From Branchiostoma floridae (taxonomy: Eukaryota; Chordata; Leptocardii; Amphioxiformes; Branchiostomatidae), in NCBI RefSeq assembly GCF_000003815.2, contig NC_049994.1, positions 8,777,766-8,841,765 of the forward strand: 64,000 bases of DNA. The letters are read 5' to 3'. The notes beneath the pieces were generated by a model that did no database searches, was not told where the DNA came from, and was given only the letters and a program-made list of their open reading frames with translations. This document shows, piece after piece, positions 1 through 64,000 of the stretch (position 1 is its first letter; each line of letters starts with the position of its first letter). Made by a program: the position numbers and the translations under genes.

Positions 1-296
1 CTTAAGATATGACATAAGAAAACTGGAACTTCTGTTGCAGTACCACAGAGAGCTGCCAGGAGCCCCATTCTTTGTTTTGCAGAAACCTACCCAATTACCT
101 ATAAATATCAACATCTATCTACAGCTTCTGAAGCTATGCTACAAAAGTGATAATCATAATATTTTCTGGACAAAACAGAGCAACAACGCAAACTTTTGGT
201 GAACATGTCAGCAATGTGTGTGCTGATGAAACACTGCAGAGATGGCATTACAGCAGTGGTGGTGAGTAAGAACGATCTTATATACAGTGTTCTGAC

Positions 297-3200
297 CTGG
301 GTCCGTGTACGCATGGTGGCCACATCGTCCGGTGTGGTAAACACACACACGTCCAAGCGGCATGTCTTTGTCTTGTCGGCATCTTCTATCACCGAACCGC
401 CAGGTGCTACCATAAAGAAAAACATAAACATTTGTAAATTTACTTTAAAGTAGAAACATTAGTGAACAATGCTATAAGCAAGAGTATGGACTGATTCTAA
501 GCCTCTTACAAGTTACAAGATCTATGATTGAATAGGAATCTTCAAATTGTTCAACTTTATGTTCAATATAGTCAATATAAACAATCATCATGTCAGCTCA
601 TATAGCACATGCGCAGTAAATAACATCAATGAAACAACCAGGAACAGAGCCAGCAGTTTCCGACAGGGATCGACAGGGAACAAATCTCGGAAGACAAGTA
701 GAACGAGGAGAACTACTGTAGTAGTACGGATTTGGAACGACAGAACTTCATGCTTTCCTTAAGTGCTGTGGTAAGTCAATCTCAAATACTTTTCAGCGGA
801 TTGCTGGTACATTTTCTGTCTAGCATGAGCTTGTTAGTTGGTGTATATAGATGAACCCAACTGATGTGGGTACACCCAAGTTGTCCAACTGTTAATCTAG
901 CAAGTCAGAAAAGGAGCCAGGTCCAGTAGGGGGGACCAGGTCTTACTGACGTTTGCATTTCAAAGCTTATAAAGAACAGGTGTTTCTTTTGAAGGTAAAG
1001 TTCTTGGAATACAATAACTTTACTGGTCATGTTTTGGCAACTTGTTGTCTCAGCTATCAAGTCATAATAAAGTTGACAAAAAAAACTTGTTGCCTAAAAA
1101 TAACTAACTAACTAACCAACAAAACCCAGTTACAGCTCTACATACATTATGTCATCCACATAATCGAATCAACATGGTCTAAGAGAGAACAGACCTAGCA
1201 TGCCCCCAGCAATCAGGATATCGAGCAGGGTCTCGGCATAGCGCCGGTAGTCAAGGCGACTGCCCTGCTGGATTAAATATTTGGAGATGGCCTCGAGGTC
1301 GTTGCCCTGTTCATTAAGACCTTGCACAATCTTGTCCCGAAAGGCTGTAGGCTCAAATGTCTCTTTTTCATCTGCAAAGATTTAAAAACAAAAGACAGGG
1401 TTAGAATATTGTTTCATGTACATGTAGTCCAAGCCTTTGTCATACTGTAAATTTATTCATTTTCACTGGAACTTAATTTTGCAGCAGCCGTTTTTTTTTT
1501 GCTAATGAAACAATCCAGTCTACACAGTACAGTGGAAATACAAAATACAAATTTGCAATGTCAAAAAAAAAATCTTGGTGAGAACACTGTACAGTAATGG
1601 GAAACATTCATGGTTTTGAATTCGGTAAACCTAGCTGTCACTGTGAAAACCAGGAAAACCACAGTATGCAAAAATCTGAAGAACCACATGTACCCCATCC
1701 TTTACACTGCTTTTTTTGTGAATTAGCAATGATCTGTCCCTATCATGTCATGAGAGATAAGTCAAGAAGAGCAGCTTTCACTAATGCACCTGCCCATTAA
1801 AACTCACTCTGGGGGATGGGAACCCACTAATGTTCCCAGCCAAGGTTACACTGTCATTGCTTTATAGCGCGTTAGAACATGTAGGCTTCATTTCTAACTC
1901 GCTTCATTCATGCTTGCTCTGTAACAAAACATGTATATGTACATGGTGGAAGACAATGTCATGCTAGCAAACTTCTCAAGTGCATAATTTGAAATTTTAA
2001 CTTCATCTTCTATGAAAATTTTGCTTTACTTTCTATGGAAATTCATTGAAGTCCAAGATTTTTCATTGGAAATGGGGTTTATGAATTGGTATTCTGTGGT
2101 ATATCTACATGTGTACAGGCCATATGACCATTTTTAAATCAGAAAACATATTGTACATCCTGCTATTTTTGTCAGAATGATTTGTAAGTAAGTAAACACA
2201 TTTTCAGAGAGTTACGTAGTAACGATATGTACATATTCTTCCTGTTCATCCGTTTGCATCCACGATAATCACAGACATCACATGTATGATGCATTTGAAT
2301 GGACAAGTAGCAAAACTATATATTTCTCACCCCAAAAGCAATAATTATTGTTCCTTGTTACTTAAGTTATTTCTCTTGACAGAGCAAAGACCCATTTCCT
2401 ATAAACAGATTACAAAAGTGAAAATTGTGGGTATTCTCTAGTTTCCTACCTCAACTCTGCCCCTGATGTTACTGGGGGTGGTATAATGTAGATGCAGGTC
2501 ATTGTTACCCTGAGAAACCAGCTCGGAGAAGCTTCGCAAAGAAGAGTTACCGATCCCCTGCCTAACGCGCGCCCTCCCGCAACTATACACCCGTCCCACT
2601 ATCAGCTGGCCCCACTTACGCCGGCCCCCGACTATCCCTTGCTTCTCCGAGAGGCAAGTGATAGTTGGGGGCCAGCTGGTTCGTGGGCCGGCGGGTGTTC
2701 CGTGCGCGCGTGTGGTGGGGATCGGTAAACTTTGCACGCCTCGTAGGAGTCTGCGTTTTCCCAGGGTAGGTCATTGTACGTATGTTCATGTACATGAGCC
2801 TGGAACTATGCCACACAAGTTCTAGTGGTGCGTACCGATCATTGCGTATAATGTGCCCTAGAAAGTTTTCTTTTTTGAGCGGGAGGGGGGAAGGTGCATA
2901 TAAAATTGCATGTTAGCATGAACTGAAATGCAATGTGAAAAATGCATGCAAATTATATACAGCCAGTGTAAACACGAAATGTTTTTTGTCTTTTTCCAGT
3001 GCAAATTTCACTGTCTATGGAAGGTTTTAGATGGTTTTGAACAAGATAAGGGCATATAAGTGACAGATAGCTTTTTGCAAGTCCGGACTTGAGTCCGGAC
3101 ATTTAGTTTTTATTTTGGACTTGGACCTAAACATTTTAGGTCCAATTCCAAGTCCGGGCTTTAGGTACGCACCACTACACACAACTCCCTTTCCAGTAGA

Positions 3201-3459
3201 TGCTCAGCGACTGCTGAGACTCTCAGTGAGAGAAGAAAAATATGTTCTGTGTGCTGCTGACAGTAACCGTGCCATCTAGTAGGAGGGGGGGGGGGGTACC
3301 CTATACTTATCTTGTGCCATACTGTTTACTTAATTGAGATTTGCAGACTCCTGGGTACCTCGGTTCAGTTTTGACAAACTGATTTATATACCTACCCCGT
3401 TTTCTGGTTTTAAGCCGTTGACCGGTGAGCATTGGCTTGGGCTGCTTCTGACTCATCAT
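297..3459 (-). CDS. BZW-type (eIF5-mimic) paralog, exons 1-3 only, runs off left edge
   Basis: Three coding exons match the first three exons of the complete BZW2 gene at 18.9-31.6 kb: 3396-3456 (or from an ATG three bases earlier at 3459), 1195-1371 and 297-406. Lengths of 61, 177 and 110 nt and phases are identical to that gene. The peptide starts M-S-Q-K-Q-P-K-P and includes [20 protein letters not shown], a hallmark of the family, then [16 protein letters not shown]. No frameshift or stop is present. The donor after exon 2 is GTCTGT, whereas the complete gene has GTAAGT, so splicing may be impaired. Exons 4 onward would lie left of position 1. The family binds eIF2/eIF3 through a C-terminal W2 domain and represses initiation; that domain is not in view. 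It may be a working tandem copy or a decaying one. Confidence 0.75.
2506..2768. mobile_element. 263-bp MITE with TACCCTG termini and 9-bp target duplication
   Basis: The element begins TACCCTGAGAAA and ends TTTTCCCAGGGTA. Both sides are flanked by GGTCATTGT (2497-2505 and 2769-2777), a perfect 9-bp target duplication. Much of the interior is also palindromic: the segment around 2605-2683 folds on itself. The apparent reading frames on both strands here are by-products of the palindrome. A 9-bp duplication fits Mutator-like or hAT-like transposition; the superfamily is not settled. Confidence 0.75.
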
Positions 3460-4658
3460 AAATTCTTATTCTTGCTGCAACAATACAACAACAACAAATA
3501 CTGAATTAAATAATAGGGAACGATTGTGAACTACAAGTAATCAAACAATATATAAGAGAATATGTAACAATCATGTCTTAAAGATCAATCAAATAAGAAT
3601 TTTATTTGAAACAACAATAATGCTGACAAACTGTTAACTTACTGTAATTATACCTTCCATTGACACATTTTGAACAGTAAAAGCTGGTCTTTGCTTAGGA
3701 ATGTGAGGAAAAAGCAAACTCAGACTTTTTACCTGTTTACACTAACTACCAGCTTCTCGACATTTGGACAGTTTTACCACACAAAACACAGAATTCAGTT
3801 TGAATGCTATTTTCACGGTTTCAAAGGTGAGGAAAACGATCACCACCAAAGATATTTTCTATGCACCAGACAGATTCAGTACTGCCAACAAGACATCATC
3901 ATTTTCAACATATCTTTCAGCCTATGTCACAAAGTTACGGGTCGTTTGAAAGCCATGTTATCTTTAATGAAGGTATACGTACTTGCCAGCCAAGTTGTGG
4001 GCATTCTTTCCTGCAAACTTTCAGATCAGCAGTTTCATGTGACTCATTTCCAATGGATGGAGAGAAAAATTCTTCGTCTTTTGTCAACCACTAAGTGTAC
4101 GGTGCTTATTTTCTCTTCGTCTGAAGCGCAGAAACAAAACTTGAAAAGACAGATGTTCGTACATAGACAACATTTGAAAGCTTGACTTATTTTTTGTTTG
4201 GTTTGACTTCTTTCTTAGAGGCAGTGAAAGACGAATTTGCTCACTTCTTTTATAATGTATGGGTTACTTGATTTTAGCAGTAGAATGATTTTGTTATGGT
4301 CAGGAATAGCGGAAAAGTAAGAATGTATTTTGGACACGTTATTGAGCAAATGGTATCTTATCACAGACTTCTTCTAGATGGAAGAAATGTTCATTATAAC
4401 AGACTACTGGTATCTTATGGATGAAACGGGGTGCGAAAATAATTTGTAATGATAAAAAATCGTAAGACAATCCTAAGTCAGACAACTCTTCAGACAATTA
4501 AGCAAGTTTGCATGGGCTATTATGTTACCCATCTACAATTTACCACTCAAAAAAGGCAGAAATCTGGAAAACAGTATTTCTATCTGTACTGATCATGTAC
4601 AGTAGAGATGGGACGGAATGTCTACCGAAGCATTAGAAATCTGTATATATGTCAGAAC
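3460..4658. other. Spacer upstream of the left BZW copy, no gene recognised
   Basis: 3600-3790 is duplicated sequence shared with 31800-32290. From 3800 to the inverted-repeat element at 4659 I see AT-rich sequence with a few short open frames on the plus strand that resemble no family I know and lack splice or domain support. Confidence 0.5.
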
Positions 4659-5647
4659 GGTCTCACTAAATACCGAAAACAACCGAAAACAACCGAAAAC
4701 AACTTGACATCTACCGAAAACAACCGAAAACAACTCTAAAAATACTGAAAACAACTCAATAAATACTGAAAACAACTCAATAAATACCGAAAACAACTCG
4801 AAACCTCCTAAAACACTTATTTCTATTTTATTTTCATCTACTCGTTACTATCCCTTGCATTATTTTCTCCTTGGCCAAGGGAGAGAATGGGGTGATTCTA
4901 AATGAAGGATTCTTTCAGCAAAGGGGATGTAGGCTGTGGAAACACCTTTATATCACACACTGTTTTATTTTGATCATTTAATCCAGAATAAGGGGCCTCT
5001 GTGGTAATACACCTTGCGGTTTGTTCATTTAAACCGATTTGTTGTGGCAGCGGAATGCGTTATAATTGAGCAAGAAATGAACTAGATTGTTTTGGTTGCT
5101 AGAAAAAAAAATGTAGTACACATGAGGTAAATGCGCAGCAGGCAGATTCAACAGTAATTAATAAGCAAACCCATTTTCGAAGCAGTTTTGTCGGGGGATA
5201 GTAGTGACTGCGATTTCAAGTTGGGGCCACTACTACATGTGTACACCCCCGCTCCACCGTAAACTCTCCTTGGAGTTACACAATAGATACCAAGTAGTAT
5301 AGATATCCATTGATGAGTTTGCGAGTTAACCAAGCAGTCCCCGTTTATAACATACAGGATCCGTGAATCTGAATTCGAACATTAATATATTCGAAAAGGC
5401 AAAGGAGATCGTTGACTCTATTATTACTAATATTGTATTAATAATATGGGTCGTCCTAGCCTAACTCCTGTCCAAAATAAAATCAAAATTATTAAATAAT
5501 AACCCATTGAAATGATTGTCTGTTGTTCGTGGTTGTGTCGAGTTGTTTTCGGTTGTTTTCGGTAGTTAAAAGTTGTTTTCGGTTGTTTTCGGTAGTTGAA
5601 AGTTGTTTTCAGTTGTTTTCGGTTGTTTTCGGTATTTAGTGAGACCC
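4659..5647. mobile_element. Foldback-type element with CCGAAAACAA-repeat termini
   Basis: The left end (4659-4800) reads GGTCTCACTAAATACCGAAA followed by many AACCGAAAAC units. The right end (5530-5647) is the inverse, GTTGTTTTCGG units ending in TATTTAGTGAGACC. TGTCAGAAC lies directly outside both ends (4650-4658 and 5648-5656), a 9-bp (at least 8-bp) target duplication. The central 700 bp has no recognisable gene. This is a non-autonomous DNA transposon with subterminal repeats. Confidence 0.75.
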
Positions 5648-5659
5648 TGTCAGAACACC

Positions 5660-6900
5660 ATATACGGTTACAGAACCCTACGCTGTTCAATCCACAAAGG
5701 CTAACAACACAGAAGCATTTTAGATGTTCTAAACTTACTTATAAAAAGATAATTCATAGTTACATACATGTGTCTAATACACAGCATAAAGGTACTCGTT
5801 GTTCTCATCAAATATGTCACATACTCAATACCAACAATTAGTTACATCACATTGTAACTATATTGCTCAACAAGTTGTACAAAGCATGGCACCTATATCT
5901 ACTGATATATAATTACAGTTCTATAAGACTAATCTACATAATACATTTTGTACAAGGGTTCATAGTATGGGAAGAAAATATATTGGGCGACGACCACTTT
6001 AATAACGCTACACAAACTAGCTTTTGCATGTGGGACGAATACGTCAACAAAAGTGACCAGTCAAACATGTACGATATCAATTGCAAAGCAAACCTCTATC
6101 TATATACATATGTTCTATATTCAATACCAATAAGAGTTTGGGTTCTGAATTCATAATTTTCAATAGTAGGAACAGGACTTACCTCCTCTTGCCGTGCCGT
6201 ACGAAAGAAGTGTGTAGACAGTGTCGCTAGAAATAAATGTGGTTTTATATAGGGCTATGGTTTATCAGACAAGTGGTACAACCTGTTACACCACTTTCGA
6301 CAATCAGAATACAACTCGTGACCAAAATGTGTCAACCAATCAGAGTGTGATCCGGTAAAAGATGTTGTGTAGATTATTCGCGTAACTATTGATGTCTAGA
6401 GGATATTTCTAATTTCAGGGACAAAATCTTATACAGTGCACCTTTAAACTGGTATTACTCTTAGGTATCTTCTGACAAACTGCAATATGCCTGTGCTTAC
6501 AAAAAAGCAAAGACAAGTGATACCATTCGATCCAAGCTCCGATCTAATTTTGGACCAATATTTAAAGAACGCTTTATTTGAACACTTTCTGTTGTGTCGC
6601 TATATAAAAGTAATTCAATCAAAACATACATTAACATACAAAAAATACATCAAAACATACATTAACACATTGAGTATAACTATAAGGCTTTTATGAAAGG
6701 ACAATCACACTACATGCCAAACTTTATTACAGAGAAATGGATATCGTGTCGTCCTATTTCACTTTACGATTTTTATTTCAAGGAATTGTATGGCATGGCA
6801 TAAGAGATGGTTGCTGCAACGCCTCCTGTTGATTTGTTTGGGAACTGTTGTTGGGCGGGAAAAAAAGGTCATTCTCTCACCCTACGGATCATGGTTCGTG
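5660..6900. other. AT-rich spacer, nothing recognised
   Basis: No domain-bearing frame or RNA gene is visible. An open frame near 6755-6910 contains a hydrophobic run (LLQRLLLICLGTVVG) that might be a remnant of an upstream GPCR membrane segment, but it ends at a stop before the GPCR frame and is not supported. Confidence 0.4.
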
Positions 6901-6910
6901 TTTTTTTTAA

Positions 6911-7894
6911 AAACTTGAGTCCTCTGATGGCAGTCATCCCTTCTTTGTTATGGTACTCTTGTGCTTTGTATTCCTCTACGTCCTGTCCATCTGTATAATA
7001 GTTCCTCTGTACGTTCGGATATTAGTCAAAGTAAGGCAGTCTCACCGTTTGGTGGTAAGGGAGACTAGGTCGGACAACCAGGCATTTCTTATGATGTTTG
7101 TAGTGACGGTCTTTTTTCTTTTCACCTGGCTTCCTTATCACGTCATTTATTTTATTATCCATCGAGTTGTTTCAAAAGAGAACGACGTGGCAATCGAGTT
7201 GGCAAAATCGCTCGCGGTTCTGAACTCCATGGCCAACCCGTTTCTCTATGCTCTTCTCGGGAGGAACTTTCGACATCAGCTAAAAAAGATGTTTTGCTGC
7301 AAACAGCGGGAGAACAGGAAACATTGGAGACCAAAGAGCGAAGCTTCGACGGACATGACACTAACAAGACATGTAGTAGAAGCAACAGAACATGCTATAG
7401 GACAGGCAGATGTGACGGAACAGGCCCAGGATACAGGTGGGACAGGACAGGCCCATGACACAGGTGGGACAGAAAGGACCAAGGCTACAGACGGGACAGA
7501 AAGGACCAAGGCTACCGACAGGACAGAAAGGACCAAGGCTACCGACAGGACAGAAAGGACCAAGGCTACTGACGGGACAGAAAGGACCAAAGCTACTGAC
7601 GGGACAGAAAGGACCAAGGCTACTGACGGGACAGAAAGGACCAAGGCTACCGACGGGACAGAAAGGACCAAGGCTACTGTCGGGACAGAAAGGACCAAGG
7701 CTACCGACGGGACAGAAAGGACCAAAGCTACCGACGGGACAGAAAGGACCAAGGCTACTGACGGGACAGAAAGGACCAAGGCTACCGACGGGACAGAAAG
7801 GACCAAGGCTACTGACGGGACAGAAAGGACCAAGGCTACCGACGGGACAGAAAGGACCAAAGCTACCGACGGGACAGAAAGGACCAAGGCTTAA
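6911..7894 (+). CDS. Rhodopsin-family GPCR, 3' part (TM5-TM7) with repeat tail
   Basis: The frame opens after a TAA at 6908-6910 and first reaches ATG at 6950. It contains a TM5-like run (VLLCFVFLYVLSICIIVPLY), a basic third loop, TM6 with the family motif as FTWLPYHVIYFI, and TM7 with LNSMANPFLYALLG, where NPFLY is the NPxxY motif. Helix 8 follows (RNFRHQLKKMF), then Cys-Cys, a possible palmitoylation site. TM1-TM4 are missing upstream, so this is either a last exon whose acceptor I cannot fix (TTGAG at 6915-6919 is possible) or a fragment. The cytoplasmic tail then becomes about 16 copies of a 9-residue unit, GTERTKATD, up to the stop at 7892-7894. Ligand class cannot be assigned. Confidence 0.6.
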   Translation, partial: KLESSDGSHPFFVMVLLCFVFLYVLSICIIVPLYVRILVKVRQSHRLVVRETRSDNQAFLMMFVVTVFFLFTWLPYHVIYFIIHRVVSKENDVAIELAKSLAVLNSMANPFLYALLGRNFRHQLKKMFCCKQRENRKHWRPKSEASTDMTLTRHVVEATEHAIGQADVTEQAQDTGGTGQAHDTGGTERTKATDGTERTKATDRTERTKATDRTERTKATDGTERTKATDGTERTKATDGTERTKATDGTERTKATVGTERTKATDGTERTKATDGTERTKATDGTERTKATDGTERTKATDGTERTKATDGTERTKATDGTERTKA

Positions 7895-7896
7895 CT
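7462..7896 (+). repeat. 27-bp minisatellite in GPCR tail, about 16 copies
   Basis: The unit is GACGGGACAGAAAGGACCAA plus GGCTACC, with few substitutions. As 27 is divisible by three, all frames stay open; in the GPCR frame it encodes GTERTKATD. More degenerate relatives (GGACAGGCCCAGG, GGACAGTCCCAGG) continue on both sides from about 7400 to 8010, so the array is the homogenised core of a larger degenerate field. Confidence 0.85.
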
Positions 7897-7899
7897 GAC

Positions 7900-9640
7900 G
7901 GGACAAGACTGGCTACAGGTGGGGCAAGACAGTCCCAGGCTACAAATGCGATAGGACAGTCCCAGGCTACAGGTGGAACAGGACAGTCCCATGCTACAGG
8001 CGGGATATGACGTGTACAAGGGTACAAAGGAGACAGGCCAGACCTGGTTATTTTCGGTACTACGTCATGCAATTGCCAAAACTCTGTCTATCCGGAACAA
8101 AAGAAAAGCAAGTTACATTATGTTTTCCATGCCAACTATCATAATTCTTCATGTTCTCGTAATGTGTGCACAGCCTGAAATTATCAGTGAAGACATATAT
8201 CCGTGCATTCTAAGGAAACATAGTTTATTTTCCCACTCAGAAACCGCTTAATAGAAGAAAGGTACACTATGCTCTCCATATGTAAGTTAAAGATACCCCA
8301 CCATTAATTTTTATCTGATGTAGTTACCAAGGGTGAACACCTATTAACACAAAAGTGAACAATTAAAAGCACTATATGTATATAAATGGGGTTTATTTCG
8401 AAAAACAAGCAACATTGTCTCAAACATGGCAACCAATACATCTGAGTTCAAACAGTATTTTCCAAATTAACGGTAGAAGACTTTCACGACAAATTAATTA
8501 AAACATATACAGCGCCAACCATGAAAACTTGTGAGACGATACCTATCCGTCAAGAACAGTGAGCTATAAAAACAGACAGTAGCGGAATTAGGTGCTCCAT
8601 ACTAGAAAACAGTACGAAATTGTGCAAAAACAGGCATGAACACACTGCAAATGAGCCGGATCATTACATCTACTTGTAGATTACAAGTCTTCTTACTTTT
8701 GTTGAAAGGTACACTTGCTATTCACTATGCTTCTTTTTAGTATCTACATGTACATACATATTTTTTTAACAGGGACAAATATGACTGTACAATGCAGTTT
8801 GTGTGCAACATCTTCCCACTTTTGCAAACAAAAAGTCATACGGCTAAGTCTATAGATTTTTTATTTGTAATTCTTGGGTCTATATATGGCTGAGCAGCCG
8901 GGAAATATCAAGTAAACATTGTTTACTGTAGATTATCAACTGGATAGAGATTGCTTTCCTAAATTAAAATACTTTTCTGTTAAGAAAGTTAACTAATGAG
9001 TCCTACTAATAAGCCTCCTAATGTGTTGATTAAGTTTCATGATTGACTGTCTGCAAGGATAGAACATCCAAAGTGTATGAAGTATACTATCTTAATTTGT
9101 GGTCATATTTTTGAGTCCATATAAAAGCTAGAAATATTTAAGGTCAAACCTTACTTTGATATAGGCAAATATCTGATAATACACTGAGTTACTTTCTGCT
9201 TACCTTTAGTCTAATTTTCAATGCCAACCAATGTAAAATGAACACTTTGGTTGGATACCAATCTGTCAAAGTGAGTATTTGCTCCAAATTGAAACCTTCC
9301 TTTTTCATTCACTTTGATTTATCATGCTATGTATTACAACCATATACAAATAAACATGTGCGGAATAGACAGAGGTATCAACTTTCCCAAATACACAACT
9401 TAAAACTCTTGCCATACTGGTAGGTGTTGATCATGACTGCCTTTGACTCTGTTGGAGAACAATATAAAAACCGTGTAATTACTTCCGATATGCCATTGGT
9501 TTGATGCTGACAAGTTTCAAAGTCAGTGATTTTATTTGACAGGTGTGGGCAACAGAGTTACAGTATTGTAGTTATCTACCTGAAACAACAGAGCTACATG
9601 TATATGTGCATTTTATTTACCTTTGAAGTGAGCACAATCA
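7900..9640. other. Spacer between GPCR fragment and death-domain gene
   Basis: 7900-8010 holds decayed relatives of the 27-bp repeat. The remainder is AT-rich. It contains the presumed 3' UTR of the minus-strand gene ending at 9642, with an AATAAA on the minus strand at 9612-9617. No other gene is recognised. Confidence 0.5.
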
Positions 9641-9641
9641 G

Positions 9642-12600
9642 TTACTTCTCAGCCACTGGTGCTTCCTTCACAGTTGTTTCTGAAATATAAACAACAAAAC
9701 ATTTTAATCTACTACGCAAATGCACAGTGTTATTGATTCAACTGTTGTGTAAATTATGAAATGGGTTGTACCAGAACACTCAATTGAAGAGCAAATTCAA
9801 ATACAATTTGACTTGTTATCTCATTGTAGCACATAGAACTGAAAAATACCTGGGAATTTCTCCTTCAAACCATCCAACACACTCTGCAGCCCTGCCTGTT
9901 TTAGAGCCTTCATCAGCAAATCTATGGTTGCAAAGTTCCCTTTCTTCCGTTTCCACTTTCCCAGCATGTGCCAGCAGCTTTTCTTATTGTCACGGTTTAG
10001 TTCGGCAATGTTTTGAATGTCTGTCCATGAGAAACCAAGAAAATGGGCCAAGTCCATCCAGTCAGTGCTTGCTTTTTCCTTGATGAAGTAGATGTAATCA
10101 GCCATACCTGACATGCACCATGGACAAAGACAGTAATCATTTTGTAAGTGCTGAGTGTTGAGTATTTTTTCAATTGTGTTCTGCACTTCTGCTTCCCTTG
10201 TACTGGGTTGAATTGAACACATACTCTTATGGAGTGCCTTTATTGATAATTATTTTTGATAAGAAGGTTATGTTTTCGGGAGCATTCTTATCTGTCTGTC
10301 TCTTTGTCTGTGATGCCTGGATGGATTGCCTTGAGATTTGAGGGTAGGTCTTGATGAGACCTCGAAATGATTAGATTTTTGGCCCTGGGTGGAGACGATG
10401 ATGAAGTGTGTTTGTCATTGATCATCATTATCCAGCCATACTAGCAAATATTAACCAATAGGTATGGTTTATGTGTACATGTGTACAATCATGTGACATT
10501 GAAAAATCCTACTGTACTTGTCTAATTGAGCTATATGTCCAACTTTGTAACAACTGTAAGTGCCAATACCTGATTTCTTTTTGATCGTCCGTTTGACTTC
10601 TGATGCAATTGTTGGTCGGGAACCGGATGCTGCTCCCTATTGGTAAAATAATTCAGTGACATAATTGTCAATGAGTCTTTTCTAATGATTAATCTAAATA
10701 CAATGCTATCTTTACATACTTTGTTCTAAGTGTTGTGGGCTTGACTTATCAATCAATTTGATATTATTTGTCAGTCATTGAAGAAACATCAAATTATCTA
10801 TCTTTCTGGTAATAAATGTAGCCTGATTAAAATGGCACCCCTAGCGGCCGACCCCACAATTGCCGCCGCCCTAGGAGGAGGGGGTCATTAACCCAGGCCA
10901 GTGAGAGCTTGTGTAAACACAAACTAGTAATAAATGATACATTGCTGTATTTTTAACATTGTCTACAAGACAGCTTTAAATGCCATAGCTGTATTTTACG
11001 TCTGTAATAGTTTTTTTTTTCATTTGATCCAATATAAAAGAATGTAAGTACCTGCAGGTGGTCTTCCATCTGTCTAGCCGGGAGTACTTTTATCGAAAGT
11101 TCACACAGAAAGATTGAGCTGGGTTGCTCTTCTGGTTCTTGTTCCTTCCTCAGAACACTGCATACTTTCTTTCCATGGGCATTTACTCCGACAGAAACGC
11201 GAGGCAAGGCATAGAACGTCACAAACCCCTCTCCGTCTAAATCTGTCTTGCCTTTGCCTTCTTTCTCACCTCTGACTGTGATATGGAGGAGGTTATGTTT
11301 TATCTGACTGTGGAAAGTTATTTGCTTGTCAGCCTTGCCGAACTGTGCGAATGACACGTTGCCTTCTATGTTTATTCCTACCTTTTGGCCTTCACACAGC
11401 CTTACTATTTTGCTTGGTACTGGAGCCTTGTAACCAGCACGAGTCTCTTTGTCGTCTGTGTCACTGACTTTGCAGCATTCTATGAGGAACTGATTTTGGT
11501 TGTCCTCCCGCTGCATTAGCATGAACTGTGCATCATGCTGATGAATCCAATTGCAAAGTGCCAACGGAATCGGTCCTATTTCCTCTGATTTGCCACCAGC
11601 CTGCATATCGAGTATGATATGGCTGAAAGATAGAATTATTTGAAAATATGAATAAAAAGAAGAAAAATATGTTGTTTTTTTGTCTGCAATTTTCAAATGC
11701 CGGAAAGGGTGCTAAATCTCAGTCTACTAACGGTACTAGACTAAGTACAGATTTTACCCTAAAACCTGCTAAAATCATGATGTCATCATGATGACTGTTA
11801 CAAAATGTTCAGTACCTGGAGGCTTCTGTGACGTTGAACTCAACAAATTCTCCAAGGTCTCGGATGTTGACATCATCAGTCACATCTGTCCACTGGTCTG
11901 TCCCCTCCTCAGATGATGTCACACGCAGTTCGGTGGCGCCACCTTGTGGAACCTCCATGTAGTGCCGAGGATGTGGCACTTGCACTGTGACTGGCTTGTT
12001 GAAGTGTACTGTTAACTGATCAGCAGCTTCGATCTTCACTATCGGGCTGGTGCAAACAAGGCTGTGGGAAGACTGGTCCCTGGCCTTCATGTCCTCCAAT
12101 ACTTCTTTGGAAATTTCTTGAACCTGTTTTTGCACATAGGATAATGATTCAGTTACACTTAAGGGTACGACAGACAAAAGGAAGCACAGTAATTTGTTTC
12201 AGATGAAGACATTTTCCGTTAATAGTACAGTACGACAATTATTTCTCCAAAGGAGAAGCAAATATACACATCAACATTGATACCCTTTTTATTCTACATG
12301 TTGGTATTGAAGATTGTTACCTGTAATTTCACTTGAATCGGCGTGCTCACTGACTGCTCAGGGATAGTGATTATTACAGTAGGCTGGGTTGATGATGTCA
12401 CTGTGACTCCTTTTGTAGATACAGAAAAGTGGTCTCGTTTGAGTTGACTGATGACAGCAAAGATGGCAAAGTGATCCACGGTAACTGTGATATGCTCTTT
12501 GCTCTGAAATAAGAAAACAAAAGAGAAAACCTCAAAAGTCATAATCTATTAGACAGAGAATCATACAAAATTTGTCAGATGTTTCATGATGCAATCTCTC

Positions 12601-15600
12601 AAAGCTGACAAGAATTTTTTTTTCCACATGCCTTTCTGGTTGTTTTGAGTTCTCTCCATTGTGACATGTCTTCTGTGACCCATATGACTGGTTCCCTGGT
12701 GTCACCTGATAACGTGCTGTTGTACGGCAGACGTACAGTGACAGGTTTGAGGAAGGTTGTTCCTTGTGGGCCCAGCTCAATGATGTCACTCACTAACATG
12801 TCTCCATCCCTAAGAGACAGTGTGACGTCATTGGGGTCGATGATCCGACAAGTGATCACTGTTTGCATGGTAACGGCTCCAGGTGGCACACTGACGATAC
12901 AGGACGTGGTTTGTAGTTCACCTCCTTCTGCACCAATGCTGAGGCTGTCACCTCCTTCTGCACCAATGCTGAGGTTGTCACCTCCTTCTGCACCAATGTT
13001 GAGGCTGTCACCTCCTTCTGCACCAATGCTGAGGTTGTCACCTCCTTCTGCACCAATGCTGAGGCTGTCACCTCCTTCTGCACCAATGCTGAGGCTGTCA
13101 CCTCCTTCTGCACCAATGCTGAGGTTGTCACCTCCTTCTGCACCAATGCTGAGGCTGTCACCTCCTTCTGCACCAATGCTGAGGCTGTCACCTCCTTCTG
13201 CACCAATGCTGAGGTTGTCACCTCCTTCTGCACCAATGCTGAGGTTGTCACCTCCTTCTGCACCGATGCTGAGGTTGTCACCTCCTTCTGCACCAATGCT
13301 GATGTTGTCACCTCCTTCTGCACCAATGCTGAGGTTGTCACCTCCTTCTGCACCAATGCTGAGGCTGTCACCTCCTTCTGCACCAATGCTGAGGTTGTCA
13401 CCTCCTTCTGCACCAATGCTGAGGCTGTCACCTCCTTCTGCACCAATGCTGAGGCTGTCACCTCCTTCTGCACCAATGCTGAGGCTGTCACCTCCTTCTG
13501 CACCAATGCTGAGGCTGTCACCTCCTTCTGCACCAATGCTGAGGCTGTCACCTCCTTCTGCACCAATGTTGAGGCTGTCACCTCCTTCTGCACCAATGCT
13601 GAGGCTGTCACCTCCTTCTGCACCAATGCTGAGGCTGTCACCTCCTTCTGCACCAATGTTGAGGCTGTAATGGTTGTGACTGAAGTCAGTACTTAAACTT
13701 AGTATGTTTAGAAAAACAAAATAAAATCATTCTTGATGGCTTTCATACATTGTCAAAAATGTATGTGTTATGATTCTTGTCCTCAGTTATCGTTTATTTT
13801 GTTCTATTGTACAAATGTACATTTGTGCAGTACTTTTAAAAAGACTTTGAATGTTGATTTTAAAAATACATCCGAGACCAGTGCTCAAGAATATCAAAAG
13901 CTTATGTATTCGACCTACCTCTTTATCAGTTGTTGCGACAGGGATGAGACTTCTTCTGGAGTAATTTCTGAATGTGATTTAGGTGCCTTGCCATCCTACA
14001 AAAAAGCAGTTGTTAGTAATTAACAATTTGTAAAAATTGATTTGATAGTGTTTAATATTACGAAATACGGATTGAAATTAATTAAAAAAAAAAACAATTT
14101 ATGTTATGGAGTTTTTCAATCTGTAATAGGTATTAGGTTGAAACAAGGTTTAAGACCTTCTTGGTTGAAATTTTGATTCAACCCCAGACCTATGATATAT
14201 GTAGTCAGGCCATACAGAGTAAGCAAATGCACCCTGAAAGTTGTAATATATGATAACATTCCAAACCTTATCGTCCACCAGTGTCCCAGGCTTAAGGAAT
14301 TCAGCAATACCATAATGTTCTCTCAAAATGGCCATACGAAATGGGGTGACTCCATACTGTAACAACAGGGAAACAAAGTAGGCATCACAAAGCACTAAAT
14401 ATCTAGATCCTTATGTATACTGAAATTTGCACGTTAAATTATCCTTTTCCATATTTCACTCCATACCACAGGGGGGAGTGAAAAATACTGCTTTGTATTG
14501 CTGTATAAACAAACTGTCTTCATCAATTCATTCAATCAATCTATTATTCATCTTTTTTCATTCATTTTATAAATACTACAACCTTTCCAACAACAATATT
14601 ATCTACATGCCATACCTTATTTTTGCTGTCCACCAGTGCTCCAGCATTAAGGAGTAGTTCAGCAACTCCCATATTCCCCGACTCAGCTGCCATGTGAAGT
14701 GGGGTGTCACAATACTGTAAACAAATAGAGTAAAGTCAGCCTGACATACTTTATGACAGGTCTGCCATTGTATCTCTCATCATAAACATGTACAGATAAC
14801 ATCAAAAGAATTGTCACTCATGCCTGGTGTACACCAAGCAGTACCTTATTCCGGCTGTCCATCTGTGCTCCAGCCTGAATGAGGAGTTCAGCAACACCAA
14901 CATGTCCACTCTCAGCTGCCAAGTGAAGTAGGGAGCACTGTTGCTATAACAATGTGACAAAGAGTCCAAGTCATTACCTCATTACCTACATTTTTAGAAG
15001 CATTTTTCGATGTGTGTGTGTCTGTGTGTGTGTGTCTGTATGTGTGTGCCTGTTTTTCATAACGCCATTTTGATTTGATCATATAGATGACATCCTCTGG
15101 GAAGCCCAAAACTGATGCGAGCGCACAAATAAAACAAAATTTGACCAAAAAAAGTTGCCTTTAGTATGAAATCTAAGTGGCAAGGTTGGACATGGGACTA
15201 AACACAAATAGTAATATTTGGTATACCAACAATAAAGTGTAGGGACCGATACATTGTATTGTAAAAATCAGCTGAACGGGTTTCGCCAATTAGAAAACGG
15301 ACACACTATATCGGCAGTCGATTTGGCGCTCAGCAAGCCAACAAAATAACAAGAGCGAAGTCAAGTTGAGTTTACAGTCATTTCTACCAAGTTTCTACAG
15401 TCAAAGGTAGAGAGGTAGCTAGCCTTGATTACATGAAGATAGGATCTTAAAACACCAATGGGAGTTGGATATTCCATCAAATAGATTCCTTTGTAGGACC
15501 CTTGTTTCGAGTATTGCCTGCCCAATCACAAGTTTTCAAAGAGAATCATGTTCAGGTCCGGACCTGGACCCTATCCTCAGGACCTGAACCAGCCCTGTAC

Positions 15601-17158
15601 CTGAATTTTTTGTACTGATACCCACCCCTACCAACAATAGATTTTTCAGTTTTGCACTTTCACATCTTATTCTTTGACTTAATTTTTACTTTGGCATTCT
15701 ATGACATTAGTATCTGTTTTCCGATACTTTTTTTCAATCTACGGCATAAATGTGCTCATTCTACAGCTGTTTTGTACGATTTGCAGTAATTGCTTTTTAT
15801 TGTGGAAACAGCCGAAAAGTGATGCGCATGTCATCCATATAATGTCCATGTCGTCCATTACACATGTAATCAAATCAACATGGCCTAAAGATAACTCAAG
15901 AATGGCTGAAAGGTTTTGTTTGTATTGAAACATCATCCAAATTCAGGCATTTTCTCCCTTTGACAAATTTGACCCCAGTAACAATTTGACATGACACTAT
16001 TCAACTTGGTAAGGATCAGAGGACTGATCAAAAGTGCTTGTTGGTAAGTGCTTCATTTTGTGTATGGAAGTTTAAAATTGCAACATAATTTGACATTTGC
16101 CTTTACCACTGGAGACACAGAATTCAATTTCAATTGAGTTAAATGCAATCTAAATAATATAATTTATATAATTTTTTTGCAATAGAACTAGAGGTTTGTC
16201 AGTACTTACAAGTACTAGTTTACAGTTTACGTCCATTCCATATTGAAGCAATTGCGATACACGAGCCACATCACCATTGCAGACTGCATCAACAAGTTCC
16301 TGAAATTTAAAAAAATCAAGCTTTGTAGACAAAGATAATATGCAATAATCCATGCCACACATACAACACATGTCGTAAAGGCTAACATAAGTCATGATAC
16401 TAAAGGGTGGCAATTAATATCGGTTCAGTGAGGTGGCAGTAAAATTGGGGCATTGGTAACACAAAGGAGTAGAAATAAGTGACTCTAGTGTCCTTTAAAA
16501 ACACCATGATTATATCATTTCCTGCAGTATCTGACTCTTGTTACATGTACTTTCTATTTAGAATGAACAAGTTAGTCACTTTGTCAATATTTTCTCCCAA
16601 AGCAGTCTCACAGACTAGTCTATTGTGAATCGGTCAAATGACCGTATCGCACTGAATGTGATTCGGTCATTTGATATACTAAGAAGTGTCAAGTTTCATA
16701 AGTTCAATGCTCGGAGACGTTGAATGAACAAAAGAACAATAAAAAACCTTAAGTATTTGTACCATTTTCAAGTAATACATTTTAGCAGATTTATCTTTTC
16801 TAGTTTCAAGTTGGTTCATAATTATCATACATGCAGACTGCTCAAACATCATTTGCTGGAGGTTTTAAGGTGTATGATAATCATCAGGATGGAAATGCTC
16901 ATGTAACTGCTGATGCCAACCTTTGCACGTATTTGACTAGGAATCCCAAATCAATACGTGGTATACACATAGGCAAGCGTATAGGTAGTTAAACACAAGG
17001 AATGAAAAACTAGTTCAGCTGTTAAAGTTTGTTGTATGATTTGGACATCAATGGCTACAAAAAAACAGGCCTACAGTCGCAAGAAATTTTGCTAGGCTAT
17101 TCAAAGTAAATGCCATACTAGTTTTACACTTTACCTTTTCAGCGACCACAGAGGACAT
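9642..17158 (-). CDS. ANK-ZU5-ZU5-UPA-death domain scaffold protein (989 aa, 13 exons)
   Basis: Exons from 5' to 3': 17135-17158, 16210-16299, 14845-14943, 14616-14714, 14267-14356, 13919-13995, 12632-13697, 12321-12503, 11816-12123, 11052-11622, 10570-10636, 9850-10107 and 9642-9679. Phases agree across every junction and the total is 2,970 nt. Four ankyrin repeats (residues 9-134; for example TPLHMAAESG) are coded one per exon. A repeat tract follows (about 171-419), then a ZU5 domain (about 419-515, SVPPGAV and GPQGTTFLKPV), a second ZU5 (516-678, VDHFAIFAVISQ), a UPA-like region (679-869) and a death domain (892-977, DWMDLAHFLGFSW). ZU5-ZU5-UPA-death is the order seen in ankyrins and PIDD1. 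With four ankyrin repeats it is far shorter than ankyrins. It is probably a cytoplasmic adaptor; function is not known. One intron uses a GC donor. Confidence 0.85.
12919..13668 (-). repeat. 30-bp coding minisatellite, about 25 copies, in the death-domain gene
   Basis: A 30-bp unit repeats about 25 times with almost no length change, the main variant being a C/T that swaps Ser and Asn. On the minus strand, in the frame set by the flanking exons, it encodes AEGGDSLSIG or AEGGDNLSIG. This frame runs without a break from the exon start (SLSTDFSHNHYSLNIG) into the ZU5 domain (GGELQTTSC), and the splice phase of the preceding exon selects the same frame. The two other open frames (LVQKEVTASA on minus, SPPSAPMLRL on plus) are by-products. 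Confidence 0.9.
15235..15630. mobile_element. hAT-like non-autonomous element, about 396 bp
   Basis: CCAACAATA flanks both ends (15226-15234 and 15631-15639), an 8-9-bp target duplication. The right end reads GTACTGATACCCACCCCTA, the inverse of the TAGGGGTGGGTA end of the element at 37622-38053. The left end is more degraded. Inner blocks rich in GGTCC/GGACC (15555-15600) are also shared with that element. It lies in an intron of the ANK-death gene. Confidence 0.65.
15670..15850. repeat. Dispersed repeat shared with 61233-61380
   Basis: TTTTGGCATTCTA(C/T)GACATTAGTA followed by a GTTTTCC...TCC block and a distal ATGCGCATGTCATCC-like block occurs here and again at 61233-61380. The ends of the family are not clear from two copies. 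Confidence 0.5.
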
Positions 17159-17159
17159 C

Positions 17160-18600
17160 TTTGACTTGTAAGGTTCTTTAACACTTTAAAGTTTGCCCTC
17201 AGACACAAATGCAGGTGACAAGAAGCCGGCAGGTATACTGGTAGCTGGGACAAAGTTTTCCTCTAGCTGGCCGCCATTATAGTTCCTCTTTTGGTCACGT
17301 TTGTGTGACCTCATGGTCATGACTATACTTGGACCATTCCAATATGATTTAGTGGGGTGCTGCATTTACGTATTGATGTTCTCAAGTTTCACAATGAGTT
17401 CTTCAAGTATGACTATGTAGTATGATAAGTACCATTTGTTTAAATTGGGATACATTGCATTACTATCCAATTGTTTCATGCAGCAAAATACAGAGAAAGA
17501 GCCAGATACACATTTATTTTAAGTTTAGTGGTGAGTTAGGGGTTTTTGAGTCTTCACTACCTGCTGGACAACTGATAATTTAGTATACACATTTATCGCA
17601 ACATTATTATCATAGCGTCGTGTATGCAGTAGTTATTGATGTATCTTATGATACACTGATATACATTGTATACAGTGTAAAGGCATACAATAAGATATCA
17701 TCTAACGCAACACTAGAACTAATGAGTAACATAAAGATTCCTCTTTGTTGTACTTGTAGGAAGGGGAGGGGGGTGGAGGGTCAGAGACCTTATGACAGAC
17801 TCCCCTGCAATATTGTTACATACATTCCTTCATAAAGAATGCCTGCCAGGTGAAGTCAATCCCTTCAGCATTTTCTCAGATGGACAAGGCCATAGCTGAG
17901 GAGGACATTGTCTATCTCAGCAATCTTGGTTTCTCAAAGTATTTGATGTCCAGGCCTGGTGTATGGGGGAAGAGAAAAGAGAAGTATACTGCTGTAGAAT
18001 ATTCCGATTCATTCTTTCCAAAGATCTTCCTTGGAAATCAGTGACTTGGTTAGCTGAAGGGACCACACAATCTGTAAAAGTGCTGGTGATTGTGCGGCTG
18101 TCAAGATGTCAGACAACTGCAGATGGAGGACAATGGGTCTGAAGCTAGCCTAGAATGGCTGCCACTGGACTGTGAAATTGTAGGACAATGATAGATATAG
18201 TAGAAGCCGCTTAATTGCACACCCCATTTGCCAGTGCATTTTGTTCAATTATCCGAAAGGTGCAACAAAGCGAAGTGATTAAGCTGGACCACACCACAAT
18301 GGGATTTGAGGATTTCGTGCAAATAACAGAAGTGTGCGATTTTCCATTGTGCAATTACATGTAACTGGCTTGTACTGTACTGTAAGTGCATTACGTGGTG
18401 GATACATGCTTCTATGAATATTGTTATCTGTTGCTTTGTTGACTTGATTATGCACTGCTAAGATCATGTTGAGGCTGCCTACCTTAGATTGTATGGCTTG
18501 CTGATACAAACCAAATGATTTTAAGGCCATCTATACCACATTTGGTAAAGCTGGATCTCCCTAACTGAGAACCACAATCTGACCCACGAGGCAGAAAAAC
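17160..18600. other. Spacer between the 5' end of the ANK-death gene and the 3' end of BZW2
   Basis: It contains the presumed promoter side of the ANK-death gene (start codon at 17156-17158, minus). Short open frames near 17620-18044 have no recognisable domain. No RNA gene or clear transposon ends are seen. Confidence 0.4.
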
Positions 18601-18627
18601 AACAGAAACTAAGGCAGTGTGCATATC

Positions 18628-18633
18628 TTTATT
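18628..18633 (-). terminator. Poly(A) signal AATAAA of BZW2
   Basis: AATAAA on the minus strand, about 245 nt past the BZW2 stop codon at 18878-18880. It is the first canonical signal I find downstream. Confidence 0.55.
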
Positions 18634-18877
18634 ATATGTCTTCCACGTCTTCACAAATACTGGGGAGACCGTAAATTAAGACAATGGACAAGTGAACAAA
18701 TTGAGATTAATTATTACAGCCCCCCTGAAACCCACCGAGCCTTTAATTTAAAATCCCCCCCTCATACACCCACACTACTGCACATGGAGCACCAGGACAG
18801 CTGGACAGACAGGTGTGTCCAGGTAAAACAGGTGGGCCCAGGGTACACAGGTGTTCTGGGGTTACACTAGGTGGGCT

Positions 18878-20990
18878 CTAGTCCTCATCTTCCTCCTCTG
18901 ACTCTGTGTGGGGAGAAAACAGAATGACACTTTGTTTTAGTTTGTTGGCAAACTTGGATGTACAAGACTATCAATTATTTTTACACAAAATGATACAATA
19001 ATGTTGTGACAGGATTTTTATAACCAGTTTCCAGCAAACGGCCAAGGACCAAGAAATTAAACTTGTATGACCTAAGCTATGACACAATAATTCTCTTGTC
19101 CTTTTAATGACTCACTAATGCTAACAGTAACACTGTTGTTTTCCCTGTCCAAATGATTTCTCTTTCCAGTCAGTTGTGCCAGATCCAATTTGATATATTC
19201 ACCAGAAATTTTGGATTTGGATCTGTGCAGCTTTTAGCAAGTCACTACAAAATGTACTCCTATGTGGTATAAAATTTCATTGATGTAACGACAACCCCAA
19301 ATTAACCCACCTTCCTCCGCGCTCTGGAGCCACTCCACTAACTCCTTGGTCTGCTCCAGGAACACTGACCGGCCCTTGGAGGAGTGGCCGTCCTTGTGCC
19401 ACTTCAGTATGGCGTCCTCGCTCAAAACGTCCGCTGGAAAGGCAAGTAACAAGGTTCAAGTTTGCGTCTAATTTCTTAACCACACTTCTTTAGCTTTACA
19501 TTCATGACTAAAACGAACAATTCTAAAAAGAAAGGGACTAAAGGATGACAAACTGGGCAAAGAATGTTGAAAGCTTTGAATAGTTTTCTCTTTTCAAATC
19601 TTCTGTAATAACTACTTTCCTACCTTTTTCAACTTTTTGTAGATGTAGTTTCAAACACATCCCATATCAACATTTCCTTTGATAGACATACAACCTTTTG
19701 GTGAAGTGTTTAGCATTCAGTGCGAAGAAACAATCTAATATGTTTAGGATCTCTATAACTATGCCCTCTCAGTACAAGACACAGCCTCAAACAACCCCGA
19801 GTTACTCTAGCAAGTGAGGGAACCTGGTAGGTACCAGGGCCTGCTGGCAACAACACTTGCAAGTCAAGAGAACAACAATCATTCTTTGAATTTTATGTCA
19901 TTTGTATAATTTCAAACCTCTTTTTTGGTTATAGCTCAGGATAGATAAATGTACAGGGCTGTAATCTGCAATTTGAATGAAACCTGCTAGGTGATGCTCA
20001 TGACCAGCAACAAGCTAACCAAACAGAATCCTGCTCAACAAGTTAACCATGCAGAATCCTGCTCACCTTTGTAAAACAGGACAAGTATTTTGTGGAACAC
20101 CTTCATGAACTGGATGTTGTCGTAGCAGTAGTTCTGTATTTTGACCAGAAGGTCCAGCTCCGAGCGCCCCTGGGTGGTGAAGGCTGCCAGCAGAGGGGCG
20201 TAGGCCTGGGGGTGGAGAGAGAACATCATTTAGCAACATTTGTAACAGGTACAGTGTATGGAAACTTGTACCATATCATTGATAACATACTTTTTTGTAC
20301 GTTGATGAAGGTTAGACATCCAGGTAATAGGACACTGACGAAAGACACTGGATAGCTGTCTGAAACGTCTGACCGTTTCCAAAATCATATCCAGCTGCTT
20401 GAGTAACTGCTTTTTTAGCATATTGATAATATCTTACAATTCTAAAGCACCAATCTACTTTATGAATCACAGTAAAGAGAATATGACTCACTCAGAGGCA
20501 TACCTTCTCTCACACTCTTCATACATAATGAAGCATGTCTACAATCAACCCTGCCTTGTTACAGTGAGCATCAGGTCAGAAACTGTGTAGATCGATCAGG
20601 GCTTTAGCCAGCTCGAAATTTTTTTCCGTCAGCCAATTACAATCGTCGCGAAAACCGCGAAAATTAATTAGAAGGACTGAACTGACACCTTGAAAAACGG
20701 GTTTTAATGAGATTATCGTATGCGAAAGGGCGCCGACACACATTGTCAACAATCATAACAATAGCAAAACAAACACTGTGTGGCTTTTACAGCCGTGGAC
20801 GGCGTCCCCAAGCCGCCTGTAGCTTCCACCAAGGATTTTTGTCCGTCAAGGTTGACGGATTGGTTTTAAAATTTTTCCGTCACACGCAGCAAATTTCCGT
20901 CAATTGACGGAAAAAGGGACGCTGGCTAGAACCCTGAGATCGATTGAAGTGGCAAATGGCTCTGCACGCAAGCATACATACACGCACCCA

Positions 20991-21048
<58 letters not shown>

Positions 21049-24000
21049 TCGCGCACACGTTCCCAAGCACATGCACGCACAGTCACCCACACACACGGAC
21101 ACACTGTATGGCGAATCATTACTTGAAGCAGCCCTGGACAGTTGTATCAACAAGAACCGGTAATAGTTTCTATACAATTGTATATATAGAATACAACACG
21201 GTGTATTCCGTATCACCCGAGGTACCAGCCCGACTGCGGGTCGGATCGCACGACGGCCGAAGGCCGGAGGGTGATCCGACCCGCGGGAGGGCTGGGACCG
21301 ACCCATCTGAGAAAACCACTGTTTTGATGCGAAATGCGCCAGAAGTTGAACAAATTTGTTGCCCTCGAAAAAAAAGCGTTGCAACAGTAATGTTCCAACG
21401 TCCGAATCAGGTATTTGAACTTTTGATGGCGCCGTACTCGGCGCACTCGAAACAGTTCGATTTATTCGAATGGAGCCCGTGTGATAAGCCCGGGCCGTAC
21501 GGAAAGTTATCAGCCGGTCCGGAACACCCGTATCGAATGTTTTCGCGTCACAGGTATGACATAAAAAGAGTTACAGGTACTACTGATGACAGACAGTAGA
21601 GAGGTCCCACCTTCAGAAGCCGGATGGCCTGCTCTGCCACCAGATCCTCCTTCTTGTTCCACTCCACAGACTTCATGACAGAAAACCATACCTAGGGTTT
21701 CAAGAAAATCACAAATTAACAAAAATGTAGCCTTTCTTATTTTAAAAAAAATGTTGATAACAGCTAAGAAAGTTGACCACCAGGTATAAAACCATGAAGT
21801 TTGGAGAGTAATATTAAAACAGCTTCTTATCAATTTCTTATGGCAAAAAACAAGCAAATTAAGCTACCTTCCACCCAGACCACCAAGAAATGTAGGACAA
21901 TAACACTTAGCTTTTTTTTTTGGCAAGCTTTCCAAAAAATGAAATTGAAAAGAAAACTTCTAGGGACTCACCAGAACGACCACCTCATGCTCTGCTAGCT
22001 CATTCTTCTTCATGTAGTCCTTCACATAGAGAACAATCTGTACAGGAACACAAGAGCATGCAAACATTAGCACTTCATACTAAGGTTTTCACATGTAGAC
22101 ACACCTACTGGATATGAGTTAAAATTTCTCATCCTATCTCATCTATCCTTAAGTTTAAATATTTGACAGTTAGAGCACCACTGAAGATCCGACAACCAGT
22201 TTTTTCTGCTCTTCTTAGTTTTCTGTTCTTTTTAATGTTTCCCTTAGTGTCATGCCATTCTCTGGCATCATCCATCTCTTCCCTGGACGGTCACTGGAAG
22301 ACGTTTGAGGGACTTTGTAAGATCAAAGAAAGATCACTGGAAGACATATGGGGCTCATTGAAAGATCATTAGAAAACCTTTTGTCTGGAGATCATTGGTA
22401 AGACCTTTATTGAAAATTTAAAAAAAATATCAATACATGACCTAGAAGATCATTTCAAGAATTGGTGATCACTGATAACTTGCTGAAAGACCACCTGACA
22501 CAGTGAGGGATCTGAAAGCACAACAGTTTTGCCTGTGGAATCCTCATTTCAGCAGCTTCTAGTTCAGCTGGTAGGTTGTTAACGAGGGAGGAAGGAACTA
22601 CAGATACTCACAGCAGGAATGCCATTGGCCAGCTTAAGTAGAGATACAAACATGATTGTGACAAAGAACAGGTGTATACAGTACAGTACAGCACAGGAGA
22701 GACAGGGTGAGGACTCCCTAACATGTAAGGGACAGGTTCTATAGTATGCTTAGCACAAGGAGGAGGTAGAACCCTACAAGCTGGTGTACCGCAGCAGAAT
22801 AGCTCGCCTAACAAGTCTGCAAGCTCTATAGGCCATTTGCAGTAGTGATACTGCACCAGCAAATGTACACAGCGTGATTTTGTAGATCAATGTCCGCAGG
22901 CTATTGACTACCAAAGGTTTCTTAAAAATGCTCATCTTTCTGGTGATTTTGAAATTTGGTTGAGGATGGTTAACAAAGTGATTAAATTGTTCATTAGACT
23001 GTTCACAAGATGATTTCAGCCCTGAAAGTTCAGCAGTCTAATATTTAAGTTGACAATGTTTATTTGTTTGTTTACCTCCTTGACGTCGTCCTCGTTGGAA
23101 ATCATGTCCGCCAGTTTCTTCTGCAGCTCCTTCTTGTATGCCACATTCTGTTGTCCCTTCTGTGTAAACAAACAAACAAAAGTAAACAAACAACTCAGTT
23201 GTAACTGAGGTAGCATACAAGAACATGTCAATTGTTTTGCTTTGCTCTTGTGGTAAATTTTAGTGGGATGTAACACAGTAATACATGTTTAGGGTCTCTA
23301 TAACTATGCCCTCTCAGTTCAGGACACAGCCTCAAACAACCCTGAATTACTCTAGCAAGTGAGAAAGGAGGGAACCTGGTACTGGTACCAGGGCCTGCTG
23401 GCAACAACACTTGCAATACTGTCAGAAAACAAAAAATAATCTTTCAAACTAGCGTCACTTCAAGCTTGCTGTCAATATTACTAATGCTAGCAGATTGAGA
23501 TTTGGGTATCACTAAAACACACAAACACAAAAACACACACATACACAACAAAGACAATACTTTACTCCCCAACAAAACAACCTATGAAGTATAAACTAGT
23601 GTCTGCACCTGGAAATCAGCGACTGGCCCGAGACCAGCTGTGCGGAAATGGGACTCCAGGTGCTCCTGAGAACGTTTGTTGGCTGGGAACAGCTCCTGTA
23701 GGTGAAGAAAAAACATTCAGAATTAACTGTCAAATCTTCTTCAATTGATAATCATATTGAACCCAGGGCTGTCTCCAGGACCTGTCATTCCATCCCAGGA
23801 CAGAGATTTGCTTGTTTGGAAGGGGAAAAATTCACCCAGTCTGTCCAGAAAATCTGAACGTCACGACACAAAATGAGCTCCTAAACAATGAGCGTGATGG
23901 AAAAAAAATTAAAGCCGGAGACAGCCCTGACTCAATTATTCACAGCTAAAACTAGAGGTAATAGACTTAAAACAAATTAGTACTGTTCCTAAGAACCTTT

Positions 24001-27000
24001 CCAACAAAAGCTCTGACTAAAAATTTGGCATTTGTATGACTACAATGAACTGGTTTTCCAATAGCTAGCCTGTCACATTTACATGACTCAATGCTTGAAA
24101 TACAGCCTGCATATGCAAATTAGTTGAGGTAGAATTGGAGCTGTGACGGTATTACTTACCTAGAACAGTAGCATCACATTTGGCCAGCAAGAGTTACAAA
24201 ATTCCTTACATTTTTCAAACTATTGTTTTGGTTGGACTAAATAGGCAAAGAAACTAACTGATACAGTTATGATTTGTCTTGTGCTAGCAACTTTGAATGT
24301 TACCTGCATTGTTCTAAGTTATTTTGAGCTCTACATGTCATTTCAAGACCGTGTCACTTGTTACCTTTCAGAAAAAATGCAGGGCATGACTAAGGGGGCG
24401 TACTTACCGGGAGTCGCTGTTCAATGTTGGCGCGACGCAGGCAGGAAATCAGATGATTGACGTCCTTCTCTGACAGCCATGTCTTGAACACAGCGGTCGC
24501 AAAGTCAAGACCAATCCCTGCCGAAGGAAAATACGAACTTTCTTTAGTCCCTCCCCTCCAACACATATTTCACAGTTGACTCATTTTTGTATCTGTATTA
24601 CCATTGACTCAATGCTCAAACTACTTTAAAAAAGCTTAAACCATTGAATTTTTTATCTACATGGACATATAAATTGATGTATCATTTTGTTTTCCTGTAA
24701 CATGCGTAAGATTAAAACATACCGTATCAAAAGTGTTGTGTATGCAGAAAATAAAGTAAATATGTCGTGGTCAAACAAAAGTAAGAAACTGATCTAAAAG
24801 AAAAGCATGCCCACTCTAACAGTCTTGTAGCTTTAGGAAAGAAACCACATTTTTGTTTGTTTGTTTGTTTGTTTGCTTTAGCAGGATGAAATGCATGTGT
24901 CCGACAGGTCAGATATTCTCAAACGTTTTTCATGGTCATCCAAGAGGTTTGTTATCATCATTCCAAATCCCAACATCACACATCAGAGGCCTGCAACACA
25001 CAGTCCCTCTAAAAGGGGACAACAAATTCCACGAAAGTACATCCTAGTGTAGTAGCATGTACGGACAAATTTTCCTTCTATACTGCACTCGACTCCAAGA
25101 CTGACTACAGCAAATAAATTCAAAAATAAAATAAGAAAAGCAAAATCTGCTTCAGTGTTTGTGTTGCAAGTGATAAGAACTTAAAATAGATATCTTAACT
25201 ATCAACATGAAACTACCAAAATGTAGTCGCAAATAACCTACAAAAAGTGAGTGTTTCTTTCTAAACATTCAAGGACAAAATGAGCTAGCTAGCATTGATG
25301 AATCATCAATAAACTACTGCTCTATTTTGTCTGACTCCAACACATTCATATACAAATGTACATGGTAACCAGCCCCTCTAGCTGTCCTGCTACTTTCTTC
25401 ATTGTTACGTCAACAACACAGGGTGTCTGTAACCATGGTGACAGCCATCTGGTGCAGGTTGTTGACCTTATGTGTTTGAAATGACATGGGAGGAAAAGGG
25501 GAAGAAACAGAGCAACCGTGACGGGGTTGGACAAGTCCACTAGTCTGATTCTCCCGGGCAAGTGAAAGTGCTGATTGGGTAAGCGCATGTTCTATCCCGC
25601 TTGCCAAATTGGGCAAGTAAGATTTTTTCATGAGTGAGATTTTGATATAACGTTATTTGTTACATTTGATAGTCATGGCATCAAGCATTGGTGAACACAG
25701 AAAATACAGTCAATACTAAAAAGAATGGCATCGCTGGAAGTGAAAATACATAGATTTTCTTTTTTTTTAATTTCTGGCAAGTGAAGGTTGTTTTGGGTAA
25801 GTAAATTTTTCATGTACTTGTCCGATAGGTCAAGTGAATTTTAGAAATCTTGTTAAACCCTGCTTGAAGTTAAAGACACAATATTGCTTCATGGCGCTCA
25901 CCTTCTTTGACCAGGTTCTCATGGAACAGGCTGGGGAGAATGTTGGCCGTGACCTGCTGGTTTGCGAGCACCACGGCCGTGAAGGTCGCCAGACGGGCAC
26001 GTTCCTCGTCGCTAAAACCCTTCAGGAAGATTAGGACCTGCCAAGGAACAAGGGAACACCTAAGGGTTGTTTCAGACATTTACGCTTCAGGGCGTGAAAT
26101 ACCACCTGCATATGCAGGTTAGTGCAGGTAAAATTGGAGCTGTGCAGGTTTTTGGTGTCTACCTGCACCTAACCTGCACTGGTCCATGTACTGGGTTTAA
26201 TACATAAATGTCCTATGATGCAGGTGTATATGGATTGTTATTAGCTGCATTGACTGTTACCACCTATAACGTATAAAAGAAAAAGTGATGATCCTATAAT
26301 TTTAGTACTTACTAAATTCAGAGTGGTGCAGGTAACATTTGTCTGGTACAGGTAATTTTTTATGTCGAGCCCTGCAATGGTTTTTCTATTTACAGCTTCC
26401 AGATAATCCATCAAGCCATTGGAGGAGTGCCTGCTTCCCATCTGACCTTACCTTCTTCATCTCATCTTCAAAACTCTTCTCCAGGTACTTGTAGCGCCGA
26501 ATCAGCTTGTTAAAAATCTGGATCAGAGAAGAAAAATATATCAAACATTGCTATACAGTAAGATGTGAAACAGGATTAATTTCCTGTGGTTTACCATCAG
26601 TCTTTTGTATCACATAAAAACAAAACTACAGATAAGACATATGAAAACTGGAACTTCTGTTGCAGTACAACAGAAAGCTGCAAGGAAGCCCACACTTCGT
26701 TTTGCAGAAACCTACCCACACACCTAATATCAAGATCTATCTACAACTCCTTTAGGTATGCTACATTTACAAACAAACCTACAAACACACACAAAACATT
26801 TCGGCAAAACGTCTTCGCAAAAGTAATACTCGTGTTCATGCCCATAAATAGGGCAAGAAAGCAAAGTTTTGGTGAATGCTTCAGTACTGTGTGTAAAAAC
26901 CATTACACTGCAGAAATAGCATTACAACAGTGAAGCAAATAATCTTGTATAAAGTGTTCTGACCTCAGCCTGTGTACGCATGGCGGCCACGTCGTCCGGT

Positions 27001-30000
27001 GTGGTAAACACACACACGTCCACGCGGCATGTCTTTGTCTTGTCGGCATCTTCTATCAGCGAACCGCCAGGTGCTAAGATAAAGAAAGCATGCAGTGTAA
27101 CACATTTGTAACTTAACTGTTTCCCTCTGAACTTTTACAGTTTCTGTCTATCGTGAGCTTGTTAGTTGGTGTATATAGATGAACCCAACTAATGTGGATA
27201 CACCCAAGTTGTCCAACTGTTAATCTAGCAAGTCAGACAAGGAGCCAGGTCCAGTAGGGGGGACCAGGTCTTACTGACGTTTGCATTTCAAAGTTTATTA
27301 AAAAAATTTCTAACATCTTCTTATGAAGGTAAAGTTCTTGGAATACACTGATTCTACTGGTAATGTTTTGGGAATGATGTCATCAAGGCATAATGAATTT
27401 GACAAGAGAACTTGAAATAACTAACTAACCTGCAAAACCCAGTTACAGCTCTACATATTTTGTTTACACAAATAAAATCTGTTAAAAGAATTGAAGAACA
27501 AAAATTGTTTATAAAGGAATAGAAGAGGTATCTAAGAGAACTTACCTAACATGCCCCCAGCGATCAGGATATCGAGCAGGGTCTCGGCATAGCGCCGGTA
27601 GTCAAGGCGACTGCCCTGCTTGTCTAAATAACGGGAGATGGCCTCGAGGTCGCTGCCCTGCTCATTAAGACCTTGCACAATCTCGTCCCGAAAGGCTGTA
27701 GGCTCAAATGTCTTTTTTTCATCTGCAACAAGAGTTAAAAACAACATGAAAGGTTAGAGTATGCTATGTACATGTAGTCAAAACCTTTGTCATACTGTAA
27801 ATTCATTCACTCTCACTGGGACTTCATTTTGCAAGAGCAGTTTTATTTTCAGTTGAAGCAATCCTTTGTTCAATACAGAGTACAAATACAGAGCACAAAT
27901 TTGTGGCATCATATTTTTGCGATGAGAGGTCAATGGAATACTGCAAAAAAATAAAACCCCAGTAAATGTTCCAAGATCAACAGTAGCAAATGATGTGTGT
28001 TTTCAATAAGAATTCAAATCAATCAAAACCAGCCTGCAAGTGATTTGAATCGAATTTCATATCTTTGTTTCTGCATGTCAAAAAGTAATGGAGCCATGGA
28101 CAGCATTTACAAATAACCTACCATATTTCATAATACATGTATTATTTGAATGGCGATTCTTAGGTTTTGCATTTGCAACACTTCTACACTAAAGAACTTC
28201 TTTCCTTCTGTTGTACTAGTAACCAGCTTAACTGGTCAAAAAGGATCATGGTACAAAACCTGTGTGTTTAACACACTGGATATAATATCCCTATTAGTCG
28301 AAGGCTTGCTGAACAAGAATGGTTGTTCAAAAATCAACTAGGCAATACAAATTAAATCTTTTGCTTAAGTCTAATGCTAGGTTAGAATATCAACTTGAAA
28401 ACCGAGTCTCAGGAAAGTCTATACCTTGGTAAAGAATTTGAGTCAATAGTCAGAATCAGATGCAAAGACTTCGTGATAATGAGAAAATAGTGTATTCACA
28501 GGGGCTTAAGTTTGCAATTTCATAATTTCTCTATGCCACATACTTAACAGTAATGGAAACATTGGCGGTTTCAAATTTGCGGTAAGAACCAGAAAACAAA
28601 AACACAGCAAAATCTGATGAACCACAGTACCCTATCCCTTACACAATTTGCAATGATCTGTCCCTATCATGTCAGAAGAGATGGAAAGAAACATTGGCGG
28701 TTTCAAATTTGCGGTAAGAACCAGAAAACAAAAACACAGCAAAATCTGACGAACCACATTACCCTATCCCTTACACAATTAGCAATGATCCGTCCCTATC
28801 GTGTCAGAAGAGATGGAAAGAAACACTGGCGGTTTCAAATTTGCGGTAAGAACCAGAAAACAAAAACAAAGCAAAATCTGACGAACCACAGTACCCTATC
28901 CCTTACACAATTAGCAATGATCTGTCCCTATCATGTCAGAAGAGATGAGTAGAAGAGCAGCTTGCACTAATGCACCTGCCCATTAAAACCCACTCTGGGG
29001 ACGGGGGAACCACTAATGCTTCCAGCCAAGGTTACACTGTCATTGCTTCATCATAGCTCGTTAGAACATGTAGGCTTCATTTCTAACTCGCTTCATTCAT
29101 GCTTGCTTTGTAACAAAACATGTATATGTACATGGTGGAAGAAATAGTCAGGCTACCATACTTCTTAAGTACTTAATTTGAAATTTTTACTTCATTTTCT
29201 ATGAAAATCTTACTTTACTTTCTCTGAATATTCATCGAACACGAAGGTTTTTCGTCGGAAATCGGGTTTATGAATAGATATTCTGTCATACTCATACATG
29301 TACATTTTTACAGGTTACATGACCATTTTTAAAGCAGAAAACATCTTGTACATCCTGCTATTTTTGCCAGAACGATTTGTAAAACTAAAGTTCATACATA
29401 ATTCTCAGAGACAGTCGTAACGATATGTACATATTCTTCTTGTTAATCCGTCTGCATCACAGACATCATGATCACAGACATCACGATGCACATTTGAATG
29501 GAAAAGTAAGAAAACTGTATTTCTCACAATACTACTGTAAAAGCAGTTGTTCCTATTTTTCTTCTCTTTACAGAATGAAGACCCATTTCCTATAAACAGA
29601 TTACAATACTGAAAATTGGAGATGTTCTCTAGTTTGGTACATATGTCTTCTGTCAGGATGACAGTTTGAGGTTAATACACCAATAATATGGTAACATTAC
29701 ATTGAGTCTGTGGTCGAGCTGTCTTGTCCAGTTTGAGTGGTCATCACTTGAACTGCATGCAATAATGCAGTCCTGTTTGCATTTGATGTCCCTATGCCTT
29801 AACAAAAGTACTAGAAATATACCTTTTTGCAACTTGGCTTTATCCATCATTCTTATCCATTCACCTACTTTCAGCTGAAGGTTACTGTAATTTGTAAATC
29901 ATGAAATGTCATGGTGGCTCTATTTTTTGCAGGTTTTGCAGAGACCTCTTCGCCATAACACCGCTATAGTTCCTTGCAATGTATGACTACTGTACCACAG

Positions 30001-31571
30001 AATTGTTTCAACGGTTGAACTACAAACTTAAAACACTGCAAAACTCAGCTCTGTACGAGAATCTATATATTCCAGTACTGTAGCATGTTTTGATAGCCTG
30101 GTGATCCAGTGGGAGGGGGGCACCAGGCAGTACAACACGCTCATTTCTCTGGCACACAGCAAGAACCCAGCTTCAACAGTGAGTGAAGTCAGGCACACAA
30201 ACTCAGCATGTGCCTAGTCTCCAAGCAGACCCTACGGTGCCTTAGAAATAGTATCAAAGCTGGCAAAATTAGTATAGCCGGCCAAAGGGAGATAGCCGGC
30301 TAAGGGAGTCAAACGGGCACCGGAGGTCTGCCTACACTGAAACAGGGTGGAGCGTTTCTATTCAACAATGGTGTCGCTGCCCCACCCTGTTGTCAAGTGC
30401 TAATTACTTTACGAGCGACTTACACTGGACGAAGTTAGTGATAGCGCGCACTTCCCAGCGGTAGGTTCGCGCCAAATGGCGCCGGATTGAAAAATTTGAC
30501 AGCATCGCAACGTAATAGAACAAGCGCCACAATACATAAAATATCTAGTTTAAAATCGATTTGAAGTCTGATAATAATGCCAAACAAACTACAAATTTCG
30601 ATATACATATATAATAACACCAAACTAACGTTATGAGTTTTAAAAACATGCCGCCTGATCGTAATCCTCTCTGTTATGTTTGGATGCGGTAGAAAGAACC
30701 ACAACAAGCCAAGCGCGCTGCCATTTCTGTCTCCTGAAAGTTTATTTCTATTTCGTTCTGCGATTTTGTAATTTCGTCCGGCAAAAACTGCGTCAAGGAC
30801 CAGATGTTTGTTCCCGGCTAGCAACTATGGCTTGCATTGGTAGCATAGGGATTTCCCCTGACCGGTAGCGATGCCGACAAAGACATCCTTGCCTTCCAGA
30901 GTGGCCAAAATGGAATCGAGCTGTGCTTTCTTCGGCTCGAATCCCCATACATCGCGGAAAACATGTCGTACTCTGGCCTCCATTGTTGCCGGCATTTTAA
31001 ATCTGCCGGTAACGGTCATCGTAGGTGACCCGTGACGTGAGACGGTGCAGGGGCGCACGAGCCATCCCAGGCCGGGAGGGCAATTAACACCTACTCGGCA
31101 AGCACAGTTTAATAGGCAACAAATAGATGCTAATAGCGTCAGATCAGCCCGACTGAGGGCAGACCCTGGTGCCGGTATACCAAGTCCCTGGCCAGCTTTG
31201 ATACTATTTCTAAGGCACCGTAGGGTCTGCTTGGAGACTACATGTGCCATGTTAATTACCATTAACACCAAACTGATCACTGATCTTTTGGTCCAGCTTT
31301 AATAGTTTTGTCCGACTCATTGTTTAAGGGTTATTAATTTTTTTTTAAAGAAATATACATTGCCATCAATTTCATGTCATAAAGTTTTGATTTTCTGGAC
31401 AGATAGACGGGATGATATTTATTTTCCATTCATTCAGTGACTACACCATCTAGTGTAAAGGGGAGGAGGGGGGTTTCTTACCCTATACCCATCTTGTGAC
31501 ATATACCTACCCCGTTTTCTGGTCCGGATCTTTTGACCGCCGAGCGTTGGCTTGGGCTGCTTCTGACTCAT
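18878..31571 (-). CDS. BZW2: BZW2-type eIF5-mimic protein (basic leucine zipper and W2 domain), 421 aa, 13 exons
   Basis: Exons: 31511-31571, 27546-27722, 26964-27073, 26452-26517, 25902-26037, 24408-24517, 23609-23695, 23076-23159, 21972-22037, 21611-21691, 20067-20205, 19311-19433 and 18878-18903. All phases match and the sum of 1,266 nt gives 421 residues, against about 419 in human. Landmarks are the N-terminus [20 protein letters not shown], then [20 protein letters not shown] and [13 protein letters not shown]. The C-terminal W2 (HEAT-like) domain follows with [19 protein letters not shown] and [20 protein letters not shown]. The acidic end EESEEEDED follows VEWLQSAE, the aromatic/acidic box that contacts eIF2beta in this family. 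Such proteins compete with eIF5 and tune start-codon selection. The head-to-head ANKMY2 neighbour argues for BZW2 or the pre-duplication ancestor of BZW1/2. Confidence 0.93.
19730..19870. repeat. Dispersed intron repeat, copy 1 of 2
   Basis: This matches 23283-23413 with only small differences (shared blocks CTCTATAACTATGCCCTCTC and CCAGGGCCTGCTGGCAACAA). Both copies are in BZW2 introns, in the same orientation. It is probably a short non-autonomous element; the ends were not resolved. Confidence 0.6.
20597..20936. mobile_element. 340-bp hAT-type MITE in a BZW2 intron
   Basis: The left end is CAGGGCTTTAGCCAGC and the right end is the inverse of CAGGGTTCTAGCCAGC. Both are flanked by AGATCGAT (20589-20596 and 20937-20944), a perfect 8-bp target duplication. 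The CAGGG termini and 8-bp duplication are typical of hAT elements. The TTTTTCCGTCA/TGACGGAAAAA blocks form subterminal inverted repeats. No transposase is present. Confidence 0.8.
20972..21048. repeat. (CA)n / (CACG)n microsatellite
   Basis: A run of CACGCA units passes into pure CA repeats. It creates long low-complexity open frames on both strands that are not genes. Confidence 0.9.
21218..21302. repeat. GC-rich hairpin in a BZW2 intron
   Basis: GGTACCAGCCCG...GCGGGTCGGATCGC pairs with GATCCGACCCGCGGGAGGGC...GGGACC around a CGGCCGAAGGCCGG centre. It is probably part of a larger repeat reaching toward 21560, whose base composition is unlike the surrounding intron. Confidence 0.5.
23283..23413. 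repeat. Dispersed intron repeat, copy 2 of 2
   Basis: Second copy of the 19730-19870 repeat. It carries a small extra stretch (GAGAAAGGAGG) relative to copy 1. Confidence 0.6.
28559..28950. repeat. 132-bp intron triplication
   Basis: Three tandem units start at 28559, 28691 and 28823, each opening ACA(T/C)TGGCGGTTTC and ending near TGTCAGAAGAGATGG. The left paralogous segment has a single, diverged unit near 1597-1760, so the expansion is local to this copy. Any open frame here is repeat-derived. Confidence 0.85.
30215..31240. mobile_element. 1,026-bp TIR element carrying captured gene sequence
   Basis: The first 50 bases (30215-30264, TAGTCTCCAAGCAGACCC...) are the exact inverse of the last 50 (31191-31240). 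CATGTGCC lies immediately outside both ends (30207-30214 and 31241-31248), a perfect 8-bp target duplication. The outer parts match the 174-bp element at 57554-57727. The extra material of about 850 bp contains the start of a RecQ-like helicase on the minus strand and is bordered by a second, short inverted pair (GGCACC..AGGTCTGCC). No transposase is seen. It sits in intron 1 of BZW2. Confidence 0.85.
30825..30995 (-). pseudogene. RecQ-type DNA helicase N-terminal fragment inside the TIR element
   Basis: A 56-residue frame starts [20 protein letters not shown] and reaches [12 protein letters not shown], which is helicase motif I (Walker A, GxGKS) in RecQ context. The preceding [20 protein letters not shown] matches the Q-motif region of RecQ helicases. 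The frame ends four residues later, so motifs Ia-VI are missing. It cannot be an active helicase and is best read as a captured first exon plus upstream sequence. Confidence 0.75.
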
Positions 31572-31930
31572 AAAAATTCTTGCTGCAACAATAAAAGATA
31601 CAATTTTAAACATGTGCTAAAACCAAATAGAAATGGCACAAATCAAATACCAATGAACATTTGTGAACTGCAAGAAAAATAACGATATCTTAGACAATAT
31701 CTAACACAAGTCATACCAAGTGGTTTACTTGGTATTACATAAACATCAAAAATATTTCTTATAATACTTATTCTGGTTTATCACCAAGCCATTTGTCTGA
31801 AAGATATTCATGCAAATAGGAATTTTATTTGAAACAACATTTCTGCTGACATACTGCTAACTTATTTTATTCCCTTCCATTGACACATTTTGAACAGTAA
31901 AAGCTAATAGAATAATGTTCTTTGTTAATG

Positions 31931-32201
31931 CTACGGCCGCGTGGCGCGTTGGTACACCCGATCCCTCGATCTCGGAAGTTAAGCAACGCGACGGTCCGGA
32001 CAGTGCTTGGATGGGAGACCAACCAAGGACGTCCGGATTGCTGTAGCCTCACGAAGCTTTCCACGAAATCGTCTTCCGGGAGGGACGTAAAACGGGGGTC
32101 CCGTGCTCGAGGAGGTGCCTCGACCACGTTAATCAGCCTCATTACTCATAATGGGTACCTACTGGCTGGCAAAATACACCTGGTGATTATTATTATTATT
32201 A
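31931..32201 (+). mobile_element. 5S rRNA-derived SINE (SINE3-like)
   Basis: About 120 bases (31931-32049) resemble 5S rRNA: CTACGGCC at the start, CGATCTCGGAAGTTAAGCAA, then GTGCTTGGATGGGAGACC (the box C promoter region), ending GCTGTAGCC. A 3' body of about 130 bases and an ATT-repeat tail follow. TTAATG occurs at both borders (31925-31930 and 32202-32207). The paralogous left segment at 3705-3730 has the empty site, which confirms both limits. Confidence 0.85.
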
Positions 32202-33501
32202 TTAATGAATGTCAGGAAAAAGCAAACTCAGACTTGTTTACCTGTTTACCCTACCCAACTACCAGCTTGTCCACATGTGGCCAGTTTACCACACAAAAAT
32301 AACACAACTACAAGAAAAATTGTCCTTGTGATGAAATTGATGAAGGGTAGACATTTTTTTTTTATTTATAAATAACTAATGTTTTAAGAAAATGTGATAT
32401 TTGACCTATTCTAGATGCTTCTTTCAGACCGCCCCCCTCCCCCATTCAAACAACAATTTGGCTTCATCATTTCGTGCTGGCGTGCAGTTCAGAGTCAGGG
32501 ACTTCTCAGCTTAATCCAAAACTATAAAAATATGCGACAAAAGGAATCTGATCACTAAACACACAAATATAATCGTCTAGAAAGTTAGAAAATTGCAAAT
32601 TTGTTAACAATGAAACCGTCATGACAAAAAAATGGAGCAACATCTAAGACAAGACTGACGGCAGCAGTCTTGAGGCATGTTGGTCGGACAAAAATTACAG
32701 CAAAATTTCCATCATTCCATTTCTTCAACTATTGCGGAAAACAACATCTTCAAACTCTCCTTTCTTACAATAGAGTTTCTAAGTCTTAGCTAAAAGAGTT
32801 CATTCATTTTTCCAACCAGTATCTATGGCCAAGACGCGCAGAGAAAAACGACTTCCGGCTCGACACACATGCTCGTCGGAATCACCAAGATATCGAACAA
32901 TTTTGCCACCAAACGTAAAATCCTGACCCTCCCAGACAATTATCATGACATCTTCTTTGAAAGAAAAATCGTAAAAGCTTCGTCACGGTGGTAGAAATGG
33001 GAATATTTGAGGGAATTTTGGCACAAACTTACCAGTGTTTCTTCTTTGTCACACAAACTATGACAAACCAGGACTAAACGTGACTAATTTTGCACACGGC
33101 ACCACGCGGGAAAATACTGCGGCACCATGGGAAATTTCTACGATAAAAGCCATCGATGACTGGGGTAAATTTTATCCCAAGGGACTCAGAAAAAAAGACA
33201 CCTGTTTAAATAATAAAAAATAAAAGATTAATTGGATTTTAGAAATGAAGTAAGCTCAAGATCTTAACAAAAAGGAATAAAACGGAAAGGATATGCAATC
33301 CACCCTCGTGTATCTATTGAATTCTCTGACTTGAATGATCATGAAAGACCGAAGAGATGCACTTGTCATATTCCGTCTCGTTCTCTCAAATCAAGGACTA
33401 AAGCATATGAATTGCATTGTTTTGAAAGGAAGACACGGAAGACACAATGTTACATCTTGAAAAACATTAATAATAATAATAGCCTTTATTGCACATTCAT
33501 G

Positions 33502-33715
33502 CTTGTCTCTACCAGACTCCGAGTCGCTGGAATAAATCGTAGAAATGGTACAAATAGAGGAGTATGCCGGCCAGAGGAATATAGCCGGCTAAGCAACAGT
33601 AACGCGACCGCGAGCTAGGATCGCGAGCTGTTCCCTGGCCGGTTATATTCCTCTCTATTTGTTCCATTTCTACGAATACGGTAGTACGATTTTCCAGCGA
33701 TCCGGAGTCTGGTAG
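33502..33715. mobile_element. Hairpin MITE of about 215 bp
   Basis: CTACCAGACTCCGAGTCGCT at the left is inverted at the right end as GCGATCCGGAGTCTGGTAG. Inner blocks GTAGAAATGG(T/A)ACAAATAGAG and CGCGAGCT are inverted too, so nearly the whole element folds. No clear target duplication is visible. Confidence 0.7.
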
Positions 33716-33791
33716 AACACAGGCATATAGATACAAAAGGTAGTAATGCAGTACACATGGTTTCTAAAACATGGATTCTAAAACTAGTCTA

Positions 33792-34055
33792 TTACATTTG
33801 TTCGGCTTCTTCTCGTTTCTTAGTAATGTTGAATATGTAGCTTGAGATGTGTTTGTATAATGTCGTTCGATCAAACCTCATAAGAAAAATTAATTTTTCA
33901 ACACTAGACAAAGATTCAAAGCGAGGGAACTTTCCTATAATAAAGCTAAAAAGAATACTTCCATCATTACTATATAAACTACAATCTAATAAAAAGTGGG
34001 CTTCATCTTCGACCTTGTTCAAGTTAAAGTTCAAATCGCATCCAGGCCAGTCCAT
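33792..34055 (-). pseudogene. Non-LTR retrotransposon C-terminal remnant
   Basis: The frame includes NKVEDEAHFLLDCSLYSND, the conserved end found downstream of reverse transcriptase in many animal non-LTR elements (ExEHFLxxCPxY pattern). Only the tail survives; no RT motifs are seen. Confidence 0.6.
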
Positions 34056-34566
34056 GCATCTTCTACTGCCTTTTGTTTACACTTTGCAGATGATAACTGT
34101 TGTTGTTCATTAGCGCATTATGTTAAATGACAATGGAAAGTGACAGCTGGTTTGGGTCCCATGTGATTTTACCCATGTGTTGTGTGAGGGGATATCATTG
34201 GGGTGTTTCCGTCTGTCCTTATAATAGTTGATGATGAAATTTTCACTATACCAGGGACGAAAACAACATGACACAGTAAAGAATTCTTCTATATCCTTGG
34301 CATTGTCAAAGTGACAGGCTTTGGATTTTTATTTTACTGCAATTTTCCCTCAACTATTCTTACAATGTTACAATTTCCTCATTTCCAATCCACACACTTT
34401 CCTAATCGATCCGCCAGAATTAAAATTACGCGCTTGATCACACAAATCACGTACACTGTACTTGTGCCCCCAAGAGACCCCTTCACCAGATGCCAGAGCG
34501 CAGGATCCGGCGTCCTGGAAACCGCCTTTTGACCCTTACAATTTCCCACATGCCCCTTCGCTAAGC

Positions 34567-37500
34567 ATGTCCAACATGGCGCCGAAGAAGGGAGATTTAA
34601 ACGACGACGAGAAAGATTTGATCGCTCAGATAAACGCAGGTGAGATAAAATCATCACTTTTGCTATCGATCGTTTGGTAGAGATGTATTGATGAGGCAGA
34701 CGTGGTTTTGTTCCGTTTGATGATCGCAATCTTGAGAAATCGGCTGAAATGTCTGTCAGCCACCTGAATTTCGGTCGGAGCTCTGACAACAAAGATTCAT
34801 AATTTTGTGGGGATATTTCATTAATTATCTTGTACTTGGTTGAACGTGGTGACGATTGGATGTACCAGTAAAGAGTTTGGAAAAATTATTCCTAACTCTG
34901 TGCTGATATCAGCTGTTTCCGGCATAAAAATCAATAATTCGCCTCCCCTATGTCTGAAAACTCTAGAACTTTCTAACGTTATATATGTTTACGTTTAGGT
35001 ACGAAAAGAACTTGTTGTAAATGAAGGAAATCTCAAGTCCAAATCATAATGGAGGATGATATGCTTCATCAAGGAGGTTAACCCCCTTGGTTTCGTTCTT
35101 ACATGTATTGTTTTTTTACATATAACTCCAATTAGTATATGCTATTAAAAATTTAAAAAAAGAGAGAAAAATATCTTGAAACAAAATTCAAAATATCATG
35201 ACATAAGAATAATGAATCCAGATTATCTGCAAAATCAAAAAGATATATGTTACCATCAAATGAGTAGCTTGTTAGAAATTACCATTTTATCTATATGTCT
35301 CTACAGACATTTTACACACAGAAAAAAGCCATCATACATATACGCAGTGAGATCGCGGAGCGTAATCGGCAGCGCATTTGGGCTCAGGCCCAAGAGGTCC
35401 AGAGTCGAACCCTGCCATGTCACTAATCTTGTGCCCATGGGAAAAGCACTTTGTACGACTTTCCCCACTTCACTCAGGTGTAAATGAGGGCCTACCTTTG
35501 GTTAGGGATGTCCCTCAGATAGGACTGTGCGGTAATGATCAACATGAAGATTGTGGGCACTAAAGGAAGAAATAATATAGAAAGAAAAAAAGAAACAACC
35601 ATTACCTCTAAACTAACTCATTGTTTTCCTTGTATAAATCATGTGTCAGGCTAGCCAGGGCTACAACAGCTAATGGACCACTTGTATGATTTGATACTTG
35701 GCAGCTTGGCTACCTAGAAAACCCAGATACAGCCATTATGGAAGCTGCACTCTTATTAGTCCTAATGCCTCATTGTTACATGTTCAAATTGCCTAGGCCC
35801 AGGGGAAAATGTTGTTTTTCCTGTCCTGAAAAATTTAAAATCAGGGTCGGTAGGTATGGATTATCTTTTTTTTAGACTTATATGGCTCAAACCCTAGTGA
35901 TAAAAATGCATAAGGACACATATTTTCATTGTCAAACAAATCTGTGGATACATGTTATCCTTCATTGCATAGGACAAGCAGTTTTGAAGCAGGCTGAATA
36001 CTAATTCTAACTGGAAATTATGTGACTTTACTGCCCACCCCCAAAAGGCTAGGGTATGCGGGCTTGGAAACAGGGAACAGAACATTTTTTCCTAGGCCCT
36101 ATCTGTCTCTTTATCGCCATTACTCCCCTTCAGTTTAACACACCAGCTTCGCAGGCATGCTTTCAGGTTTTGACACATTACTCTGTCCCTGCACTACATC
36201 AGACCATCCTTTTAGTTTTACTTAGCAGAATGGATCACATGATTTCATGTCCCATTAGATTTGCATAAATGGCAGTATTTCAGTGTTCAACACGTACAGT
36301 ATACATGAGCATTGCAAAATGAAGATAAGTTTGACATACAGTGAAGAGCATTTTTTCAATTTAGCTAAACTTAAATTTCAGCACAAAACAAGGTTGAAAG
36401 AGCTATTCAAACATTTGGGTTACTAAGTACTTCTATAGTATTCCTCACAATAATACAAAATACATGTATTTTTGAAAATTTATAGTTGGCTGGCACGGAC
36501 GACTTTTAACGACCAGTAGGCAACCACAGATTATCTTGCTCATGACTTGCTTCCAAGAGAAGGTCGTGAGGCTATGGTCGGCTATGTATAACAGGTGGTT
36601 AGGGTGACATTCTAATGTCTAACAACCAGCTGACATGTGAACTTGTCTCACAGGAGACATCAGTCAAGTGAAGACTTTGCTGAGCAAGAATAATGTGAGG
36701 GTGGACTGTCTAGACGAGGTGAGTCATCATCTGATGGAAGAAAATATACATGATTTGTGTAATAGTAATAGTATGTCCGGATTGGAGAACAAACAGACCA
36801 GAGTGTAAACAGAAAAAATATAGCACATTTGACTTTCCTACTACAGTTTTCTTTGAGGTTCTAAGGACCAAACAACTAAATTACGTAGCCTTAAGTTATA
36901 GACACATGACAATAGAGATTGGTCATTACGAGCCAGAAAGTTTATTCATGTAAGTCAGAAAGTCCTTCAATTGAACCAGCAGGCGGTATAAACTTCCTGG
37001 CTAGTGGCATAACACATTTACTTGGTTATTGGATATTGGGTGGGCCGACTACTCACTCTTTGCAGCCAGGGGCTGAATTGCGAGGAGCTTACAATAGGCG
37101 GGGCTAAATCTCAAGGGTCTGGAGCGAGCTGCCATTCGGCGCCACTCAGGTGACCTCAATACGACTGTCGCAAGTGTCTCGAGCGAGCTGCCATTCGGCG
37201 CCACTCAGGTGACCTCAATACGACAATTTACTTTAGTTCATTCAATATATCTATTGCTTATTGTTTGTGTGAACAAACATGAATTTATTGTATTTCAGAA
37301 TGGCATGACTCCTTTACAACATGCTGCCTACAAGGCGCAGACGGACATCTGTCAGGTCCTACTGAAGAATGGAGCAGATGTCAACTCCAACCAGCACGAG
37401 CATGGCTACACAGCACTCATGTTTGCTGCATTGTCAGGTATGTTTGTTTGTTTGTTTTGTGTAACCGGTGAACCTTAAGGTTTGTAGAGTAAATACAACT

Positions 37501-40500
37501 TACTACAAGCCATGTAAGACAAGATTTTATCTACTTCCACAGGATTGGACTGCTTATCTTCTCCATTATTTCATTTGGATCTTTTTTTATAAATTAACAT
37601 GCTGGTCAATATACTGTTGACTAGGGGTGGGTACCGGTACAGAAAATTAAGGTCCAGGTCCGGTTCAGGTCCAAAGGATCAGGTCCCGGTCCAGACCTGA
37701 ACCTGGACCTGATTCAGTATGACTCATACCAATGGTCCATTTCACTACAAAAATATTTTTTTTGATGGAGTATTAGACTTACACTGGCGTTTTAAAATCC
37801 TACAACGCTCACTGCACCTATGCGATTGGCTGTAAAACTTGGTAGAAATGACTATAAATTCTACTCTACTTCACTCGTTATTTTCGTCCACCTGCAAGCG
37901 TCAAAACGTGTGAATGCCTGATAAAATAATCTGTTAATTTTCTAATCGGTCCAACATCCGGTCCACCTGATTTTTTCAGGTCCGGTTTTACTGGACCGGT
38001 CCAATAAGAAAAAACGGTTTTGTACCGGTACGCTGTACCGATACCCAGCCCTACTGTTGACCCTTGACCTGTCCTCAGGTAACCTTGAGCATACCATTGA
38101 CCCTTGGCCTGTCCTCAGGTAACCTTGAGCATACCATTGACCCTTGATCTGTCCTCGGGTAACCTTGAGCTTACTGTTGACCCTTGCCCTGTCCTCAGGT
38201 AACCTGAAGCATACCGTTGACCCTTGGCCTTTCCTCAGGTAACCTTGAGCATACTATTGACCCTTGACCTGTCCTCAGGTAACCTGGAGGTAACCAGGGT
38301 GATGTTGGAGGCAGGGGCACGGACCAGCACCGTCAACACAGTGGGACGGACGGCATCACAGATGGCAGCATTTGTGGGTAAGATCTGCAGTCCAGGGTAT
38401 TACAACTCTTGCAATGTTTACGGGTTGTATCTTCACAGTTTTATTTTTATTTAGTTCATGACACTATGAATACACACTTCCAATGTATTGTTTTTTATAA
38501 AATCCAAGAACCAAGAAATTACTGCCAATGTTCTGGTCGTCCCACGTAGTGACTGGAGCTACTTCTTTATGCTACTGTCCAAGTGCTACTAGTCTACAAG
38601 AAATCTCCAATATCCTGACAGAGTTATTGTTTCTGTTTGATGAAACTTGGTTTCTTTTTTTCACTTCCACCAGGGCAGCATGCAGTTGTCAGTCTCATCA
38701 ACAACTTCTTCTCCAGGGAGGAACTGGACCACTACACCAAGCCACAGGGTGAGATCTACGAGGATGGTCCATTTCTTAACAGTCTCATAGCCTTTTCCCT
38801 CCATATGATGTGTAACGGAATAACATTGCTATGACAATTTGATATCACATTGATATCAGATTTGAACTACACCAAATCACAGCATGAGATTGCAGACCTA
38901 CATGGTTGTACAGTCACACTATTTCTTGAAAGTTTTGTATCCTTTTCCCTCCCATTTGATTAGGTATTGAATAACATTGATGTCAAATTTTGGTTTGCAT
39001 GTAACTGTAAGGGGCTGACATTTCTTACCCTCTTGAAGTTTTATCTTTGTGATCATTTGGTTGGTTAGTTTGTGAAGAGGATGACTGAAAAGATAAATTG
39101 TGAATGAATTTTTGTGTTGTTGTTTCCCCTCCCCAGGTGTAGAGAAGGAGCCAAAGCTACCCCCCAGCCTGGCTGACTGTGTCCACAAACTCATTCTCAT
39201 GTCCAACCTCAACCCTGTTAAGGTACAGGAATAGAACTTCATACATTCACACCAACAACCCTAACTGTTTTTCCATTGTTTAACCTTCTGAAAAGTTTAT
39301 TTGACAAGCATAACTCCAGTCAGTTGGAGATCTCACAAAAGTTTCTGATAGATGCCGATGAAATGTAAGCAAACTGAATATTAACTGGTTGTAGAAAATA
39401 ATTCTCCTATATCCTATGAATTTACCATGTCCATTGTTCCCATTTCAGATCATCCTGCACCTCCAGGAGAACCCAGAGTTCCAGGATGAGCTGGTGACGG
39501 TGGCCCGCCTGCTGGACACCCTGTGCACCAAGTTCATGAAGCAGTCAGAGACTAACGAGGTCATGGCCATGAAGGTACTTTATCCATGGTTATCAGCAAA
39601 TTAGCTAGCTTTTTTTTTTAACGAGTTTGCTCAGTGCAAGGCCATTGACTGTTTCTAGGCACTGAACTACTAGTATGCTCACTGTGGCAGCATCAGATTC
39701 TCTTCTCCCTCAGAAACATCGAGCTTCAGCAAGCTCGACTAACTGACCCAATGGGCGAAGCAGGGCTTACAAGGCTGCTCTGGAAATTCCCTTGTCCATT
39801 TTGCTGGAATGGTTTTGTTTTGCTCACACGGGATTACGCCATGCAATCTCACGTGTTATTGATGATTTTACCAATTGTGTTAAGTGTCCCATGCAATTCA
39901 GCCCTTGGCTGCAATGTGTGTCTACTAAACTTTTGAATAAGCCATTATTCTTACATGAAGGTACACTACCAGATCTCTAGAAAACTTCTGAATGAACCAT
40001 TATCATTACATGAAGGTGCACTACCAGGGCTGTGTGCTGAGGGAGGCTCACAAGTGGCTGGTGGAGAAAAACGACACCCTCCAGAACCTGATGAAATAGT
40101 GAGTCAAACTACACTTTTAACGGAGGTTATTTTTTCCACTTGTTAAGAATATGGTGATAATACTGATAGATTCACAAAGAGCCCCATTTACTATATGGCG
40201 ATCTTGTTAGATAATATCTGTAGTATGAATATAATATCAGATTTTGATTTTACACCAGCTTGCAAGCATCAGATTTAAATTGTAATGGAACAACAAATGC
40301 TAAACCAAATAGCCAGTGTGTGAGTGTTGACATTTTAATTGTAAACAAGCCTGTTAATTCAGCCTTAGTGTACTTGTTGTCATTGTTGTTTGTTGAATAA
40401 ACCAGTTGATATCAGTGTGCTGTATACTTGTTTGTTACAATAGTGCGTTTACGTATGTAACTTAGTCCGAACTTTGGTGCACAGCTCCAAATCATGTGAC

Positions 40501-42964
40501 TTCTTCCTTCTCTCTAGTTTCTTGAAGGGCAGAGAGAAAGACGGCTTCCCAGTTGCACAGGAAAAGTTTCTTCGCTTGTCGATACGCAGTTTCCCGTACC
40601 ACGAGAGCGAACTGCTACAACAGATAGTACACAACGTGGCACCAGTCACTGTGGTATGTACTACGTACAGGTCAAAGAAACTGATGTAGGAGAGGTAATT
40701 GTAATGTAACAGTTGTAAATGAGTAGTTTGTTTCACATAACCAGTAAACCACCCCAAGGCGTAACACACCAGTTCTGTACAACAACAGTTTGATCCACTC
40801 ATACTGGGATGGACACCGACTCTCTTGAATAGTGTGATGGGAATTCTAACATGATGTGGCTTTACGCAAACATACAACCTATAGCTTTACATCCTTGGGT
40901 GAGGAAATGGGTGTTAAGTGCCTATCCAAAGAGTACAACACTGGGGCCTGCCAGGGACTCAAACACAGAACCTCTAGATTCCTAACAACCCTAACCAACA
41001 GTGAAGACCACCTTGCCAGCTGAGAACTGTCTCTAGATTCCTAACAACCCTAACCAGGAGTGAAGACCACCTCCTGGAAGTCTGTCTCCACAATACTTCT
41101 TAAGACATTTACTGACCAACATTATTGCAAAAACTATTTGTCCCCGGAAGAAAACTACAGCTAGTAAAATGTCTCTTGTTCTTGACCTACAGGGCGATGA
41201 CCCCACAGCCCTGTCCATCCTCGTGTCTGCCATTAATGGCCACCAGAGCGCAGCAGCAGAGGACCAGTGTTTCACATGTGGGGAGCTGCAAGCTGAGAAG
41301 AAATGTTCTGCCTGCAAAAAGGTTAGTTTTGTTTGATTTCGAGTTAACACTTCTCCAGCTGCTTGTAACCTTTGGGGGAGATCGTACCATTGCATGGAGA
41401 GTTCGAATCTTGGTTGTTGTTGCTCACTACTGCTCACATGCCGAAAAGAAATGTTCTGCCTGCAAAAAGGTCAGTTTTGTTCGAGTTCATTGATACCTTT
41501 GGGGGAGATCTTATCATTGGATGGAGAGTTCGAATCTTGGTTGTTGTTGCTCATCCGACATGCACACTACTGGAAAGGGTCACATTTGTTAGGATTGGAC
41601 ATTGAGCCGTGGTTCATTTGTCAAAGAAAGCTTGGAAAATTTCCTTGGTACAGTGAACCTACAAATACTGCATGTAACATCTGTCCAATCACTACAAGTG
41701 GAAGATAACCTATTCATTGAGCATTGATCTATACCAAATAGCTGTTTCTGAAGCAACTGGATATGACTTTTGAAATAGTCAGACAAGCATCCACTACCGT
41801 TTGTCATTGACAGTGACTAGATCTGTTGAAGAGCTAAGGTTTTATACCCTTACTATGAATTGATATGTAACAAAGGTGAAGACAAATTATAGATGGAAAA
41901 CAGAAGTGAGACAAAATCAGTGTTACTTACGAAAGGTTTTGGATGCTACCTGAAACATATGGCCATTTCCAAAATTGTATCCAGTTGCTTGAGTAGCTGC
42001 AGCTACTATTAAGCGTACCTTATTGCCTCGATGTGTAACCTTCAACAACGTAAACCGGATCAAGATCACTTTCCTGTCTGCCCCCCTCCCCCAGGTGAAG
42101 TACTGTGGCCAGGCATGTCAGAAGCTCCACTGGTTCACCCATAAGAAAGTCTGTGCCACGCTGAAGGCAGAGTACCTCCAGGAACAGGAGCTGGCTCAGA
42201 AAATGAAACAACAAAGTCTCGAGGGGCAGGAAGGTACAGACATTTAATTCATTACTTTTTGGAGTTTGTAACTTTTGTTCAACACAAGCAAATTGCTTAC
42301 CTAAAAAAAACTAATGTTACAAACTCCAATATGGATTGTACCAACATGAGATGAGCTTTCATTTTGAATCATTACTTTGTAATTCAAATTCACTTGATAG
42401 ACTATAATTTTTGTGTTACCATGACAATGTATATAATGTACCTGCAAACTATCCTGTCTATCCATTTATTGTGGGTACATAATGTACAATAATAGTTTTC
42501 ATAACAGTATTTTGATATAATGATTGTCAAATTTCAAAAGGATGTTATTTGTTATGGGAAAGGAAATGCTTTCTTCTCATTTTGCTGTCCAATCTATATA
42601 CCCAATTGTGTAGTTCATAATGAGTATGGTGTGTTCTTGTGGTTTTGATACTAGGACTTTTTAAAACATTTTGCATATTTGAAGAAACAGAATGTGTTTG
42701 TTTGTTTTTAGTATTTTTTCGTCAATTACAAAAATTATGCATGTTTGTGTTGTTGTTACAAGTACTTGATATAATTATCTTAAATCCACTACAGTGAATG
42801 GAGGAGGGGGTACTGAACAGCAAACCAGCACAACTGGGGATGGAGACCCTGGGACAGAGATCAGCAATGGTGCAGCACACTCTGGGAACGAGCCCCAAGA
42901 CGAAGAAGACATCAATATAGAAATTGTTGAAGCAGATGGAGACTTGGAAATCACAGAAACCTGA
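34567..42964 (+). CDS. ANKMY2: ANKMY2, ankyrin repeat and MYND domain protein 2 (439 aa, 12 exons)
   Basis: Exons: 34567-34639, 36654-36718, 37299-37437, 38279-38377, 38674-38748, 39137-39222, 39449-39574, 40016-40098, 40518-40653, 41193-41321, 42095-42233 and 42795-42964. All phases agree; 1,320 nt give 439 residues, against about 441 in human. Diagnostic stretches are [49 protein letters not shown] and [17 protein letters not shown]. Three ankyrin repeats lie in about residues 45-140. The MYND zinc finger uses C320, C323, C332, C335, C341, C345, H353 and C357, all present. The tail is acidic ([14 protein letters not shown]). In vertebrates ANKMY2 acts with FKBP38 and in ciliary cAMP/Hedgehog control; that role here is inference. 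It is transcribed away from BZW2. Confidence 0.95.
35346..35570 (+). mobile_element. tRNA-derived SINE in ANKMY2 intron 1
   Basis: The head resembles a tRNA: an A-box-like GCGTAATCGGCAGCG and a B-box-like AGAGTCGAACCCTG at the expected spacing. A body with GCACTTTGTACGACTTTCCC, similar to tails of tRNA SINEs, and an A-rich end follow. The exact 3' end and target duplication are not resolved. Confidence 0.65.
37131..37224. repeat. Short tandem duplication in ANKMY2 intron 2
   Basis: GAGCGAGCTGCCATTCGGCG and the following CACTCAGGTGACCTCAATACG occur twice, about 62 bp apart. Confidence 0.85.
37622..38053. mobile_element. 432-bp hAT-type MITE in ANKMY2 intron 3
   Basis: The ends are TAGGGGTGGGTACCGGTAC and the near inverse GTACCGATACCCAGCCCTA. 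CTGTTGAC flanks both (37614-37621 and 38054-38061), a perfect 8-bp target duplication. The interior has inverted GGTCC/GGACC-rich blocks. It belongs with the 15235-15630 element. The target lies at the edge of the 40-bp acceptor array. Confidence 0.85.
38052..38290 (+). repeat. 40-bp tandem array repeating the exon 4 splice acceptor of ANKMY2
   Basis: Six units spaced exactly 40 bp apart carry the block (G/T)TCCTC(A/G)GGTAACC at 38071, 38111, 38151, 38191, 38231 and 38271. The last one is the true intron 3/exon 4 boundary (exon begins at 38279). Five of six keep the AG; the third has GG. Units also include about 13 bases of exon 4. Confidence 0.9.
39930..40028 (+). repeat. Partial duplication of the exon 8 acceptor region in ANKMY2
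   Basis: TGAATAAGCCATTATTCTTA...CATGAAGGTACACTACCAG at 39937-39970 is repeated as TGAATGAACCATTATCATTA...CATGAAGGTGCACTACCAG at 39991-40028. The second copy contains the real exon 8 start (40016). The first copy has the same local acceptor followed by a TAG codon soon after, so it is probably a non-functional decoy. Confidence 0.75.
40850..41085 (-). mobile_element. tRNA-derived SINE relic in ANKMY2 intron 9
   Basis: On the minus strand a B-box-like GTTTGAGTCCCTGGC is followed by a body reading GGCACTTAACACCCATTTCC, typical of tRNA-SINE tails. The head segment TTCCTAACAACCCTAACCA (plus strand) is duplicated at 40979 and 41037. Confidence 0.5.
41300..41565 (+). repeat. Tandem duplication of the exon 10 end (half of the MYND finger) in ANKMY2
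   Basis: GAAATGTTCTGCCTGCAAAA plus donor GGTTAG and about 100 bp of intron (41308-41430) recur at 41447-41560 with donor GGTCAG. The repeat includes the codons for MYND cysteines C332 and C335. The second copy lies in intron 10. Using it would need an acceptor just upstream; none is obvious. Confidence 0.85.
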
Positions 42965-43674
42965 GAACCTGTTTAATATGCAACAATTACTCTTATACAT
43001 ATATGTATGATAACAAGGATTTAAAGATGAAATTGCAATTGTATAGCAATATACATTTTTGGGATCAAGATGTTGTAACAAGAGATAGGCCTGTTTACAT
43101 ACAGAATCGGATTGATCTCTGTAAAAAATATACTTAATTCCAGCCTATGCTAAATGGAATTAGGGTTCAAAATGTAGTTGTACATTGATTGATTCCGATC
43201 TCTGTCACATTTTGATTGGAAGTCTTTGTACAATTGTTTTACTGAATAGTCTGGTATCGGTCAATACAAAATGATTGGCATGAGAGATCGCCTAAGATAT
43301 AGGCGAAAAATCTGAATGTCTCTGTGTCACACAATTCTTAGTGCTGACATGGTGACGGCACTCAAACAAGCATTCGTTAGTTAGATCCCCGTTATGCTAA
43401 TTCAGACCATTTTATTCCTGTTATAGTATAGGATGTAAGGAACAAACATTGCAATGGGGACAGATTTTTCTGCAGAAAAGCAATCAGAGGAGTGAATCAG
43501 AGGTGGCATAGGGTAGATACCAGGCTATCATCCATGTCCCCTATCTATAGACTTTATACCCACTACTTCCTAGTCTTCTTCGCGGCCTTCCACGGGTGTT
43601 GGCTTCTATTGTTGGGGACTAGTGAGTGGAGACATGTCTGTCCTGGCGTAAGAACCTGACCCAGATATGTTGAA

Positions 43675-43680
43675 AATAAA
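43675..43680 (+). terminator. Candidate poly(A) signal of ANKMY2
   Basis: AATAAA about 710 nt past the ANKMY2 stop. The stretch 42965-43700 would be 3' UTR. An unrelated retrotransposon 3' tail in the opposite orientation begins right after. Confidence 0.45.
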
Positions 43681-43694
43681 AAATCAGCACTACC

Positions 43695-43780
43695 CCCCAC
43701 AATAGAAGAACTTTATTGTGCAACGATCGTACATGGTACAATGTATGGCCAAAAAAAAGAAGAAACAAACTTATCATCCT
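43695..43780 (-). mobile_element. 3' tail of a non-LTR element
   Basis: On the minus strand the sequence ends ...GTACAATG...CACAATAAAGTTCTTCTATT, nearly the same as the end of the remnant at 51238-51545. Only the tail region can be matched. Confidence 0.5.
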
Positions 43781-44109
43781 AATTACTAAAACAAGTATTA
43801 AACAAAGTGCATATGCAGATTATGAATATAGAAGGAAATTTGACATTCTAATTTCTAGAACAATAAGAGCTAGCCTAAATCATTGATATTGTACACAATA
43901 GATGCCAGCACTTATGGAAGGCTACAAAGGAGGCTGTCTACTCCAATCCCTTATCTTAGTTGACTGTGCAATAGAATGATGTAAAAGTCTTTGCTTAGTA
44001 CATATCATAGTTAAATTATGTACATGTACATTGTATCGATAGTCTACTGACAATAGATACATGAACATTGTAGTTTTAATTGCTGTTAACAATAATTTAT
44101 GAGGATTTA

Positions 44110-44345
44110 TTAATCAATTAAACTAGCTCTTAACAACTTAATCCTGGTGCTCAACTGTTCATCTGGGTATATTTGGTACATAACCATTAAAGAAGCCCAT
44201 CTTTCACTCCAACATCTGATAAAGAATTTATCCGATTTACCCCATCTTTTACACAAGATTGGTGATATGACAGGATTTAAACCCAAGACCTCTGGGTTCT
44301 GGGCCAAACACTCTGCCTTTATACCACATGATCCCACGTGTTAAA
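44110..44345 (-). mobile_element. tRNA-derived SINE downstream of DHRS1 copy 1
   Basis: On the minus strand, ATGTGGTATAAAGGCAGAGTG resembles an A box region and GGTCTTGGGTTTAAATCCTG a B box, about 35 bases apart. A body and AT-rich tail run toward 44110. Confidence 0.6.
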
Positions 44346-44511
44346 CTATTTAACATCCTTCGTTTTGATTAAACATTTACCCCATTTTGCTTGTGCAGTT
44401 AGTGGTTTACAGAGGATGGCGTTAACAAAATCGAGTGATCTAATGTTGCCAATCACATCTAGAATGTACACACACACACAACACCGTATCCAGCTACTGT
44501 TTCCACATGAG

Positions 44512-47500
44512 TTACAGTATGTGGTAGTATGCAGAGAGCATCCAGCCGGGGATCTTGACAGAAGCTGGTATCCAGGCGGCCAGCTTGGAGTAGCCAAACA
44601 TCGACAGTCTGTCTCTTAGCCGGCGGACATAGTCTGGGGGAGACCGGCCTGCAAATACAGCATATCATCAGTGTTTATGTGTTTTTCACTTATGTCAGTC
44701 TAGCTTCTGAAACATTCTGAGACAAGATTTAGAAAGAGTACAACAGGACAACAATGCTATGAGGGCTACTAGGAAACATTATTATTTTACTCCCTAGAAG
44801 TATACACACAGTAGACTTAAGTGAAGATTTTGATATCAGAAAATTCAACATAATCTCGACAATTATCAAAATCAACGCAACGTTGTATGGTATCTTTATC
44901 AGCTGCAACACCAATATGCATCGTTGGGAGCAGTGTGTATGTGTGTGTATTCCTTGTATAACTTGAGAGTCTGAAACATTGTATTGTTACATATACACAA
45001 TACATACAGCTCCCAGGTCATCATCATTAGAACTTAACTGTCAGTTAATGTTACCAGAATCATAGTGTGTTCGTCAGAAGACACCACTACGTTTTTTGTA
45101 CAGCCACTGCCATTTAATGTACTAATCATTTGTCTTGTGCTATTTGCTTTAACTTAAGGAACTTTAAGAAGATTTGCTCCCTACCATCAATGTCTTTAAA
45201 GCCGTACTCATCTGCAAGGTCTCCAGTGGTGAAAATTCTTCCCGATTTCTTCATGATGTTGGGGTCTGAAATGGAAATATAATGCCTGTAGGTTAATGTA
45301 AAGATACACCTTTTTCGGGTGACGTTTCAAAGTTTGTTTATATAGCCAGGCTCCGCGGGTCAAATACATTGTAGTAGAGATTGGAGAAATAGAGGAAATA
45401 ATATGCAAGAGGAGTCGGCCGGCCAAAGGAGAAAGTACGTGTGGGCTCTCCTAACATGCTATTCTCGCTATTTGTTCAATTTCTATTTGACCAGCCATCC
45501 ACAGAGCTTGATAGAGCAACATTTATATATACAAGAATCAACCGACAACTAAATAAGTACACGAATGATTGTATAGTTTCTGAACACGTGAGCTTACCTA
45601 TGCCAAGATGGACGATACATTTCCCGGGGAACTCGGGGCTCTCTGAGTTCAACATATATCTTTCCTTTTCCTGACAGGAGAAAGATGTTGTTTTATGAAC
45701 ATCATTGATGTCTGAAATCATCAGCTAATATGTGCTGTGTTTCAAATATATCGTTTCATTACACATTTCTAAAATAACCAAACTGGTATCAGTGCTCAGC
45801 ATTTTCAAAAAGTTTCAAAGAGTTCGGACCGGTAAGATAAGTGATTCTAAAGCAGTGTGGCTGTGTGTGAATGGGAGAGAGGGGATGGCGTTACTTTTAT
45901 TTTCCCTTGCCTGCATGAACATCCAAATTCTGTTGATACTATGAAACAAGACGTTAAGTAGATATACCAGAAGGATATATACCACAGCGAATTGAAATTG
46001 GCTTTATATTAGTGTGCAGAGAAATCAAGTCAATGGATGGTGTTTTCAAACTTCAATATTTTGAAAATACAGCAGTTTCAAGCCACCGTCCGTCCACTTG
46101 CTATCCCCAAGGACGTTATAGAAATCTTTATTGACACGACAAATAAAAGTACTGCGACTTTCGTAAAGTCTGCATGTATAACAACAACTTACAGTACAAC
46201 TAAACACACATATATGGATATCTATAGGTATGAATAAGTCAACATATTGGGTCTAGTATGTCATTTACACTATTCGATCTATAAGGACGCTACTTGAAGA
46301 CTAAGCTTACCGCTGACTGAAGAAAATTTGCAGGCTGACAGTTTTCCGCCCACTCCATGAAGATTTCTGTGCGCGTAGCGCCAGGCCACAGGGACAGGAA
46401 AGCCACGTTATGCTCTCTCAGCTCTACCGCACAGTCCGATGCTATACGGTCCGCCTGTTTATGAAAAAAGTAGCTTTTCTTCATTTTGGTAAATAAATGG
46501 ATTTTTTTTGTTTGTTTTAGATAAGTGCACAAAAACAATTCTGGTGTTTCTCAGTAACGTTATATTAAAAAGAAAGTTCTGATTATTTCATGGCGACGTC
46601 AAGGGGGTGTTTTTTTTTATTCAATTAAAGATCGCTCTGTATCGCTCTAAAATATTCTAAAATTGCATGAATGCTTGCCCTAGAGAATTGACTGTTTTTA
46701 TACCTCGATGACTCAGGAAGCCCTGGATGGAAATGTATGATATTTTATTTGTGAGTACGTAGGTGTCAACAAAATAAAGGGCAAGTGCGACTTCAGGCCC
46801 ATAGCGGCTTTTAATGGCACTGCAGTAGAATTTACAGTCTTGATAGTTCATGTTCTGGATAAGCTATGATCATGATCCGTCGGTGGCAAATTGCTACAGA
46901 GAATGTGATATAGATTTAACCACCTAGCAGACTTTTCAGATACTGCAGGGGCAGTCTTGTTGAGACTTATAATTATGGATAACTGCAGAGGATGAATATG
47001 ATTTTATGAGCTTTGGCATATATACAAACTAACTAAGGTGGAGATTGGAATAATTAGAGGCAAGGAAAAAAAAAGAAATCAGAATTTGTCTTACGGCCGC
47101 CTTGCCGATAGAGTACCACGAGTTGAAGCAATACGTGAGCCCTCCCTCCGAGGAAATGTTGACGATGAGCCCCTTCCGAGCCGGTACCATCAGCCGGGCA
47201 GCGTGGACAGCGCAGATGTAAACACCTCTGAAAAAACACTCAGAAATCTAGACTCACATTTCCAAAGCTGTTTGTGGAAACGAAAGAAAAATATACACAA
47301 ATAATGCCCACGAGTCCATGTCACTATTCTCTTTACGTTTTGTGTAGCTTTGTGTAACGTTATTTTGTATTATACATCTCGTTCCCGAAAGATGCCTGGC
47401 CGGACCCGATTCGGAAATGTGACGTAGGCCTAACACTGCGCTCTTGATTCACAACCCTGCATGTGAGAATATGATTTTAAGAAAATAGACAGAAATAAAA

Positions 47501-50500
47501 TGTATTTCTCTGGTTGAACAAACAATTTGAAAGCATTTACCTTTGGTAAAGAGTTTCTGTTTCCAGTAGTGTACCGTTTTTGCATATATGTTGCCAGTGA
47601 ACAAAATAAATGAAAAAAAAGTTGTGGATTGACTCATGATACATTGTATTATGAATGGCGATAAGGTTTGGCCAAGCCCGGAAATGCTAAGGTTTTGGAT
47701 ACCCTAGCATATTATTATGGTACTGCAGCAGAACGTGAATTTCTTACACATTTTCCTCAAATTTCCGGGCGGTAAATTATGTTTACCATCATGGGAGAGA
47801 GAGACATATTGTCTTTGCCTAGTTCCTTCCTCTTCCTCTGCTTTTCTGTTCCCTTTTATGTTCTTGTGTATGGACAAATCGTGTATGATTTTGATATATG
47901 TTAAATGAATAAATCAAAATTAAATGAAATCGAAGCAACGCTAATATAATTGCCAACAGATACATTACCTTATCCCTAGGTTGCTGGCATGGTTCCAAGT
48001 CTCCAAAGGCTCAGGGTCCCAAAAACTCTTCGGCTCCTTGATATGATCTATGCAATCCTGAATAAATGATAACAAAAACTGGAAGTTCTTTGTAATTTCC
48101 TGATAAGGAGGAAAACAGAACAACAATACTTGTAATGAGTATATGTATCCCCTGTGGTAATATCATGCAGAACAAGCTTGTAATCCTGACCATTGATAAC
48201 AAAAGATAAACTGGGCCCTTTTGGTAGGCCCTAGATGAAAAGATGGAAGAAAAACATTTTAAGAAACACTGACATTGAATTACGGACTAGACAGACTTCA
48301 GGAGGAGGGGATCTTCCAAAAAGAATGGAGAAGACGATGCTTTCAACAACCAAAACCTACCTGGGAAAGCCAATATAGTCAACATATCATGTCCACTTTG
48401 AATTCATAACTACATTTTCAGTGGGAAATACAATAGTTTCAAATGATCGATGAATCATTGGTCACAAAGTTCTCTGTGTACACAGCCACTGTGTGTCATA
48501 ATCGACTGTCAACCTTTCGGTGACCGTCTGTCGCATTCCGTAGGATATAATGCTGACTCATCAGATTCTACTTCACGCTGCTGCAGCACTTAGAATAGTG
48601 AAGTGGAACTAGTCAGTGTAGCCCTAAGGAATGTGACAGACGGCCAAATGATGAGCAACCAAAATCATTTGGTCATTGAGATCACTAGAAGATCTTGGAG
48701 ATCACCGAAAGACCACTTGGAAAATATCACCTGACGCCACCATGACACAACTCTGAGCCGGCACATGGCCAGGGTAATGGATACGTCCCTCGTCCACTGA
48801 AAGACCATACTGTTTGGACGTTTGACACCGAGGACCGACTTGAATAAACGCAGACCGGTGTGACAGCGATCTCGCCCCCCCCGTGATCTCGCCCCCCCGG
48901 GGGCGAAATCACTAGCGATCTCGCCCCCCCGGGGCGAAATCACTAGCGATCTCGCCCTCCCCGACTAGTGATCTCGCCCCCCTACCTCGCCCCCCTTTAG
49001 CGATTTCGCCCCCCCCCCAAAAAAAACGGGTTTACATGACATTTTAGAAGTTGATTGGTATAAATCACAAAATGTAGTTTCAGAATGATATAAGTACACG
49101 AGTTTGATACATTCATAGTATCAATATTAACGTAATTACATGGTAATAAGATAGTTGAACTTGTTTCAGACAAAGAGGGTTGGGTCCCTTGTATTCCCAT
49201 TATTGCATATACCTGAGTCTTGACATAAGATGTATTTCATTGTATTCACCTGTCCTCAAGCAACCTATATATCTCCAATATGAAGTCTCTACCATGAAGT
49301 GACCACAAAAGAACTATGTAATGTCTTTATTAATTATGCAAATATTAGGTATTAATTAGAATAACACACATTTTGGTATATGCACCTGGCCAAGGGATAT
49401 CTTCACCTCCAACATGACTGTTTTTTCTAGTATTTAGGAACTGATGCATTTACCCGTGTTTCTTAAGACAGGTACTTTACCAGTGTTTGTGTAGCATTTA
49501 GCAACAGCTATATCAACTTGCGCGTAGATAGTGTTTATAATGAGAAACTATTATTCCCGTACGTGTGTTTTTGTTAGTGCTTTGGAAATGTTTCCAGCAC
49601 AAGAAAGAAAACACTGTGACAAATGGAAAACATATATATAGCTGACGTATTCCGTACCATAGACGGTGTTGATTTATACGTTCGCAGTAGCACTGTTTTT
49701 ATGCCACCTCAGCTGCAAAAATTGTCTTTTTCATTTCAATGTCATGTTTGCACCGAACAATATATTATCGACTTTCGAGGTATGACATCTTACGGTACGG
49801 TAATAAGGTGCCATATAGGTACCAGGTAACACACCGTATACGTTACTCCCCAGGTGCAGTATAGTAACGTTACCAGGTAGCGTACCTGTAATATGTAGTA
49901 ATCAGCTGCTCTTGGGGGGGGGGGGGCGAAAACGCTGAAGGGGGGCGAAAACGCTAGTGATCTCGCCCCCCGGGGGGGCGAGATCGCTGTCACACCGGAC
50001 CTACCGGCGATGCGCTGTACGCGTTGTTCACGAGGATGTCCAGGCGCCCATGTTGTTCCCTCGCCACCCTGTCAAACAGGTCTTTGACCTCATCGTCTTT
50101 CTCGTGATCACACTGCACAGGAATGGCGCGCCCTCCTCTTTTCTTTATCTGAAAATTAACAAAACCAAAGGTCTCAGCTTTTCATCCCAATCCTGTAATA
50201 CCTCTGTATAAGGACAGACTAGTCGTTTTGTCTCTAGAGTTTCGACAGCAGTATCAAGATTCCAGTCCTAATTGCAAACCAGCCTACGTACAGTGACGTT
50301 TTCTTCAAGCCCATTTAGCGGTTATTGTAGAGTAACGATTTAGGCTCACCCAACATCTGCTCTGAGATTGAACCAAGTATGAACATTTCTTATTGGTTGT
50401 ATCTTGAAAAATACATACCTACTTGGTATTTTTGTATTCAATTGACGATAAACAAACATTTTCTTTATTATTTTTCATGGATGAATTACGTACCTCCTCC

Positions 50501-51700
50501 ACACAGTCTGTTAGTGAAGTACCGCGGCCATTGGGCAGCAGCGTCCGACCTGGAACAATTGGTCGTGTATCATGTGTTTGGAAAGGGTTCAGAAAAAATG
50601 CTCGTTGGTTCGTTTGTTCTTGTGTAGAGTAATTGTAATTGTAAATCTACCTTACATTGAACAAAGGGGTGAACAAAGGGGTAAGAAAATCCGAGCTTTA
50701 ACAGTATGCAGATGCACAACAAACAGATAGAAGGCCGAAATTCACACTAAATATGCATCCACTATACACCTACACATCACATAAAAATCAACACCACAGC
50801 AAGTCTAAGTGCAAAGATATAACACAAAACGTGTTGCTGCAGTACCAAGGTCTACCAACAGAGGGCCCAAAATCGACCTGCATCATCACCATCCCCACAC
50901 CTACCGAAAACATTACAAATCTTTCAGTGGTTCTTACCCCACATAACCTCCATAGTGAAAACAGCATGGAAACAATACCTCCATCTTCATGCAGGTAAAA
51001 AACGTAAATCTTTTATTCGCAGAGATCATGCGTTCTCCACCTGTAAATTATTACCACTGTAACAATGAAGACCAACGGCAAATGCTAAGGTTATCCTTTG
51101 GACTAACACGCCATATGAGAATTGACGAAGACGACCTGTTATAATTATAGCGAAAAGTAACGCTATATGTATTGCCATTGCTTCTCTGTTTGTTGTGACG
51201 AAACCTTAATCTTTAAATGACTCCCATGTATGTTTCTACATGTTATAGAAGAACTTTATTGCGCGACAAATGTAACAGGTACAATGTAAGTCAATCTGTG
51301 TATACATGGGAGTTGAACTATACACTATTGCAAGTATCTAAGAACTAATCTAATGTAACAGAATAAACAATCTAGTTGATATTGTACAAGCTAATACTTC
51401 AAAACATTATGTCAATATAGCTTTGTCTCATTTTTGCAAGGAGTTGTAAATGAATTGGCCTGCAATAGATTGTTAAACTGTTGGCGATCTTCTTCGTAAG
51501 TCGGACAATCCATTATGAAGTGGACTTTGCTCTCAATACCATTATATTATGGCATGTGGGACAAATGTGCATATGAACTTCGGGTCACCTGTAATGTAGA
51601 CTGTGGCTCCGGCCTCCGCAAGTTGTAGGGCGATGCCTTTACCGACCCCTCGGGACGCTCCTGTTACTATGGCAACCTTACCGCTTAGTGCCCGGTCCAT
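44512..51700 (-). CDS. DHRS1: DHRS1-type short-chain dehydrogenase/reductase, copy 1 (322 aa, 9 exons)
   Basis: Exons: 51589-51700, 50494-50549, 50005-50148, 47969-48057, 47095-47227, 46311-46454, 45598-45670, 45185-45265 and 44512-44648. Phases match and the total is 969 nt; human DHRS1 is about 313 residues. The protein opens [20 protein letters not shown] (nucleotide-binding TGxxxGxG at 13-20), with NNAY at 97-100, ISS near 158-160, and catalytic Tyr172/Lys176 in [18 protein letters not shown] and [17 protein letters not shown] match the DHRS1 subfamily, as does the hydrophobic C-terminal tail. It is an NAD(P)(H)-dependent oxidoreductase of carbonyl or steroid-like substrates, probably ER-associated. 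The ATG at 51698-51700 is used because no in-frame ATG lies in the preceding open stretch. Confidence 0.93.
48524..48645. mobile_element. Hairpin MITE in DHRS1 copy 1 intron 3
   Basis: GACCGTCTGTCGCATTCC at the left pairs with GGAATGTGACAGACGGCC at the right, and TGACTCATCAGATTCTACTT pairs with a matching inner block before GTGAAG. Target duplication is not clear. Confidence 0.6.
48859..49994. mobile_element. C/G-rich foldback element, about 1.14 kb, in DHRS1 copy 1 intron 3
   Basis: The left end is TGTGACAGCGATCTCGCCCC and the right end is its inverse, GGGGCGAGATCGCTGTCACA. CCGG flanks both (48855-48858 and 49995-49998). Near the left end the unit GATCTCGCCCCCC.../GGGGCGAAATCACTAGC recurs several times up to about 49020. 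Near the right end long G runs (49914-49945) mirror it. The AT-rich centre has no gene. The right end stops 10 bases short of exon 3 of DHRS1 (50005). Confidence 0.8.
51238..51545 (-). pseudogene. Non-LTR retrotransposon 3' remnant
   Basis: On the minus strand, [20 protein letters not shown] is the typical C-terminal segment of animal non-LTR polyproteins. A 3' UTR follows, ending in GCGCAATAAAGTTCTTCTAT. It lies in intron 1 of DHRS1 copy 1, close to exon 1. Confidence 0.65.
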
Positions 51701-53580
51701 TCTTGTCGAACCGCTGATAGAATTGGAGGGAGACAAACGACAATTTTAAGGTGATTCTGTGTTTGTTTTACACAGCTGCTTAACCGACGCCCTTTCTAGC
51801 ATAAAATAATAGGCAATTAAACAAGACCTTGTAAAAGTACTTACCTTTATTTCAATCTTAAAAATTCTTCTCCACCAGAAAGTCACAAGGTTGAACTTGA
51901 GAAACAATTGCAAAGAAAACAGGGGGTAGGGACCTCATATCCGGATCTGCGTATAACGTGCAGTTTACATACCCGCCTGTTTTTTTAACTATTTTCTAAA
52001 TAATTTTTTTTACCGGGCAAATTTTGATCATAAATGTCGAGATTTCTGCTATAAGGACTGAAGCATGTATATTTTTTTTAAATCTTGCCAAAGTGACCTT
52101 CGGCATGCTTTGATCTCAGTCAGCCTGATGATCTCTCCCTCAGTAACGCCAACAAAACTGGTGAACTGAAGAAATTTTAACCAAAATAGAAAGCTCAGAC
52201 CCTACCTGTTCCTTCTAACCAAAAAGTCTCCAGGTTGGGCAAAAATCTCCAAGGAAAAGAAGGATTTTCACAAAGGTTTTAAGTTGGAACACTTTAGCTT
52301 TACTGTGCAGCGCAACTCGGACTTCAGCATGGTGTCCTTAAACCAGGGTCAATTCAGGGACGCTATATGCTGATGCCAGAGTGGCCTTGGCCCAACACAC
52401 CAGCTTATACAAGACGACATTTGAACTAAGATGACAAGCGTTTTGTCTAGAAAGTCTGCGGCAACTACGTACTTTTACCGAAACAGAATATTCCATATAC
52501 TGTATGATCTTATAGAATTGTTGAGTATGTAACGTTTTATGCATGCGGAGCAACGGACAGTGAACTTCAATCTTCTGATACAGACAATGTCTAATTTTGA
52601 AGAGGTTAAAAATTAAAGGGTCTCTGATGACCTTTGGACCACTCACGGTCAAGCAGGCTTCTCACGGTGTCGGGTCGTTCGGAGCGCTGATTGGTTATCA
52701 GCCATAACTGCTAGGAACTGTCCCACTCACTCACATTGATTCACAAACACAGTTGATAGAATACTGGCTTAGATTACAAGGTCTCCCAAATAAAAGACTT
52801 GTGAAGAAAGCATATAACACTTCTGTTGAGTCACAACAAGACATGTTATGTAGACATGGTTTCCAAAATGTTTGGCTTAACCCTGCCGTTACTGACAACC
52901 ATTGGGAAATATATTCAAGAACCGTCTGATAGACACGTTTCTCTCTCATTGGAGACAAGAAATAAAAAAGTCTTAACATAATACTCAGCACTTATATTGC
53001 AAAATCCCCAAAAAAATTCCGTTACGAAAAATATCTCTTTTCCGTTCAAAACAAATTCTTTGGAAATAAGTAAACGAAAGGATTAGAGCTCACACCCTAC
53101 AAATAGAAAAGGGCCGACACTACAACACACCAGCCAATGAGAGACTGTGTCCCACATGCCATAATGGTGTTGAAAACGAATTCCACTTTACAATTGATTA
53201 TCCGACCTACAAAGAAGACCGTCAAAAGTGATTACAATCTATTGTATGTAAGTCCGATGCTGTACTACCACGTGACAAGGCAGAGATATTCAATGTTATT
53301 ATTATACATGTCCTGTTCATTTACCTACATAGGACAATTCATTGACAATTCCTTGAAAAAAACAGGTAATGCTATATGCCCTCGTTGAACCGTGATGGTG
53401 GCAGGTTTCGCCTTCCCGCCATTTATGATTCGCTGCTACCTGACGTCATCCGACGACTTCCGGATTAGTCAGCGAATCATTTCATCTGAAGAAGGTCGAA
53501 GTGCTCGACCGAAAATTTATGGCGAGTCCCTTCTTTGTGTTGGAACAAAGTTTAAACTTTTGCAATATGGAATTTAGCTC
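51687..53580. repeat. 1.9-kb tandem duplication, unit A
   Basis: Nearly identical to 53581-55481 (offset 1,894 growing to 1,905 through small indels). Unit A starts within coding exon 1 of DHRS1 copy 1 and extends into its 5' flank. Confidence 0.92.
52750..53231 (+). pseudogene. Non-LTR retrotransposon C-terminal remnant (unit A)
   Basis: Plus-strand pieces read WLRLQGLPNKRLVKKAYN and, after a stop and frame change, NERLCPTCHNGVENEFHFTI followed by DYPTYKEDRQK. This is the C-terminal CxxC...ENEFHF end of animal non-LTR elements of the same kind as the 51238-51545 remnant. It is broken by stops. Confidence 0.65.
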
Positions 53581-55481
53581 AGTGCCCGGTCCATTCTTGT
53601 CGAACTGCTGATAAAATTGGAGGAAGACAAACGACAATATTTAAGGTGATTTTGTGTTGTACAGCTGCTTAACCGCCGCCCTTCGGAGCAACAGGGATAA
53701 CGTCAAAGTTACTTGATCCCAATGCAACTAGAATGAAATAAGAGGCAATGAAACAAGACATTGTAAAAGTACTTACCTTTATTTCAATCTTAAAAATTCT
53801 TCTCCACCAGAAAGTCACAAGGTTGAACTTGAGAAATAATTGCAAAGAAAACAGGGGGTTGGGACCTCATTTCCGGATCTGCGCATAACGTGCAGTTTAC
53901 CTACCCGCCTGTTTTTTATTTATGTTTTAAATAATTTTTTTTACCGGGCAAATTTTGATCATAAATGTCGAGATTTCTGCTATAAGGACTGAAGCATGTA
54001 TCTTGACCTTTGGCATGCTTTGAACTCAGTCAGCCTGATGATCTCTCCCTCAGTAACGCCAACAAAACTGGTGAACTGAAGAAATTTTGACCAAAATAGA
54101 AAGCTCAGACCCTACCTGTTCTTTTTAACCAACAAAGTCTCCAGGTTGGGCAAAAATATCCAAGGAAAAGAAGGATTTTCAAAGGTTTTAAGTTGGAACA
54201 CTTTAGCTTTACTGTGCAGCGCAACTCGGACTTCAGCATGGTGTCCTTAAACCAGGGTCAAGGACGCTATATGCTGATGCCAGAGTGGCATTGGTCCAAC
54301 ACACCAGGCTTATACAAGACGACATTTGAACTAAGATGACCTACGTTTTGTCTAGAAAGTCTGCGGCCACTACGTACTTTTACCGAAACAGAATATTCCA
54401 TAAACTGTATGATCGTATAGAATTATTGAGTATGTAACGTTTTATGCATGCGGAGCAACGGACAGTGAACTTCAATCTTCTGATACAGACAATGTCTAAT
54501 TTTGAAGAGGTTAAAAATTAAAGGGTCTCTGATGACCTTTGGACCACTCACGGTCAAGCAGGCTTCTCACGGTGTCGGGTCGTTCGGAGCGCTGATTGGT
54601 TATCAGCCATAACTGCTAGGAACTGTCCCACTCACTCACATTGATTCACAAACACAGTTGATAGAATACTGGCTTAGATTACAAGGTCTCCCAAATAAAA
54701 GACTTGTGAAGAAAGCATATAACACTTCTGTTGAGTCACAACAAGACATGTTATGTAGACATGGTTTCCAAAATGTTTGGCTTAACCCTGCCGTTACTGA
54801 CAACCATTGGGAAATATATTCAAGAACCGTCTGATAGACACGTTTCTCTCTCATTGGAGACAAGAAATAAAAAAGTCTTAACATAATACTCAGCACTTAT
54901 ATTGCAAAATCCCAAAAAAAATTCCGTTACGAAAAATATCTCTTTTCCGTTCAAAACAAATTCTTTGGAAATAAGTAAACGAAAGGATTAGAGCTCACAC
55001 CCTACAAATAGAAAAGGGCCGACACTACAACACACCAGCCAATGAGAGACTGTGTCCCACATGCCATAATGGTGTTGAAAACGAATTCCACTTTACAATT
55101 GATTATCCGACCTACAAAGAAGACCGTCAAAAGTGATTACAATCTATTGTATGTAAGTCCGATGCTGTACTACCACGTGACAAGGCAGAGATATTCAATG
55201 TTATTATTATACATGTCCTGTTCATTTACCTACATAGGACAATTCATTGACAATTCCTTGAAAAAAACAGGTAATGCTATATGCCCTCGTTGAACCGTGA
55301 TGGTGGCAGGTTTCGCCTTCCCGCCATTTATGATTCGCTGCTACCTGACGTCATCCGACGACTTCCGGATTAGTCAGCGAATCATTTCATCTGAAGAAGG
55401 TCGAAGTGCTCGACCGAAAATTTATGGCGAGTCCCTTCTTTGTGTTGGAACAAAGTTTAAACTTTTGCAATATGGAATTTA
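53581..55481. repeat. 1.9-kb tandem duplication, unit B
   Basis: Begins with AGTGCCCGGTCCATTC, an orphan copy of the first codons of DHRS1 (M-D-R-A-L on the minus strand, ATG at 53592-53594) cut off by the duplication junction. 86- and 83-codon frames at 52731-52991 and 53137-53388 recur unchanged 1,905 bp further on. These frames are by-products of the retrotransposon remnant. Confidence 0.92.
54655..55136 (+). pseudogene. Non-LTR retrotransposon C-terminal remnant (unit B copy)
   Basis: Duplicate of the 52750-53231 remnant, sharing the same stops; copied as part of the 1.9-kb duplication rather than inserted separately. Confidence 0.65.
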
Positions 55482-55735
55482 CCAACACAGATGAGCTTTC
55501 ATTCAGGTAATGCTATATTGACATATTAGTGTTTCATTAGATTATTAACATTCGTCAGAACGTAGTTCAAGTATAGACATATTCTTTTACCCATTAGTTT
55601 TTCCTCTTTTTGCTTGCGCTCACATCAGTTTGTGGTGTACAGTCTTACACAGAAGATGATATCAACAACATCGAGTCATTGTGGTCTAACGTTGCCGACC
55701 AGATCTGTAATGTACAGTTACTGTTTCTACACGAG

Positions 55736-58700
55736 TTACAGTATGTGGTAGTATGCAGAAAGCATCCAGCCGGGGATCTTGACAGAAGCTGGTATCCAGG
55801 CAGCCAGCATGGAGTAGCCTAGCATCGACAGTCTGTCTCTTAGCCGGCGGACATAGTCTGGGGGAGACCGGCCTGCAAATATAGCGTATCATTGGTGTGT
55901 ACGCCAGTTTGTAGTGTTGGTTCTGTGACATTCTAAACAGTAAGCAAGAGGACAACATGAAAATGAGAGCTGGGTGCAGAACTGACTTCTAGTTATATCC
56001 ACTCCCCGCAGCGTCATAATTCATTGTACCATATCGTTATTAACTGCAGTACCATGGTGCATCGTTGGGAGCAGTACTAGCGTCTATGTGTTCCTCATAT
56101 AAAAATGATGGTTTGGAACATTGCATTGGTACATACATGTATATGCAGAATTAACGGCTTCTAGGTCATCATCTTCCGAACTCGTAATTATTACTAGATT
56201 ATTGCTAGTCCGAGAATCGTCACTAGATATCATTACCCAAATCACCCAGTAAACTTTTCTTAAAGAAGAGTTGATAGCCCTACCATCAATGTCTTTAAAG
56301 CCGTACTCATCTGCAAGGTCTCCAGTGGTGAAAATTCTTCCCGTCTTCTTCATGATGTCGGGGTCTGAAATAAAGTTATACCTCTTAACTTATGATACAG
56401 CAGACGGCCATCAAACAAATGAATGATCGACGTGTATCAAAGTGGTTGTACTTAGTTTATGTACCAGTGAGCTTACCTGCGGCCAGAGAAACGATGCCTC
56501 TCCCTGAGAACTCTGTACTCTCTGAGTTCGACACATATCTGTCCTTAAACTTCAAGGAGATAGATATGTTAGTAATTGTCTGATATGAGCTCTTTATGTT
56601 ATTTTTCATTCCCCTATGATCCTTCCCCATGTTTTTCTGGTATGGAGTTCAAATAGCCCTCTCAGCAGGTTCTATGAGTCGGGCCTTTTTCACAGCCACA
56701 AGAAACATGTTGGCTCAAAACGGTCATCATTCTAAGTCACTATGACTCTGGATGGGAAGTATTACAATCAGCTCAGAAAAATGTGCACTATCGATATTGT
56801 TTGATCTGAACGAGTTTGATTTGAATTCGTTGTACATACATGTACTGGGTCTTTATATACAATCAATTCCTGGAACAAAAAATATGCGAGACTAGCTTAA
56901 AGACTAGCTTTCATTTTACCGCCGACTGAAGTGATGTTTTAGGCTGACAGTTTTCTGCCCATTCCGTGAAGATTTCTGTCCGCGTAGCGCCCGGCCACAG
57001 GGACAGGAAAGCCACGTTATACTCTCTCAACTCTTGCGCACAGTCCGATGCTATACGGTCCGCCTGTATGAAATAAATGTAACATTTGTAACAGCCCCCT
57101 TCAAGTTAAGCAATCCACTACTATGAGTAGTTGAAACGATTGGAGTCGTATGGCGTAAACGGCTCAGAGATTAGTAACTTCAATGCAGTGCCGCATTGTC
57201 CTCGTATGTCTTAAAGCAAATTAAGAAGAACAATTGATGTTTTTGTAATACATGCACAAGAAAACAAAAGCAGCCATTTTTGTGCCAGATACGCCTCTGA
57301 TGAACATGCATGTACAGCCCTTCTCGCCACGTGAGCGTGATCAGCCGTCAGCCAATCAGATGCGCTAACTCTTGCTACTGGAGGAAAACTTAACAGCCAA
57401 TCACGTCGCTGGTAACCGTTAAAAGGCAACGTGGTTGGCTGATCGCTTTCCCTCCAACATCAGGCGGACGAGCATCTGATTGGTTTATGGATGGTCAGCG
57501 ATAACGCACCGGGATGGGCCAATGCTTGACATATACAAAAGGTGGGTCTTGCATAGTCTCCAAGCAGACCCATCGGTGCCTTAGAGATAATATATCAAAG
57601 CTGGCAAAGAGTATAGCCGGCCAAAGGGAGATAGCCGGCTAAGGGAGTCAAACGGGTGCCGCTATACTAAGTCCCTGGCCAGCTTTGATACTATTTCTAA
57701 GGCACCGTTGGGTCTGCTTGGAGACTAGGTCTTGCAGGAGTGGATATCTTACCGCTGCCTTGCCGACACAATAGCACGGGTTCAGACCATACGTGAGCCC
57801 TCCCTCGGAGGAAATGTTGACGATGAGCCCCTTCCGAGCCGGTACCATCAGCCGGGCAGCGTGTACAGCGCAGATGTAAACACCTCTGGGAAAACACACG
57901 GAACTTCACTACACAGCTTAACCAGTCACCAGATTGTTTGATATTGTTCATTCTTACTGAGCTTAGTCTTTCTGTTTGTTTTATGTCTCAATGCTGCTTT
58001 AATGCTGTTTACTTTATAGTGCTCTATTTATTGAGAAGAGGGAATTGTCAGCAGATATTATACCTTATTCCTACGCTGTTGGTTTGGTTCCAAGTTTCCA
58101 AAGGCTCGTCCCAAAAACTCGTCGGCTCCTCGATATGATCTATGCAAGCCTGCATTAAACAATAACAGAAACTGGTCATTGCATTGTTCAACCGATGAGC
58201 AACCAGAAGTTTATTGGTATTATTTGAAAATCTTGGAGATCACTGAAAGACCACTGAGATCATTGGAAGATCACATCTTAGAAATCACTGAAACATCACC
58301 AAAAGACTAAGACTAAATGATTCTGGAGAGCCCACTAGAAATACTAATTTCGGCGATAAGATATTGCCGTGCCAGAAGCAGACGTCCTCCCCTGACAGTT
58401 TGTAGTTTGTATCTTGGTAATAGGGCCCTCAAACTGAAACCGAATCAACAGGAATCAAGCAGAACCAGCCGAACTGCTGAAGAAATTGCAAAATTTGTGC
58501 CACATTCGGGCGGGAATTCCAAATAGATATTTGTGTTCATTCTTGTGGCCGGCCGGTTGTCCATCGAATGAGATCACAATGTTTCGAAAAATGTTAGAAT
58601 GACTTAGAATACGGCCGCACTGTAGTTAGAATACACTTTTAATGCCGTTTTGTATTTCTCCACCTCAAATACACAGCGAAAGTTTTGATCATGACAACAT

Positions 58701-58907
58701 CATTCGGGACGGGCATAAGGATAGACAGAAAATATCTGGAATTCAGTAAGAATTTTTAGAATATATAGTATTACGAATTCCCAGGAATACACAAAGAATT
58801 CTGCTCAGATGGCATTCCGGCCCATATATGTTCTGATTCTCGTGTGAAGGGACCTTGAGGGAGTTACGAGGTATACATATAGTTTGATGAAAGACCGAAT
58901 TGAGACG

Positions 58908-58970
<63 letters not shown>

Positions 58971-60292
58971 AACAATGACTTAAATAATGCAGGTGGGACT
59001 TACCGGAGCGGCGCTGTACGCGTTGTTCACCAGGATGTCCAGGCGCCCATGTTGTTCCCTCGCCACCCTGTCAAACAGGTCTTTGACCTCGTCGTCTTTC
59101 TCGTGATCACACTGGACGGGAATGGCGCGCCCTCCTCTTTTCTTTATCTGAAAGTTAACCAAACAAAAGGTCACATCCTTCCAAACCACCCTTGTAATCA
59201 TTTTTTCCTTAGATTTTTGACAGCAAGGTATCATGTCTAAAGTGACCACCTGCCTACAGTGACCGTTTTCGTCAAGTCCATTGGCGGTTACTATAGAGTA
59301 ACGATTTAGGCTCTCCCAACATCTGCTTTGAGATGAACCTAGTATTAACGTCTTACTTGTACCTAATCATATACGTGGTGTTTTTGTATTCAATTGATAA
59401 ATCAATAACACAACTTTAAATTGTTTTTGATGGATAAATTCCGTACCTCCTCCACACAGTCTGTGAGTGACGTACCCCGGCCGTTGGGCAGCAGCGTCCG
59501 ACCTGGAACAAGTAGTCGTGTACTAGTCTCTACCAGACTCTGATAGAAATAGGGGGCTTTGGCTTAGTTAGGAATGAAAGCCTAGTAGAAGTAAACTGAC
59601 CGGCCGGCGGATAGCTGCAAAAGAGAGACTGAATTCCCATGGCAACTTAGTTGTCCCTATTTGGCCAAATTCTTCTCTTTTTTTGTCATCCAGCCGACAC
59701 GTCTGCCTGGAGACTTGTCGAGAATCATATGTATGGAAAGGGTCCAGGAACAATCGCTCATTGGTTCATTTAGCCAGATTGTATCATTATTGTGTAGAGG
59801 TAGATCTGAACATATGAGTTCACGGTGTGTGATTCATACAGCTTTTAAGGACTATATGCATGTAGTTGGTTAAACTGTGCACTGCACTGTCTTTATTGAA
59901 ACCAAGGGTTAAGAACATCAGAGATTAATGGTCCTTAACGAAAAATTTAATGTCATATTCACGAACCATAAATTTTACTCATTGATATACACATAAGATC
60001 ATGCCCTTTACCCGTATGACTGTCACAATATATATATCTCGAGACATCAAAATGCCATATATGCTCTAAGTGGTGTCAACACCATTCTTGAAGTTGCCAC
60101 ATTTCCATTGTTGCACTGAAACTTCAATTTCTGATTGATATTCACGTTTATTAACATGTGCTACATGAAATTTAGGTCACCTGTAATGTACACTGTGGCT
60201 CCGGCCTCCGCAAGTTGTAGAGCGATGCCTTTACCGATCCCTCGGGACGCCCCTGTTACTATGGCAACCTTACCGACAAGCGCCCGGTCCAT
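55736..60292 (-). CDS. DHRS1: DHRS1-type short-chain dehydrogenase/reductase, copy 2 (321 aa, 9 exons)
   Basis: Exons: 60181-60292, 59447-59502, 59004-59147, 58064-58149, 57753-57885, 56920-57063, 56477-56549, 56284-56364 and 55736-55872. Phases match copy 1; exon 4 is one codon shorter, and the total is 966 nt. [20 protein letters not shown] gives the cofactor motif, NNAY is present, and the catalytic pair is kept in CYCVGKAA. The gene is intact, so both copies may be expressed. Exon 7 uses the acceptor TTGAAG, weaker than the GTCAG of copy 1. Substitutions cluster after the active site ([20 protein letters not shown] here, [20 protein letters not shown] in copy 1). An upstream in-frame stretch exists, but MDRAL is the family-like start. 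Confidence 0.92.
57554..57727. mobile_element. 174-bp MITE, short relative of the 30215-31240 element
   Basis: It starts TAGTCTCCAAGCAGACCC and ends GGGTCTGCTTGGAGACTA. GGTCTTGCA flanks both ends (57545-57553 and 57728-57736), a 9-bp target duplication. It shares the terminal 50 bases and the internal AGATAGCCGGCTAAGGGAGT block with the large element but has no inserted gene sequence. Its end is 25 bp from exon 5 of DHRS1 copy 2. Confidence 0.85.
58911..58968. repeat. (AT)n microsatellite
   Basis: A pure TA/AT dinucleotide run of nearly 60 bases in intron 3 of DHRS1 copy 2. Confidence 0.95.
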
Positions 60293-60299
60293 TCTTGTC

Positions 60300-62190
60300 A
60301 ACCGTACGTGGAAGTGCGGATAACCGATGATAGAATTGGAGGGAGACAAACGACAAAGATGATTCTGTGTCTGTGCTGTACAGCTGCTATTTTGGCCGCC
60401 CTTATGCAAATATTGTTATACATTAACTAAGATGACCTACTTTTTGTTTAGAACATGGCACTAAGTACTTTTACTCATATCGGGTATGTCATATACTGTA
60501 TCTTTTAGAATTACTGAGTATCTAACGTTTTCGTGTGATGAGGAGCAACGGACTGCTAAGTTGTTAATCCTCTGGTGCAGATAATGTCTAATGTCGAAGT
60601 GGTAAAAAAAGACAGATCGAGACTGACCGTTTGACCGCTCACGGTGGTCAAACAGGTTTCTTTGGTCGGTCGCTCGGAGCGCTGATTGGTTGAAAGCTAT
60701 TCTCCAAGCAGAGGTTGGGTCGGGGGATAGTCGTTGTCCCGGGAGGGGGCGGTAAGAAATCCCAGCCACTACTATTCCCCCGACCCAACCTCTGCTTGAA
60801 GAATACTAGTAGTTAAGAGCTAGAGCATAGGGGCTCACAACTGCTGGGAACTATCTCCCGTATCAAAATCGTTCCTACAGGCCAAAACTGTGTCCACGAG
60901 CCAAAAAATGTATGTAATATCATCTCTGCCATAATACCCCCACATGAGAAACAATACACTACTCTTAAGTGATTAAAAGAGACGTGACAATGTAGTATCA
61001 TTAATTCTGAGGTATATACACTTCAGATATTTATGTGTTCAAGACAATCTTGTTAAGGCCTCTATTGTACTTTTTATGTGGCGGTATTATGGCACCCTGT
61101 GGAATTATAGGAGGACAGAAACCGCTGCTTTAAAATTCTCAACGGAAGCTTGAACAAATGACTAAACATACACAATATGGTATAGCACATTATGGATAGT
61201 CAATTTTCTTCACATCTTCTATGCCATTATAATTGATTTTGGCATTCTACGACATTAGTAGTGTTTTCCAATCCTTTTTTGTGGTAATTTTCTGCAAAAT
61301 TTTGCAGCTGCAATTTACGATATAGCAGAGAACCTTTCTTTAAACGGACGAAATGATGCAAGCGCGGATGTCATCCTAAGCTATTAGAGCATGTGAAAAG
61401 GGTTCGTCCTATGGGCTGCAGTGTTATTACACCTTGCAAGGGGACGCTAATGCATGGTCTTGTACTGAAACTAGTGGAGAAGGGCTGCATGCATGCAATG
61501 GAACGCCTACGGGAAAGCAATGGTGATTATATGCTTCGCTTTGCAGTTCGAAAAAACATTCCAGGCAATTATTACGGCCGGTCGAAAGTAGGCTTCAGTT
61601 TAATAAGGTTGCTACAAAGCCGGGTCACTTCCAGGATGTGATGATGATATGACGAAGAAGAAGACGTCCAGGATACGAGTTTCCTCAACATGCAGTGTGC
61701 AAGAGGACAACTATATAGACCTTCTTTAGCCACTTCAGTGTATTTTGAGGCAAAGATGTGTACTTTTTCGTTTGGCAGAGTTCATTTCAAAAGGTCAAAC
61801 ATCTATGGGCGCTCAATTCTAAACAGTTCAATTCAAACAGCGTACCTTAGTAGAGAAAATTATGTCTTCACTGCAGTTGTTTTCGAGAGAAACCTTTATT
61901 CAATAACCAGATGAGATTTGTATATACTGTCTCAAAATGATAACATTATTTTCATGAAATTTGGGTGACAACTCCTTCAGACACAACAGGTGGACTTGGA
62001 CCATTTGCACGCTGAGCCATGGTGACCGTTTTCTTAAATGTTTGAACAAAGCTCCTATTGTACAACATGTATAATTACTTCATTGTTCCATCTCTTCTTT
62101 GTGCTGAAATGGTATAAAGCGCACAAGAGGGAAAAATTCACAATTAGCCCATCAATCTTGAATGGTAATAAGCATTGTATTAGGTGCTGA
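60300..62190. other. Spacer upstream of DHRS1 copy 2
   Basis: Contains sequence shared with the 5' flank of copy 1 (for example 60420-60690 resembles 52430-52700), the hairpin at 60697-60811, and a repeat relative at 61233-61380. An 82-codon frame at 61393-61641 resembles nothing I know. Confidence 0.45.
60697..60811. mobile_element. Perfectly folding hairpin MITE, about 115 bp
   Basis: ATTCTCCAAGCAGAGGTTGG followed by GTCGGGGGATAG is inverted as CTATTCCCCCGACCCAACCT followed by CTGCTTGAAGAAT. A partial relative of the GTCGGGGGATAGTAG block lies at 5192-5206. Confidence 0.7.
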
Positions 62191-63900
62191 GCAACATCCA
62201 CACGTCCCTTAACAACATTAATCCCTGAACAACATCCACCCCTGGTGCAGAATAACATTCACACAAACAGCCTGTTCCTAAATAACATTCAGACAAAACC
62301 CCTGTTCCTGAATCCATCCCTATCCCTGATGCTGAACAACATCCACACAAACACCCCTCTCCAAGAATCCATCCCTGTCCCTGAAAAACATCCACACACC
62401 CATCCCTGGTGCTCAATAACATTCACAAGCACACACTGTCCCCGAATCCATCCCTGTCACTGAACAACATTCACACATCCATCCCTAAGCAATACATCTA
62501 TACCTGTCCCCGGTGAATAACAACGTTCACGCATCCATCCATGTCCTTGGTCCTAAACACCATTCGCACATCCCTCTCTGTCCTTGGTTCTAAACATCCC
62601 TCCCTGTCAATAAAAATTCACACATCCCTCCCGTCAATAAACAACATCCACACATCCCTCCTTACTGTCCTTGGTACTGAACAACATTCACACATCCATT
62701 CCTACTGTCCTTGGTGCTGAACAACATTCACACATCCATCCCAACTGTCCTTGGTGCTGAACAACATTCACACATCCATCCCTACTGTCCTTGGTGCTGA
62801 ACAACATTCACACATCCATCCCAACTGTCATTGGTACTGAACAACATTCACACATCCATCCTTACTGTCCTTGGTACTGAACAACATTCACACATCCATC
62901 CTTACTGTCCTTGGTGCTGAACAACATTCACACATCCATCCCTACTGTCCTTGGTGCTGGACAACATTCACACATCCATCCCTACTGTCCTTGGTGCTGG
63001 ACAACATTCACACATCCATCCCTACTGTCCTTGGTGCTGAACAACATTCACACATCCATCCCTACTGTCCTTGGTGCTGAACAACATTCACACATCCATC
63101 CCAACTGTCCTTGGTACTGAATAACATTCACACATCCATCCCTACTGTCCTTGGTGCTGAACAACATTCACCCATTCATCCCTACTGTCCTTGGTGCTGA
63201 ATAACATTCACACATCTATCCATGGGCCTGGTACTTCACACATCCATTCCTGTCAATAACCAACATTCACACATCCCTCCCTGTCAATGAACATTCACAT
63301 CCCTCCCTGTCAATAAACATTCACACATCCCTCCCTGTCAATAACCAACATTCACATCCATCCTACTGTCCTTGGTGCTGAACAACATCCACACATCCCC
63401 ATTCCTGTCAATATTCACACATTCATTCCTGTCAATAACCAACATTCACACATCCCTCCCCCATCAATAACCAACATTCACACATCCCTCCCCCGTCAAT
63501 AACCAACATTCACACATCCCTCCCCCGTCAATAACCAACATTCACACATCCCTCCCCCGTCAATAACCAACATTCACACATCCCTCCCCCGTCAATAACC
63601 AACATTCACACATCCCTCCCCCGTCAATAACCAACATTCACACACAACCCCCCCGTCAATAAACATTCACACAACCCCCCATCAATAAACATTCACACAA
63701 CCCCCCATCAATAAACATTCACACAACCCCCCATCAATAAACATTCACACAACCCCCCATCAATAAACATTCACACAACCCCCCCCCCCATCAATAAACA
63801 TTCACACATCCCCCCCATCAATAAACATTCACCCATCCATCCTACTGTCCTTGGTGCTGAACAACATTCAAACATCCCTCACTGTCAACAAACAACATTC
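62190..63900. repeat. Minisatellite field (40-bp, 32-bp and about 25-bp arrays)
   Basis: From about 62680 to 63215 a 40-bp unit, ACAACATTCACACATCCATC followed by CCTACTGTCCTTGGTGCTGA, repeats about 13 times. From 63425 to 63645 a 32-bp unit (CAATAACCAACATTCACACA plus TCCCTCCCCCGT) repeats about 7 times. From 63650 to 63835 a shorter CAATAAACATTCACACAACC unit repeats. All share AACATTCACACA, so they are stages of one family. Degenerate units fill 62190-62680. Open frames here are repeat artefacts. Confidence 0.9.
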
Positions 63901-64000
63901 ACAAAGCATCAGGACACATACATACAAGCACACAATGCATACAGTATTACATACAACATACATACAACTTACAGTTAACACTAGGGGTTGCACACTGGTG

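Follow-up and report, generated by a model that had tools for sequence, protein, structure and literature searches.

The window, a stretch of 64,000 nucleotides of the Branchiostoma floridae genome, contains on its minus strand a gene for which a 13-exon model was built from position 17158 down to 9642 (Table 1). The exons join without a stop codon into a protein of 978 residues, whose start codon and first exon are predicted. All of the 12 introns have GT-AG borders apart from the one after the array-bearing exon 7, which is GC-AG; exon 7 ends at 12632 with the GC donor AAAG/GCATGT (slashes in splice signals mark the splice position). At E values up to 0.001, the Pfam matches on the model are to ankyrin, ZU5, and Death families only. 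The encoded protein consists of ankyrin repeats, a tandem array (residues 160 to 408), ZU5, a further ZU5-UPA part, and a death domain (Pfam E of 6.2e-12). The ankyrin stretches are located within residues 6 to 131 of 978, and exons 2 to 5 are ANK-like. When compared to sequences of solved structures, the ZU5-ZU5-UPA part matched ankyrin-2 (4d8o, chain residues 46 to 403, E of 2.3e-23), and the death domain matched PIDD (2of5, E of 3.4e-4).

Table 1. Features of the array-bearing gene, in window coordinates.
Feature	Position	Strand	Basis
Exons 1 to 5, ankyrin repeats	17158-17135, 16299-16210, 14943-14845, 14714-14616, 14356-14267	-	Predicted model and Pfam
Exon 6, donor AGAG/GTAGGT, upstream of the array	13919..13995	-	Predicted model
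ACAG, end of intron 6 and first four bases of the array; acceptor of the model, score 10.4	13665..13668	-	Acceptor scores and unit register
Tandem array, 25 30-bp units	12919..13668	-	TRF and unit alignment
Exon 7 (1033 nt), array and first ZU5	12632..13664	-	Predicted model; ZU5 at residues 402-488
AG of a possible in-frame acceptor TATCGTCAG/TGTGC inside ZU5, score 3.9	12891..12892	-	Acceptor scores
Exons 8 to 13, remaining ZU5-ZU5-UPA and death domain (residues 894-963)	9642..12503	-	Model and Pfam

TRF placed the array of this minus-strand gene at 12918 to 13668, with a period of 30, 25.0 copies, 97% matches, 0% indels, and a score of 1404. In the register ACAG/CCTCARCATTGGTGCAGAAGGAGGTG (full unit ACAGCCTCARCATTGGTGCAGAAGGAGGTG), the array is made of exactly 25 full units, numbered 0 to 24, and the first of them, unit 0, combines 4 intronic and 26 exonic bases. 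Translated on the minus strand, the unit reads AEGGD(S/N)LSIG, and the array would encode peptides of the type LSIGAEGGDSLSIG. The resulting tract of 249 residues contains 49 acidic residues, 0 basic residues, and 75 glycines.

Alignment of the 25 units revealed variation at four positions only, with three non-synonymous kinds of change and one synonymous kind. Residue 6 of the unit is encoded by either AGC or AAC, the latter being present in 9 of units 1 to 24 and scattered over five separate runs. Residue 8 shows the same AGC/AAC alternation, with AAC in units 0, 3, and 22, and two changes are limited to single units (CTC>ATC in unit 12 and ATT>ATC in unit 13). The edge units are not diverged: unit 0 is identical to units 3 and 22, and unit 24 is of the common type. 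Since the occurrence of AGC>AAC in five runs is explained more easily by exchange between units than by parallel mutation, turnover of unit copy number is supported indirectly. The length of the spacer could shift in ten-residue steps without breaking the frame; the first-pass annotation proposed that copy number is likely to vary between alleles and that each unit could be a modification site.

The coding frame is fixed by the continuation of the array into ZU5. Upstream, exon 6 ends with ATA AAG AG/ and the array exon starts with /C CTC (phase 2); downstream, the array exon is free of stops through to ZU5. The open frame itself is weak evidence of coding, because four of the six reading frames of the unit are open. 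The same holds for the 0% indels, a value matched by other arrays of the window for which no coding role is known (for example, those at 38057-38289 and 62640-63221, both from TRF). The first-pass annotation had described about 25 near-identical 30-bp units that encode an acidic repeat in a frame fixed from both sides, in a coding minisatellite that separates the ankyrin repeats from ZU5 in a death-domain scaffold. This anatomy, in a protein with a ZU5-ZU5-UPA-death end, and the frame are borne out by the 13-exon model, Pfam, the 4d8o match, the TRF result, and the residue counts; what that reading missed is the start of the array at an apparently copied 3′ splice site.

Intron 6 ends in CAACCATTACAG, and exon 7 starts with CCTCAACATTGG. 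The repeated segment would thus cover both the intron end and the exon start at this predicted junction. That the segment spans the boundary is a reading based on few bases, since only four intronic bases (ACAG) are common to the unit, which is expected by chance in about 1 of 256 cases; further to the left, the match falls off to one of the next six bases. A randomly placed array would be unlikely to begin within 4 nt of an acceptor, but the coincidence was noticed post hoc, so no P value is attached to it.

To score acceptors, we used a position-weight model based on 70 distinct, automatically picked paralog acceptors and 11 acceptors of the window gene. The acceptor at 13664 scored 10.4, compared to a training median of 12.2; the tested acceptor was left out of the training set and its paralog homologues were kept in, so the scoring favors this upstream site. 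The best AG inside the array reached 0.4 and is out of frame, and no ACAG/CC copy is found among the 25 best acceptors listed, the lowest of which scored −0.8. A CAG located 15 bases upstream of the model acceptor, which would add five in-frame residues, is likewise absent from those 25. The first acceptor is preceded by a U-rich stretch and by TACTAAG/TACTGAC, which we take to be branch-point-like. Because the unit is 3n long, only 4 of its bases are intronic at the first copy, and the strongest acceptor lies ahead of the array, the whole array is probably exonic and all 25 copies are probably translated. Removal of the repeat from an acceptor at its 3′ edge, which the first-pass annotation had named as the case against its own reading, is not favored, with AGs inside the array scoring at most 0.4 versus 10.4 upstream. 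The best acceptor later than the array is the one at 12890 inside ZU5, which, if used, would skip the entire array and about ten ZU5 residues.

Paralogs of the gene were collected by one DNA search of the same genome (513,431,437 bases in 431 contigs) with the ZU5 exon. This search returned ten places, the window and nine others (L009 to L017). In all nine paralogs, the segment corresponding to the unit is present as a single copy that immediately follows an acceptor compatible with phase 2, and the homologous exon is open when joined at that phase. The paralog segment mostly reads xGPEGGxLQT, with the variants GPGGGELQT in L010, GPEGGELRT in L015, GPEGVKLKT in L016, and GPNGGKLQT in L017. Seven of the nine paralog acceptors end in TTACAG, as in the window gene, and TRF detected no array at the homologous place in any of the nine loci. 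When a 180-bp piece of the array was compared to the whole genome, with the best candidates scored and simple repeats skipped, six matches were obtained, all at the array locus. Since the segment is single-copy in the nine paralogs and the array piece matched the window locus alone at the sensitivity of that search, the array is most simply read as a derived state that arose through amplification of the ancestral start of the exon.

Tandem repeats at exon boundaries have been described in amphioxus. According to PMC3087553 and PMC3902484, “mirages” are minisatellites that duplicate intron/exon boundaries in Adh3 (Canestro et al. 2002, as cited in both papers), globins, TnC, and PGBD5. As described in PMC3087553, their units measure 10 to 72 bp in Adh3 and 150 to 160 bp in BflGb6 and BflGb9, their length is unstable, even somatically, they are a suggested source of introns, and the edge units of the globin mirages are excluded from homogenization. 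The troponin C and PGBD5 mirages are reported not to disturb splicing (PMC3902484). The window array resembles mirages in being a boundary-duplicating tandem repeat, many units of which keep splice dinucleotides: it is of minisatellite size (30 bp × 25.0), and its unit duplicates the intron/exon boundary at the predicted junction, with the 4 intronic bases. Unlike the mirages described, it has 25 units, a 3n period, only 4 intronic bases, and undiverged edge units. According to the prediction, its copies belong to the exon, are in frame, and would change the protein, whereas the described mirages are said to spare the mRNA.

We favor as the likely explanation a coding “mirage,” i.e., a tandem amplification of a 30-bp segment that spans the acceptor site of the ZU5 exon and whose product is exonic and translated. 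The array would then be a protein-changing variant, probably translated, of a known kind of element. A first tandem duplication would have copied ACAG and the first 26 exon bases; unequal exchange or slippage would have raised the number of copies to 25; and the spliceosome would keep using the first acceptor, leaving the whole array exonic and translated. Continued use of the first acceptor is proposed because of the U-rich tract and the branch-point-like sequence found there. The lack of the edge-unit divergence described for globin mirages slightly lowers our confidence. Since the unit variants comprise three non-synonymous kinds and one synonymous kind, there is no sign of selection for the array sequence. 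The array is probably a tolerated, variable linker; we think that its length varies in a largely near-neutral way and that the mobility of the two halves of the protein is affected modestly at most. A search of the open-licence literature found no coding mirage in print.

The frame can also be kept if the array, or a part of it, is removed from the mRNA. Because the 30-bp unit carries both splice signals, three such outcomes can be envisaged: the acceptor slips to a later ACAG/CC, the site at 12890 is used, or a new intron arises between two GGAG/GT copies. The last outcome corresponds to the Rogers model, in which AG/GT duplication leads to intron gain. As all three routes keep the frame, the resulting protein could resemble the paralogs. 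We regard such removal as unlikely. The signals themselves are abundant, ACAG/C being retained in 15 of units 1 to 24 (the other 9 have ACAA, the S>N change) and GGAGGTG in 25 of 25 units. The unit donor GAG/GTGACA scores 5.0, above the 5th percentile of the donors used (4.0) but below their 25th percentile (6.8). The in-frame acceptor at 12890 likewise exceeds the 5th percentile of its class (3.9 versus 2.3), but its use would cut the start of ZU5. Acceptors inside the array follow a purine-rich stretch, and it is the first acceptor that has the U-rich and TACTAAG/TACTGAC sequence in front of it. The literature lends this alternative some weight: the globin paper proposes the birth of introns from mirages (PMC3087553), and the mRNA is reported to stay normal in the presence of mirages, which would argue for the use of one boundary copy.

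A further alternative, which we consider doubtful, is that selection maintains the repeat because it serves as a spacer or as a platform for modification or binding, similar to the repeat-bearing long exons of giant ankyrins. According to PMC5135030, a subset of these long exons contains arrays of 5 to over 160 repeats of 36 to 228 bp, and Drosophila Ank2 XL carries 93 repeats of 76 residues; one long exon has been postulated to act as a spacer. The earlier claim that no described ankyrin-like protein has such a tract was therefore too strong. Giant ankyrins and the window gene share an array-coded long insert in an ANK-ZU5-ZU5-UPA-death protein; their long exons, however, average 8103 bp and belong to canonical ankyrins with 24 repeats (PMC5135030). 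The protein of the window gene is short, its ANK-like exons number four, and its array is located between ANK and ZU5; a count of 24 ankyrin repeats is not reached in the 978-residue model, and the canonical order of ZU5-ZU5-UPA followed by the death domain is present. To our knowledge, the repeat arrays of giant ankyrins are not located at the ANK-ZU5 joint.

The composition of the tract, which is acidic, devoid of basic residues, Ser/Gly-rich, and stop-free, agrees with a selected role, and the array may possibly be a functional spacer or platform. The absence of an array at the homologous place in all nine paralogs argues against such a role, and so do the unit variants: three of their four kinds are non-synonymous, so that purifying selection is not indicated. 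Structure prediction by AlphaFold2 presented exon 7 as a regular strand-turn repeat, with a mean of 70.4 for the best model and of 30.7 to 54.3 for the other four. In the best model, blocks of residues 1 to 240 ranged between 71 and 88 (pLDDT of ~85 for the array, best of five). A control with the antisense frame of the array without ZU5 (251 residues) scored higher, at 96.8 for the best model and 51.4 to 72.7 for the others. The beta-solenoid fold considered for the array was accordingly rejected as uninformative. No PDB fold matched the array model of exon 7 below an E of 0.98.

The window protein also has a likeness to PIDD1, in its ZU5-ZU5-UPA-death end and in the similarity of its death domain to 2of5 (see above). 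It differs in carrying ankyrin repeats in place of LRRs, no N-terminal leucine-rich repeats of the PIDD type being found in the model by Pfam at E up to 0.001. A second difference concerns the HF/S autocleavage motif that follows each ZU5 in PIDD (PMC3210808), in place of which HFA and EAS are found in exons 8 and 9 of the window gene. Both HF/S sites of the window gene look lost: among the paralogs, the motif follows the first ZU5 in six of nine (L009 to L013 and L017), and the motif of the second ZU5, readable in eight (L009 was not recovered), is HFS in L013, L014, and L017 and HFT in L010 and L012. As for in-frame coding repeats that change in copy number, the zinc-finger array of PRDM9 is comparable. 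The PRDM9 units are folded zinc fingers, whereas those of the window array would form a putative linker.

A bolder version of the coding mirage holds that a splice site has multiplied itself within a coding exon, so that frame-neutral units, through copy number and splice choice, yield graded linker lengths and an intermediate of intron birth. Most units would then carry a copy of the acceptor (ACAG/), and all of them an AG/GT proto-splice site and the decapeptide. We regard this version as a long shot. Mirages as described are boundary repeats that spare the mRNA and are possible raw material for introns; in-frame 3n copies would show boundary duplication writing new protein sequence, and the window array offers a direct test of whether tandem AG/GT duplication makes introns. 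Very improbable is an assembly or annotation artifact, with a mis-assembled copy number or a decaying gene: the draft genome contained one globin mirage in a misassembled form (PMC3087553) and the window gene has lost HF/S-type motifs found in several paralogs, but its 13 exons join stop-free through ordinary splice sites, with one GC-AG, and variant units are interspersed among the others along the array.

Other tandem repeats were observed in the paralog loci and in the window. Within the nine 10-kb paralog loci, TRF found two arrays with at least 4 copies and a period of at least 9, in L015 and L017. The L015 array (gene-oriented positions 8732-8871, 27 bp × 5.1, VPEQQRKRV) is open in frame behind the death-domain exon and, as delimited by TRF, begins 2 nt downstream of the predicted 3′ splice site of a predicted exon; the L017 array has a 31-bp period, 6.5 copies, and a 70% match. 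In L012, a 75-bp × 2.8 in-frame repeat (gene-oriented positions 8259-8469, QQTQDIPDDVM...) begins 80 nt into a predicted exon and precedes a WDFGGQ-type sequence. We take the latter to be GTPase-like, and L012 may carry a GTPase-like domain after ZU5-UPA. About 5 kb from the array of the ZU5 gene, a rhodopsin-type GPCR on the plus strand of the window (6911-7894; 7tm_1, E of 4.1e-14) has in its tail 16 in-frame copies of a 27-bp unit of the TERTKATDG type, followed by a stop. Judging from the L015 array and this neighboring GPCR tail, the B. floridae genome may be rich in coding minisatellites, and the L015, L012, and GPCR repeats, drawn from the paralog loci and the window alone, could reflect a broader tendency of this genome. 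Elsewhere in the window, a 17-bp × 1.9 tandem at 22202-22234, TTTTCTGCTCTTCTTAG, resembles a 3′ splice-site sequence that has been duplicated, and a cluster of minisatellites extends over 1.6 kb at 62251-63842, including one of 40 bp × 14.6 at 62640-63221.
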